Positions 1 through 64,000 of a stretch of DNA of 64,000 nucleotides are shown in pieces (within the stretch, counting starts at the first letter, position 1; every line of letters begins with the position of its first letter). A program made the translations under genes and the position numbers. Under the pieces are notes generated by a model. That model saw only the letters and a list, made by a program, of their open reading frames with translations, ran no database searches and had not been told where the DNA came from. The stretch comes from Nymphaea colorata (lineage: Eukaryota > Streptophyta > Magnoliopsida > Nymphaeales > Nymphaeaceae): the NCBI RefSeq assembly GCF_008831285.2, contig NC_045139.1:35375706-35439705 (forward strand), in the 5' to 3' direction.

Positions 1-551
1 TCCTCACCAAGAGATCACCAGAGAGAGATGTTGGGCTTGAAAGCAAGGAGGGCTCTAGGAATTGTCAGCGGCAACGAGGTTCTTTCTTCAACCGTAAGCT
101 CCTTCAACAAAAATGTCTCTGCTTGCAGCAATGTCTTGAAGCTTCAAATCAAGGTCAATAAGCAGTCCAAGAAGATTGTTGATGCCTACTTCAATACATT
201 TGCGTATGAATCTACCATTGCGTCATTCTCCCTCTAGTATATCTGCTCTTCTCTCGACTTTTTCCTTTCGATTAAGATCGTTGATGTTTGCATCAAGACA
301 TTTGGTTATGAATCTGCCATCGCCTTTTGTCGTAGAGCAGTATGGATTCTCTTCTATCAACCTTTTCTTTTTGCTAATCTTTGCATTTGCTGTTTCAATC
401 TTTGAATCGATTAATTTTTGTCGTCGAGGGCGATTTCAAGAGACTCATTATGTCCCTTTTCTTTTCACTTGTTCTTACATGATATCAACCATGAATAAGT
501 ATCTCCCTTCACTCTTTGCTTTTGCTTTTCAATGACCAGGATAAATGAGTT
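1..551. other. Intergenic edge, nothing recognised
   Basis: AT-rich sequence with short open frames only. A 69-codon frame from position 28 (MLGLKARRALG...) begins after a purine-rich stretch and could be the edge of an exon cut by the window, but I recognise no domain in it and see no convincing splice site. I call no gene here. Confidence 0.4.
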
Positions 552-693
552 TAAACTGGCTGACGAGTAGAGCTCGAGCTCAAATACAGTTTCTCGAGTC
601 AAGCTTGAGTTGGAGAGTTGTGAAGCTCGTGTCGAGCTCGAGCTGGAGCTGGCCAAGCTCAAGCTCGACTCTGCTCGTGTGCAGCCCTAGTTT
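552..693. mobile_element. Small inverted-repeat (MITE-like) element, GAGCTCGAGC-rich
   Basis: The two ends are imperfect inverted repeats. The left end reads AAACTGGCTGACGAG and the right end, read in reverse complement, AAACTAGGGCTGCACACGAG; both run into GAGCTCGAGC-type sequence. The interior has the same AGCTCGAG-rich wording as the larger elements at 4041-4402 and 60065-60544, so this looks like a short or decayed relative. I found no target-site duplication. Confidence 0.4.
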
Positions 694-2530
694 TAGCTCC
701 TGGCCTGCTTCACTATTTATGATTTAACGACTCTTGTGACACTAAAATTTGAACGTAAAAAGAAAGTCAAGATTTTTTATAAAATCAACTTGAACTAAAG
801 GATGTTCGGTAAGTCATAAGCACATTAAAATGTTGACACTATTATGTTTGTTGAAGCATATTAGTTGAGTACTCCAAGTAGATCCGTGCATCCTTCCCAA
901 TACTTTAAGTTGCTTTGCATAGATTTAATCATATAAATAGATTCGTAAAATTTGAAAACAGAAGATTGTAAGAAAAAAAAAAAAAAAAACTCTTTAAGCT
1001 TTGATGTTTAAATTGAATTTAAATTTGAGAAAATTAAAAACACTAATTTTTAAAATCTTATAAAGCCAAATTTGTAGATCTGATTTTCATAATGGATATG
1101 TGCAGTACCAATAAGCTTTCATTTTTGCTATTCCTTGATTGGAACAAAGGGATGCAAACAGTGGCACCTCGATTTTTTCAATTTAAAGAGATTTCAAGAA
1201 ATCTCAGATTAATCTATCCATTCCATTAATAGCCGCACTAATATGGCGTATCATAATGGAGGGAAACACCCCAAAGAGGCCGAAGCCCCTCCTCCTTTCC
1301 TTGGAGTCTAGGGATGCCTTGGAACGTGGATAGGAAGCAAGGCACCCATCAACTAAGCGACATGCACCCACTATTTGCAGCTCAGTAGAGTTGCATTCAC
1401 GAGAATCAACAGTCAACTAGACTTTCATTGGTCGGTGAATCTGACCGGCTATGTTATGCTCCTCAAGGCAATGTGCACAAGGAATTTTCTCCTTCTTGTT
1501 TTTTTTAATTTCTATAGAATGGATTAAAGAAAAACTTAAGGATACATTTGATTAGCCCTGGATTTGAGATCAGAGGGGGTTCTGGTCTAGAGAGAGAGAA
1601 AAAAAAAGAATGAGATCTCAACGTTACTAAAAACTCCAGCAAGGTGCTGAAGAAACAGTACAGCATGCCCATGTAACAATCATATGAAGCAATGGAACTT
1701 GTGGAGAAGGACTGATGCCTGGGACATAAGACAGGCACATCAAACAAAATGTTAAAGGTGATATTCGGGAAGCAAACATCATTCCTTGTGTGAATAACCA
1801 CAAAACATCATTCCGTTGTATATTTCCTGCACTGATTTGGGGGACTGTATTCCCAAAGGAGATGAACCACTGTCTCTTTCGCTTGGCAACAGCCTGCTTG
1901 TTTCTACAATGCTCATCTGCATCTCTTTAGCTTGTAAGCTTCTTTCCTGTCATATGGGTAATTGGATAATGGATCCTAGTCCCAATTGACCCGGATTCAT
2001 TGCGGAGATCGTAGTCATCGTACCATGGAACAAAAGTTAGTGGGCAATGGATCGAATCCCAACCTTTCTGGTTGGGCCTCGGAATCTTCCGTCTCTACGA
2101 GAAACCAAGAAGCCTTGAACTTTTAAAATGCACAGGCCGGATGATATATAAAAAACCATAGTTGGTAAACCCGTGATTAAACTCGGATTAGCCGATGACC
2201 AGATCATTGGAACAGTGAGTTAGACTTGTCAATTCGCTCAAGTATTCAAATAACCATAATGTATACTTATGCAGGGGAATCGGGAGCGTGAGTCAGGGGC
2301 GGTCTAACCGAGTTAGCAGCGAGTCAGCGCAAACCTTGACTCGTGGTCAAATTTATAAGCAATCCGAACTTACTCCAATGATTCTCGAGTCAGTCCGGGG
2401 AGTTTGCCAATTATGATAAAAAAAACACACAAGGATCAGATGGCAGGAGACAAAAATGAAAACTAAAAGGAAAACTTTTTGAAAAAGGATGAAAATCCCT
2501 CGGGCCCAAAATTTATGTTTATAATCTAAA
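694..2530. other. Intergenic, no gene seen
   Basis: AT-rich DNA with an A-tract near 974-990. No open frame here has the length or family resemblance of a gene. A 98-codon frame on the minus strand (1505-1801) has no recognisable domain and is treated as chance. Confidence 0.5.
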
Positions 2531-2905
2531 TACTAGGGATGGATGTCAATAGATCAAATTCGAACTAGTCGTAACCTTATCATATCTGATATCTATATAT
2601 GTATTCAGATTGAAACCAAATAAGGCAAAGTTTTTGTCATATTTGAATTTGACTCTTAATTCACAATTAGAATCCTACGTTTTAAACATTCAACGGAATC
2701 AAAATCCAGCTTTCAAATTCATAACCAAATCTAGATTGCATTATGGTATGTCAGGAATCAACCTCCAAAATATTGGACATTAGATATGGAAACTTTTAAT
2801 CAGCCATCTTGAAGTTTATTATTTGATCATGTACTTATTTGAAACTTAATTCGAATCTAAATCCGACCAAAATGATATTTCCTAAATCTAGACCTCATTC
2901 AATCT
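2531..2905. repeat. Dispersed repeat rich in 'GAATCTGAATCCGAT'-like words (copy 1)
   Basis: It begins near TAGGGATGGATGTCAATAG and contains many short words of the GAATC/CCAAATC/ATATCTGAT type. The same vocabulary recurs at about 27870-28215 and 35080-35395, where the far end reads GACATCTCTAG, the reverse complement of a TAGAGATGTC start. I infer a non-autonomous DNA transposon family, but exact ends and a target duplication are not clear in this copy. Confidence 0.4.
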
Positions 2906-3270
2906 CTTAATCAGATGTTACTTTTCTTGTTATATCTGATTTTTGTGAACTAGTGTGATGGAATATTTGTTCCGTGTGTGTCTAATTGAATGACATTTCC
3001 AATGCATACTCCTGTAATTCTGTCACCTCAAGAGGCATAGTATAGCTGGATTGAACTCGTGGATTGGTGAAAATCTAGTTGTTAGTTTTAAATTGCAAAC
3101 GATTGATACATGACACTTTAATTGCACATCCAACTTTCCATCCAAGCCCTAAAGTGACATAAACTAGAAGAAAAGAGGGAAAGACTACAGCATTTTCATA
3201 ATATCTCCACCCAAATCTAAAAAATCTCTAAGTTAGGCTTCGGCGATTTTTTGATACATTTTAGACCAGC

Positions 3271-3332
3271 ACCAGTGGTGGAGCCATGTTGTAGCTGGTG
3301 TGGGCAATTGCCTACACTAACTCCGCCACTAT
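3271..3332. repeat. Short hairpin of the CAGTGGTGGAGCC family
   Basis: The left arm CAGTGGTGGAGCC and the right arm GGCGGAGT (CTAACTCCGCCACT on this strand) can pair across about 35 bases. The arm wording matches the termini of the hAT-like MITEs at 34019, 55482 and 55755, so this is probably a collapsed copy. No target duplication is visible. Confidence 0.3.
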
Positions 3333-4040
3333 TCGCCCCTCACCAACACGAAGGGAGCCTGCCCGCTGCCCGAAAGTGTGATAATTGGACACTTCTTTTT
3401 ACATTAGATCCCAAAGAATCCATGCATATGACAAATGAGTGCCTCGGGAGTCGTGATTATAAAAACAAGTTTCACACGCGAGACCGAGATGTGGGAATAT
3501 GCCGATCGATAAATTAACTCGAACTTGACGATGTATTGTTTGTTTCATTTAACGTCATCTCTTTTGTATTGGAAAGAACACCAGTCACGCTTTTCTTCTT
3601 GTTCTAAGTCTTTTTTTCCTTTCTTGAAGTTGATGTACATTTTTTTGTTGCGCTGCTTTCGTTCTAACTTAGAAAAAAGAAAGAGAAAAAAATAGATTGA
3701 TAGAAAAAAAACTCGTCCAAAAACTGGCTAGGCTGATGTGCGTACACATAGAAATTCGTTAAAATTGGTTCTCACTTCCGTTTAAAAAAAAAAATCAAAC
3801 TGATTTTTCTCCAGAAAAAACAGAAAACATATAAAACTAATCAAACTTAATGATTTTTTAATATTCAGAAATAGTTTAAAATTGACGTGTGGTATTTCTT
3901 CCCTGGTTTGCTGAAGATTCGATGCATTTGTCGATTCAGACATATTTTTTATAGCATCATCGTGGATCTCCTAAAGGCTTTCCTCCTCACTTTGGCCAAT
4001 GAGAAATTTTGGTTTTGAATCCAAACCATTTGGTTTCGTA

Positions 4041-4402
4041 TAAGGGTGAACAAGCTTTAACTGAACGAGTTTGAGTCGAGTCATTTGCTTAACAAGTTCG
4101 AGCTCGAGTTCATGAGTCGATTCGTTCAAATAATCGACTTAAGTTTGAGCTCAACACGGAACTATCGAGTTGAGCTCGAGCCTTAATCAAGTCGATATAT
4201 TCAAATAATTTTACAAGTTTGTCGAGTTTTAATCGAGTCGAATTCGAGTTGAACATAAAGAGAATATCAATTCTATGCAAACAAGTTTGTCGAGTCTTAA
4301 TCTAGTCGAGCTCAAGCTCAACACGTAATTGCTGAGTCGAACCCAAGTTGCTTCTGTCGAGCTTGAGGTTTTGAGCGGAGTTCAAGCTCGTGTTCACCTA
4401 TA
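4041..4402. mobile_element. Non-autonomous hAT-like element, GTGAACA termini (older copy)
   Basis: It starts TAAGGGTGAACA and ends TGTTCACCTATA, an imperfect terminal inverted repeat. The interior is rich in GAGTCGAG/GAGCTCGAG words and is clearly similar to 60065-60544, sharing for example the words for 'gagtcgagtcatttgctt' and 'catgagtcga'. The 8-base flanks (GTTTCGTA and GTTCCACA) match at only 5 of 8, as expected of an old insertion. It has no coding capacity. Confidence 0.55.
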
Positions 4403-5905
4403 GTTCCACAAGACCATTCAAATCTCGACAGAATCCTACTAATAGTATGTCAATCGGGTGTTCGGTTGGTTAATTAAAAAAGAAATAACAAACAAAATAA
4501 CCCAATGTAAATCCAATCAAACCGATGGGTTTTCCCTTTAAAGCAGAAGTCCATAGTTGGCCGTGGTTTTGAGCCAATGGGTCGGGTCAGAATTGCGATC
4601 CAGTTCTTGTGGATTTCTGAGCAGATTCATTAGGACGAGACAATTAATTGCAGATGCGAAATCTCCTTGAACGGCCACTTTTATTGGAAGCATCCCAAGA
4701 CGTGTCCGGACCAACCTAGTTTTTATCCGATGGATGGTTCGGGATCCAAACTTCGAGACATTGAATGATTAAACTGGCAATGAGGACATGTGAACCAAAT
4801 CGGGTCAGACCCTTCCCGTTAATGGTGGTCATATGGTTTACCCTACGAATAAATGGTTTTGGATCAAAGGGCTAACGAAAGCATACGTGACTAATATTGT
4901 CAGAATTGATTTTCGAAACGGACCATTTTTCAAAAAGACTCAGAAATGTCGGCTTGCATTGAATGTATCATTAAAATCTTCTTTTAAAAAACAAATTAAA
5001 TTTAAGTTGATGATGATGGCTTACACTCACTTTATAGTTTATATTTGCATGTGATGCCTGAACGATCAAGTTCATGTTGTTAGAAATCCTTCCGCCATTT
5101 TGATCTGTGTATGATTTTGGTTGCCTGATCATGAAGATTGGAGGATTTATTGGTTCAAAAACTTAGGAATCTTAATTTTATAAGACAAACTACCATATCC
5201 GTAAGGTTACTAATCAGTTCGAATTAGCTGATTGCCTTATCATGATCATAATATGATCATGTTTTAATTGTTCAATATCAGTATTGGCTTAGAATGCCTT
5301 GTTGTTGTCAATTCATTTATTTTAGAAGAATGATACGTAGAGAGTTCAAAGTACTAATGAAATGTAAGAAATCTTAAACTGCGTCTTGTTTATCCAAAAT
5401 ATGCTACTAAGTATTAATGTAAGAAATCTGAAACTGCAGTTCTTATGAAATGGCAATATCCAATCTTGATGAACTATCCTTAACTGTAAATGGGCATTAG
5501 AGCTAGTTCGGAGCAAAATGAAATCGGATAATTAGAAATTGACAAGATCATGAAACGTGGCCGCTTACAAACCCTACTTGGTAGACGATCGCCTGAGTTT
5601 AGCTGCCGGCGGACCAAGAACGGTTGACCGGAAATGGCGGCAAACATACAAATCCAGACCATTCAATCGAAGATGGACGGTACGCGTACGCCTTCAGGTA
5701 GCAGTCCCACTGACCGTCAGAGTGCATCCCCAAAAGCATGACACCGATAGCTTCCCTCGGAGGAAATAAAAAACAGCTAAATGTGGTTTCCAGAGCCAGA
5801 GAAAATGGCGAACAAGGGCAATTTTTTCGTGCTTCTTAGAAATTGGTGCTCATGATTATTATATATTTACCATTTCCTGCTACCACCTTTTTACTGTAAA
5901 GCTTC
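4403..5905. other. Intergenic and upstream region of the LRR gene
   Basis: AT-rich DNA with no recognisable gene. Frames of 60-73 codons on both strands have no family resemblance. The last few hundred bases are presumably the promoter of the LRR gene that starts at 5958. Confidence 0.5.
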
Positions 5906-5912
5906 TATAAAT
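5906..5912 (+). promoter_or_regulatory. TATA box (TATAAAT) of the LRR gene
   Basis: TATAAAT lies 46 bases upstream of the ATG at 5958 and is followed by a CT-rich tract (5937-5956) of the kind often seen at plant transcription starts. The spacing implies a very short 5' leader of roughly 20-25 bases. The position fits well, but no transcript evidence is available. Confidence 0.55.
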
Positions 5913-5957
5913 TGTTCCCACAACTGCCTTCTTGCGTCTCTCTCTCTCTCTCTCTCA

Positions 5958-8713
5958 ATGGCTTTCTGGTTTGTGGGTCTTCTGCTCTCTTCCGTTCTCA
6001 ACCCTCTGAAGGCCAACGTTGAAGGTAAATTCCCTTCCTATTATTTTTCTTCTGCTGCTGCTTCTTCTTCTTCTTCTTCACAGAACAGCTTCTGTCGAAC
6101 AGAGTGACGGATTCCCTGATCTTTGTTGTTCTTTTCTCTGTGTTTTTGTCATGCTAATAAGATTTTCTTATTTTGGTCTGTGCAGGGGATGCACTCTATG
6201 CTTTGAGGAGAGCTCTTCACGACCCCGCCAACGTGCTCCAGAGTTGGGACCCAACCTTGGTTAACCCCTGCACCTGGTTTCATGTCACCTGCGATCAAGA
6301 TAACCGAGTCACCAGACTGTAAACACTCATTAATCTCTCTTTCTCTCTCTTCATTTTCCTTTTTCTGAACATCACTTCGTTGCCATTTTCATCCTGTCGC
6401 TCACTTCTTAATGCAATTGGAATGGAGCAACTGCCAACTGCGTGTATGTATATGCTCTTATCACATCAAAATTATGACGGAACATCTTGCCTCTGTCACT
6501 CAAGTTCTGTTTGGCAGATCACGATTTTAGCGACAACTTTGATAGGACTAGGATCAGTAGTTCTCTGGTCTTATTCATGGGCCTTCTGCATTTCTTGGAA
6601 TGCTTTCTGTTTTTCTAAACAGAGAAGGGCAATAGCGTCATACAACCTTCATTGATCTGTGTGCTTAGTGCTTTCAATCTGATCAGGGTTTTAGGGGCAA
6701 AAAAAAAATATGTTGAGCATTGACAAGACTACCCTCCTGCGTCTTTCTTTCATTTTCACCTTTTTCTTCTGGCAGGGACCTCGGGAATGCAAGGCTATCT
6801 GGAAGGCTGGTGCCAGAGCTAGGCAGGTTGGAGCGTCTCCAGTACCTGTGAGTCATTCTTGCCTTTTCTTAAGGACAATTTGGTCACTCTTGGTGTTTTA
6901 GATATTAAAAAGTTCTCCTAAAGGACGACAGTACCCATTCCCGTATTATTGTACAAGAGTCTGAAGATGGTTGAGGCTATACATATGTTCGTGACAGTTT
7001 TCTCAGTGCATTGATGATAATATTATTGAAGAACAGGAAAAAGATCTTACTAAGACTTTACGTTATTAAGTTGGAGTTCCTTCGATAGAAATATCATATT
7101 TAAAATTTTCAACCTTTCTTGGGAGCAGTTGCAGAATTGCAGGGACGCTAGTATGATGGTAAAGAAAGAGCTAAAATCAAAACTTAAGAAGAGACTACCA
7201 AAAACAACCTACTTTCCATGGGAGACCAGGGAAAAGAAAAAAACTATCTTTTTTTGAGGTCTGCAGAACAGACTACAGAGTGCAGGTAATAAAATGATGA
7301 GTTCCTTTGGGACTCCAGTTAGACTTGTGTAATGTTTGAGTCTCACAGTCTAGGCTCTGCACCACTCATCTTTTTTCATGCAGTCTGTGCCCCTCCAGGA
7401 TATAGCCACAACAGGCTAAAAAGATCATGTAATCATCTTTTTATCTCTTTCTATGCTCGTTCCTCTGTTTCCAATGCCATTTCTGTCTCTGTGTATCTGC
7501 ATGAGTTGATTCATATTTGGTGGGGCAATTTGGGCATCTCCAATGCTCCTCATTGTCTTGCCTCCCTATCAAGTTCGCTGCCCAAGAACATAATGACACT
7601 ATATAGAAATGGAAATGGCCAAAGTACCCTTCTGTTTTCAGCTCATGTTTCCCATTCCGCCCTCTGCAGTGAGCTTTACAAGAATCAGTTGACTGGCAAC
7701 ATTCCTGAAGAGCTTGGCAAGCTGAGTCGTCTTGTAAGCCTGGACCTGTACAGTAACAACCTTACAGGAACCATCCCTCCATCGCTAAGCAAGCTTGCCT
7801 CATTGAGGTTCCTGTAAGTCCCTCTTTTTCCTGTTGTCTGTTCACATAAATGGCTCTTATCGAATACGGATTCTCGTATGGCCTTTTCACAATATGTCGT
7901 GGCTAATGTTGGGTGTCTGAACTTTGCATAAGCAGGAGGTTGAACAGGAACAGATTGACAGGCAGAATCCCCAGGGAACTTACACAGCTGAAGAACTTGA
8001 AAATTTTGTAATCACTTCATCTCCTGCTCTTTGTCTTCTTATCAACTTTCCATGAGATAAAAGACAGAATATTGACATTGAGATTGGTTGGTAGTTCACT
8101 TTAGACTGTAAAATCACAGTAGTTTCTGTAACAACAGCAGGAACTGCTTTTAATGAACTAGGGAAATCATGGAAATAGGAATACAAGAGATCAATCTGGG
8201 CCTCACTCATGCTATTTCCCATTGTATCCTTTTTTTTGTATTTTTGTTGGTTGGCAACAGCCCTCGAAAATGATCAAAGGATTAGAATGGCAATGTCCTT
8301 TAGAACATGAGAAAACTCTGATTGCTCGACCGTGACTTGTGTTCACAACAGCATGAGAAAGCTCAGGGGACTAAAACGGCATCCTCGATAAATGATCCAG
8401 TTCACTTTACAGCTCACTTCCTACCACCAGTTCTCACTTTCAACCGAACTTTGTACTCTTGAGAGTACTAACTTGGAGGACATATTGCTGTCGCTTTGGA
8501 CACCACTGGTTCTGTATACAGTTATTGAATGAGTGTACCATATACTGTTTTTTATTTCTTACTGTGACATGATACCAAGTACTATGGTTTTCCTTTTACC
8601 AGTGAGGTTTCAGACAACGACCTGTGTGGTACGATTCCTACCTCAGGCTCCTTCTCCAAGTTCTCGGAAAAGAGGTGAGAATGAGATTCATCATCCTCTC
8701 TCTCTCTCTCTTT

Positions 8714-8749
<36 letters not shown>

Positions 8750-8974
8750 ATGAGTTTTGAAACTACAATGGGTGCCATCAACTTCTTTCAGAAATTACTT
8801 CTGTTAGGTGTTACTGTGGCGTGGTTTATGCGTACAGTTCTTGGACTCCTGATTGACTGGCTTTGCATGTGTTGCCTGTGTTGATTGAACGGTGTCTGCA
8901 GTTTCGAGAACAATCAACGGCTGAAAGGTCCAGAGCTGATCGGTTCTGTGAGTTACGTCCTTGCCTGCAACTGA
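5958..8974 (+). CDS. Secreted leucine-rich-repeat protein, SERK ectodomain type without kinase
   Basis: Seven exons with GT/AG borders: 5958-6024, 6186-6318, 6776-6847, 7670-7813, 7936-8007, 8603-8674 and 8902-8974. They give 210 residues, ending at TGA 8972-8974. Residues 1-22 are a signal peptide ([12 protein letters not shown]...). Residues 24-66 are an LRRNT-type cap ([21 protein letters not shown]). Five 24-residue repeats follow (about 68-187), of the type [19 protein letters not shown]. A short tail ends VLACN. No membrane segment or kinase follows, so the protein is probably secreted to the apoplast. The length and order match small plant LRR proteins related to the SERK/BAK1 ectodomain, such as Arabidopsis At5g21090 and pepper CaLRR1; these are linked to defence and receptor interactions by family knowledge, not by this sequence. 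Exons of 72 or 144 nt, each starting in the same codon phase, correspond to one or two repeats. The ATG is the first one downstream of the TATA box. Confidence 0.93.
8697..8745. repeat. (TC)n/(TA)n microsatellite in LRR intron 6
   Basis: A CT run followed by a TA run inside the intron 8675-8901. It is likely to be length-polymorphic and has no coding effect. Confidence 0.85.
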
Positions 8975-10149
8975 AGCAATGACATTTGGTTGTCTGCTGA
9001 CCTGGAGGTGGAAGGAGACAAAGAAGGCTACCAAACAATGAATTCAATCAGTTTTTTGAGTTGTTAGTGAGGGCTGCATGTGATGAAAAGTGTCTCTGTT
9101 TTTTGACTTACGTCCAAACTTTCGCCCTGTGAAAGAATATATATATGTTGAAAATTGGGGAGTCCTTGTAGTTTGTTAGGCACGCAATGTTAGTCCTGGC
9201 GTGGCTTTATATCATGCGTCCTGTTCCTTATAATGTGAACAAAACCATGAAGGCCTCTGTAGCTGTTCTTTGTTTCTGCAGAGAGAGAGAGAGAGAGATG
9301 GATGAAGCCTGCACACTTCTGGTGCTTCTGGCCACTAGACCGTAGACCTGCAACTTAAACTTCACACCTTAGTCGTGGCTTCCTTTCTGCCTTGTTCACA
9401 ACTACGCCCAGACTAAGTCAAAAGCCTTAAATTCTTTTTAACAAGATTTGACATTTTAGTTTATTTGAATTTCAAAGACGGGTTAAAATCAAGCGAACAG
9501 TCAAAAACAGGGCTAGCTATGCAGCTTGTGGGCCGGCTTTAACTAATTGGTTCGATTCGTAGCCCGGTTTGGAAACTCAGAAGGGGACGTAGAAAAATTT
9601 GATTGGCATATAGCAAGATAAGTTTGCATTTATGGCTTGTTTTAAATCATTGAATTTAAGCCTTTACAAATGTCTAATAAGTCCACATTTCAAGAATGGC
9701 CAGAAGAATCGTTTGAAGCAAGCAACAAGCCGAATCTCATTCCCTAGCAAGCAGAAAGTAGAAGTAATCGGGAAGGGTTGTTAATCATGGAGCAAGGCAG
9801 CTTGACTATGTCTCAGCTGCCTGGAAGAGGTATTTTTCATTGTTTTCTATTTTTGAGGATTTCATTTGCTTTTTATCACCGACTTTACGAGTTGAAGAGT
9901 TATCCCTTCACTAAGCCTGCAAAACTGTAAAGCAACAGGGTCATGCTGCAATTGGCTATTAAAATGCTGTTCACTAGCTCTTATAGTAACAGAAATTTCA
10001 CCCACAGGTGCAATGCTGTAAGCTTTTTTAAATGAATAAAATCTACAGCGGAAAACGCACTGGCATTAATTCTATTTCAAAAAGTCTATTGGAGTGGTGA
10101 CCTTATTACTGCCGGTGAAATTTGTCACCGGTAAAGGCTTTGGCTTTTT
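8975..10149. other. 3' flank of the LRR gene and intergenic DNA
   Basis: Probably holds the 3' UTR (about 8975-9250; I did not identify a clear poly(A) signal) and a (GA)n run near 9281-9298. I see no further gene before the retroelement remains. Confidence 0.5.
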
Positions 10150-11425
10150 CTATTACAAAAGATGGAATGATACAACAGACAAGAAATTCCAAGCTCCACA
10201 GCAAAATCACACGTCCATCTTGATTCCCAAAGAAGAATAGTTCAATGTAATCAAGTGTAAGTGGATTTAAAAAGTAAAGTATAACTCTGATGGGACCATA
10301 ACAAGGCATAATGCTCAACTCATTGCCAAGGGATATCTTCAAGAGGCAGGTATTGACTTCTCTAAAACTTTCAAATCCAGTTACAAAGCCATTACTATTC
10401 GAATTTTATTGTCTTTGGCCTTTAGCAAGGGCCACAAGCATGGTACACTTGGTTGAGTGAATTTCTTCAAAGTCAAGGTCTTCACATCTCAATTTTCGAT
10501 CTTTCCCTATATATTTCAAAGAAAAAACAGATCTATGTCTTGATCTACGTAAACGACATTTTATCATGACCCGTAGCTCTCAACTTGCTATAAACAAGCT
10601 TATTGAACAGCTGAAGCAAACATTCTCAGTTAAAGATTTGGGATTTTTTTTTATTTTATTGGAGTAGAAGTCTTACACAAGAATGACATGATCTACTTGA
10701 ACCAAAGAAGTTATCTTGTTAATCTTTTAAAGAGGGCATGCATGGACGAATCAAACCATTTGTCCACACCCATGAGTTCCACAAACAAAGTTCATAATGA
10801 AAGAGATTCTTTTAATGATGTCACTCTTTACATAAGCATGGTGGGGGCCTTATAATATACTTGTCTCGCTCGTTCGGACATTGCAATCTCAGTAAACAAA
10901 GTCTGCTAATACATGCATGATCGATCCCCAGATCATTAGAAGGTCATGAAGCAGATTCCACAATACATCAAGAGTACATTCGACTTTAATTTACGCTTTA
11001 GCTCATCGAAAGATCCTCTTCTTCTTCAGGGGTTTGCAGATGCAGATTGGGCTGGATGCGAAGTCTACAAAATGATGTGTAGAGTTAAAAATGGTAGCCT
11101 TATCAAACACAAAAGCTTTATATAAGTCTCTAGCAAAGGGTGGCAGAAAGCTTCTTTGGACTCAAGAAAACTTTTAAGTCTTGGGTTTCCAAGTAAACAA
11201 AGCTCCCATTCTTTGGTGTGACAACTTAGGGGCACTTTACAAGGCTCCTTTTCTTTGGATTGACAACTGGGCACTTAGCCTCTAATCCAGTCTTTTATGC
11301 CCGAACAAAACATATAGAAGCAGACTTTCATTTTGTCTGTGACCATGTGAACAATGGAAATACTAGTGCTCAATTTATCAGAACCAACAAGCAAGTTGCA
11401 GACATGCTAACCAAAAAACTATGTT
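10150..11425 (+). pseudogene. Degenerate Ty1-copia reverse transcriptase/RNase H region
   Basis: Translated on the plus strand with several stops and frame changes, this reads as the end of a copia polyprotein. Recognisable pieces in order: a CKWI...KVKYNSDGT block; AQLIAKGYLQEAGIDF; a degraded catalytic box IYVLIYVND (normally YVDD); VKDLG; YLNQRSYLVNLLKR; the RNase H motif GFADADWAGC; and the end block ADMLTKKLC. No gag, protease or integrase was found upstream, so this is a truncated dead copy. Intact copies use the RT to make cDNA for integration. It is given as one interval because the frame breaks are too many to trace exactly. Confidence 0.85.
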
Positions 11426-11482
11426 AGACAGTGTTTGATCCAATCTGTGCATTCATGCTAGCACGCTCAGATAGACGAGGCG

Positions 11483-11705
11483 TGTTAAGGCGAGTGAATC
11501 AAGTCAATCCGATAAGGATACACGTGCAGTGGTTAAGGATAAAGTTCACGATAATTATGGACAGACTTCAGAGTTTGCAGTTGTGCGTCAACAATTTTTT
11601 GTTGTCTATTTGTTAAAATTATCTGTAAATCTTTTCGAATTTTATATTGCTGTAATCATTGAGATAATGCATTGAGTTCTAGTTGCATCAAATCCTTGTA
11701 TTGCA
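11483..11705 (+). repeat. Possible 3' LTR of the copia remnant
   Basis: About 55 bases after the RNase H end, a TGTTAAGG start is followed by AT-rich sequence that ends near ...TTGCA at 11705. A copia LTR is expected exactly here, and LTRs start with TG and end with CA. No matching 5' LTR is in the window, so the ends are inferred. Confidence 0.35.
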
Positions 11706-13243
11706 AAAAAAGACACCTATGCAAAAAAGAACACCTATATGCAAGTTAAGCATAACAGATACATCACCCCAAGGTACCAAAACAAGTTCTTTTGATACCT
11801 AGTAGGGATGGAAAGAAGGATGAAAGCTTTTATTGAAAAATGGTTGATTGGCAACACCACAAAGGCCAATTTTATTACGGGGAGTTTGTTTTTCTTTTAA
11901 ATAAAAACTTTTGGCAGATGAAACTATAATGGAATTCCAATTTACTTGCTTGAAGGAAGATCAGGTTATTCACTATCCCACACACCAACATATGGTCTCG
12001 TTGAAGTCAGGTTGCTCTTCTGTTCCACACACCTAATAATGTGGACCCAGCGTTCAGTACACTGATAACCAAGGGTGGGCAAAGGCTGACACTGACGCCA
12101 CCTCACTAGTAGAAGCGACAGGTGACATCTCAACTGGCGGGTTTAGATTCTAAGTTAGTACTTGATTATATGTAATGTGAAGGGACTAGTAGAGTCATTT
12201 AAGTTATCCCAAATAGATGAGAGATTTTAATGATGATAACAACTGACGAGATCCCCAGTTGGGTTCACCTTAATGAATTCAATGATCCATGGCATTAATG
12301 TCGGCCTCGGAAGTGCACGTCTCTGTTTTCTTGCTACTGCTTTAAAAAATGGACCTTAAGTCTGCTTTTGCAGGAATGAGCCCCTGCCCACCTGAACAAA
12401 TGCCAAAGTCTCTCCAGGTATCGGGTGAAAATGTTAGTTTTTTTGCTGTAAAATGTTGAAAACTCAAATGCCAAAGTCTCTCCAGGTATCGGGTGAAAAT
12501 GTTAGTTTTTTTGCTGTAAAATGTTGAAAACTGAATCTTATTGACCAGCTGGAAGCACAATTTTAACCCCACCTTAAACTTAAGAGGATTAAAAGAATGA
12601 ACACTTCGTACTTATGACGGTGGGTGGTGCTTGCACTTGTTTCACTAAGTCGGTGTCTGTAAGAAGGATACACTTTTTCATAAGCCAAGAAAATGGGCTA
12701 CCTACTAGTATGCCTATTGAGACACGCTCAAACTGGCATAGATGCCAAATACCATAAGACTTGGAACTGTTTGTTGCAAAGCAAGCGCTTCAACAATAGA
12801 GGATAAAAGTACACACATTAAGTATATATTGGCCAAGCTAAGGAACTGATTTTCATGTTCAGCTCATCAAGTTCATCTTACGGGATGAGAATGACGCAAC
12901 GAAAGGCGCTGTGCACAGGCACAAACATTGGAGGATCATATACAACTAAACTGGGGGCCGAACTAAAACTTGATCCATCAAGCTTTCTCCAAATCAGTCA
13001 ATACAAAGTGGGCCATCTACAAACATGGTGGATTTCAACATGCACCCACCGCTTTATTTAAAGGTGATGGATTAAGGCTGCATTTTAAATCAGCTTCCCA
13101 ACCAAGAAGTTGAAGGAATGAACTAATTATATTATTGACAAAATGGAGTTTCTTTACAGATTGGAGGGTCAAAACAGCGATGAGTGGGCGACGATCCTGT
13201 ATGTACAAGACGACTAAAGAATCCAAGTTGGACGCCGCAAAGG
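11706..13243. other. Intergenic, no gene seen
   Basis: It holds no recognisable gene. It contains a 68-bp tandem duplication listed separately and presumably the 3' UTR of the minus-strand Atos-type gene just below 13244. Confidence 0.45.
12397..12532. repeat. 68-bp perfect tandem duplication
   Basis: The block starting CAAATGCCAAAGTC and ending TTGAAAACT appears twice head to tail with no visible difference. This suggests a recent local duplication. Confidence 0.9.
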
Positions 13244-14734
13244 TCAGTAGCCAATATCAAAGTATTTTGGGTCTGCTGGAAAATGATGCTCCACATGCAA
13301 CTGCATGGTACGAAAAACAAAAAACCAAGCCACATAAGTCGCAGTTACCAGGAGCATACATAAAGCTATCTATCTGACCAGATACCAGGGGCAAAAATTT
13401 AAACTGACTGATATATTCTAACTTTCCAAGAAGCAAAACAAGAAGGGACCTCCGCAGACATTATCTCAAGATGCCATGCCCTCAATGAATCTAACAAAAC
13501 TTCTAAACTCGGAGATAAAAAAATGACCACTTTCAGGCCGAAGTACGGGTTTACAAATCAAAGACATACAATAAGAGAAAAAGGGAAAGGCGATAACCTA
13601 TGGTAACTAGTCATCAAAACCAGCACACAGTGCCAGGACAGCAATGATATTCCTTATCAATCCTAAGAAGTGCCAAGGTAAAGCAATGGCAAGCCACAGG
13701 TAGCAAAACTCTAGAATCACTAGCTATGTCCCTCTACTTTCATGCATTATAATTCTAAATGATTTATTTACATTTAAGAGCCTATTCATGTTTCCAACTA
13801 TTTGTTCCCAGGGAAGACAGAAAGAAAACCCACGATCCACATGGATTTTACTGTTTCAAACAAAAGAAATGGCAATTGCATAAAAGTTTAAGCCTAATAC
13901 GCAGAGTAATCATGCTTAAAATTAATGCAATCACATACAAAGAGCCACACGAAGAATATTAGGATTTCCAGAGTACAAAAACAGTTATTCTGACCTAATC
14001 TGCCAACTTGGGAGAACTCATTGATATATTCAACAACCATGGAACTACAAAAACTAAGAGCAGCAAAAGTGTCAAAAATTACAAGGAAAATTATTATATG
14101 TGAAGCTGGAAATTGAGCTTGATGCACACGCTAATCATGCTTGAACTTAATATGATCACATGTAAAAGGCCACATGAAGAATACTAGGATTTCCAATGTA
14201 CAAAAACAGCTACTTCTCTCACATAATTTGTCAACTTGGGAAGTCACATTGATATATTCAACAACTGTGGAACTACCAAAACTAATTGAGTGGCAAAAAG
14301 TGTCGAATTACAAGGAAAATTATTATATATGAAGCTGGATGAAATTTGAGCATAATAACAGAGCGATCATGGCATCACGGTTGAAATTATTATCATAGGA
14401 TTTCCAAAGTACAAGAACAGCTACTTCTCCCACATAATTTGTCAACTTGGAAAGTCACATGGATATATTCAACAATAATGGAAGTACCAAAACCAATAGC
14501 GTGGTGAAAGTGTCACAATTACAAGGAAATTGATTATATATGAAGATATACAAAGTTTTGAGCTTAATACATATTGTGATCATGCTAGAAATTAATATGA
14601 TCACATGAAGAATATTAGGATTTCTAAAGGACAAAAATGGATGATTCTCTGACATAATTTGTCAACTTGAAAGGTCACAATGATGCATTGAGCTGCTAAT
14701 GGAAAATGTATTAAAACTACAATGAAATTGCTGC

Positions 14735-14804
<70 letters not shown>

Positions 14805-17800
14805 CATGTTTTATAGCACATCACATTCCATAACCCTCAACGTGAAAAAGACTAGAAAACCTTGCTCCAAATGAGAATGCATCAAAGATCATTCAATAAT
14901 CACATAACTTGCAACTTTTTGGGTCTGACAACATATCTTCCCTGCAGTTCAGCAAGGAAGACGGAACAACCATGCTTCTCAAATGTTTGTCAAGTTTGGT
15001 GAACTATTCAACGATCTTCAGTTTAGATAAGCTCACAACGGTTATCAGTAGATCAACTTTAGTTTGCCACCAAAATCCCAATTGGAGCTACTTAAAGTCT
15101 TGCTTAAACAAATCATCTTATAGCAAGGAAGATGGGAGTGTGGGGGGGGGGGGGGGTGTATTGGAGGGGGGGGAGAGCTAGTGGAGTACAGTCAACAGTT
15201 AAACAGACCTGGAGCAAATAACACACCAATTCATCAGATTTGCAAGTCTAAAAGCTAGATAGAAACGCAAAAAAAAGTTTTTATCCACAGAAAAGACACT
15301 CAGCTAAATTACAAGTGACCTGAATACACAAGTATGATTGGCTAAAATATTTTATGAATGAAATTAAATACATTCAGTGGACTTAGTTGGACTCGTACAG
15401 GAGCACAGACAAAACTAACTACATTTTTATCCAAACCAGGCATTGAGCACATGCCATGAGACAAGAGATGAATGAGCTGAGAAAGTAAATATGCCAACTA
15501 TATTTTCAAAGTTAAGATCAAATTGTGCTTGGCAAGTGGTTCAGATGCACCCATTTTGTATTGGAGAACAATCTCTGATGAACAGACGGTAAGCTATCTT
15601 GGTTCAATCATAAGAATATCAGTCAATCTGCCTCACACAGGTGCAGGGTGTGGGTGCACCGGTGCAGCAACATTTGTGTGGGTGAAAAAATTGAAATAAA
15701 AGAGGAAGCCCCTTATTGTAATAAAGGAGAATTTTAAAGGTATGAAGGTAAAGAGTTAAAATAAAAGCTATGTAAAATTATTTTTGCAAATGATAATAAA
15801 AGAGAGGTTTAAAAACAAACAAAAATTTACAAAAACCTTAACCATCATTAATCTCAACCGCACCCAGCCAAGTAAATCTTCCACCTTTCATTCTCCTCCT
15901 TCCTATTTCCTCCACCTTTCTCCTCCTTCCTCCTTGCTGCACCCAAGCAGCATCCAATCGGCAGGCCGTACCTGTGTTGCATTGATGTGGGCACAGCATC
16001 CAAAATGGCACGTCCGTGTACCATATCAGTTAATGGATAAGAAGTATTTATTCATAATCCAATATGTATACCTATACCTTTTTTTTTACAGTTTCATTTT
16101 TGTTAAGCTTTTATAATCTTTGAATTATACTGTTGCCACATATACTTGAATATGCACTGTATTCTTTAATAATTTAAGGGATAGAAAAAAGAAGTGACTG
16201 ACATCATGTTATTGGAGTATAGGTCCATCTACCTCTTGTTGCCAAGATCACTACTCATCAATGCAGATTCAATCAGCCCAAGGTTGTGAACTAGGAACGT
16301 TTGTCCCTTTCTAAATCACCACAATGAACCTTCCTTCCATCCAATTCAGATTTCAACTAAAAAAACTTCATCAAAAGGTAGCAATAAAGAAAAACATTTC
16401 TTCACGAAGTGCTCATATACAAGCTTCACGTTTGACAGTGACATGAACAGCAACCTTATCCACGAAAAAACTGAGGAAGGAGCAATTGAAACACAAGATT
16501 TTTGAGAAAGAATCAAGCAGTTCAAAGTCACTGGCTAAGAACTATGTGCAAATAGGAGACAGACAGCAGCCAGAAGTCAGACAGGGTATAGGACCTGGCA
16601 ATTTTTGCAAGAAAATCTAACATCTTAAGTTAGTTATTGATTCAGTAAGAGTGTCTTGAAAGTACAGCAAAAGATAATACTAGCATAAAGCCCATTTATT
16701 ATGGTGGAACAGTATAGTTATACCACATATAACACATTGATGTGGCTTTCGATTCCAGCATTTGGCAATTTTGAGGAATTTCCGACCTCACTTCTATATA
16801 AGGGGTCACACCATGTAGGAGTCCATGTGGAGAATCTCTGTGACATAGCATCCAGCAATCATTCATCAGTTTAGCCTAATATTTGATACTTGCCCAGAAG
16901 TTTGCCTTGTTCTATTAAACTAGTCTAGCAGTTTTGACATTATCACTACATGCTTACTCTCAGATGTTTGTCCTGTGCTATTAAAGGACCAAGCACTTTA
17001 TGAATTAGCATCACATGTTTGCTTCACTTAGTGTGCACCAAAATGTCTATTGGTCCAGAGACCAAAAGCATGATATATTTACAACTAGGATAACATTTAA
17101 CCACTGTCAATGCTAGCAAAAAAGCTAAATTTAATACCTTTCCCTCATCAGAATCTGAATGTCGTTGAGGAAACACAACCCTTAAATCATTGTAAAGGTA
17201 AAAGTGCCTTTCTCCCTCACTGTCCAAACCATTCATATCTGATACAGATAATGGATCTGACTTACACCTCTGTATGGATCTCAATGGTTTCTTTGAAAGA
17301 CAGAGAAAACGGAGATGTAAAGCATATCTAAGTACACCAGCACTGGTGGAACCTTCATTTGCTTTAGTGGAATTATTTACATGTTCATTGTCATGTATAT
17401 CACTCTTATCCAGTTGACAAAAATCCTCATTGTCACTCTTAAAATGAATGATATCCTCAGTTCTCTGACTGTTCACCAGCTGATTTACATTTCCCAATTC
17501 TGTATCAAGGTCGGCCATTTTTGGATTGTTGGGACATATCCCAGGTAAAATATTTGTAGAATTTACCCTGTTTCTTTCCAAAGTGCTAAACATATTAAGT
17601 TGCTGTGGAACGGAACAGATGCAACCAGTACAATCAGGTCCTTCGCTCTCTATATTTTTACAATTTTGGTTCTCAGACCCCATTGTACACATAGAGTGGC
17701 CATTAGGGACAGCAGGTTCCTCGCGAAGCTGTACAGTGTGCTTTATTCCTGGGACTGGACCAGTGACGGTCATGTTTTTCTGTGCAAGATTTTGGTCTCT

Positions 17801-20800
17801 TGCCAAACCAGAGGATGAGGCTAGAGTGATCTTTTGACGCATAAAGGTCTGTAACAGAAAATTTATCCATCCATGAGTGGCATATACATTTTTAAAAGTT
17901 ATCAAAAAGAAGATGATATGAAGAAGCAGATGGAAATAAAATTTTTGTTGCACATCGATTTCATCTGCATTTACCAGTAAGTTTTGCTGCAGAATAAAAG
18001 AAAACGAAATATACCAGACGTGCAACAAAATAATGACAGGAGAACATAGAATGCTTGTCCATTAACTGTCAAAGCAAATATTTACAGAACTTAAAAGGCA
18101 CCGAAACCACATTTAAGCTGCTGAAGGCATCAAAAAGATTAGTTTCCTTTTTTCTTTTAAGAAAAGAGAATAATTTAGACAAGACATCCACCTGTAGATC
18201 TATTTACTTGCACACTTAAATTTGAAATATCACATCTTATCAACTGACAATTGTACGTAATTCACAAAAAGGTGTTGTTCTTGCACCAAGCATTTAGCTG
18301 CAGAACTGGATGCATTACGTGATCAAAGTGATCATTTTACTCTTAAGAAGTTGTGCATGTTTCAACACAGTACATACAAAAGTTGAAAGAAGGTATTATG
18401 TTCAAGAAGGACCCCACTTGGAGCTCTGTCTTCAACAACCATAACCACCAAGTGGTTGGAGCTCCATCTACCATTTCATGCCACCATGAGAATGAAAAAA
18501 GTGCGGAAGGAGCCTGATTGCAGTGAATCAAGCAGTGTTGTACGTATCGTACGATACGTACCGTCGCTTTTTAAATTTACAATTAAATACACTGTTTGTA
18601 TTGCAAACAGGCAGTGCATTGTATGTGTATTGCATATATCATGCAATACACAACCTGTATCGTACGATACATGGCTATACACCCCGTATCGCACAATAGA
18701 TGTCTATTTTGAAAAATATGGGGTTAAAACCACCCTTTTTCAAACTAATTTTTAAAACTTCCCTCTCTCTTCATTTTTGAACATATCTAATGGTTGAAGG
18801 AGGGGAAGATTGTGAAAATTTTCAAAAGAAATAATCAGTTTCACCATGAAATCATCAATTTGAGGGCAGATTTATGCATGGATGATTGATTCATGTTTAG
18901 ATAGAGAGGGTTTATTTTTAAACAAAAGATGAAAATGAGAATGAGATGATAAAGATTATGAATGAAGCTGTTCTCATTTGTTATTTTCATTAACATTGAA
19001 CAATTTTGTCCGTGTACGTACAACTTAGTTTTTGATGTGTTATGGATCTTATGACTTACTTATGTGTTATTACGTAGATCATCTTATAAATTCTATTTCT
19101 TGATGTCATAGTCCATGTGTTACTATATGATATTATGACCACTTATTAATGTTTGTGAAGTAACTTCATACCTATAATAAGCCTGACATTATGTATAACG
19201 TGTTTTTTCATTAAAAAGACATAATTTTTGTTTTTCTTGATTTATCTGATTTTTCCCTTTTTTTATTTTTTTGAATTAAAAAAATAAATTTCTGATACAC
19301 ATACGAAACATTACGATACTTTACAATACATCGTATCTATTGGCCAGACCAATACAGTTTACGATATGCTTTTTACAACATTGGAATCAAGTATAAGAAG
19401 AACAATTTAACTTTTTGGCTGATGATAGATTGCACCTTCTATGCAGAGCTACAGAATCACAACCTAAAGATGGCTTCAGAAGGCCATGTACGAACACAGA
19501 TTTAGAGTTTTGTGATGTAAAGGAAACACAAAAGGACCAAATGGTTAGCCATCACAGTCAAAGGCTTAACATCACTTTTGGGTTGACATTTATACCTCAA
19601 GGCTTGCCTTAAGAGCCACGTAAGACCTTAGAACTTGTCTAGTTTGTCATACTGATAAAAAGTTGATTCCTGATTCCTGAGATGGTTGTTAGACTTAGAG
19701 ATACCTTGAGGTTTCATTGCTTCAAAAGTAGCATCTGCTGACATGGAGATTCCAGCTAAGGGACATGAGAATGGCTACATGTACAACAGGAAGACTGCTT
19801 CTTACACATCGTTCAACAATGCACAGAGTTGTCACTTAGAGAAGAAGTACCTCCAGCAGCGTAATTTGTTCAGACTAATTTTTGGCTCATGGAAATGTAG
19901 TGTTTGAACTTTTGCATATAAGACTCCAGCTTACATATAAAAATTGCATTAAGGACGAAGCTCTGAAAGTCATGCATACCAGATCCTATAGAGGCATCTT
20001 GGAAAGGAACCAAGACCTGAAAAAGGAGGAAGAAACAGGGTGTCAATGTTCCTGCCCCATGGGGTCTGCAGAAGGATCTAGACCTTTCCGGACATTGCTG
20101 CAAATGAAGTCTTCTTCAGGATTTTATTAGGTTAACATGATTATTCATTGACAATGGTCAGAGAGTTATGAAATTTATGATTGTAACTTATGTGAATGAG
20201 AGGGTCTTCCTCCTTCCCCTCTTAAAGATAACAATCATTTTAACTGCTTGTCACATGCATGTTAGGACAGAGGGATGGCTGTTAACTTCAATGACCCCTT
20301 TGGAAGGGTAACTGAGAAATTGGGCAACACAAAGAAAGCAGGGACAGATTTGCAATGCGGATAAGTAATTTTAACATATATGAACTGAAAATGTGTCATT
20401 GTATTGATCAACTAAGCAATCCTTCTTCTATGAAAGACCCACCCTAAGGTTCTTTAATTAGGTCACTGCCCACACTGCATGTTTGTGCTGCTTGAGCTCA
20501 CCAAATTCAGCTGTCAGCTATGATGAATATAATCAACCACGTATATGCACATTAGACACGACTCTGGCTCGAAGTTAATGCTGTTAATGAGTCATAAATT
20601 CAAGGATTTATTAGTTTGGTCTGATGATAACTCATTTTTCACTTTGCAATGTATATTTTCCAACTTTTGTGCTTCTCAACCCAACTTTTCTTCTAAAACT
20701 GTGTCATATCCATGTCCACCAGAGTCATGTAACACAGGCCAGCTTCAAATTCAGGTGGTAGACTAATTGTAGTGATCTAGCCTAGACCTAACGCCAATGC

Positions 20801-23800
20801 CCTGTATGCCAGATCCTAACCCGTCTTATAGCTCACTTCAGTTTGCGCCTAAAAAGGAACTTTTGTTAGCACCTAAAAGCCATGAACTAGCACAAAATAG
20901 TATGACAAACAGGTATGTAAATTCTTAAAGATTTTCAACATAAGACTAAAGTCCTGCTAATACATGACCACCCTACTTAAAGAACACACAGAGCACATCC
21001 TGTAGGACCTCGGAGCTCATGTCTGATTACTGAAATGACTGAGCCCAAATTTGACTTGACTACTCGGTATGGTGGGTTTTAGCGAACCCATAACTGGCTG
21101 CCATTTGCACCAGTGTCACTAATATCATTATCGAGGTTTTAGTGATGAGGTTTTCTATGGGTATTAAATTATTAATGGGAAGTCATGCTTTTCTCAGGAA
21201 TTCGAAAAACTAAAAGATATGTAAAATAATAGACAAAAATATGAAATTATAAGTTTCTTACTAATTTTCTTACAAAAAAGATTATAAAAATTCAAAATGG
21301 TATTAAAATATTTAAATAGAAAAATAAATAAAAAATATTATTAAAAATGGTTTTTCAAAAAAATATATAAAAGGTTTCTGGTACTTTCATTTTGACATCA
21401 TTTTTACTATCATGATAAATTTCAGTTTTTTTTTTTATTTTACTTGCTTTTTGGCATTTTTATCACATTATTTTAAAAACATCACTAATGTTTGCGACAA
21501 GGTTAGCATCCACAAAGGTTTAACTTTTAAGAACCAGGATACTGGACACATGTATATATACCCTTCAAGATTTCTCAAACCTTCAATACAAGGTTATTCT
21601 TGAATCATCCTTACACACGAGGTGTTACAAATTGTATACTATTGCCACTGCAGTGAAAAACTTGACAGTGGAAGACAATGAATCTAAATTAAGTTTCTTT
21701 ATTTAGGATTTTAAGGCCAAATATTAATATTCCTTCACCAAGAATTGTGAAAATAGAAAATAAGACTCCGGGTATTGATTTAACATCATACTCAGCATTG
21801 AGATACCTAGAAGATACTAGCAAAAATCAGCTTATACCTTACTACTTCGACTCAAAACTAGTTCTTGTTTTAGCAACCGTTATCAATTGAATCCACATGC
21901 ACAAGCACATAGACACTCTTTAGAGGGCATTTGTGAAGAAGAACACAATGTCTTAGAACACGTGACTAGAAACATATTCTCCAAGAACACCATACTCAGG
22001 TATAACACTACAGAATGACTAACAAAAACAGTGATCTTTGAACATGTGTTTCAAGAGCACAATGTTTTTCTTATTAAAAAAAAAAGCTTTAGGGATTCCA
22101 CTTGGCAAGTGAACCAATATTCCAGATCAATGTTATTAAACTGGTTTTTGCATTAAATAAAAGAATAAATCAGAGTGGAATCATCCATATGAGATTGATT
22201 AAAGATAAAGAAAATGGAAAGAATCAAGAAAAATAAGGGAAAATGCAGGAAAACATCATCAAAAAAATTGGAAAGTGGGAAAGTGATAAAAAAGAAAAGA
22301 ACAAAAGATAACCTGCTAGGTATAGAAAAATCATGAACTCAATTTTAAAAACATAAAATGTACATACGCACATATGTACACATGCATTAACACAATTATG
22401 TTTAAACAGAATAAGCAACGCTTGGTTGATTCAATTAGGGCCCATGCACTCTCTCTAACTTTTATCTGGTTTCAGAATTACCAATCATGAAAATCAATTT
22501 TATAAACATAAAATTTATGTGTGCATATACGTGTCGACATTAGTGCCAATATGCTTGAAAAGAATAACAAAGCCTTGGTTGATTCGATTAAGGCCCACTC
22601 TCTTAGTGTTATCATCATATCATGTTTAGGTATCTATATCCAACATCTGGTATTGCCCTATACCAAATTCTATACCTACAACTAAGTAATAATTCCTATA
22701 TCTGATATTGCTCTATAGCAGATTCTGTAAAAACAAATTCTTCTCCACTTTTGTTGAACTACAAAATTACTTCCATAGGAATAAGGCAACATTAGGTGAA
22801 AAAGACAATCTAATGTCTTGTAATGAAAAGAATTGCATGTAAAATCAGAATATTCCCAAAGGAAATGATATAATAATAAAAGAAAAGAACAGGCAGTCAA
22901 AAACCTAGTCGGACCAGATGGACATGAAAGGTGCCTGCATTTAGTGACACAATGGTGCACATGGGTAGCTGCAAGCTTACAAACTATAAAGTGTCCATGT
23001 CATATGCATTATTAAGAAAATAAGAAGAATTATAGTAACAGATAATGATAACAACACCAACCACGATAATAACAAAAATAGATGGAAGTAGAAATACCAA
23101 CAACAGCAATTATAATAATGATGGCAACGGTGTTCTTTGTGACAAAACTTTTGCAAACAGTATAAACAATTACAAACAGTTGCATTAATCTCTACAAGTA
23201 CAAGCTGATATACCTCTCATAAATCTTGCAAAAAAGTTCACAGTTCTGTAAAAGCAACAATCATTATTTATAGGGTTGATATCCCTTCTTTTCCTTTTAA
23301 GGTGAAACAAATAGCAGCATGAGAAACAGCATATTGTGGGACAGTTTGTTTGATTCTTTTACAAGCATATATATAAAAAAAATACACAAAGAAAAATGCA
23401 TATGATTATGCATGTGTACCCCCAACTTTAGCATACCTTTGTCCCAGCAGGCATGTCACTCAAATTATAGCTGCAAATAAAACTATGAAGTGGTGTCTTC
23501 TCTGGATTACTAAGGACCTGAAATTTCAAAAACCAGAGCATTATCAACAACAATGAAAATCTTTTTTGCCAGACCATTAGACAATCAAAGGCGAGTAGTC
23601 TCTAATCGCCTAATTCTTACACAATGAACAGGAAGCATATAAGAAAAAAGTAATTGTTTAAGAAATAGAATATTAAAAACCAATATAATCTCAATCAAGG
23701 CTGTAAATTTGGAGATTTGATTATTAAAGTGAAACTGAATTGGGACATCCATTAGAACAATAAAGACGGTATTCAAAGCTTAATGAACAACAGCATAGAC

Positions 23801-26258
23801 AATTTCCTAAAGCGAAAACAACTACATTTTTACTTGTGTATGACAGATAAGCGAGACAGCTATAATTGGACAAAGAGAATTGGTTATATCAGTCACAAAA
23901 TATGTTTCTATCAAGTTTGCATCAAATTGTAACAGCACTTGCAAGTTGAACCCAAGAGATGTCAGTGTAAACAAAGTGAACCAATATGACATTGTTAATC
24001 ACCAAAAACATGACGAACACTAAAATAACATTGTGAATAAAAGAATCTCAACAACCTAGAAGAAAATCCATGACAACAACTTCATGTAGCAACTCTCACC
24101 TTCTTTGGTTTGAATAGTAATGATCAATGTCAGAGCCTCCAACTATTGACTAAATTATGTCAAGCCCAACAAGCTTTAATCGACAAGCCAATTTTAACCG
24201 TGAAATTTGTCTCCATGCTGTTGCATTAAGGTAGCACGGTAGAATGTCAAGAATAGCTGACAATGCATATATTCCATGTGTACCATAAGCATACTTTAAT
24301 GGTATTTTAGAAATAAAGATGTGGGCATTTAATATTCGTTAGTAGATCAATAGGAAGTCAGAACCTGGAAAGGTTAAACGAGAGGATGTGCTGCTAGGAT
24401 AGTAACTATCACAAAAGAATTTAAAATTCATCCCATGAAAGCCCCTAACAGTAATAAGAAACGAATAAGAGCCTGCTTGAACATTTTATTTAACTGTGAA
24501 ATGTAATTGCTGAAAAAGACCACACATGCATCAGAACCAGCAGCTAGCACCATTTATTTGATCGGCAATGTGCTTTGAGGGCTAAGAAACCCAGTACCAG
24601 TTGTATTTTCCCTTTAGCTGGAATCCGTAGACGACTTCTGGACCAAAAGCCGACATTGCTCAGGCTTCTCTTCATCTTTGGACCTTTACAGACGTTCCTG
24701 AGTGAATTTCCCCCAAGACTGATAGATGCGTAATACAATAAGCAGTTGTCCACATCAATACTGGTCACAGAAAATGGGAGTTTCTGCACAAGAGGAGAGA
24801 AGCTTCCCCCGGCGACACTGAGAACAGCTAAAAAGCCATCTATTTTCTGCAAAGAACTTAGTGTTAAAACTGAAAAGACTGTCGGATTCAGGAAGAGCCA
24901 AAAAAATGAGAAAGATGGGCAGAAAGTTTTTATAAAGCAATCAAACTTTAAATGATGGTGACATCTCCCCTGAGGTGCATGTTACATGAACAGACCTGGC
25001 TGAGCTTGCTGGATGATAATCTGCCTGATAAAAGCGACTCTTCAAACGAACCAACTAAGGACCTTCGAACAGAAAGCCTACTCAGGCTTCGTACAAATTT
25101 GTTTGTCTGGGGCAAAGAATCAGATCTCCAAATTTGGGCGTCAATAGAACCAGTGTCTGGAGTATATAGAGTTGAATCTTTCTGTAAAAGACCAAGCTCT
25201 TCAAGAGACCTGCTTGCAATTGCAAACCCATCCTCAGCATTGTCATCTACCCTCCCATCAAGCTTTCCATCATAGCTTTTAGACTGGAACGAGTCACGCA
25301 GTGACCCTACAGAAGAATCACTACCAACGGGACAACCAAGTTTCATGTTTTCACACCATCTAGGGCCAAGAGGAGACAGAGATAGAGGTGGTGAGAGCTT
25401 CCTGGGTGATACACTTATAGTTCCTAACTGAACCCCTCCTCCTACATCTTTATAGGAACGGCTTCCAGGCACTACATGCGCAATAGTATGAGCAGCAGGA
25501 ACTTTATTCTCTAGCAACGGCCCATCTGTAAAAATAAGAGGACCCATTTTGCTGTTATCCGGCCATAAGTTGCATCCAGATATAGGCAAGGAGGAGAAAT
25601 TTAGATAGCTTCTGTTACCCACATTTGCTTTCTTCTTCTCCTGCAGACTATGCATGCAGTAATCATCACTACATCTAACGGAAGAACTTTTGTTGAATGT
25701 TTCATGTGAACCTGGTAAATCAATATCCAGAGGCTCACCATTGAACCTATCTGAACGAAGCATACTATTCAGAGGTGACAACATGCGTTTCTTAGCTTGC
25801 GACACAACCATGTCACTCGAGTTATCAGATTTGCCAAATGAAGATGAATCCAATCGAATGGAATCACTGCTCTCAAAATGAGCAGCCGATGAGCCTGCGC
25901 TGTTGGATTCAAAACCTACAATTCTTGAAGCAGGGGAATGCATGCATCTCCCTGTATCCTCTGCAGGCAATCTGTGTTTGTTTTTTGATCCATTTCCCAG
26001 CCTGCTCTCAACTATATTGAGCACGGAAAAGGGCCTGCCGTTGTCCACCGACAGCTCGCCCCCTGAGTCTCTCCGGAACTCACCAATAGATGACCCAGAG
26101 AAGCCCCATCTGTAGAACGAAGCGTCTCCGCCAGCCCCATTTGCCTCATTCTTTCCATACGACGCTTGCGAATCGCAATCATCCATACTGAAACCATTTG
26201 GTAGCGATATCGCGATTTCATCATCGATTTCATCGGATGAAACCCGAGTTAGTCCCAT
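13244..26258 (-). CDS. Atos/FAM214-type conserved protein ('meiosis chromosome segregation family')
   Basis: Five minus-strand exons: 24996-26258, 24598-24846, 23437-23517, 17138-17848 and 13244-13300. They give 786 residues and all junctions fall in codon phase 0. Residues 1-421 are serine-rich and low complexity. About 415-545 hold the first conserved block ([63 protein letters not shown]). About 702-784 hold the second ([38 protein letters not shown], then [12 protein letters not shown]). These blocks and their order match the plant FAM214/Atos family (formerly DUF4210 plus 'chromosome segregation' domain). Its molecular role is poorly known; animal Atos is described as a nuclear regulator. 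I chose the ATG at 26258 (MGLTRVSS) because plant members begin MGLPQ-like, but in-frame ATGs exist up to 26339. The intron of 5.6 kb (17849-23436) contains a hAT element and the 3.8-kb one (13301-17137) contains tandem repeats. Confidence 0.9.
13900..14720. repeat. Tandem array of ~210-240-bp units in the last Atos intron
   Basis: Three to four diverged copies of one unit follow each other, beginning near 13908, 14129, 14367 and 14579 (the last partial). Shared landmarks in each include AGGATTTCCA, GTACAAAAACAGCTAC, TTGTCAACTTGG, GATATATTCAACAA and ACAAGGAAAATTATTATAT. The divergence suggests an old local amplification. It lies wholly within intron 13301-17137. Confidence 0.8.
14738..14803. 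repeat. (GA)n microsatellite
   Basis: About 33 GA units with one interruption, immediately after the tandem array in the same intron. A G-run occurs a little further on at 15142-15156. Confidence 0.9.
18533..19383. mobile_element. Non-autonomous hAT-type element with perfect 8-bp target duplication
   Basis: The 8-base direct repeat GAATCAAG flanks the element at 18525-18532 and 19384-19391. The ends are inverted repeats: CAGTGTTGTACG on the left, and CAATGTTGTAAA when the right end is read in reverse complement. Inside, words such as GTATCGTACGATAC and GATACGATGTATTG make subterminal inverted motifs. An 8-bp duplication with short terminal repeats is the hallmark of the hAT superfamily. There is no transposase frame. 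It sits in the 17849-23436 intron of the Atos-type gene, about 690 bp upstream of exon 4. Confidence 0.85.
21110..21502. mobile_element. Probable hAT-like MITE, AT-rich, diverged
   Basis: The left end CAGTGTCACTAATATC and the right end, reversed, CTTGTCGCAAACATTAG are similar inverted termini around a very AT-rich core. The core wording (AAAAATATGAAATTATAAG and similar) resembles the interiors of 50751-51154 and of AT-rich tracts near 43700 and 47000. The flanking target bases (ATTTGCAC and GTTAGCAT) match only partly. It lies in the same intron as 18533-19383. Confidence 0.4.
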
Positions 26259-27130
26259 TGCAGGACCGAAACTACCACACCTTCTTGTCACTCTAGACTT
26301 CATAAATAGTCTAGCCATTTTGTTTCCATCCAAAACCAATAAATTCCATTAAGAAAAAATTAAATTTCGATTGTTACACTACAGTTTAACCACGCCCGCC
26401 TCAAAGTGAATCAAGAAAAAAACGAAATACCGAATAATGATCCACTTTTCACCTCATAATCCCCATTCCATTACCATCTACGGAGATTTTCCTCCTCCCA
26501 ACCACAATCATCCTGCCAAAATCAACCAGTAACCCCGATAAACACATCCAACTGCGACCAGCGGCAACGAGCTTCTGATCCATTGATAAACCAACCTATC
26601 CTTCCCCCGACGGCCTGAATATCATACCAAACAAAGATAACCAAAAACAACTTCAGGGAAACGGATAAACCCACGAGATAGCCTCGCACAATGGTAACCA
26701 AAAACGATCAGACCCAGATAGAAATTTCAAGCAGAAAACAAAACCAAAAACTCAACAAGTTCACGGCACGCCATCAGTTCGTCATCATTACCGATTGAGA
26801 AAAAGAGCGACTCGGGTCGACATTTGCTGGGTTTTCCAACAACGAGATGATAGCAAAATAGACAAACAAAAGGAACGGAAAGGACATCGGAGAACAACAC
26901 TCAGGGAAGGAAGTTTAAAGAGAAAAATCCAGACCAAGATTAGGAAGATGGCCAAGAGATGCCAAAACAACCCGACGTGGCCTAGAGAGGAAAGGAGAGT
27001 CGTCCGCCTTCTTCCTCTTGTCTCTCGCCTTCAGACTCAACACACACAGAGAGATAGAAAGAGAGAGAGAGACCCCAATTACGTGCTTTTAAAACCACCG
27101 TTCCCCACACCCACATTCGCGAATTCCGTC
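26259..27130 (-). promoter_or_regulatory. 5' leader and promoter region of the Atos-type gene
   Basis: Upstream of the chosen start the minus strand runs through about 800 bases of mixed sequence to a CT-rich tract (complement of 27048-27073) typical of a plant transcription start. A possible leader intron has its donor at about 26780 (CG|GTAATG on the minus strand) and an acceptor near 26615 (GATATTCAG). This is an inference from splice-like motifs only. Confidence 0.4.
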
Positions 27131-27869
27131 TGGTAAAACTGCAAAGGAGTCATGGTGTGTGCATGGCTGCGCCTGTACGTGTCGAATCATGTATGTGTGT
27201 TCATGGCTGCTCGGTCCCACTCCCTTCTTTCCAAACGACAAGACCAGACACGAGTTTATTTTCCTTTTTCAAAAAATGAATTAAAATTATTTTATATTGT
27301 TTTCAATGCATAAAAAGGAAATTCGAACCTCATATAAAAATTGCCAATACCGCCAATGGTGATCGCAAATATAAATAAATAAATATATATATATATATAT
27401 ATACATTATAAAGAAAAAGAACCCAGAAAAGTGACAGTAAAAGTAACGTGACATGTCTATAGTTCACATGGTGTCGACATTATTAACCGACTCTGTTTTT
27501 TACGGCTTCTCTTTTTTTAACTGAAACTGAAGGGCAGCCAAAATAAAATGTTTGGATTTATCTTTTGGTAAAATTAAATAATATATTTTAAGTTTACCTA
27601 ATCTTCAAAACAAGGTTTAGTATAACCTTGAATTGTAGGCCGAATGCGGTTTGCCCTCGTAAATCTTAAAAAAGTACAGGCAAAGCATGTGAGATCTACT
27701 GGACGTGGGGAAAATCTTTTTGTGCAGATCTTCTTTATAAAAAAATATTTTCAAATGGGACTATAAGTTATTTCTAAAACATTGTTTACCTTATTTTTTT
27801 TATAAAATATATTGCACAACTCAACAATATATCTTTAATCATATCCGTTTTTCGAATACTTACATGTTG

Positions 27870-28215
27870 GGCATTCAATTAGAATAAACAAAAGTTATAT
27901 ATGAATTTAAATCTAATTTTATAATCTGAATTTGATTTATATATATATATTTATATTTGAATCTGAATCTGAATTTTAAACCGGATTTCACCAATTTTCA
28001 AAACAAGATATTTGTTTAAAAATGAATCGGATCTGAATCTATATTTAAATCCAATCAGATATTTATGTATATCTGAATTCGAATATGAATATGATTGGAT
28101 GTCATTTATTAAATCTGAATCCGATCTGATTTTCTAATCAGATATTAAATTTTTTTATATATCCAAATTTTTCAGATCGGTTAAATTGGATATCCTATTC
28201 AAATCAAATATCTTG
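27870..28215. repeat. Dispersed 'GAATCTGAATCCGAT' repeat (copy 2)
   Basis: It has the same word composition as 2531-2905 and 35080-35395, including ATCTGAATCCGATCTGATTTT and CAGATCGGTTAAATTGGATAT-type blocks. The last block corresponds to GGATCGGTTCGGTCGGATAT in copy 3. Ends are diffuse. Confidence 0.45.
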
Positions 28216-29323
28216 ATAGGCCGTTTTTGAATCCACGTTACTTAGGATAATTTTTGCAACAGCCCTACTTTCCAAGAGAAAAGAAAAAGTTAATTCTTAT
28301 AAATTGTCAATTTAGACTCTGCATTTCGAGACTAATAATATTTCTCTCCGTCATTGAGTACTCAAATAATGTCATCATCTTCAATAAGAATCACAGCGAT
28401 CTATATTTTTTTCAATTTTTTAATCATTTTAAAGTATTTTAGTTTTTAATATAAAATTAAGAAAATATGTTGGCCCTAAAGTAGGCCGATTCTCCAGCTG
28501 TGGTGGCAGAGCTAAAAATTTTAATTTTCTTGTCGAAAAATATGTAAATGTAAATTCTTGCATTTATAAAAAGTTTTTTTTTTTGGTAAAGGACACCTCA
28601 TGTGGGCTTCCTAACTTATATGTGTATGTAATGTCGATATCAATGTTGACAATATTACAATGTAAGCGAGAAATTTGCAAAAAAAAAAATTCAATGTTTT
28701 GCTTGTGAAAATGCAATATAACCATCTAGCTGCCTCTCTTTAAGCAGTCAATAAAATTAATGACTGTTATTTATTAATTTACTACTAATTTAATCATTTA
28801 AGAAATTAATTATCTGCATTATTAATCAAAGCCGTTTTCTCTCTCAAAAAGACCTGCTTAAAAGAAAAAAAGAAAAGAAAAACATGATTAAATCACAGTC
28901 GTTGATCTTCTGTTATGTATTTGTAGAGATGTTGAAGTATGATTGGCCTTTGTGCCGGCCATAACTTAATTTTCTTTCTTTCTTATAACATAATTATAAG
29001 TAAACGGAGCCACCAAGAATGACCATTTGGCTAAGTTATGGTCTTCACATTTATGCAACTATTACGTCAATTTGCTTGCATAAGTTAAACTTTTGTATTT
29101 ATTAATATTCACTTTTGGACAACAAAGTCAGCCATGGTGCAATAAACCATGGCTTGAAAATTTTACTAAAAGCTTGCTCAAGTATTGCATAATACAAAAA
29201 CATTGACCTCAAGCAATTGAATTTTTTTTACTTGTCTGCCTAGTTAATATTTAGTTATCTTTTTTCCCTTACCCATCGAGGTAACTATAGTTAAACGTGA
29301 GTGGGCGAATTTTGTTGAAAATG

Positions 29324-29402
<79 letters not shown>
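29324..29402. repeat. (TC)n-(TA)n compound microsatellite
   Basis: About 12 TC units run directly into about 28 TA units. Long uninterrupted TA runs are unstable and usually polymorphic. Confidence 0.9.
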
Positions 29403-29404
<2 letters not shown>

Positions 29405-30519
29405 GGCAGATTTCCACATATAAGACACGAGGGGCACAAGCCCCACATCCTCCACCTACTACCAGTGAGGTAAAAATAAACAAGCAGACAAATTAATTTT
29501 GCAGGTGGAAGGTGGGATATTCAATATAGCCATATCTGAATGATATTTTGTAAAGCTTTATTTATTAAAAAAATTTAACATTTAAAGCAATGTAATTTTC
29601 ATTTTAGTAAGATTACTTGGTCTGATTCAGTATAACCTAACCTGATTGATATTTTGCAAAGTCTTTTTATTAATAAAAAAATAAGATTTAAATCCATGTA
29701 ATTTTCCTGTCACTTCGTTGCTCTGAGGGCTGTAGCTTAACTGGCAGTGGGGAGCATTTATTATGTCACTAGCATTGGCAAAATTTTGCCATTTTTTGGC
29801 TTCCACCATCACTAGTGGCCTTTCATAATTGAGGGTAGGACCATAGTGACAAGATTTCTCGAGGGAGTTTTTATTATTTAATATCTTAGCTCTGAAGCTT
29901 TATGAGATGTTAGGATCTTAGATCGTAGGATTTCGTTTGATTATGTCTGACAAGGATTTGAAATCCTTTGTTTGAAATATGCAAGGATTAAACTCTGGAT
30001 TTGACGGTCTCCTATCCTCCCTCTGACTTGAGATTATTAAAAGTCATACCGCTTGTTTGATTCCGGTGGGTGCCATTCCCCTGAACGGTAAAAGACAGGA
30101 CCACCATACTCAAGTTGAATAGTATATTGTATCCTACCTAAGTCTCGACATAATTCATGAGCTGGAGACAGAGGATGATTTTTCTTTTCTTTTTTTTTTG
30201 GAGGGGGAGAGGAGAAGGAAGCGCTTCGGGTCATTGTCTTGGAGTGTGATATTGTTAATCTTCTGCTCACCCAAAAGACGTTAATTATGAATTTATTTCC
30301 TCCATAATGAGAAACATTAGCAGACACATGTAGGCTGGTATGAGCAATTGCGTCTACGAGTCTACAAAAATAATCTTATTTGCATGTTCAAGCCTCTATA
30401 ACTTTTATTTATTTATTTATGTATATATGGATGCCCTTTAAAGATTAAAATTTATGTTGTTACTGTCCCTTATCCAGAAATCTTTTTGTTCTACCATTGA
30501 AGAGAAAGGAAGAAGTGAC

Positions 30520-30722
30520 TAGCTTCAAGGTGTAGCGCAATTGGGTGGGGAAATGGGGCGCACATAAAGGGAGACGTCGTGTCAACTTTTATTCTCCTGG
30601 CCATCACCTTATTCAAGAAACTACCTTTCTAGACCATACTAGTCATGATGCAAGCTCTGAACCCAGGCAACTGGATAGGGCAAACAATGCACATAAAAGG
30701 GGTCACTGTGTCAGACTCTTGT
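30520..30722 (+). repeat. SINE-like tRNA-derived segment, interrupted by TRIM 1
   Basis: TAGCGCAATTGG (30534-30545) fits the A box of a tRNA-type Pol III promoter, and GTGTCAACTTT about 30 bases on is a weak B box. A second partly similar block (GCACATAAAAGGGG...) begins near 30690 and is cut by the TRIM at 30723, continuing after it at 31385 (GGTCGCCACTTCATCC, then TAGACCATATTGG). The uninterrupted neighbour block (CTGGCCATCACCTTATTC, TAGACCATACTAG) shows what the target looked like before insertion. Confidence 0.45.
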
Positions 30723-31384
30723 TGTAACAACCTGACCCACTTTTAGGCTCAAGCCTTGGTTTGAATGATCTCAACCCACCCCTTAACAGTTTCGGCTCTA
30801 ACACAAAAAAAACTATAAACTATGATAACCATATATTCAATAACCCTTTATATAACTCTTCAAGACCCATCATAATCTTCAATATGAGATTAAATTTTTG
30901 AGTGTAATCCACTCCTCTTAAAGTACATGCGTCTAGAGGTAGGCATCTGGCTGGGCCGGCCCATCGGGCCCAGGCCTGACCCTGCCCGGTTATAATAAAA
31001 TATTTTTTTAAATATAAAATATATTTGTTAGTAATAAATATATATTATTAAAATAAAAAAATAAAAAAAATATTTTTTAATCTTTAATGGGTCGGATCGG
31101 GTCAGCCCGGGTCTCGGGCCCCTGCCGGCAGCCCAGCACTATATGCATCCATGCGTGTGGGATCTTGGGTCCAAGTATTGAATCGGCTTTGATACCACTA
31201 TGACAACCCAACCCATTTCTAGGCTTAGGCCCTGTTTCGGGATCCCAACCTGCCCCCTAGCAGTTTCAGCTCCAACCTAAAAAATGCTAAGAACCAGGAC
31301 TTCCATTTATTCAGTAACCTCATTTATAAGTCTTTGTAGATCCCTTATAGTCTTCAATACGAAACTAAATTTTTTGGTGTTACA
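30723..31384 (-). mobile_element. TRIM retroelement 1 (terminal-repeat retrotransposon in miniature)
   Basis: Read on the minus strand: 5' LTR 31384-31199, primer-binding site TGGTATCAAAGCC at 31197-31185 (one base off the initiator-Met tRNA match), internal DNA, polypurine tract AAGAGGAGTGGAT ending near 30907, and 3' LTR to 30723. The LTRs are about 185 bp, with TG/CA-type ends except where mutated. Flanking bases are CTTGT (30718-30722) and CTTAT (31385-31389), a 5-bp target duplication with one change. There are no coding sequences, so mobilisation would depend on proteins supplied in trans. The interior is interrupted by a MITE (30934-31141). Confidence 0.85.
30934..31141. mobile_element. 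hAT-like MITE nested in TRIM 1
   Basis: The termini are GC-rich inverted repeats (TAGAGGTAGGCATCTGGC on the left; CAGCACTA on the right, matching CAGCCCTA in the better copy) around an AT-rich core (AATATAAAATATATTTG). Flanks CATGCGTC (30926-30933) and TATGCATC (31142-31149) are a decayed 8-bp duplication. Compare the clearer copy at 32832-33047. Confidence 0.65.
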
Positions 31385-32419
31385 CTTATGGTCGCCACTT
31401 CATCCAAAGAACTACTCTTTTAGACCATATTGGTTCGAAAGCAAACTCTAAATCCGGGGTTTAGGAGGACGGAGGGGGCTACATCCTTTCTTTCTTTCTT
31501 CTTATGGTGGGGTTCATTAAAAAAAAAGAAAAAAAAAGAAATGAATGAATATGAAAAAAAAAAATGGGAAGTAAAGATGAACTTGTGAAACCAGCTGTAC
31601 AAATATGTGAAACTAGTGGCTGGTAAAGAATGGAGTGAAAGACAAGCTTTTATGAGATGTTAGGATCTTGGATCGTAGGATTTCGTTTGATTATTTCTGA
31701 CAAGGATTTGAAATCCTTTGTTTGAAATATGCAAGGATTGAACTCTGGATTTGTAAACTTTGCATCTTGAGATTTATGGATCTTCAGACAGACGGTCTCC
31801 TCTCCTTCCTCTGACTTGAGATTATTAGAAGCAAAGGATGACATTAACTATGATTTTAAGGGGTATACATAGTATAACTGGTTGGGTAAGTAGATGCGTA
31901 AAAGGCATACCGCTTGTTTGATTCCAGTGGATGCCGTTCTCTTGAACCGTAAAAGACAGGACCACGATACTCAAGTTGAATAGTATATCGTACCTTACCT
32001 AAGTGTCGACATAATTTTCTTTTTTCTTTTTTTTTTGGTTGGAGGGGGAGGAGAGAGGGGAAAAAGGCGCTTCGGGTCATATTGAAGTGTGATATTGTTA
32101 ACCTTCTGCTCACCCAAAAGACATTAATTATGAATTCAAAGTAGTCCCGCTTGATAAAGATCGGGGCGATCAAGTGCCCCATACGCTAAATTTCCTCCAT
32201 AATGAGAAACAGTAGCAGACACATGTAGGCTGGTATGAGCAATTGCATCTACTAGTCTACAAAAATAATCTTATTTGCATGTTCAAGCCTCTATAACTTT
32301 TATTTATTTATTTATGTATATATGGATGCCCTTTAAAGATTAAAATTTATGTTGTTACTGTCCCTTATCCAGAAATCTTTTTGTTCTACCATTGAAGAAA
32401 AAAGAAGAAGTGACTAGCT

Positions 32420-32617
32420 TCAAGGTGTAGCGCAATTGGGTGGGGAAATGCGGCGCACATAAAGGGAGACATCGTGTCAAATTTTACTCTCGTGGCCATC
32501 ACCTTATTCAAGAAACTACCTTTCTAGACCATACTAGTCACGATGCAAGCTCTGAACCCAGGCAATTGCATAGGGAAGGCAACACACATAAAATGGGTCA
32601 CTGTGTCAGACTTTTGT
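32420..32617 (+). repeat. SINE-like tRNA-derived segment, interrupted by TRIM 2
   Basis: This duplicate of 30520-30722 has the same TAGCGCAATTGG A-box-like motif (32429-32440). It is cut at 32618 by TRIM 2 and resumes at 33293 (CTTGTCGTCGCCACTTC). Confidence 0.45.
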
Positions 32618-33292
32618 TGTAACAACCTGACCTACTTTTAAGTTCAAGCCTTGGTTCGACGGATCTCAACCCATTCCTTAACGGTTTCGGCTCTAACACA
32701 AAAAAAACTAAGAACTATGATAACCATCTATTCAGTAACCCTTTTTATAACCCTTCAAGACCCATCATAATCTTCAATATAAAATTAAATTTTTGGGTGT
32801 TACAATCCACTCCTCTTAAAGTACATGCGACTAGAGGTGGGCATCGGGCCGGGCCGGCCATCGGGCCCGGGCCTGACACTGCCCGGTTATAATAAAATAT
32901 TTTTTTAATATATTATATATTTGTTAGTAATAAATATATATTATTAAAATAAAAAATTAAAAAATATTTTTTATTCCTTAATGGGTCGGATCGGGTCAGC
33001 CCGGGTCTCGAGCCCCCGCCAGCAGCCCGGCCCGGGGCCCAGCCCTACATGCGTCCATGCGTGTGGGATTCTAGGTCCAAGTGTTGAATCGGCTCTGATA
33101 CCACTGTAACAACCCAACCCATTTCTAGGCTTAGGCCCTGTTTCGACGGATCCCAACCTGCCCCCTAATAGTTTCAGCTCCAACCTAAAAAAGGTTAAGA
33201 GCCAGTACTTCCGTCTATTCAGTAACCTCATTTATAAGTCCTTGTAGATCCCTTACAGTCTTCAATACGAAACTAAATTTTTTAGTGTTACA
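32618..33292 (-). mobile_element. TRIM retroelement 2 (best preserved copy)
   Basis: On the minus strand: 5' LTR 33292-33105 starting TGTAACACTAAAAAATTT; primer-binding site TGGTATCAGAGCC at 33103-33091, an exact initiator-Met type site; interior with a nested MITE; polypurine tract AAGAGGAGTGGAT at 32817-32805; 3' LTR 32804-32618 starting TGTAACACCC and ending GTTGTTACA. A TATAAAAAGGG motif inside the LTR could be its TATA box. The right flank CTTGT (33293-33297) matches the left flank of TRIM 1, so the original 5-bp duplication was CTTGT. Without the MITE the interior would be only about 75-80 bp, very small even for a TRIM. It has no coding sequence. Confidence 0.9.
32832..33047. mobile_element. 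hAT-like MITE nested in TRIM 2
   Basis: The ends are TAGAGGTGGGCATCGGGCC and, in reverse complement, TAGGGCTGGGCCCCGGGCC. The flanking 8-mers CATGCGAC (32824-32831) and CATGCGTC (33048-33055) match at 7 of 8. The core is AT-rich and the arms are GC-rich, so it can fold back on itself. Because both duplicated TRIMs carry it at the same place, it inserted after the TRIM and before the tandem duplication. Confidence 0.8.
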
Positions 33293-33557
33293 CTTGTCGT
33301 CGCCACTTCATCCAAAGAACTACTCTTTTAGACCATATTGGTTCGAAAGCAAACTCTAAACCCGGGGTTTAGGAGGACGGAGGGGGGCTACATCCTTTCT
33401 TTCTTTCTTCTTATGGTGGGGTTCATTAAAAAAAAAAGAGAGAAAAAAGAAATGAATCAATATGAAGAAAAAAAATGGGAAGTAAAGATGAACTTGTGAA
33501 ACCAGCTGTACAAATATGTGAAACTAGTGGCTGGTAAAGAATGGAGTGAAAGACAAA

Positions 33558-34018
33558 GTGGGCATCAACTTTATTTGGCCATTGTGGACTCCACACAAGC
33601 CCATGGGGTCAGGTATCCTGATCACGAGATAAGGCAATATCTCCAATGGATGTTGAATAGATCCTTTACTCCTCAGTATCAGAAGCCACTCTCTTGAAAG
33701 AGGTCCGTCTCTTTGTTCTTCAACTTGATGCACACTTGCTCCAGAGGTCAGACCAAGGCAATTTTATGAAATAATTTTCAATATCGTATATTCATGTAGC
33801 AGCGGTCAGATGTGAAGGCTTCTTTCTTGAAGCTGTATGAGCTAAAGGAATTTGATCATTTAATCTTCCGGGTGTGTTTGTTTCACTGCGGGCTTCAGAT
33901 TTCAGATCCATAGAACCCCAATTCAACCTTATGGTTTTCAACATTTAGCATGAATTTAAAATCCATTATATTGAGATCCAACGAGAATTTAGTCTTGGAA
34001 TATATGCAATCATGTAGG
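33558..34018. other. Intergenic, no gene seen
   Basis: No recognisable coding sequence. A 69-codon minus-strand frame at 33524-33733 has no family resemblance. Confidence 0.4.
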
Positions 34019-34203
34019 CAGGGGTGGAGTCATGATTTTTTATGGGTCAGGCCAAGACGATTCGCGGGTTGAGCCAAGAGGAGCGACGAGGAGCGATCGG
34101 TCGGGCCAAACTAAACAAATTTGATTTTTTCAATGTAAAAAAAAAAATTTCCTGCGCTCACCCTGGCCATGGCTCGGGCGGACCCCCCCTCCCTCCGCCT
34201 CTG
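34019..34203. mobile_element. hAT-like MITE, CAGGGGTGGAG family, perfect 8-bp duplication
   Basis: The exact direct repeat CATGTAGG flanks it at 34011-34018 and 34204-34211. The left end CAGGGGTGGAGTCATG and the right end CTCCGCCTCTG are terminal inverted repeats. The interior contains GGCCATGGC and a C-run, shared with 55755-55947. It has no coding capacity. The perfect duplication suggests a younger insertion than its relatives here. Confidence 0.85.
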
Positions 34204-34264
34204 CATGTAGGTATTGCTTCAACTTTGCTTTTGCAATTGGAATTGCAATATAATTTGAAATTGT

Positions 34265-34345
34265 TCCCGAAAGGGTCGGCACAATGGGTAGGGCGGGGGC
34301 TAATAAGCAGTCAGTTTCTGTTTCTGTTTCGAATCTCTAAGCATC
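34265..34345 (+). repeat. Possible tRNA-derived SINE head
   Basis: GGCACAATGGGTAG near 34277 resembles a Pol III A box, and GTTTCGAATCTCT near 34327 resembles a B box, at a spacing typical of tRNA genes. The stretch does not fold as a complete tRNA by eye, so a SINE head is the likelier reading. Confidence 0.35.
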
Positions 34346-35079
34346 AACTCTTTGTACTTCAAAGAAGGGCCCACCAACGCACATGCAATACCTTGCTGAA
34401 AAAGTAGACCGTATGCTCTGGGAGGATGATGGATTGAGTGGAAGCTTCAACTCTGCTTCTCCTTCTCACCCTTAATATAACTTAATATAATTTGAAAATT
34501 AGTAGAGTAATATAGCTAATTAACAGTTTTTGAACACTGCTCAGTTTCCCATTGTTGATATATTATTTGTTAAGCTAAGTTAAAACTGTGTGCCTTGCGG
34601 ATGATGGATTTCCTCTGGAGGAAGAAGCAGCCTGGGAATGAATAACTGATCATTAATTGAATCCGATATTACTACAACCAGATAATGTTTTCGTCTGTGT
34701 ATGAATGCCACTTTGACAATGACCTTACATTATGAATTGTTTTTTTAAAGGCCATTATATCATTGTATACATGACAGTGACGAATACAAATATTTGGTTT
34801 TGTGACCGATTTGCTATATATATATATATATATATTCAACAAATATATTGTGTGCCATTTCAGTGTGTTATTTATATGTGAGCCATTGTATTGTGTTTAT
34901 TTAAAAAAAACTGACATTGACGGTTCCTTTTTTTTGCATCAGCAAATACTAACTAGCGTTATTCCCTCGACACTCATTGACGAGAAATTGGTGTTGGTAA
35001 AGGCTTCTGACTTTGCGTAGTAATTGTCGCTAATGTCATTGATAGTGACGCTGAAGGTACGCATGTTAACAAATCGAAT

Positions 35080-35395
35080 TTGGATTTGGATAGGATATAT
35101 CTTTAATTATATCTATTTTTTTGGGTATTCACAGATTCCAATTTAGATTCAAATTTGAATAAAGAAAAGTCATCTGAATCCAAATTTGAAATTCGATTTT
35201 ACAATTTGAATTTGATCTGAATCCGATTTTTGTATTTATATTTGAATCCAAATTTTGAACCGAATATTTATGTATATCTAAATCTGATTGAATGACATTT
35301 ATTAAATCCAAATCCGATCCGATTTCTGAATCGCCAATTTTTTCGGATCGGTTCGGTCGGATATCCGAATCAAATTGGATATATTGACATCTCTA
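35080..35395. repeat. Dispersed 'GAATCTGAATCCGAT' repeat (copy 3)
   Basis: It contains AATCCAAATCCGATCCGATTT, GGATCGGTTCGG and ends TTGACATCTCTAG. This is the inverse of the TAGGGATGGATGTCAA start of copy 1 at 2531, so the two copies define opposite ends of the same family. Confidence 0.5.
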
Positions 35396-37108
35396 GTTAA
35401 AGGGCTTTACCGACGAAGTCTAAATCATGAATAAACATACTCTGGTGTTGAATAAATAATAGCCATTAACTCATTGCGACTATTCAAGGATTCGTCACTA
35501 TAGGGGAATTCATGTAATCATATTTTAATAATGAAAGTCGCATAAAAGATGTTTATAGTACGCAGATATAATTTGGTAGATCAATTTTTAGTTTGAATTC
35601 ATGTAACCATATTCATTTAAGAAAACTCGCATATGTTGATAATCAAATTTAGACTTGATATAAATTCGGTAAGGTTGGTGTCAATGCCGGATGGCACACC
35701 AAGTTCGACGCAGCCCTTCTGAGCCCCTTGGCGGAGCTTGCTTCGAACTCGATATGCTCTTCAATTGAATTTATATCAAAGATTGAAGCAGATTCATGAA
35801 ACACTTCCTGCTACTTTTATGAATGAATATACCTCAATTTTGAGAGTAGATCATGATCAGAATTTGTTATTCTTTTCATTGCCAAATATTATTGATCCTA
35901 TGATAAGATATGAAATTGGAAGACCAAAGACAACTGCCATTTTGCCGACTTTGGATTTGCATTAAAAATGAAAAGTTAGCTTTCATCTTCATTTATACGT
36001 CTACATTTCGCGATAGATGATGCCATCGATGGTTATGGATGGCATCACATGGGAAACTTAGATACGAACACGAGCATTTCTTTCATACTCTCCGAATTCA
36101 ACTTTTGGAGATTTTCAAATGATCGTATATTTTAAAATTATAATTGTGTTAAAATATTACAAATTCTTCTCTAAAATAAAAATAATTCAGATGTGCAGTA
36201 AGTAGAAAATAATTCGAGTCAAGCTTCATGAGGCGATCTTAACTCGGTAAACTGAGCCTGAGCTCAAGTTCGACTTGTTTAAGTTAGTATAGAATATTTG
36301 TGTCATGGGCTTGTGTGGTCAGTTGCCCACACAGTCTTACAAACTTTATTTTATTTTATATGCTAGTTTTGCCTAACCATTTACTTGATTATGCATTTGA
36401 GTCCCTTAATCATTTGCTTAATGAACCATTTTAGTACGCATTTGAAGGGCCGATTTTTTTTTTTATATAGAATGATATTCAATTTGCTTATACATATAGA
36501 ATGATATTCAATTTTATATAATATGGGGTAAGAGAATCACATAAAGTGAAACGCTTAGCTTTGTTCCGAGCCATAGTAAGCCCACCAGTTAAAATATGTT
36601 TTGAAAATAAATATGGGAAGGACGTTTCTTTGGCCGACGACGTGTTCTAAAACAAGCCACCAAAATACCGTTAAACTACGTAAGTTAGAATATCTCTTTC
36701 CCTTTATTCCAAACGTAATCCGTCCGCCACGTAGCCGCAAAACTGGGATAATCAGGGATATTGCGCGAGTGCAGAGTCCCAACATATCCTGCTTTTTTGG
36801 GTAAATGGGTAGTCCTAGGAAGCATTAGCACTTCCCTCCCAGAGGCAAAGCGGGATATTGCGCCACCGACGGCCCCTGCAACTATTTCCAACTTTATCCG
36901 GAAAAGTGGGTTAACGGAACCGCTGGCTCCAGGGGGCATAAAGCGTGTTTGTTTGATTCGGAAGCGACCATCCCTCTCTTTCCTAAGCTACTCCGACTTG
37001 TGCGAGTGGCGAGGAATATAGTTTTAGCGTAGGGTTGCTCTCTCTCTCTCTCTCTGTTTCTGTGAGTCTGTTGAGAGGGTTGTTGGGGGGAGGAAGGAGA
37101 AGAAGAAG
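35396..37108. other. Intergenic and upstream region of the UBC27-type gene
   Basis: A 75-codon frame at 35738-35965 (LKQIHETLPATFMNEY...) reads like protein but has no domain I recognise. The stretch near 36215-36280 has the AGCTCAAGTTCGAC wording of the GTGAACA elements. The last 100 bases before the UBC27-type ATG carry a CT tract (37038-37056), a likely transcription start area. Confidence 0.45.
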
Positions 37109-40559
<3,451 letters not shown>

Positions 40560-40899
40560 CGTCTAGTTTACATGTACAGGTGGTGGAAACTTCAAAAGGG
40601 TTGGGCAGCTGCTGCTGCCATCTACTTTAGTTAGCATTTCTGCTTTAGAACCTCGATATTGTAACTCAGACAATTGAACGGAAGGCTATTGTTGGAAATA
40701 TAATATATCTATCTGTTCATTTGGCTGATATATTGTTCCTTCTTTGCTGTTATCTCGTAGCTGATTGTTTGGACTTTAGACCTTGAGCAGCACCTTCCAC
40801 ATTTGCAAAGGCTCTGGCATTTGAAACGGACAAGAGAGGCCGACCTATCCATCAGCTACTTCGTCTGAAACAACTCTCTCTCTCTCTCTCTTTCTCTCT

Positions 40900-40936
<37 letters not shown>

Positions 40937-42409
40937 CCTGTCTTAACTTCATCAAAAGTACCTCTGCTCGGCAAGCATAAGAAGCCAACAGCATTTTTTA
41001 ATTTTAAAATGAGTTCCGAAGAAAACATAAACCAGGATCTTCTTGAAAGCAGCAAAAGATCACCTCCCCAGTTTACTTTTTTGAACCTCAGATTGTATGA
41101 TTGTATAATTTTGGCTTCCACGAGGCGCCAGAAGCCCTGGCTGAAACGCACGACGTATTGGCGCATGACTGGGTAAGATGGGATTCAGTATCAAGTTTTT
41201 TTTCCAATGTGGTTGTTTTGCCTAAGGCCGTAATCATCTGCCTGATGACCATAACGTCTGCTGGCGCCTTGAGCAATTTCCATTGACTTCTTCAAATCTA
41301 AAATCAAAACATTCTAACACTCGGCGTGCTTTCTTGTGGCAAGCGACGCCCATTTAGGGTGCAAACTAAACTTATGACGTCGCACGGGCTTCGAAGGCTG
41401 AAGGGCCGGCCGTGGCCGTCATTGTCTCCCTGGAGGCAAAAGCTTCAAAATCATACTCTGCTGATGAAATTGTTGAGAGTTAGAGCCTTAGAGGTGAGAA
41501 GGAAGCAGGGATGCAAAAAGGGTTCGGATATGCATACTAATATATGTTGAAATGAGACCATCACAAATCTTCTCTATTCATTCAAGATGAAGAGGCTGAT
41601 GCAAGGAAAACAATGGAAAGGTCAGCGATCAAAACCTTATATTCAATTAGCAAAGGAGACAAATGAGCTTTCTCATTTCTTACTAATCCGGTATCTTACA
41701 ATTTTACATACATCGCCACCTATACACCTCATTATTTTTAATATCGATTAACTACTGAACAGGATTAATAGCCCAGAGCTGCCAAAAGACCGAATCGGAT
41801 GGTACACAGGTTATTTACATGGGGATCTTGCTCCACCCTAGCCGTGCTTCACCCAGAGAAAACGTACACCAGCTGCTTTGCATGGTCCTGTCACTCTGCA
41901 CCAAAAACAGATTTCTTAATGGGAGATAACTATGGCCACAGAACCATGACAGTGTCAAAACCACAGAAGTTTCAAGAAGATTGCTAATCCCAAGTTAAGT
42001 ATTCAATAATAAGTGTTAAGTATTCAGCAAAAAGAAAGTATCTAGTAATTCAGAGAACATATATTTATATCACAAGCATTAGTCCAAACCTACATGCTAT
42101 TCAACATTTAGGTTTGACGGATATGTTTGAAACAGCATTCCCTGCATGAGGTTCCTAGATCACCATCTCATGGGCTGCCTCTAAATATGTAGTTCAGCTA
42201 GATTAGCACGTGTTTACATGTGCATGTGCCAATACACGCATGCTGTGGCACGTGTACAAAAGCAATCCAGTCGTAAGATGCATAATGCAGTTGATGATAT
42301 GCGAGTGACCAGAAAAGCAATGACCCAGTTCTCCAAAAAAAATTGTCTAGACATATACCATATAAATAAATGAAAAGAGAAAATGCAGAACTCATAGAAT
42401 CATGAAGAA
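40560..42409. other. Convergent 3' flanks of the UBC27-type and BAR-type genes
   Basis: The two genes converge here. It presumably holds the UBC27-type 3' UTR just after 40559, a TC/TG microsatellite (40873-40935), and on the minus strand a possible last exon or 3' UTR of the BAR-type gene. A minus-strand acceptor TTTTTGGTGCAG ends at 41896. No other gene was recognised. Confidence 0.5.
40873..40935. repeat. (TC)n-(TG)n compound microsatellite
   Basis: A CT run changes to a TG run at about 40903. It produces long artificial frames on both strands that are not genes. Confidence 0.9.
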
Positions 42410-45400
42410 TCAAGTTAGCAACCATAAGCATAGACGCAAATCTGAGAGATAATCCTGTGCACCTGTTGCTTTAGCAGTCACCTCCACGGTAGCAATTTTT
42501 GGTTGGCTGGTTGGAAATGCGAGTGGTGTCAAAGGAGGTGAAGAAACCTCCAAGCTCAGGTCCACAGGAGGAGGATCTAGGTAGTTGATCATTTCTGTTC
42601 TTTGACCACCTCTTGAAGGTATGGAGAAACTGCGGGCCATAGTGGCTGGAGGTCTTGGTAATGGAGACGCTGTAGCTGTTGTTCTCGCTGAATGTTTTTC
42701 TGCCAACGAACGCTGTTGACTTCTAGAAACCAAAGGGGCAGAATGGGCAACCAGACTTCCCTTGGATGAAACATCATTCTTGGCCATGCCACCTGGAGGT
42801 CTTGGAAGCTCGTGGAGTTCACTTATTTTTGGTGAAGACATAAGTGGAGGTGAAGAAGACGGTGAGACTTTGGAGGGAGGAGGCCGCTGAGACACAGGGA
42901 TCCGGGCAAACGCTCCAGATACTAGCACAGAGGGCTCTAGAGAGGCTGTAGAACCACCAGCAGATGGAATGGGTTTATTTGATAATGGCTTACCTGTCAA
43001 TGGACCAGAGAAGGCTTGTCTCTTGATCTTTTTATTATCAGAAAAATTTCTCCAGTCAGATGTATGCAGTGAAACCCCCTCTCCCAAATGCACAGAGGCT
43101 CGACCAGTGACATTATTGGTGTTGCTTTCTTTCAGTAAGGAATGTAATTGTGATAAATTTTGTGCTCCAGACGATTGGTCAGCTACATTATCTCCTGCCT
43201 GCTTTTTCGGTCCTAAGGGTAATGAATGGAATAGACTACATGCTTGCAGATCTACGTTAATCTGTCTTCCAGGAGGAGCTCTACTAGCAGACAAGGTACT
43301 TTTGGCATCACCAGGTGTTGGCAGCACATATGTGTTCAATTTCCTTGCTGCTGATGGCTTTACTTCCCTCAAGTCTTCAGTATCACTCTTCTTATCATGA
43401 TACGCCAGAATGGGTGCAGAATGGCAACCATCATTAGGAGAAGTAGATGCACAAGAATCCCTCTGAACCTTTCCTTGAATTCCCTGGAAAAAATTTGTAG
43501 TTACATGAGAAAAGAGAACAAACTTCAATAACCGGATCATATGCAGATGTATCAAATAGGAGTGTCAGAGAAATGGATAGGAAGGACATTAATCAACTTT
43601 AATCAGTTTGTGAATTTTAATTTTTAGGTGATTGGACAATTTATTGCTTCAGCTGACAGTTGCAAATCAGCCAAAAAGTATTTAAAAAACAATCATTTTC
43701 TAAAGAATTAAATAGAAAAAAATGTATAAAATACAAAATAAAGAATCTTAAAATATACTAAAAAATATTTAAAATTTCGAACACCACACTGTTGAATTGG
43801 CTACAGAAACAAAAGTGATTCAATTAGTATTGGCTGATTCAGGCTGTCTGAGATAACACTGCAGTAAGGTTCACAAAGGAAACGGGAAAAGGAACTAAAA
43901 TTTTAAAAGGTACTTTATAAACAATTAGCAGCAATGAGCAGCTAAGAACCAAATATTAACGTCAAGCAAGCTGATGCCAATTGGGCGAAAATGTTTCTCT
44001 GTCATGTGTAAGCATATGCATGTGCAAGTGAATGAGTCTGTGGGCACAGATACACCTAAATGCAGTGGACCCCAAACCAGGCAGGGTGTAGAACTTTCAA
44101 GCATGGAACTTTTTTTTTTTCTTTTGACGTTTTCTGGCTCATGCTGCATTTGGCAGAAAGCTAGCTATAACAGTCAAATGCCCAAGTTACCGATTCACAT
44201 TGATACCACCCATGTTTCATAAGAAGGCAGCTCGCCAAGCATTCTGTTGTGCTATATGTCACCAGATACTTATATGCTAACAAGCATAATGTCATCATAT
44301 AAATACTCCCACATCCATTTTAGAAATAAAAGAGGATAATAGCTTCCAGCCTTCCACCTGAGAGGGTTCAGTTGGCACAGTTGGAATAGAAGCATGATCC
44401 AGTCGATCATCTAACTGCATGACCAATGAATGGAAATTAGATGCTTGAAAGAAATTCATCAATCAGGGCACAACCAAAATCCACATTCCACATCATAACA
44501 TTGCTTTAAAATGCTAAGTAAAATCATAAGACAAACTGCAGGGATGGTCTTCAGTAGAAGTAGAACATTCATGTTGAAGTACTCAATTTATTAAAAAATT
44601 ATCCAACATTTAGGATCATATAAAGAAACTGTGATTCATAATAATCATCTTGGAGTGGTATCCATGCTCAAAGGCAGATTCATTTTTCTACTTAGAACCC
44701 ATGTTACCTTTTCCAGGTAAATTTCGAGGAACAAAACTGCATAGTACTACCAGCTTTCTGAATTGGAACTCAAAATAACTCACAAATTGAGCGTATGGGC
44801 ATTAACGAGTATAGGTTCATCTAGACAAGCTTCAACGAGCTGAACACTGTATATAAATATCATTTAGATGCACAAGAAGGTCTTGATTACTGAGGACACA
44901 GTTTCTGGACATGTGAGGTACTCAGGCAACCAGATCACTGAAGGATGCTAGCTAGGCATACCATTAAGAAGTTCTAAAGTGTTGGCCACTTGAATAAAGA
45001 TGTGGAACAAGATAAACTTCGTTCTTATAGGATCCACAACAAACTCTCCATTTTATCACAGGGTGTGGTTCTGCCTTCTGTGAAAGCCCAGGCCACAGTA
45101 TCTGATCAGTAATTTGCGAGCTTGGCTGTATGTTTAAGATCAATAACACATATGACGAGACAAAGGAACAATATTCACAAGTCACAATTTTAATTACAGG
45201 AAGACAACTTTTAGGTAACAAATCTGATCTCCATTGCTTGAGGAGACAATGCAATTGACCATCATGTTCTATTTTAGCTTGACCAAAAACTACCAACAAC
45301 TTCACCACCACGTAGCATGTGTGACTAATAAAAGGATGACATAATTTTTTTTAAAAAGAACTAAAAAGTGCCGGCTTACATCCATATGCCTCATTGTACT

Positions 45401-46299
45401 GATAGTTTTGGGTACATGATGTGGTTGTTCGAAATCAGAAAGTTCTCCATCATCATTGGCATCATAACTCTCATCATCACCATCTTCAGCATCATCATCC
45501 TCAAGTCCACTAAACTGATAATCAATCTGCTGTTGCTCTGTAACAACTTTGACATGGGGCTCAACTGACTCTAGAAACTTGAAACCTTTTTTGAAAAGGT
45601 TCATCTGCAACCACAAAAAAGAAGGCCCCATACTTCACTCAATTAGAAGTCAGAAAGATGCACAGTTACATGATTACACCTAACACTACCTGTGCAGCAT
45701 GATGCCGAACAGCCTGTGTCAAAAGACTCCTGGATTGACCTTGCTTCAATGATTTCAAGCGGAAAATAAACAAAGTTGCTTCATCTTCATATTCGTCTAG
45801 AGCAGCTTTCAACTTTTCAGGTGAAACGTTTTCTCTAGCATTTTTTGATCTTCCTTTTTCTGACTGAGAAGCCACCATATATTCATACGCATCTCTGTTT
45901 GTCACAGGTCCACATATAAGTATAGAACAGTTTATAGAAGCTCACAGATAAGAAAACAGCTAGCGCATTTCATACCTTTTATCATCACATTGCCGTTTCA
46001 TGTCCTGCAACAGATTTACAATCTTTTAAAGACATTACCAAAAGTAAAAGTGATAACTGATATCAGGTGACAGAAGCATTAAGAAGCTAAAGAAATGAAA
46101 AGAAATTGAAGAACCGTCCCATACCCTTGAGGTAGCACAATAAAAGTACATCAAATTAAGGATGAAGAAATTCAGCTATAATCTCACGATGGATCACAAA
46201 GAGGGATTGGTCTAATTGTTCCTACATGCAGAGTGAGGCCAGAAAGGCAACATTTGACACACAAGTGTTTTTGGTATGCATGTGCATGTGTGTGTGTGT

Positions 46300-46341
<42 letters not shown>

Positions 46342-49300
46342 AGCCGGCAATCTTCAGATTAAGAAACAAAATATGCATAAACAGGAAAGTGGGGCACACA
46401 ACATAGATGTGGAGCTACATGCTTACCTAGAGGAACCATTTTAGATGAAATATCAGTTATTGAAGAACAAGCCAGAAACTAGAGAGCATGAGAACCAACC
46501 TCTAGTATTTGAAGTTCATTGAGAAGAGAGTCAGATGGACTCGTAATTGTCTTGGAAATATGTGACCTCTGTAATAACAAAGTAATGACGTTACAGTATG
46601 CACACCATAGTTACTGTAATCCAAGTAGAAAGCAAGGCAATAACCCTCAGACCACTCACATAGCTATCAACAAACTTCTGGATCTGATATTGTGCTTTCC
46701 CAAGCATTAACAAGACCCTGCCTGCAAACAAAGGTTGCAACTTAATGTGTTCATGCTCAACCAGACTATGATGGTTGCACAAAGAGAGGAGAAAAGTGTC
46801 AAGGGCCATTACAAGAACAATAATAAGAACCTTTACATGTAACCATTATAACAAATATTATTCTCAGGTTTTTTCCGGCAAAGTTTCCATCAGGTATTAA
46901 ACAGGAAGTTTGCTTTTGTTAGGAAAATCTCAGAAATTCAAGGAACAAAAAATATAAAAAAATGCAAAATTTGAATTTTGTATGCATTTTCTTACAAAAG
47001 CATTGATCAAATACAAAATGGTTACTAAAATATTAAAACAAACATCAAAAAAATCAAAATGTATTAAAAAGACTGTTTCCTGAAAAAATGGGAAAAATAC
47101 AAAAAAAAAAAACCAAAGAGGACACGATACTTTTAATTGATTCACCAAATCAATGGGACCTTGAAAGGTTTTTCACGTGTTAGTTGTAGGAAGTTCCATC
47201 GATCAGGGAAGGTTTTTGGTGACAACAGCTGGAGATATTGGTAACTTTTTCAAATATCACAAACATATCCCATTTTGTCATTTCCTTTTGTTTTCCCATT
47301 TTTTGAAAAAACCAGTGATATTTGTGGTGTATGTAACTAAGTCTAGCCAAATGTCCAGGAAGTTAGATCAAGAGGTTCAGACAGCTGTGACGATATCAAA
47401 AGCCTACGAAAATGAAACCAGATTCTCATTGAATTTTGGGTCATCAACGGGATGAGAAAATTCCCAGCATATTTCAACAGTTTGCACATGATACAGAAAC
47501 TTTTTTCCCAAATTTATGAACAGATCCTGGAATTTCTTTTGAAGCCCTTGAAGTTTTCCACACTGTCCCCTTTTTATTTCCTACTGCTTCACCTTATCTC
47601 AAGCTACCAAGTTTTTCAGAAGAGGTGAAAAAGAAGCTACTAAGATCCAATTGATAATCTATTTTAAGAACTTCCCAATATGACAGCACTCTCATAACAA
47701 GAACCTTAAAGGAAACCAGTTTATTACTTGACAGGTCTTCCAAGAAACCAGATTCTCACATGAGAGTGCGAAAGGGCACCCAGTGATGACACAACATGAT
47801 TAAGGGAATGTTCCTCTCAATCAATATGCAGAGAGTTAAAAAATGCTACAAGCACTCCTCTCAGTTTTACGAAAGATTTATGTTGTCATCATCACGTAAA
47901 TATTTTGCAGCCAATTTTTAGATTTTCTTTTTAGCTTCCAGAATCCAAAATATGTAGTAGATGCTGCATTAGCCAGAGCCTGACACCCTAACTTTTAGGC
48001 ATTTCTGACACTTATGGAACAAAGAATGGATTTAACTGTGACAGTTCTACAATGGGTTCCACATATTTTTCTACTTGTTCAAAAACCATACGCTTTCCTT
48101 GTGCACTCATTCTCATTCAATTAGAAAGGTTTGATTTTTATTTTCTGCTTGAGAAGACGAGGGCTTATTAAGGACAATGAAGGATATTGTTTTAACCAAG
48201 ACTCACCACAGTCAATGCTACAAATGAGAGCAACATTTTTCTTATTTCGGACAACAGTTCAAATTATGCAATAATATTCAGGGTTTTTTCTTCAGGGCCA
48301 GTTTGATGGCTGGAAATATGGAAACGGAAAAAAATTCCCAGAAATAAATTTCTGGAATTGGTGAATGGGAAATAAAATTCCATATTTCCAAAACCACCTT
48401 CTGTTTGTTAACTTGGATTTATTTTTCTAGAAAAAAAATTTCTTCGTTTGGTGGAAATGGTGAGGAAGAAGGGAAGGAAGGAGGAGGAAGAAGGGAGCGA
48501 GGGAGAAAGAAGGAGGAAGAACGGAAGGGAAGGGAGGAGGAGGAAGAAGGGAGCGAGGGAGGAAGAACGGAAGGGAAGGGAGGAGGAGGAAGAAGGAGGA
48601 GGAGGAAGAAGGGAAGGGAAGGGAGGGAGGAGGAGGAAGGGAAGGAGGGAGGAAGAAGGAGGAAGAAGGGAAGGGAAGGGAGGAGGAGGAAGAAAGAGGA
48701 GGAGGAAGAAGGGAAGGGAAGGGAGGGAGGAGGAGGAAGGAGGAAGAAACACCCACGGTAAGCCCTTCTTCTTCCTCCTCCTTCCTTCTCTTCTTCCTCC
48801 TTCTTCCTCTTCCCTCCCTTCTTCATCCGCCCTCTTTCCCTTCTTCCTCCTCCCTCCCTTCTTCCTCCTCCCTCCTTCCCTTCTTCCTCCCTCACTCCCT
48901 TCTTCCTCCTCCCTCCTTCCCTTCTTCCTCCGTGTCCCTTCTTCCTCGTAATGGTAAAAAAAAAAATTTCCTGAAAAATTTTTCCACCCCTCTGGCTGGA
49001 AAAATATTTCCGAAAATATTTTTCCGTTTCCAAAAAAAAAAAAAAAATTCCTGCGTTTGATGGAGGAGGAAAAATTTTAAAATTTTGAATTTTATCTCCT
49101 CCGCTACAGTTCTTTTCCAGGCCATCAAACTGGAAGGAATAAAAAATATGCTTTTGGAAAGTATTTTTATTTCAAGGTAAAAAATGGAAACATGTAAAGA
49201 AAGTGAAATACCATACAACCATCAAGAAGCTATTTGTACTGCCTTTTTTTGTGGGTGGGGTAACTTCCAGGATAGATTCTTAAAAGATGAGGAAAATCAT

Positions 49301-52041
49301 AGCAACAAATAGCATGTCACAAATACTTCTTAGCAACCGCTAGTAAAATAACAGCTTCTGCAACTTCTATACTTCAGTATTTGATCGGAATCTACATGCA
49401 TCACTAATCAATGTTTTGAACATAAGGTGCCCCTGTATGCTTACCAGTATCCTCATCATCATTTAAAGCAGTCTTCTCTAGGAGACAGGAACCCAACTCC
49501 CTCAATGACAATGAAAATTCTGCAAGGCAAGCTCAACAATTCAGAAAGGCCCATATGGAACTAATATCGACACAAATTTCTATTCAAGCTTATTCTTACA
49601 AGCTGATGAAAAATTATGGCTGTTGAATCCATTTTAATAAACAAGAGTAAATATTTGGATACATGTATTTAAATGTGCAATGCATCATAATATATTTACG
49701 AAGCTTAAAACGGTAAGTAATGTTTCAGAAATTTCAACAAAAACAATCAGAGATGGCCTTCCTGCAGAATTGAAGAACACTTGAACAGCCATAACTTTAG
49801 AGGACTTATTGGAGGTAAATTGTAAGTTGTAACCCAAAGAGATGAGGAATGATTAACCACATTTTAACGTGTTGGACAATGGCTGTACCATATGCAGCAT
49901 TTGCAGTGGCAGCAGCTGCAGCAAATAAGCTGTCGTAACAGTTTCTCATGTCTTGCATGTCCTACAAAAGCATAAAGATGTTTAGTTCCAAGAAAAAGAT
50001 TATGATGTCCTAAAACAGTAGATGACATTCATGCACCATTTAGCCATAGGAAGGAAACTTTTAAACAACAAGATTGAGTTTATAGTATATAAATTACCAT
50101 TTTCATGTGTACGGGCCTGTCAGAGTAAATGTTTATCCAAATATTTTGCAAAACAATTGAACAGAATGTGCTCTTCCACATTAATCTAACTAACTAGTAG
50201 GCATTGTTCAAAGTCATACAATGTAATAACCATTCAATGGATGCTGTTGGTTATGAGTTTTTTCATGTACAGGCTTGGAAAATTGATTGACATGCATTTT
50301 AATGAAACAAAATGAGCCACCATTCCATATGCTGCTGTATATGTGTTAGCAGCAAAGGAGTTCAGTGCACTCAAGAACCTTGCCCAAACCATTAAAATAT
50401 GCACCGTTCAGACTGTATAAACCATAGTTATCAAGAAACCTAGTTCTATTAAAAGTCACTTCCTTATATTTGATTTCCTTGTTTAACATGCTCATCTGAA
50501 TTCCACAGTCTACCCCCATTACTATTTTTTCAAAATATTTCCTGCTTCACATATTGTTTCCTCTATCCTTTTCATTTACTGGTATCTATGGTATAAGTAC
50601 ACAAATGCATACTATTACATGAACAAATATATTGGAGACACATCATTAACTGTATATCTTCATACACCTATTTAGCTGCCACACCCACGTCAACAAAAAG
50701 TACCTGTGGGTATCGGTGCAGATGTTGCTTGGGTGTGACAAAGCATGCAACATGGTCACAAATATCGTTCTCAGAGTTTTAATGGCAAGATTTTTCTCAG
50801 GTATTCTTTGGCGATGTTGCTTTTCTCAGAAAAATCATGTGAAAATGAAAAATAAAAAATCTAAGGATAAAATAAAAATAAAATAAATGAGAAACTAATA
50901 AAAAAAACGTTAAATAACTACATAAAATTATAAAAACAACGTTTTAATGATGATAAATAACTTCATTTAAGTTTAAATTTGAATTCATGATGATATTGAT
51001 GTAAAAAACGAAAAAATGGGAAAAAGGCAGGATAAAAACACAATAAATATGTTTTCCACATTTTTTTCAAAAAAATGTGTTTTTTTTCAGGATTTTTTCA
51101 TTTTTCTCGTTAATATCATGATATTATCGAAAATACCAGATATCTATGACAATGGCATGCAAGGAGGAGGAGGACCTGGTGGCAGGAGGAGGACGAGCCA
51201 GAGTAGGAGACAAGCAGCTGCAGCAGGCCTGAACTGGGGGTGAAGGGAGAGAAAGATAATAAGGATTTTACATTTTTTGTTTTTAGATCTTTTAATCTTC
51301 TTTTTTGTTACAATTTCCAAAAAGAGTTTGTTTTTACAAGTTAAAAGGATTTTTTGTTTATCTTTTCATACAAGCTTATTTATATATACCTACCTTGCCA
51401 CACCTGCATCTAAAGCCTGTGTCTGTATGACATAGGTCATGAGTACTCAAAGGGTTTGTCAATTATTAGATAGTCTAAAGTAATGACAGAAAGGTTGCTT
51501 TAATGACTTAGTCAGTCTTCTAGGACATGCATTGCCTCTTTGCTTACAGCAATGATAACCTTCCATTGGGTCTTGGAGATACTCAGTGACACTAGGACAA
51601 CCAACCAATAGTTTCTCTCTACACAAATTTGCCTCAGAAACAACAGTCTCCATTACAAGTCAATGTGCTTATCAGATAAACTTCCCTCATCAGAACAGGA
51701 CGGAGAGTAGTACAACAAAAGATGCCACAGTATTTTACAAATTGTTTTTGTTGATTGTCATTGGAGTTCAGTCTAATTGAGCAACTCTACCATTGAAAGT
51801 AGGAAAATGTACAGTTTGGCAAGCAAGCTTGTGGCCACCCAAGATATGGATTGTCCTACTTGTAGGTTTAGAAGTCCTGCCATTACTTCTCCACAGTAGT
51901 ATGTTGTGTCAACAAGAGATCCATCCCCGCCAGATAGAGATTCAGATTGAAGACCTTCAAGTTGAAGAAGGCGAAAAGTTCAATATTTGGAGTGCCCTTT
52001 TGTTGGCATAATCTGGAAAGGGTTTTGTCTAACCTCAGCTT

Positions 52042-52098
<57 letters not shown>

Positions 52099-54164
52099 CT
52101 GGGAAAAAAAGGAGTCTTCCACAGTAGCACTTCGGATGTAGCTAAACATTTTTCCTGCCACAAAAACAGGAACAGACTCCAAAATTCAACATCATGTCTC
52201 GTTAGTGATTCACCTGATTTATCTATATATCTTCACCAGGGTGGTGAACATTCATGTTCTAAATATGGAATTTTATGGGCGAAGAACAATTTTAATTCTT
52301 ACGCTCTTACTATACAGTTGCACTAGCACATAGTCAAAACAGATATTTGTGAAATTCCTATACAGTTGCACTAGCACATAGCCAAAACAGATATTTGTGA
52401 AATTACTATACAGTTGCACTAGCACATAGCCAAAACAGATATTTGTGAAATCTAATAAATTCTTATAGTTTCACTACAAATTTTTTTAACAGGTTTGAGC
52501 AGAATTTTGCTGATTTTTTTTTTTTTGCAAATAATTGGTCATTTTACACTGGCATACACTGTATGTTATTTGTCACTTTTTAGTAATGAAGATAGAGTTT
52601 CTAAGGGTTGTGCACTTAACCATAAAGCATTAGATTATAACTACCTTTTTCTTTACACTGGTTATATATTTCTTACATTCTTTTCAGTCATTTAAGTCAT
52701 ATTGGCTAGTTCCCAATTTTCAGATGATTTACATTCTTTACTTGTAGATCACTAACTTGAAATATTTTTCTCCTTTTGGCATAGAAAAAAAATGCAATGC
52801 TATCACTAAAAAGCGATAAAATGCAATCCTAATTACTAAAAGTTTAAAACCTCGAGAAATAAGAGAGAGAATGGGAAAAAACTGCATATGAACAAAAGAA
52901 GAACAAGTAGAAAAAAAATACTACTCAAATGGTAAAATAAGAAGAATATGAAGCAGAAAAAAGGAAACTGTAGAGAAAAAAGGCTGTTGAAGAAAATAAT
53001 CTAGGCTGAAGGCTCTTGGGGTCTTACTGTCTTAGACTCTTAAGCAATGGCCTGAGCATTTCCATATGGCACGTTGCCTGGAAACAGCTAGCCTACGCCG
53101 GTCAAGACACAGACCTAAACCAGACTTTGACAACATAGCAGCCAGAAAATCAGACAGTAACCCCTCCAAGAAAGTTCTGATATAAAACCATATAAAAATA
53201 GAATGACACAAGACTTTGAGGTGGAAAAAAGGAAAAGAGTGAAGAAAGTGCAGGGGCACAGCAAAGTTTCAAGAAAGCAACCAACTAGGTTCAGTAGCCT
53301 TTTGCCTATGCTGCAAATATTCACATATTCAGAGGCCGAGTTCATCCCCAGTAGGTGCTTCCCAAAAGCAACTACTCAAAGACAAAAATCACAAATTTAC
53401 AGAACGGAAGTGGCCCAAGTTTCGTGGGATACCATTACGTAGGAGACACCCCAAACATTCTTCTACGGATAACAAGCAGATGAAGAAATGAATGAACTGC
53501 TTCGTACGTCAAGTGAGCAAAAGCGTAAAGCACTAGGAAGATCATAATGAGAAGCAGAAATCCTATATTGACGTAGACCAAGGACTGAACTAGGGTTAGT
53601 GTTTGAGCACCTCGACGCTCGTTGTCCACTCCAAACAACATTACCCAATCGATGTAAGGGTTTGATCGACTCAACAGTTCGTACGACACTAAGATCTTAA
53701 AGAAGTTGAATTTTGTTTTACGCTAACACGCCTCTTGTGCAGCAAAATTAGCCCCAAATCATTTTCTCCATAAAAAATAAAATTCAATAGATTCCAGCGA
53801 GGTCAATTTATCCTAAAAAGTTTCAAGCACGCAAAACAAGCTTCCATCAAATTGATCAATGAAACACCAACCCCATTTCCCATCAAGGTTCACGGCACAG
53901 AAACCAACAGGCACGCAACGAACAAGCAATCGAAGCACGATTGGTAGCAATCCATAACTGATCCCACGAAAGCTTCAGTAAGCCCTAGGAAATAATAGGG
54001 CAAAACAGAAGAAAAATAGGAAAAGAAAAGGACAAGGAAACTTTCATGACCTGCGTCGCTCGAGCGAGCTCGTCGATCTGAGAAAACCGCTGGGGACTCC
54101 GCTTAACTTTTGCGTCGCTCTTGTGCAGGGCAAAGCCGCGAAGCTTCTTGAATGAGGACTTCAT
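42410..54164 (-). CDS. BAR-domain, proline/serine-rich protein (At2g33490 type)
   Basis: Minus-strand exons: 54051-54164, 49889-49961, 49445-49519, 46660-46721, 46500-46568, 45976-46004, 45690-45894, 45380-45604, 44358-44414, then 42463 (or 42410)-43483. The start is MKSSFKKLRGFALHK. Residues 1-240 hold the BAR helices (QIDELARATQ, SLRELGSCLLEK, LGKAQYQIQKFVDSY, ATLFIFRLKSLKQGQ, SLLTQAVRHHAAQ). About 240-275 is acidic (GLEDDDAEDGDDE). The last 340 residues are a Ser/Pro-rich tail with SPPLMSSPKISELHELPRPP and SSPPLTPLAFP. Family BAR domains dimerise and bind curved membranes; the plant tail is of unknown function. Total is about 643-661 residues, near the 620-odd of the Arabidopsis protein. 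The end is uncertain: reading through stops at 42410, whereas splicing at CAACAG|GTGCAC to an acceptor at 41896 adds Glu and stops at 41891. Intron 1 is 4.1 kb. Confidence 0.9.
46289..46341. repeat. (TG)n-(GA)n microsatellite in a BAR-gene intron
   Basis: A short TG run passes into a GA run inside the intron between exons 5 and 6. No coding effect. Confidence 0.85.
48295..49135. mobile_element. Fold-back element with GGA-rich and TCC-rich arms
   Basis: The outer ends are inverted repeats: GGGCCAGTTTGATGGC on the left, and TTCCAGTTTGATGGCC when the right end is reversed. Inside, 48456-48748 is almost pure purine on the plus strand (GGAGGAGGAAGAAGG units) and 48762-48948 almost pure pyrimidine (TTCTTCCTCC units), separated by about 13 bases of mixed sequence. 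The two arms can pair as a long hairpin. Frames in this block (up to 204 codons of Gly/Glu/Arg or Ser/Pro/Leu runs) are artefacts of the repeat. The element lies in the intron between BAR exons 3 and 4. Terminal wording resembles GGGCC-type plant MITEs, but no target duplication is clear. Confidence 0.7.
50751..51154. mobile_element. Non-autonomous hAT-type element with perfect 8-bp duplication
   Basis: GCATGCAA occurs directly repeated at 50743-50750 and 51155-51162. The ends are inverted repeats: CATGGTCACAAATATCG on the left and CATTGTCATAGATATCTGG in reverse complement on the right. The core is AT-rich with no frame. It sits in intron 1 of the BAR-type gene and seems to have landed in an older repeat: sequence at 50676-50750 (GCCACACCCACG...GGTGCAG) resembles that near 15630-16010. 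Confidence 0.8.
52043..52099. repeat. (CA)n-(TA)n compound microsatellite
   Basis: About 19 CA units followed by about 10 TA units, in BAR intron 1. Confidence 0.9.
52309..52451. repeat. Three tandem copies of a 48-bp unit
   Basis: The unit contains TATACAGTTGCACTAGC and AAACAGATATTTGTGAAAT and is repeated three times with only a few changes. It lies in BAR intron 1. Confidence 0.9.
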
Positions 54165-54626
54165 CTCCTCGCAGAAGCAAGGGAGCAGCTGCGCTTCTCT
54201 CCCCTCTCCCTTGCTCTTCTTCCTTCTCCTGATTCTTAGAACCAGTGAGCACCAAGATAACCCTAATCGGCCACGAGCTCCATAACGCGAGAGAAAGAGA
54301 GAGAGAGAGCGCGCTCAGTGGGAAAAGGAGAAGAATGGGGAGAGAGGATCCTCACAGGGAGACGGACCTGGAAGGTATTGGCGGGAAAGGCGAGGACAAG
54401 ATAGTCCTTTTAAGAAATCCGAGAACCCCCCGCAACCCGGGTTCTAACCATGGTTTGACCCGACCGGACGCTTATCCGCGGCTGCCCGCAATGATCTTCT
54501 CCGAGTCGGATGTGGCGGGACGGAATCTTTCGTATCGGTAATCGACGATCCGATACGAATCGAGTGGGGCCCCCGAACTCCTCATTCCCGTCCTTTGCCG
54601 TTGACTCCGCCAGTCTTCTCCTCGAG
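54165..54626 (-). promoter_or_regulatory. 5' leader and proximal promoter of the BAR-type gene
   Basis: The minus strand upstream of the ATG at 54164 has a CT-rich tract (complement of 54290-54310), a likely leader or start-site patch. The sequence is GC-richer than its surroundings. No clear TATA box was seen. Confidence 0.4.
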
Positions 54627-54641
54627 TGACGTGCCACGTCA
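54627..54641. promoter_or_regulatory. Near-palindromic double ACGT (bZIP-type) site
   Basis: TGACGTGCCACGTCA is two TGACGTG half-sites facing each other around one central base. On the minus strand it contains TGACGTGG, the known consensus for stress-type bZIP factors (UPRE-like), and TGACG, the TGA-factor core. A further GACGTGG lies at about 54660-54666. They sit about 465-500 bases upstream of the BAR-type start. Binding is inferred from the motif. Confidence 0.5.
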
Positions 54642-54669
54642 GCGAGGCGTCGTTCGTCCGACGTGGACA

Positions 54670-55481
54670 GAGTGCCAGCTTGGCACCTGATCTCTTTGAT
54701 TCGCCGGGTCCTCCGGAAAGGTCAAGTCAGTGAGTCACACTTACCATACAATAAACTCGTGTTGTTATTGTCGCCATCATCTATGGGGCTGATGTCGACG
54801 TCGGTCAAATAATGCTTGCTGATACGGGTTTATTTTGGAATATTAATTTCTTTTATTTTGTTAAATATTTAAAAAATATTTTATTAACCATTTTACTTAA
54901 AATAAATAACAAATATTTTTAAGTTATGAACATAACTTGCATGCTTCAACTTGCATATAAAGCATCACTTTACTTAGTATAAAAGCATAGCTTTAAGAGG
55001 TGAAACAAAAAATGCGATGCATAAACAAATAAATAATAATTTAACAAATTGTTATTATTGAAATTCCAAATGTTTGATGTTCATATTGAAACTTTTAATC
55101 TGAAATTATTGATGTTAAAATCTTCTTAAAATTCAATCATAATTGAGTCTCAATAATTCTTTCAACCCTAAAGATTTGTGCTCTCTAAACTTGTTTAAGA
55201 AGTCAAATTTGACAAAAAATAAGTTGAAAGCTCAGCCAAACCAATTGGACATAAATCCACCTACACCATTTATTATGTCCTAGCAATAATGAAGGTTGCC
55301 CACTTGACCCACCCCAATAGAGTCGATCCGCTGCTGGCTAGGATGCACTCAAATGAATGGATCATCTTCTTAGGTGCCACAGAGTTCAACGAACAAAACT
55401 GATTGCCTCCTTGGCTAGAGGTAAAAGTTGCAAACCAATGGCCGAGGGCATAGTGGGTGTTTAGGCCTGAACACCAACTCT
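54670..55481. other. Intergenic, no gene seen
   Basis: Very AT-rich from 54840 on, with no recognisable frame or element. Confidence 0.5.
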
Positions 55482-55719
55482 CAATGGCGGAGCCAAAATT
55501 TTTGGCAGAGGGTAGAGGCAGAGCCAAGATTTCTCCGTTGGTTTTTTGTTAGGTGGGGGAGGGAGAATCCGCAAACAGTCACTCGGTACGGAGCCAAAAC
55601 CTATCTTTCAAAAGTTTTTAGAGAAACCATATTTGCATCTTTCAAAATTGCAATGTCATTTTTGATGAGCTGGTGTGGATAGTGGCTCACACCACTAGCT
55701 AAATATAGCTTCGCTATTG
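55482..55719. mobile_element. hAT-like MITE, CAATGGCGGAGCC family
   Basis: The left end CAATGGCGGAGCCAAAATTT and the right end reversed, CAATAGCGAAGCTATATTT, are inverted repeats. The flanks CCAACTCT (55474-55481) and CCCACTTT (55720-55727) match at 6 of 8. It is a diverged relative of the copies at 34019 and 55755. Confidence 0.6.
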
Positions 55720-55754
55720 CCCACTTTTGTATTTTGTATTTGAGTCTTCTTGTG

Positions 55755-55947
55755 CAGGGGCGGAGCTAGGATTTTCTTCAAGGGCAGGCTAACAATCCGA
55801 CCTTTAAATCCGCGTAGGGTCAAACTGAATTCTAATACAAAAAATACATTATGTAATTAAAAAATATTATTTTTTTCAATATAAAAAAAAATTATTGGCT
55901 GGGTGGGGCCATGGCCTAGGCGACCCCCCCCCTCCTTCTGCCCCCTG
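55755..55947. mobile_element. hAT-like MITE, CAGGGGCGGAGC family
   Basis: It starts CAGGGGCGGAGCTAGG and ends CTTCTGCCCCCTG. The flanking 8-mers TTCTTGTG (55747-55754) and CTCTTGTG (55948-55955) differ at one base. The interior shares GGCCATGGCC and a C-run with 34019-34203. Confidence 0.8.
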
Positions 55948-56884
55948 CTCTTGTGTGACTAAGAGGTCATTTGGCATCCATAATAAATTGTTACCGTCCA
56001 ATAATTCTATCCGAAAGTTTGAGATAGATTCATAGAATACTATGTTATAAGATTTCATGAATCTGCCTTAATTTTTTAAGCAGTTCCACTGAATAGTAAC
56101 AATTTGTTACTGATATCACAACCTTTTAAGAGGTATTTTTGTTCCTTTACAGTTTTTTGACGTTCATTTTTGTCCTCATAAAAGTATACTGAACTACATT
56201 GTCCATGATTGCGTGACTTCGGGTGAGTGAGAGGCTAATCCCACCGCCCGAGTGAAGGCTGAAACCCTTTTCTTCCTCTCATCCTGTCAAGGTCCAAGGC
56301 TGCATTATGGTGTCTCAGGGAAGGTGCTCGTTATGCACTATTTGCATATCAGTATCTCCTTTTTTGCAATACAGATTGTTGACACCATGAGAGTTTGTAA
56401 CAAAGACTGACCGCCTACTAGCCTCTGCCTCGGTTGTTGCACCAACCTCTTCAGGGATATGATCGCCTGACTTGACACCAAAAAAAAAATATGCGGATGA
56501 GTTGAGTGCCAATCAATGCAAAGAGGCACCATAGGAGAATCACATGTGGACTTGTATGGACAGTTCCCCACACAATCTCACAAAAGTTTCTATATTTACA
56601 TATTAGTTGACCGCAAAAATATAAGGTGCTCTCAAATATTTTGCTATATATTTGAAAGGTCTAAAATTGTTTGAATTAGTGTACCTCAGACTAAAAATTG
56701 AATCTCGTTTTTCAGAGAACTCAATGTCGATGTCTTTGTTAGAATAATTGCTAGTTGTGGAATAGTTACAAGCAAGCATATAAGTGATGGTCGTAGTTGT
56801 GAGTTGTGACAGCGTCAATGACAAGGACCAGATTTAGAAAGAAGTTTAGCATGACTGAGTCAAATGACTAGTAGAATATTAGAG

Positions 56885-57132
56885 AACGATCTAAAGAGGG
56901 TCAGGATTGAGATACGGCTCAGACTCCTACAAGAGGCAGCAGTGGAGAATTTTCCGCAGTGGGCGAAAGCCTGATGAAGCAATGCCGCATGGAGGTAGAA
57001 GCCCTACGGATCGTGTTCTTCTTTTTCTAGAGAAATAAGTAATGACCATGTTTGACGAATAAGCATCAGCTAACTCTATGCCAGCAGCCGCGGCAAGACA
57101 AAGGATGCAAACGTTATCCAGAATGATTGGGC
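56885..57132 (+). pseudogene. Nuclear copy of a plastid 16S rRNA fragment (NUPT)
   Basis: The sequence follows plastid 16S rRNA on the plus strand through several universal landmarks: GAGATACGGCTCAGACTCCT, GGCAGCAGTGGAGAATTTT, GGGCGAAAGCCTGATGAAGC, GGAGGTAGAAGCCCTACGG, AATAAGCATCAGCTAACTC, GCCAGCAGCCGCGGCAAGAC and CGTTATCCAGAATGATTGGG. Substitutions and small indels throughout (for example in the loop after TTCTTCTTTTTC) show that it is a decayed insertion, not a working rRNA gene. It stops abruptly at GATTGGGC. The 5' boundary is approximate. Confidence 0.93.
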
Positions 57133-57150
57133 CAACTTTGACTTTTAATC

Positions 57151-57324
57151 CAGGGCTGTTCAACGAGTAAAGCCAACTTGGGGTCGACTTGAACTCGCCC
57201 AATAAAACTCGATGTTTTAGTAAATGAATCGAGTTTAAGTCAATAAATAAACTCGTTTAATTTTTTAATTTAATGAGTCAAGCTTGAGCTAGGTAGGCTC
57301 GAACTTGATTCGTGAACAGCCTTA
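57151..57324. mobile_element. Short inverted-repeat element, CAGGGCTGTTCA termini
   Basis: The left end CAGGGCTGTTCAACGAG and the right end reversed, TAAGGCTGTTCACGAA, pair as terminal inverted repeats. The interior has the GAGTCAAGCTTGAGC wording of the GTGAACA elements. No clean 8-bp duplication was found. It begins about 18 bases after the plastid-derived fragment. Confidence 0.5.
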
Positions 57325-57550
57325 TCCCCATTTCTTGCTTGGTTTGGTTGCCTAGACCGGTGTGCAGAAGTATTCTAAAGTGAGATCGAAGCATTGTGAA
57401 AGAAAACCAAGCCAAATTGGGATTGAGATTTACAATTGGGATATTATGAGACAAAAAAGACCTACATACAACACATGCGCCATGAACAAAGACCGGTAGA
57501 TGGCCTCATTGCGTTAGGCGTGAGGCATAGACCACATTATTTGTCCAACC

Positions 57551-57683
57551 AGGGGCGGAGCTAGGATTTTTTTTAGGGGCGGGCCAAATGGGAGTTGGGT
57601 TTATTGGGTTGGATTTGGGTAGGGAGAAACTGAACTCACATTCAAAAAATACATAGAGACAAAAAAAAATCAATTTTATATTG

Positions 57684-57733
<50 letters not shown>

Positions 57734-57780
57734 CGTACTGCACCCACCCTTTAATTTCCTCGTCCAAAACTTGTCTACGA
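57551..57780. mobile_element. Diverged or truncated CAGGGGCGGAGC MITE with TA expansion
   Basis: The left end CAGGGGCGGAGCTAGG is identical to that at 55755, and GAACTCACATTCAAAAAATACAT-type wording is shared too. The right end is unclear because a TA run (57685-57732) has expanded within it and no CTCCGCCCCTG end follows. Confidence 0.5.
57685..57732. repeat. (TA)n microsatellite
   Basis: About 24 TA units inside the truncated MITE. Confidence 0.9.
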
Positions 57781-58550
57781 CATCTCCATATTGCCATTTA
57801 AATATATCTAGAAAATAACATATAGTATTTTAAAATTCCCCAACATCGGCATCATCATATGAAAGGAAAATAAAGAAATAAAAATAGAGTAAAATGCAAG
57901 TATGGTCATTTGTATCTGGACTTTGGGAGTTGTCTACATCAGAATATCTCTGAGTATCTTTGAAGACATGAGAAGCAAACCATTCTTTTGAAAATGATCA
58001 ATTATTTAGTAATCTAAAAGGTGAAATTGTTCATAAATAAATAAATTCAAGAATGATTAGTGTGAACTATAATTTTAGCATGTGAAGTGTAATAAGCATA
58101 AGAATGCTCTTCATGTTGCCTTCGTTCTATCAAATAATTGCTGTGGGGCCTAAGTTTTACCAAACAAGAGAAAATAATTCAGATCTTCCATTTGTTTGAC
58201 CAACTAGATTTTTCATCTCATATCAAGCAACATGTCGTATTTACGTTTATGTCTTGTGTCAAATAATTAGTGAAGCACTTGTCAGTTGCTACTTTTAACT
58301 GTCGTAAAGATTTTTCTCTCTGTTTTCCTTTTTTTTTTTTTCTGGTTTCTTCACAAACTTTAACTTTTAAGTACGTAAATTATTTTGGCTTTACAATAGT
58401 CAGCAAAATAATTGACTTGTACGTGCCTATAAATATATGATTTTTTTTTATATGAAGATTTACGTATGGCCTGCTAAATAATTATTAGAAATTAAACAGG
58501 CCATTGTAGATTTTCTGGCTTTCCTGTTTGATGTGGCTTTCGACTTAGTC

Positions 58551-58606
58551 TCGGGTTCAAGCCCGAAAAAAAGAGTCTCGGGTTCAAGCCCGAAAAAAGG
58601 GCACCG
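58551..58606. repeat. 25-bp tandem duplication containing a B-box-like word
   Basis: GTCTCGGGTTCAAGCCCG plus an A-run appears twice in a row. GGGTTCAAGCCCG is a perfect small hairpin and fits the tRNA T-arm/B-box pattern, but there is no tRNA around it. Confidence 0.7.
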
Positions 58607-58829
58607 GACTAGCTTGATCAATTATCAGGTGGGCACAGTGGGCCTGACAATATTTTTTAATATATAATTATAATATTTTATTATGATTAATTATATATAT
58701 ATATATATATATAATTTAATCAGGCCATCTACGCTTGAAACTCACTCCTTAACCCGGCACAGAGAGAGGTGCACCAGAAACCTTGACGGCTTGTGAGGAG
58801 TTGCTCAAGCAATGGCAAACGCTCCTTAC

Positions 58830-59024
58830 CTTTAATTTCAGCAGTGCCGACATGTGTTTCCCAAACGATTCTTTAATTTGGGGTGTCACATGCTTCAGGG
58901 GCCTATCTTCAATAATAAAGTCTGGATTTTTCGAGGTAATTTTGCAAACTACTTTGTTTTTGGACCAGTGCATTAGGTGATCTTCTCCAATATATCCAGC
59001 TTCATCGAGTTTTTTCATGATAGG
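58830..59024 (-). CDS. Orphan exon-like open segment, function not recognised
   Basis: On the minus strand, an acceptor (AATTTCAG) precedes 59024 and a strong donor (AAG|GTAAGG) follows 58830. Between them are exactly 65 codons in phase 0 with no stop: IMKKLDEAGYIGEDH, HWSKNKVVCKITSKNPDF, IIEDRPLKHVTPQIKES, KHMSALLKLK. The composition is that of a normal soluble protein. I could not find partner exons on either side or name the family. It could be an internal exon of an undetected gene, or one exon left from a transposed or decayed gene. The reading frame looks intact. Confidence 0.4.
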
Positions 59025-60064
59025 CTGAAATTAAATTAAACATAATGGAATTTTTACGTCTCGGGCTTGTCTACTGGGATTTGGTAACAAAAATAATTCT
59101 CTGATCTCTATTGAGTTCGGATCGACTTTGTGATTCCGTGAAGATCAGACAACAAAAAACCCGATTGCATGTGAATTTCAGGTCTTAATCTAGTTGGACC
59201 TGCGTTTGATTTGAAACGATCAGCTCTAGGTAGGAAAACAAGAAGAAGAAGAAGACAGGATTCAATCATAACAAGTCGGGAGAAATTTGAGTGGGTCAGA
59301 CCATGTTCTCTTGTCTACTGTTTGCATGCTCCCATATAGACAATACGAACCCCCATTTTCTTGTTGGTCCGAAAATGCTAAACAAAAAAACTCTTTAACA
59401 GTTCTGAACTAATGGAAGGACAAAGGTAGGTTGGTAGAACAGGCTAAACGAGCACAACCGTGTCTCTCACCCCAATAATAATTTTTCTATATACAAAATA
59501 ATTGTAAATAGTTCTAAGAAAGCATCAAAAAATGGTCTAGAAATGTCTACCAAGTATGCTATTAAATCATGTAAATGAAAGTGCGACATGGACAAAGCCC
59601 TTGCCCCTGGAATCCAGGGCTGCTTGGGGACCTAAATGAAACATCAACTAGAATGTTGTACATCTACTATTTGCAGTTTAAAAAAGTAGTGCCCATAAGG
59701 ATCGAAGAACTAACGACAAACTTTCACCAACCCGGCAGTCTGACTGCTACTTACGGTCATAGCTGAAACAAATAGGCACAGTCAGCCACATCCAGTTCAT
59801 ATACATAGTCAGCTGAACCAGGAAACCATGGATATGCACATGCGATCAGTTTGCAACATATGCATGAAACTTCAAAGGCCGTTCTTACTACCATGCTGAC
59901 AATTATCTATTCTGAAAATCATCATGATTGCAAACCTCTAGCATGTGTCATTGTACAATGGGAACCACTGGCATTATGCAGATAAAAAAATCAAATTGAT
60001 TCGTCAAGACATGAAGATTCAAGGAGTATCTGCATTTGTATTAGCAAATTTAAGACTCGATGAA
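59025..60064. other. Intergenic, no gene seen
   Basis: It has no recognisable gene or element other than the last 8 bases, which are the left target duplication of the element that follows. Confidence 0.4.
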
Positions 60065-60544
60065 TAGGGGTGAACAACGAGTCTAACTATTTGAGCTCGA
60101 CTTATTAAAGCTCGGTTCCTGAACGAGTTCGAGTCGAGTCATTTGCTTAATGAGTCGAGCTCGAGTTCATGAGTCGACTCGTTCAAATAATCAAGTCGAA
60201 TTAGAGTTTACTGAACTTGAACTGTTAAAGCTTGACTTGCCTCGAAAATGATGTGTGGCGATTTTTTAAAAAGCTGGTATATTGTCATTAATTAATTATA
60301 AAAGTTTTTACAAAAGCTCCTTCAAGTTTGTTGAGCTTTAATCGAGTCAAACTCGATTTATGACAAAGTAATAGTTCATATATTCAAACTAGTTTGTGGA
60401 GCCTTCATCGAGTTGAGTTTGAGCTCAACACGTGACTGCCGAATCGAGCTCCAACTCGAGCTATTTTCGAGCTCGAGGTTTCATTAGTCGAGCCCAGCTC
60501 AAGCTGACTGAACTCGGGCTCGACTCGGCTCATGTTCACTCCTA
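60065..60544. mobile_element. Non-autonomous hAT-like element, GTGAACA termini
   Basis: It starts TAGGGGTGAACA and ends TGTTCACTCCTA (11 of 12 paired). The flanks TCGATGAA (60057-60064) and TCGATGAG (60545-60552) match at 7 of 8. The interior is rich in GAGTCGAG and GAGCTCGAG and parallels 4041-4402. It has no transposase. It is the best-preserved member of this family in the window. Confidence 0.8.
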
Positions 60545-60545
60545 T

Positions 60546-60690
60546 CGATGAGCAACTCGGTAGTGCTTTCGGCTTATGGCAATTATATCCATCAACCTCA
60601 AAGATCTTGTAGCGATGAGCAACTCGGTAGTGCTTTCAGTTCACATCTTACTGGCAATTGTATCCATCAACCTCAAAGATCTTGTAGTGT
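60546..60690. repeat. Imperfect tandem duplication (~70 bp)
   Basis: CGATGAGCAACTCGGTAGTG...ATCCATCAACCTCAAAGATC appears twice. The second copy has about 10 extra bases (TTCACATCTTACT region). Confidence 0.75.
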
Positions 60691-62019
60691 ATTGAGATGC
60701 ACCACATGCGGCAGCAAAACTTCATCTTTTGTAATGAAAAAGGAACTCAAGTTTCTAATGCTCCATCTAATCACAAACACTCGATTAAAGGTCATTTTGT
60801 AGATCTTAGACATGGATTCCGAGATCCTCATTTGTATGATTCCATGACCCACCAGACCCTAGTATATGAATATTCCAATTCAGGACTTTGATCATTGCAA
60901 TATGGCAGTGTGAATCATCGCCACAGAAAACGCGTTAAAAGACGCTTTAAATGTAAAAAATAGGTCAGCCGAAAAAAAGGGAGAGCGTGTTTTTTTTTTT
61001 TAAAAAAAAGAAACACGTTCTTTCACATTGTGCCCTTTTTTGTTTTTGTTTTCTCAGTTTTTTCAGCTTTTGATTGTCAGACAATTTTAGCATTTTATGA
61101 TTAAGATTTTGGCCACTTTTCTCTTTTTCACTAAAAGATTAATTGTTTTAACATGTGCCGCGATCGTTAAAAAAAAAAACTTTGTCTTTTTAAACCCGAG
61201 AAAAACATGATTGTTTAAAACTTGAAAACAATATTTATGGCCATAGTATAAAACTAAGAATCCTGTCAAAAATTTGACCTAGTGAGATCAATCTGTGATC
61301 TCACCACAGCCAAGCAACCAAGGATTGGAGTACTAGCTTTTTCTGCATATTTCTAGATATTCATGTCTGCTTCTCAAGAAAAAGAGAAGGCTAAGATGGT
61401 TTATTAATTAATCTTAATTAGAGCCAGTCCGTGGTCTTCCAAGTCTTTGGCATATTGTCTTGCTGCCAAGTGGGTATGGTCCCAAAGCTTGTCCTTTCCT
61501 TTGGAATATCGTTCTCACCAAACAATGGTCTAAGAAAAAAAACACACAAAGAACGCAACCAAACTAATGTGTTGTTTGTTTTTTTTTACAAGGCTAATCT
61601 CTTGTTGCTTGCCGTAAGCAAACTTAATGTGTTAATTTGTTTTGGCTCTCGCTTCATGTGAAAGCAGGTGTGTCCCATGGAAAGTTGGATGAACACCTCC
61701 CTTTCATCTTGTCACTTCAGTTCCCAACCAATATTTTAAATTTCAGCTGAGCAAACCATTGAAGACTTTTGGAAGTACTAATCCCCTAAATGTCATTCTA
61801 AGCAATTATTATATTGCCAACACGTAGCAACAAAAATACATTCCATTTGTTGATTCTTCAAAGTAGAGAGTAACTCATTTGAGTTGAGCACCACCCAACT
61901 CTTTTAAAAAATTGCTCAAGGGGTTAACATTATACCATCCGTGTTTTGCTGGCAACAATGTCCTCTAATGCCACTCCTTTATAATGTAAATAATAAACTG
62001 TAAATAATAGCATGCACGA
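60691..62019. other. Intergenic, no gene seen
   Basis: AT-rich with T- and A-tracts (60990-61010, 61168-61180). No recognisable frame. Confidence 0.45.
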
Positions 62020-62500
62020 CACTCAAGTTGAATGATATATTATAAAATCACCGAAGTTTTGAAATAGCTCTATAGCTCTAAATCTTGAACGGGATCACTG
62101 GTAGCTCTAAATCTTGAACGGGATCACTGATAGATCTAAATCTTGAATTAAATAACATGCACGACACTTAAGTTAAAAGATATATTATAGAATCACCGAA
62201 GTTTTGAAATAGCTCTAAATCTTGAACATCACTGAAGTTTTGAAATAGCTTAGCTCTAAATCTTGAATTAAATAGCATGCACGACACTTAAGTTAAAGGA
62301 TATATTATAGAATCACCGAAGTTTTGAAATAGCTCTAAATCTTGAACGTATAGGATCACTGAAGTTTTGAACTGAAGTTTTGAAATAGCTCTAGCATGCA
62401 TGACACTCAAATTGAAGGATATATTGTAGAGAAATAGCTATAAATCTTGAACGTATAGGATCACCGAAGTTTTGAAATAGCTCTAAATCTTGAACGTAAA
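62020..62500. repeat. Complex minisatellite with shuffled 15-60-bp blocks
   Basis: Three blocks recur in varying order: AGCATGCACGACACTYAAGTT, GGATATATTATAGAATCACC-type sequence and GAAGTTTTGAAATAGCTCTAAATCTTGAACG. The first appears at least four times and the last at least five. The irregular order suggests repeated unequal exchange or slippage. Confidence 0.85.
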
Positions 62501-62635
62501 CGTAAGGGGTGGTTTCACCTTTCACGAACCACCAACTACTTTTAAAAAGTTCCATAAGTTTAGAGGACCTTGTAAAACCCCACCTCAAGACTGTCATAGG
62601 GAAAGATATTAGTCAGGCCAACTTAAAGTTCTTTT

Positions 62636-62697
62636 GGTTGTTTTCCAGGGGGTTGGTACAATAATTGGTTGTTTTCCAGGGGGTTGGTACAATAATT
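62636..62697. repeat. 31-bp perfect tandem duplication
   Basis: GGTTGTTTTCCAGGGGG...ACAATAATT occurs twice head to tail without a difference. Confidence 0.9.
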
Positions 62698-64000
62698 AAG
62701 GTGAGAACTGTTAGCCAATTAATTTCTATTTCAAATTTTCGAAGCTCTTAGTCATTGACGTACAAGCTCAAGCACATTAGAGGCAACACTTCAATACGCT
62801 GAAAACAAAAACAAACTTAGTATCTTAAAAACACAAGGATTGAGTGAGAATTACCACTCTCCTCTAAGCAATACAATGAAATATTCCTTCTACTCACTCA
62901 AAAAGTGCCATCGCAATTATAACATAAATACAAAATGTGGTACTGATTTCCTAACTGTGGTAAATGATTCAACAGTGAAGGTTCCTTGCGGACAAGTCAT
63001 GCTTTATATATAGCCTGATTGATCCATCAATCAGATCAAAATTTGGTCCTAGAAACTCATTTAGATGCTATATATCCTGGAGGTTTTAGCAATGTCTATG
63101 TACAGTGGTGTATAATTGTTGGGTGTACAGTGGTGTGCCGCATCTCAATCCCTTGTTGTTGAGCTAGGCGAGTGGACCTCCAAAACAGACTTTGCAACAC
63201 AAATGGGGCCTAGGCAATCCAAAAATAGCAAAAAAAGAAGAGAGGAAGAGAAGAAAACGGAGGGAAAAGGGACAAAGAAAGCTAGCAGAAAAACAAAGCT
63301 TGAAAGGTTGAAGGAGAAAAAAATGGATGCGGAAAAAGTTTTGAGAAATTCACAAAACCCTGTGCAACTTTTAATATATTTACGAGGAACTGCCAACGTT
63401 TGGAAAACTAAAAATAGTAGCCTGTATCTATCAAATAATCTTAAACACATGCTTCGATAATTAAAAACATAACATTTTAAAGAACTGCCTCACCCTTAAA
63501 AAGGTACATATTCCTTTAGGTTTTGACAGCCTACATTCCACTAATTATGCAAACATGTTTATATCACCACACTGTTCACATTTATACTGCACATTATTTA
63601 TTGTCGGCGTCGGCGTGTTGATGTAAATGGTGTCACCACATTGTTTGCTTGCAAGACATGCCTGCATGCAACGACACATCTCTAGCTATATTTACAGGGG
63701 GCACACCTTCATCCCATTAGCTGATTCCCCATGACAAAATCTCAACGGGTAGATCTGTTGATCTTTAAGTAACGATATGTACTAGCAGGTAGAAAGAAAA
63801 CAGAGACAGACCAAAGATTCAGAAAACGGAGAAAAGGAAACCCCCCACTCTGCTTCTCAAAAGGTAGTATGAATCCCACCTTGCAGAATCAACCAAGGAC
63901 TGCTGGAGATGGAGAGCTAGAGCTAACCAACATCTAGTTGCCTCTTCACCACACGTACAATGTCGTCAACCTGCTTACCATTCACATTTTAGTAAAAATG
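62698..64000. other. Intergenic edge, nothing recognised
   Basis: A 114-codon frame at 63116-63460 is Lys/Glu-rich through an A-rich tract and has no domain I recognise. I treat it as compositional. No element ends were identified. Confidence 0.4.

Follow-up and report, generated by a model that had tools for sequence, protein, structure and literature searches.

Two neighbouring stretches of decayed non-coding DNA within the 64,000-nucleotide Nymphaea colorata sequence analysed here (the window) very probably record four successive events. An old segment would have become a tandem dimer of imperfect copies. Its second monomer would then have been the target of a TRIM-like LTR retrotransposon, which lies on the minus strand, carries a primer-binding site of the initiator-tRNA-Met type and duplicated 5 bp, CTTGT, on insertion. 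A hAT-type MITE would have followed into the internal region of this element, duplicating the 8 bp CATGCGTC, and the whole 1.75–1.9-kb stretch would finally have been duplicated head to tail. The structures, both target duplications, the grouping of the four LTRs and the divergence between the two units can be read directly at the locus.

Two direct tandem units with patchy differences

The units are direct repeats on the plus strand, U1 at 29897–31646 and U2 at 31647–33557, and every element is found at the same place in both. They differ at 116 of 1717 aligned ungapped sites (6.8% substitutions; 82 transitions and 34 transversions), and their alignment holds 14 gap events covering 215 columns in all. 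The left flank of U1 is not common to both units; neither 28800–29896 nor 33558–34800 matched either unit, and BLAST (E 1e-3) found no third copy in the window. The two direct tandem copies of the original prediction were thus recovered at the limits given for them. No open reading frame of at least 120 aa (the only ones considered) overlaps 29897–33557, and three Rfam hits there (E 0.32–0.96, far under the gathering scores) were taken as chance. Between units, the TRIM-like element and its MITE differ at 53 of 658 sites and the rest of the unit at 63 of 1059. Faster divergence of the transposons was not significant (Fisher P = 0.094), and the similar divergence of the two parts fits the prediction of one joint duplication.

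The differences between the units are patchy, which is not predicted by one duplication followed by even decay. A stretch of 145 bp (30359–30503, plus strand) is identical in U1 and U2 despite the 6.8% average (two null models gave P = 0.004 and 0.006), and the counts of differences per 100 sites are uneven (dispersion P = 0.0014 and 0.0032); the second value is the composition-aware one in each case. If only sites where U1 or U2 has C or G are counted, 6 of 91 differ in 30294–30551 versus 33 of 158 in 29902–30293. These three observations would be explained if gene conversion between the units after the duplication, or selection, had reset or held some stretches, so that the duplication is older than the divergence suggests. 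We consider this a serious possibility that falls short of an even chance: uneven methylation-driven mutation could give the same pattern, 108 of the 116 differences falling where one or both units have C or G, and the quiet stretch was chosen after the data had been seen, a choice for which only the whole-unit tests allow. Slightly more doubtful is the narrower proposal that 30294–30551 (approximate limits) and its partner in U2 were kept alike after duplication by gene conversion or by selection acting on some element not recognised here, with the LTR and unit clocks disagreeing by segment. Conversion, selection or uneven mutation may each distort the unit-to-unit clock. Because the differences are clustered, a single divergence value gives no clean date for the duplication, and the proposal that the divergence of the units dates the last step is weakened. 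Any absolute age of the events would have to be inferred.

A MITE inside a TRIM-like element inside a degenerate dimer

The host of the TRIM-like element is a degenerate tandem dimer, whose second half it interrupts. Monomer A of U1 (30537–30664, plus strand) is a paralogue of the target that no insertion interrupts, and monomer B (30667–31455, plus strand; partly repeat family D4) is split by the element into 30667–30722 and 31390–31455. The U2 counterparts are A at 32432–32559 and B at 32562–33363 (32562–32617 and 33298–33363), both on the plus strand. Monomer A is identical to rejoined B at 82 of 122 positions in U1 and at 88 of 122 in U2, with scores of 70 and 90, respectively; the highest scores among 1000 mononucleotide shuffles were 40 and 34. 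Hence, the uninterrupted paralogous block that had been proposed beside the TRIM is real.

The outermost segment had also been labelled a SINE, and this label was not supported. On the plus strand, the rejoined site contains an exact A-box-like word and a B-box-like word with one mismatch, 232 bp apart, a spacing that is not tRNA-like; the minus strand offers a weaker pair, with one and two mismatches, at a distance of 76 bp. Counted over both strands of the window, there are 7 occurrences of the A pattern and 15 of the B pattern when up to one mismatch is allowed in the latter. ARAGORN called neither of the two rejoined sites at its two stricter settings and both at the loosest, at which 152 of 200 shuffles gave a hit too. 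Rfam gave no tRNA match, searched with the TRIM in place. The best candidate for an outer target duplication is an A-rich pair of 13 bases with one mismatch, present in U2 only (32393 and 33463), the candidate in U1 being a 7-base A-rich pair. Box spacing, ARAGORN and Rfam leave the SINE identity unsupported; the outer segment may be of retrotransposed origin. What stands of the predicted three-level nest is a MITE inside a TRIM inside an older segment, in both units.

With the MITE inside it, the TRIM-like element occupies 30723–31384 in U1, with LTRs at about 30723–30905 (with a 3-bp gap close to its end when aligned to U2) and 31199–31384. In U2 it occupies 32618–33292, with LTRs at 32618–32804 (187 bp) and 33105–33292 (188 bp) whose termini are TG...CA; across both units the LTRs measure 183–188 bp. 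The U2 element is 675 bp long with the MITE and, by arithmetic, about 451 bp after subtraction of the MITE and one target duplication, which is within the size of a TRIM (below 1000 bp, the direct terminal repeats being some 100–250 bp long). Its reading strand is the minus strand, as indicated by the primer-binding site TGGTATCAGAGCC (33091–33103, minus), which lies one base from the 5′ LTR and which we take to match the 3′ terminus of initiator tRNA-Met in plants. The U1 site, TGGTATCAAAGCC (31185–31197, minus), has one change from it. The purine-rich tract AAGAGGAGTGGAT adjoins the 3′ LTR in U1 (30907–30919, minus) and in U2 (32805–32817, minus), and both a primer-binding site and a purine tract are therefore present between the LTRs, as in TRIMs.

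The element is flanked by 5-bp target duplications, a length inside the 4–6 bp of TRIMs, reading CTTGT (30718–30722) and CTTAT (31385–31389) in U1 and TTTGT (32613–32617) and CTTGT (33293–33297) in U2. The CTTGT of the original prediction is thus found to the left in U1 and to the right in U2, and most parsimoniously it was the ancestral word to the left and right alike, each unit having changed once since. By the same parsimony, this duplication was unchanged before the tandem duplication, yet the LTRs differ by about one quarter; a rough estimate puts the chance of this at about 0.2, which counts against the four-event reading.

Minus the MITE and one target duplication, the internal region measures 77 bp in U1 and 76 bp in U2. 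This is below the 100–300 bp quoted for TRIM internal domains in the available text of PMC4528315, and we therefore call the element TRIM-like. The description in the accessible part of PMC4717578 is wider, citing elements down to 292 bp and giving, in that part, no such limit on internal length. Two other identities were rejected, as 29897–33557 has no match at E up to 1 to 5S rRNA (Cassandra TRIM) or to a hammerhead ribozyme (retrozyme). A 26-base end of the TRIM had 0 exact matches in viral and 0 in bacterial or archaeal contigs, a result expected for plant sequence and of little weight. The family membership of both the TRIM-like element and the MITE rests on structure.

The MITE is 208 bp long in U1 (30934–31141), where its right end has a 12-bp gap relative to U2, and 216 bp in U2 (32832–33047), with GC-rich ends and an AT-rich core. 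Of the 25 outermost positions at the two ends of the U2 copy, 20 pair, as in hAT-type terminal inverted repeats, and the target duplication has the 8 bp of hAT MITEs: CATGCGTC (30926–30933) and TATGCATC (31142–31149) in U1, and CATGCGAC (32824–32831) and CATGCGTC (33048–33055) in U2. Parsimony gives CATGCGTC as the ancestral word, with three changes across TATGCATC and CATGCGAC. A hAT-like MITE with a readable duplication inside the TRIM, as predicted, is thus confirmed in both units; other copies of it were not seen in the window.

Order of the insertions and the duplication

The two LTRs within a unit differ at 48 of 181 sites in U1 (26.5%) and 52 of 187 in U2 (27.8%), and the same LTR compared between units differs at 18 of 183 sites for the left (9.8%) and 13 of 186 for the right (7.0%). 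LTR-to-LTR divergence exceeded unit-to-unit divergence in all 2000 bootstraps, with a ratio of 3.3 (95% range 2.4–4.9), and the opposite result, which would have contradicted the proposed order, did not occur. Gap-free columns in which the four LTRs split two against two group left with left at 35 sites, unit with unit at 0 and crosswise at 1; changes in a single LTR copy number 10 in U1 and 15 in U2. Separate TRIM insertions, one per unit, are ruled out by the 35 sites versus 0. Together, the excess of LTR-to-LTR divergence and the 35/0/1 pattern support the order TRIM, MITE, tandem duplication, which is the predicted order apart from a SINE as its first step.

The MITE could have been inside the TRIM on arrival, in which case its insertion is not an event of the present locus. 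The sequence alone is compatible with either place of entry, and a further copy of the TRIM was not seen in the window. We consider such an earlier entry improbable, as the MITE target duplication was, by parsimony, intact in the common ancestor of U1 and U2 (8 of 8 bases) while the LTRs were much diverged. This is weak evidence, given just 8 bases, that the MITE is younger than the TRIM, and the MITE likely entered at the present locus rather than in a donor TRIM before transposition.

That U2 is an assembly artefact, with two alleles or misjoined reads placed head to tail, is very improbable, as a 6.8% difference with 14 gap events, among them gaps of 38, 73 and 52 bases in U1, exceeds the usual allelic difference and the tested flanks are unrepeated. 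At the junction of the tandem units, only about 2 bp (AA), judged by eye, are common with both outer flanks, and end-joining or template switching is therefore the most likely mechanism of the duplication.

Known systems and significance

Both a TRIM interrupted by a hAT element and TRIMs in tandem are already published, in the accessible text of PMC4528315, which describes the Wukong TRIM family of maize with a 689-bp hAT DNA transposon inside one copy as well as tandem arrangements. Wukong resembles the present element in being a TRIM with short LTRs, a primer site and a purine tract. Its tandems, in the same text, consist of LTRs and internal regions and are ascribed to inter-element recombination, whereas the duplicated stretch here is larger and includes non-TRIM flanks. 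With the plant TRIMs in the available part of PMC4717578 the element shares a length below 1000 bp, direct terminal repeats, a 4–6-bp target duplication and the lack of retrotransposon proteins, a likeness of structural description without sequence comparison to families. The MITE shares its 8-bp target duplication with the Dart/nDart hAT elements of rice, as given in the accessible text of PMC2956540. Compared with the Dart terminal repeat in that text, the left end of the U2 MITE has the first 9 bases identical and 14 of 19 overall, and the right end 11 of 19 only, the comparison being of ends and not of the body. REANNOTATE (PMC2672092, available part) ordered nested insertions, bounded their ages by LTR divergence and judged one nest to be tandemly multiplied; that nest is of other element kinds, in a host that its identifier suggests is Drosophila.

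The locus is a clear yet ordinary record of genome decay, and it leaves knowledge of TRIMs, MITEs and tandem duplication unchanged. It offers a tidy teaching case: less than 4 kb contains target duplications at both inner levels, a paralogue that shows the target uninterrupted, and a pair of internal clocks. Its patchy divergence is a warning against dating duplications by a single divergence value.

Two tandem units and their junction

The region 29897-33557 consists of a pair of direct units, U1 (29897-31646) and U2 (31647-33557). Their alignment contains 116 differences in 1717 ungapped sites (82 transitions and 34 transversions) and 14 gap events spanning 215 columns. When each unit was compared with the window by BLAST, there were no matches beyond U1, U2, and the LTR copies inside them, and the flanks (28800-29896 and 33558-34800) were without match to either unit. 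The alignment and the unshared flanks bear out the original prediction of two tandem copies. By eye, the U1/U2 junction has ∼2 bp (AA) in common with both outer flanks, which fits duplication via end-joining or template switching rather than long-repeat recombination. All U1/U2 gaps of at least 20 bases lie within the first third of the unit, and two of the three such gaps in U1 have direct repeats of 3-4 bases at their borders (by eye), hinting at deletions in U1. A tandem pair of ∼82 bp (29519-29706, 77-81% identical) lies a short way left of U1. Elsewhere, two 68-bp tandem copies at 12397-12532 are identical, hence their duplication is younger than that of U1/U2.

A TRIM-like element with a nested MITE

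Each unit carries a TRIM-like element (30723-31384 in U1, 32618-33292 in U2) with a short internal region between two direct repeats (LTRs) of 183-188 bp. Both U2 LTRs read TGTAACA...TGTTACA on the plus strand. The U2 primer site, TGGTATCAGAGCC, is located on the minus strand at 33091-33103, 1 base from the LTR, and U1 has TGGTATCAGAGCC with one change on the minus strand at 31185-31197; we take this site to match plant initiator tRNA-Met at its 3' end. A purine-rich tract adjoins the other LTR, opposite the primer site, and we therefore conclude that the element reads from the minus strand. Target duplications of 5 bp bound the element: U1 has CTTGT/CTTAT and U2 has TTTGT/CTTGT, from which CTTGT follows as the ancestral form. 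We found no reading frames of at least 120 amino acids overlapping 29897-33557, and no 5S rRNA or hammerhead matches in the TRIM-containing region. The structure agrees with the TRIM description in PMC4717578. However, once the MITE is left out, the internal region measures 76-77 bp, below the 100-300 bp quoted in PMC4528315, which counts against this description.

By its structure, the segment nested in each TRIM-like element is a hAT-type MITE, with a length of 208 bp in U1 (30934-31141) and 216 bp in U2 (32832-33047), GC-rich ends, and a core almost without GC. In the U2 copy, 20 of the 25 outermost positions pair between the two ends. The 8-bp target duplications of the MITE point to the ancestor CATGCGTC, with two changes in the U1 right copy and one in the U2 left copy. 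Compared with a rice Dart terminal repeat, as given in PMC2956540, the left end matches at 14/19 positions and the right end at 11/19. A separate hAT-like MITE of 185 bp (34019-34203), ∼460 bp right of the tandem, is flanked by an 8-bp target duplication without mismatch, CATGTAGG; its ends are CAGGGGTGGAG and CAGAGGCGGAG.

The window also carries one LRR-like and one Chromosome_seg-like reading frame. Together with the repeat types and the tRNA-Met-type primer site, these frames give the window the look of plant nuclear DNA. A fragment at 56755-57110 scores 97 bits against the small-subunit rRNA family of bacterial type and probably represents a nuclear insertion of organelle DNA. At 48462-48947, a long purine-rich tract (to 48748) is followed after ∼15 bases by a pyrimidine-rich tract (from 48763), and the two could form a hairpin.

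The outer segment and the pre-insertion sequence

Rejoining the sequences on either side of the TRIM reveals an imperfect tandem dimer in the outer segment, formed by monomer A and monomer B, the latter split by the TRIM (in U2, A at 32432-32559 and B at 32562-32617 plus 33298-33363). Across 122 aligned sites, monomer A and split monomer B share the same base at 82 in U1 and 88 in U2, with scores of 70 and 90 against maxima of 40 and 34, respectively, in 1000 shuffles. Because monomer A is uninterrupted, it displays the pre-insertion form of the target, differing in length by a few bases, as had been proposed for the paralogous block. The proposed SINE identity of the outer segment found no support. 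On the plus strand of the rejoined site, the exact A-box-like word and the B-box-like word are 232 bp apart, and the minus strand has a weaker pair (one and two mismatches) 76 bp apart. ARAGORN reported a tRNA in the outer segment solely at a setting also positive for 152 of 200 shuffles, an Rfam search with the TRIM in place gave no tRNA match in the region, and the candidate outer target duplications are A-rich and good in U2 only. An identical 27-bp tandem pair at 58547-58598 has an exact B-box-like word, GGTTCRANNCC, in each copy.

Order and dating of the events

Differences between the two LTRs within a unit (48/181 in U1, 52/187 in U2) exceed those between units for the same LTR (left, 18/183; right, 13/186). 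The LTR-LTR distance was greater than the unit-unit distance in all 2000 bootstraps, with a ratio of 3.3 (2.4-4.9), and K2P distances were 0.34-0.38 for LTR pairs and 0.071 for whole units. Two-against-two site patterns grouped left with left at 35 sites, unit with unit at 0, and crossed at 1. Hence, the TRIM was already old at the time of duplication. The MITE occupies the identical place in both units and therefore also preceded duplication, and its nesting makes it younger than the TRIM internal sequence. These data support the predicted order of TRIM, then MITE, then tandem duplication, and the MITE likely inserted at the present locus, not in a donor TRIM copy.

Such a tandem transposon nest is ordinary in kind, with no feature of a new kind. 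PMC4528315 describes a hAT element inside a TRIM, and tandem TRIM arrangements, for maize Wukong; PMC4717578 describes tandem TRIMs as common in plants; and PMC2672092 treats nested-insertion ordering and one nest judged tandemly multiplied. A literature search for the combination gave the Wukong paper as the sole entry with all four of its terms.

The two units have diverged unevenly. A 145-bp run (30359-30503) is without U1/U2 difference (P = 0.004-0.006), and the numbers of differences in successive 100-site bins show over-dispersion (P = 0.0014-0.0032; two composition-aware nulls in each case). Among sites holding C or G in either unit, 33/158 differ in 29902-30293, 6/91 in 30294-30551, 15/83 in 30552-30722, 46/287 in the TRIM with MITE, and 8/100 in 31385-31645. 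Conversion, selection, or uneven methylation could produce this patchiness. The identical run and the over-dispersion weaken the proposal that the last step can be dated by the divergence of the units, and dating of the tandem duplication in this way needs caution.
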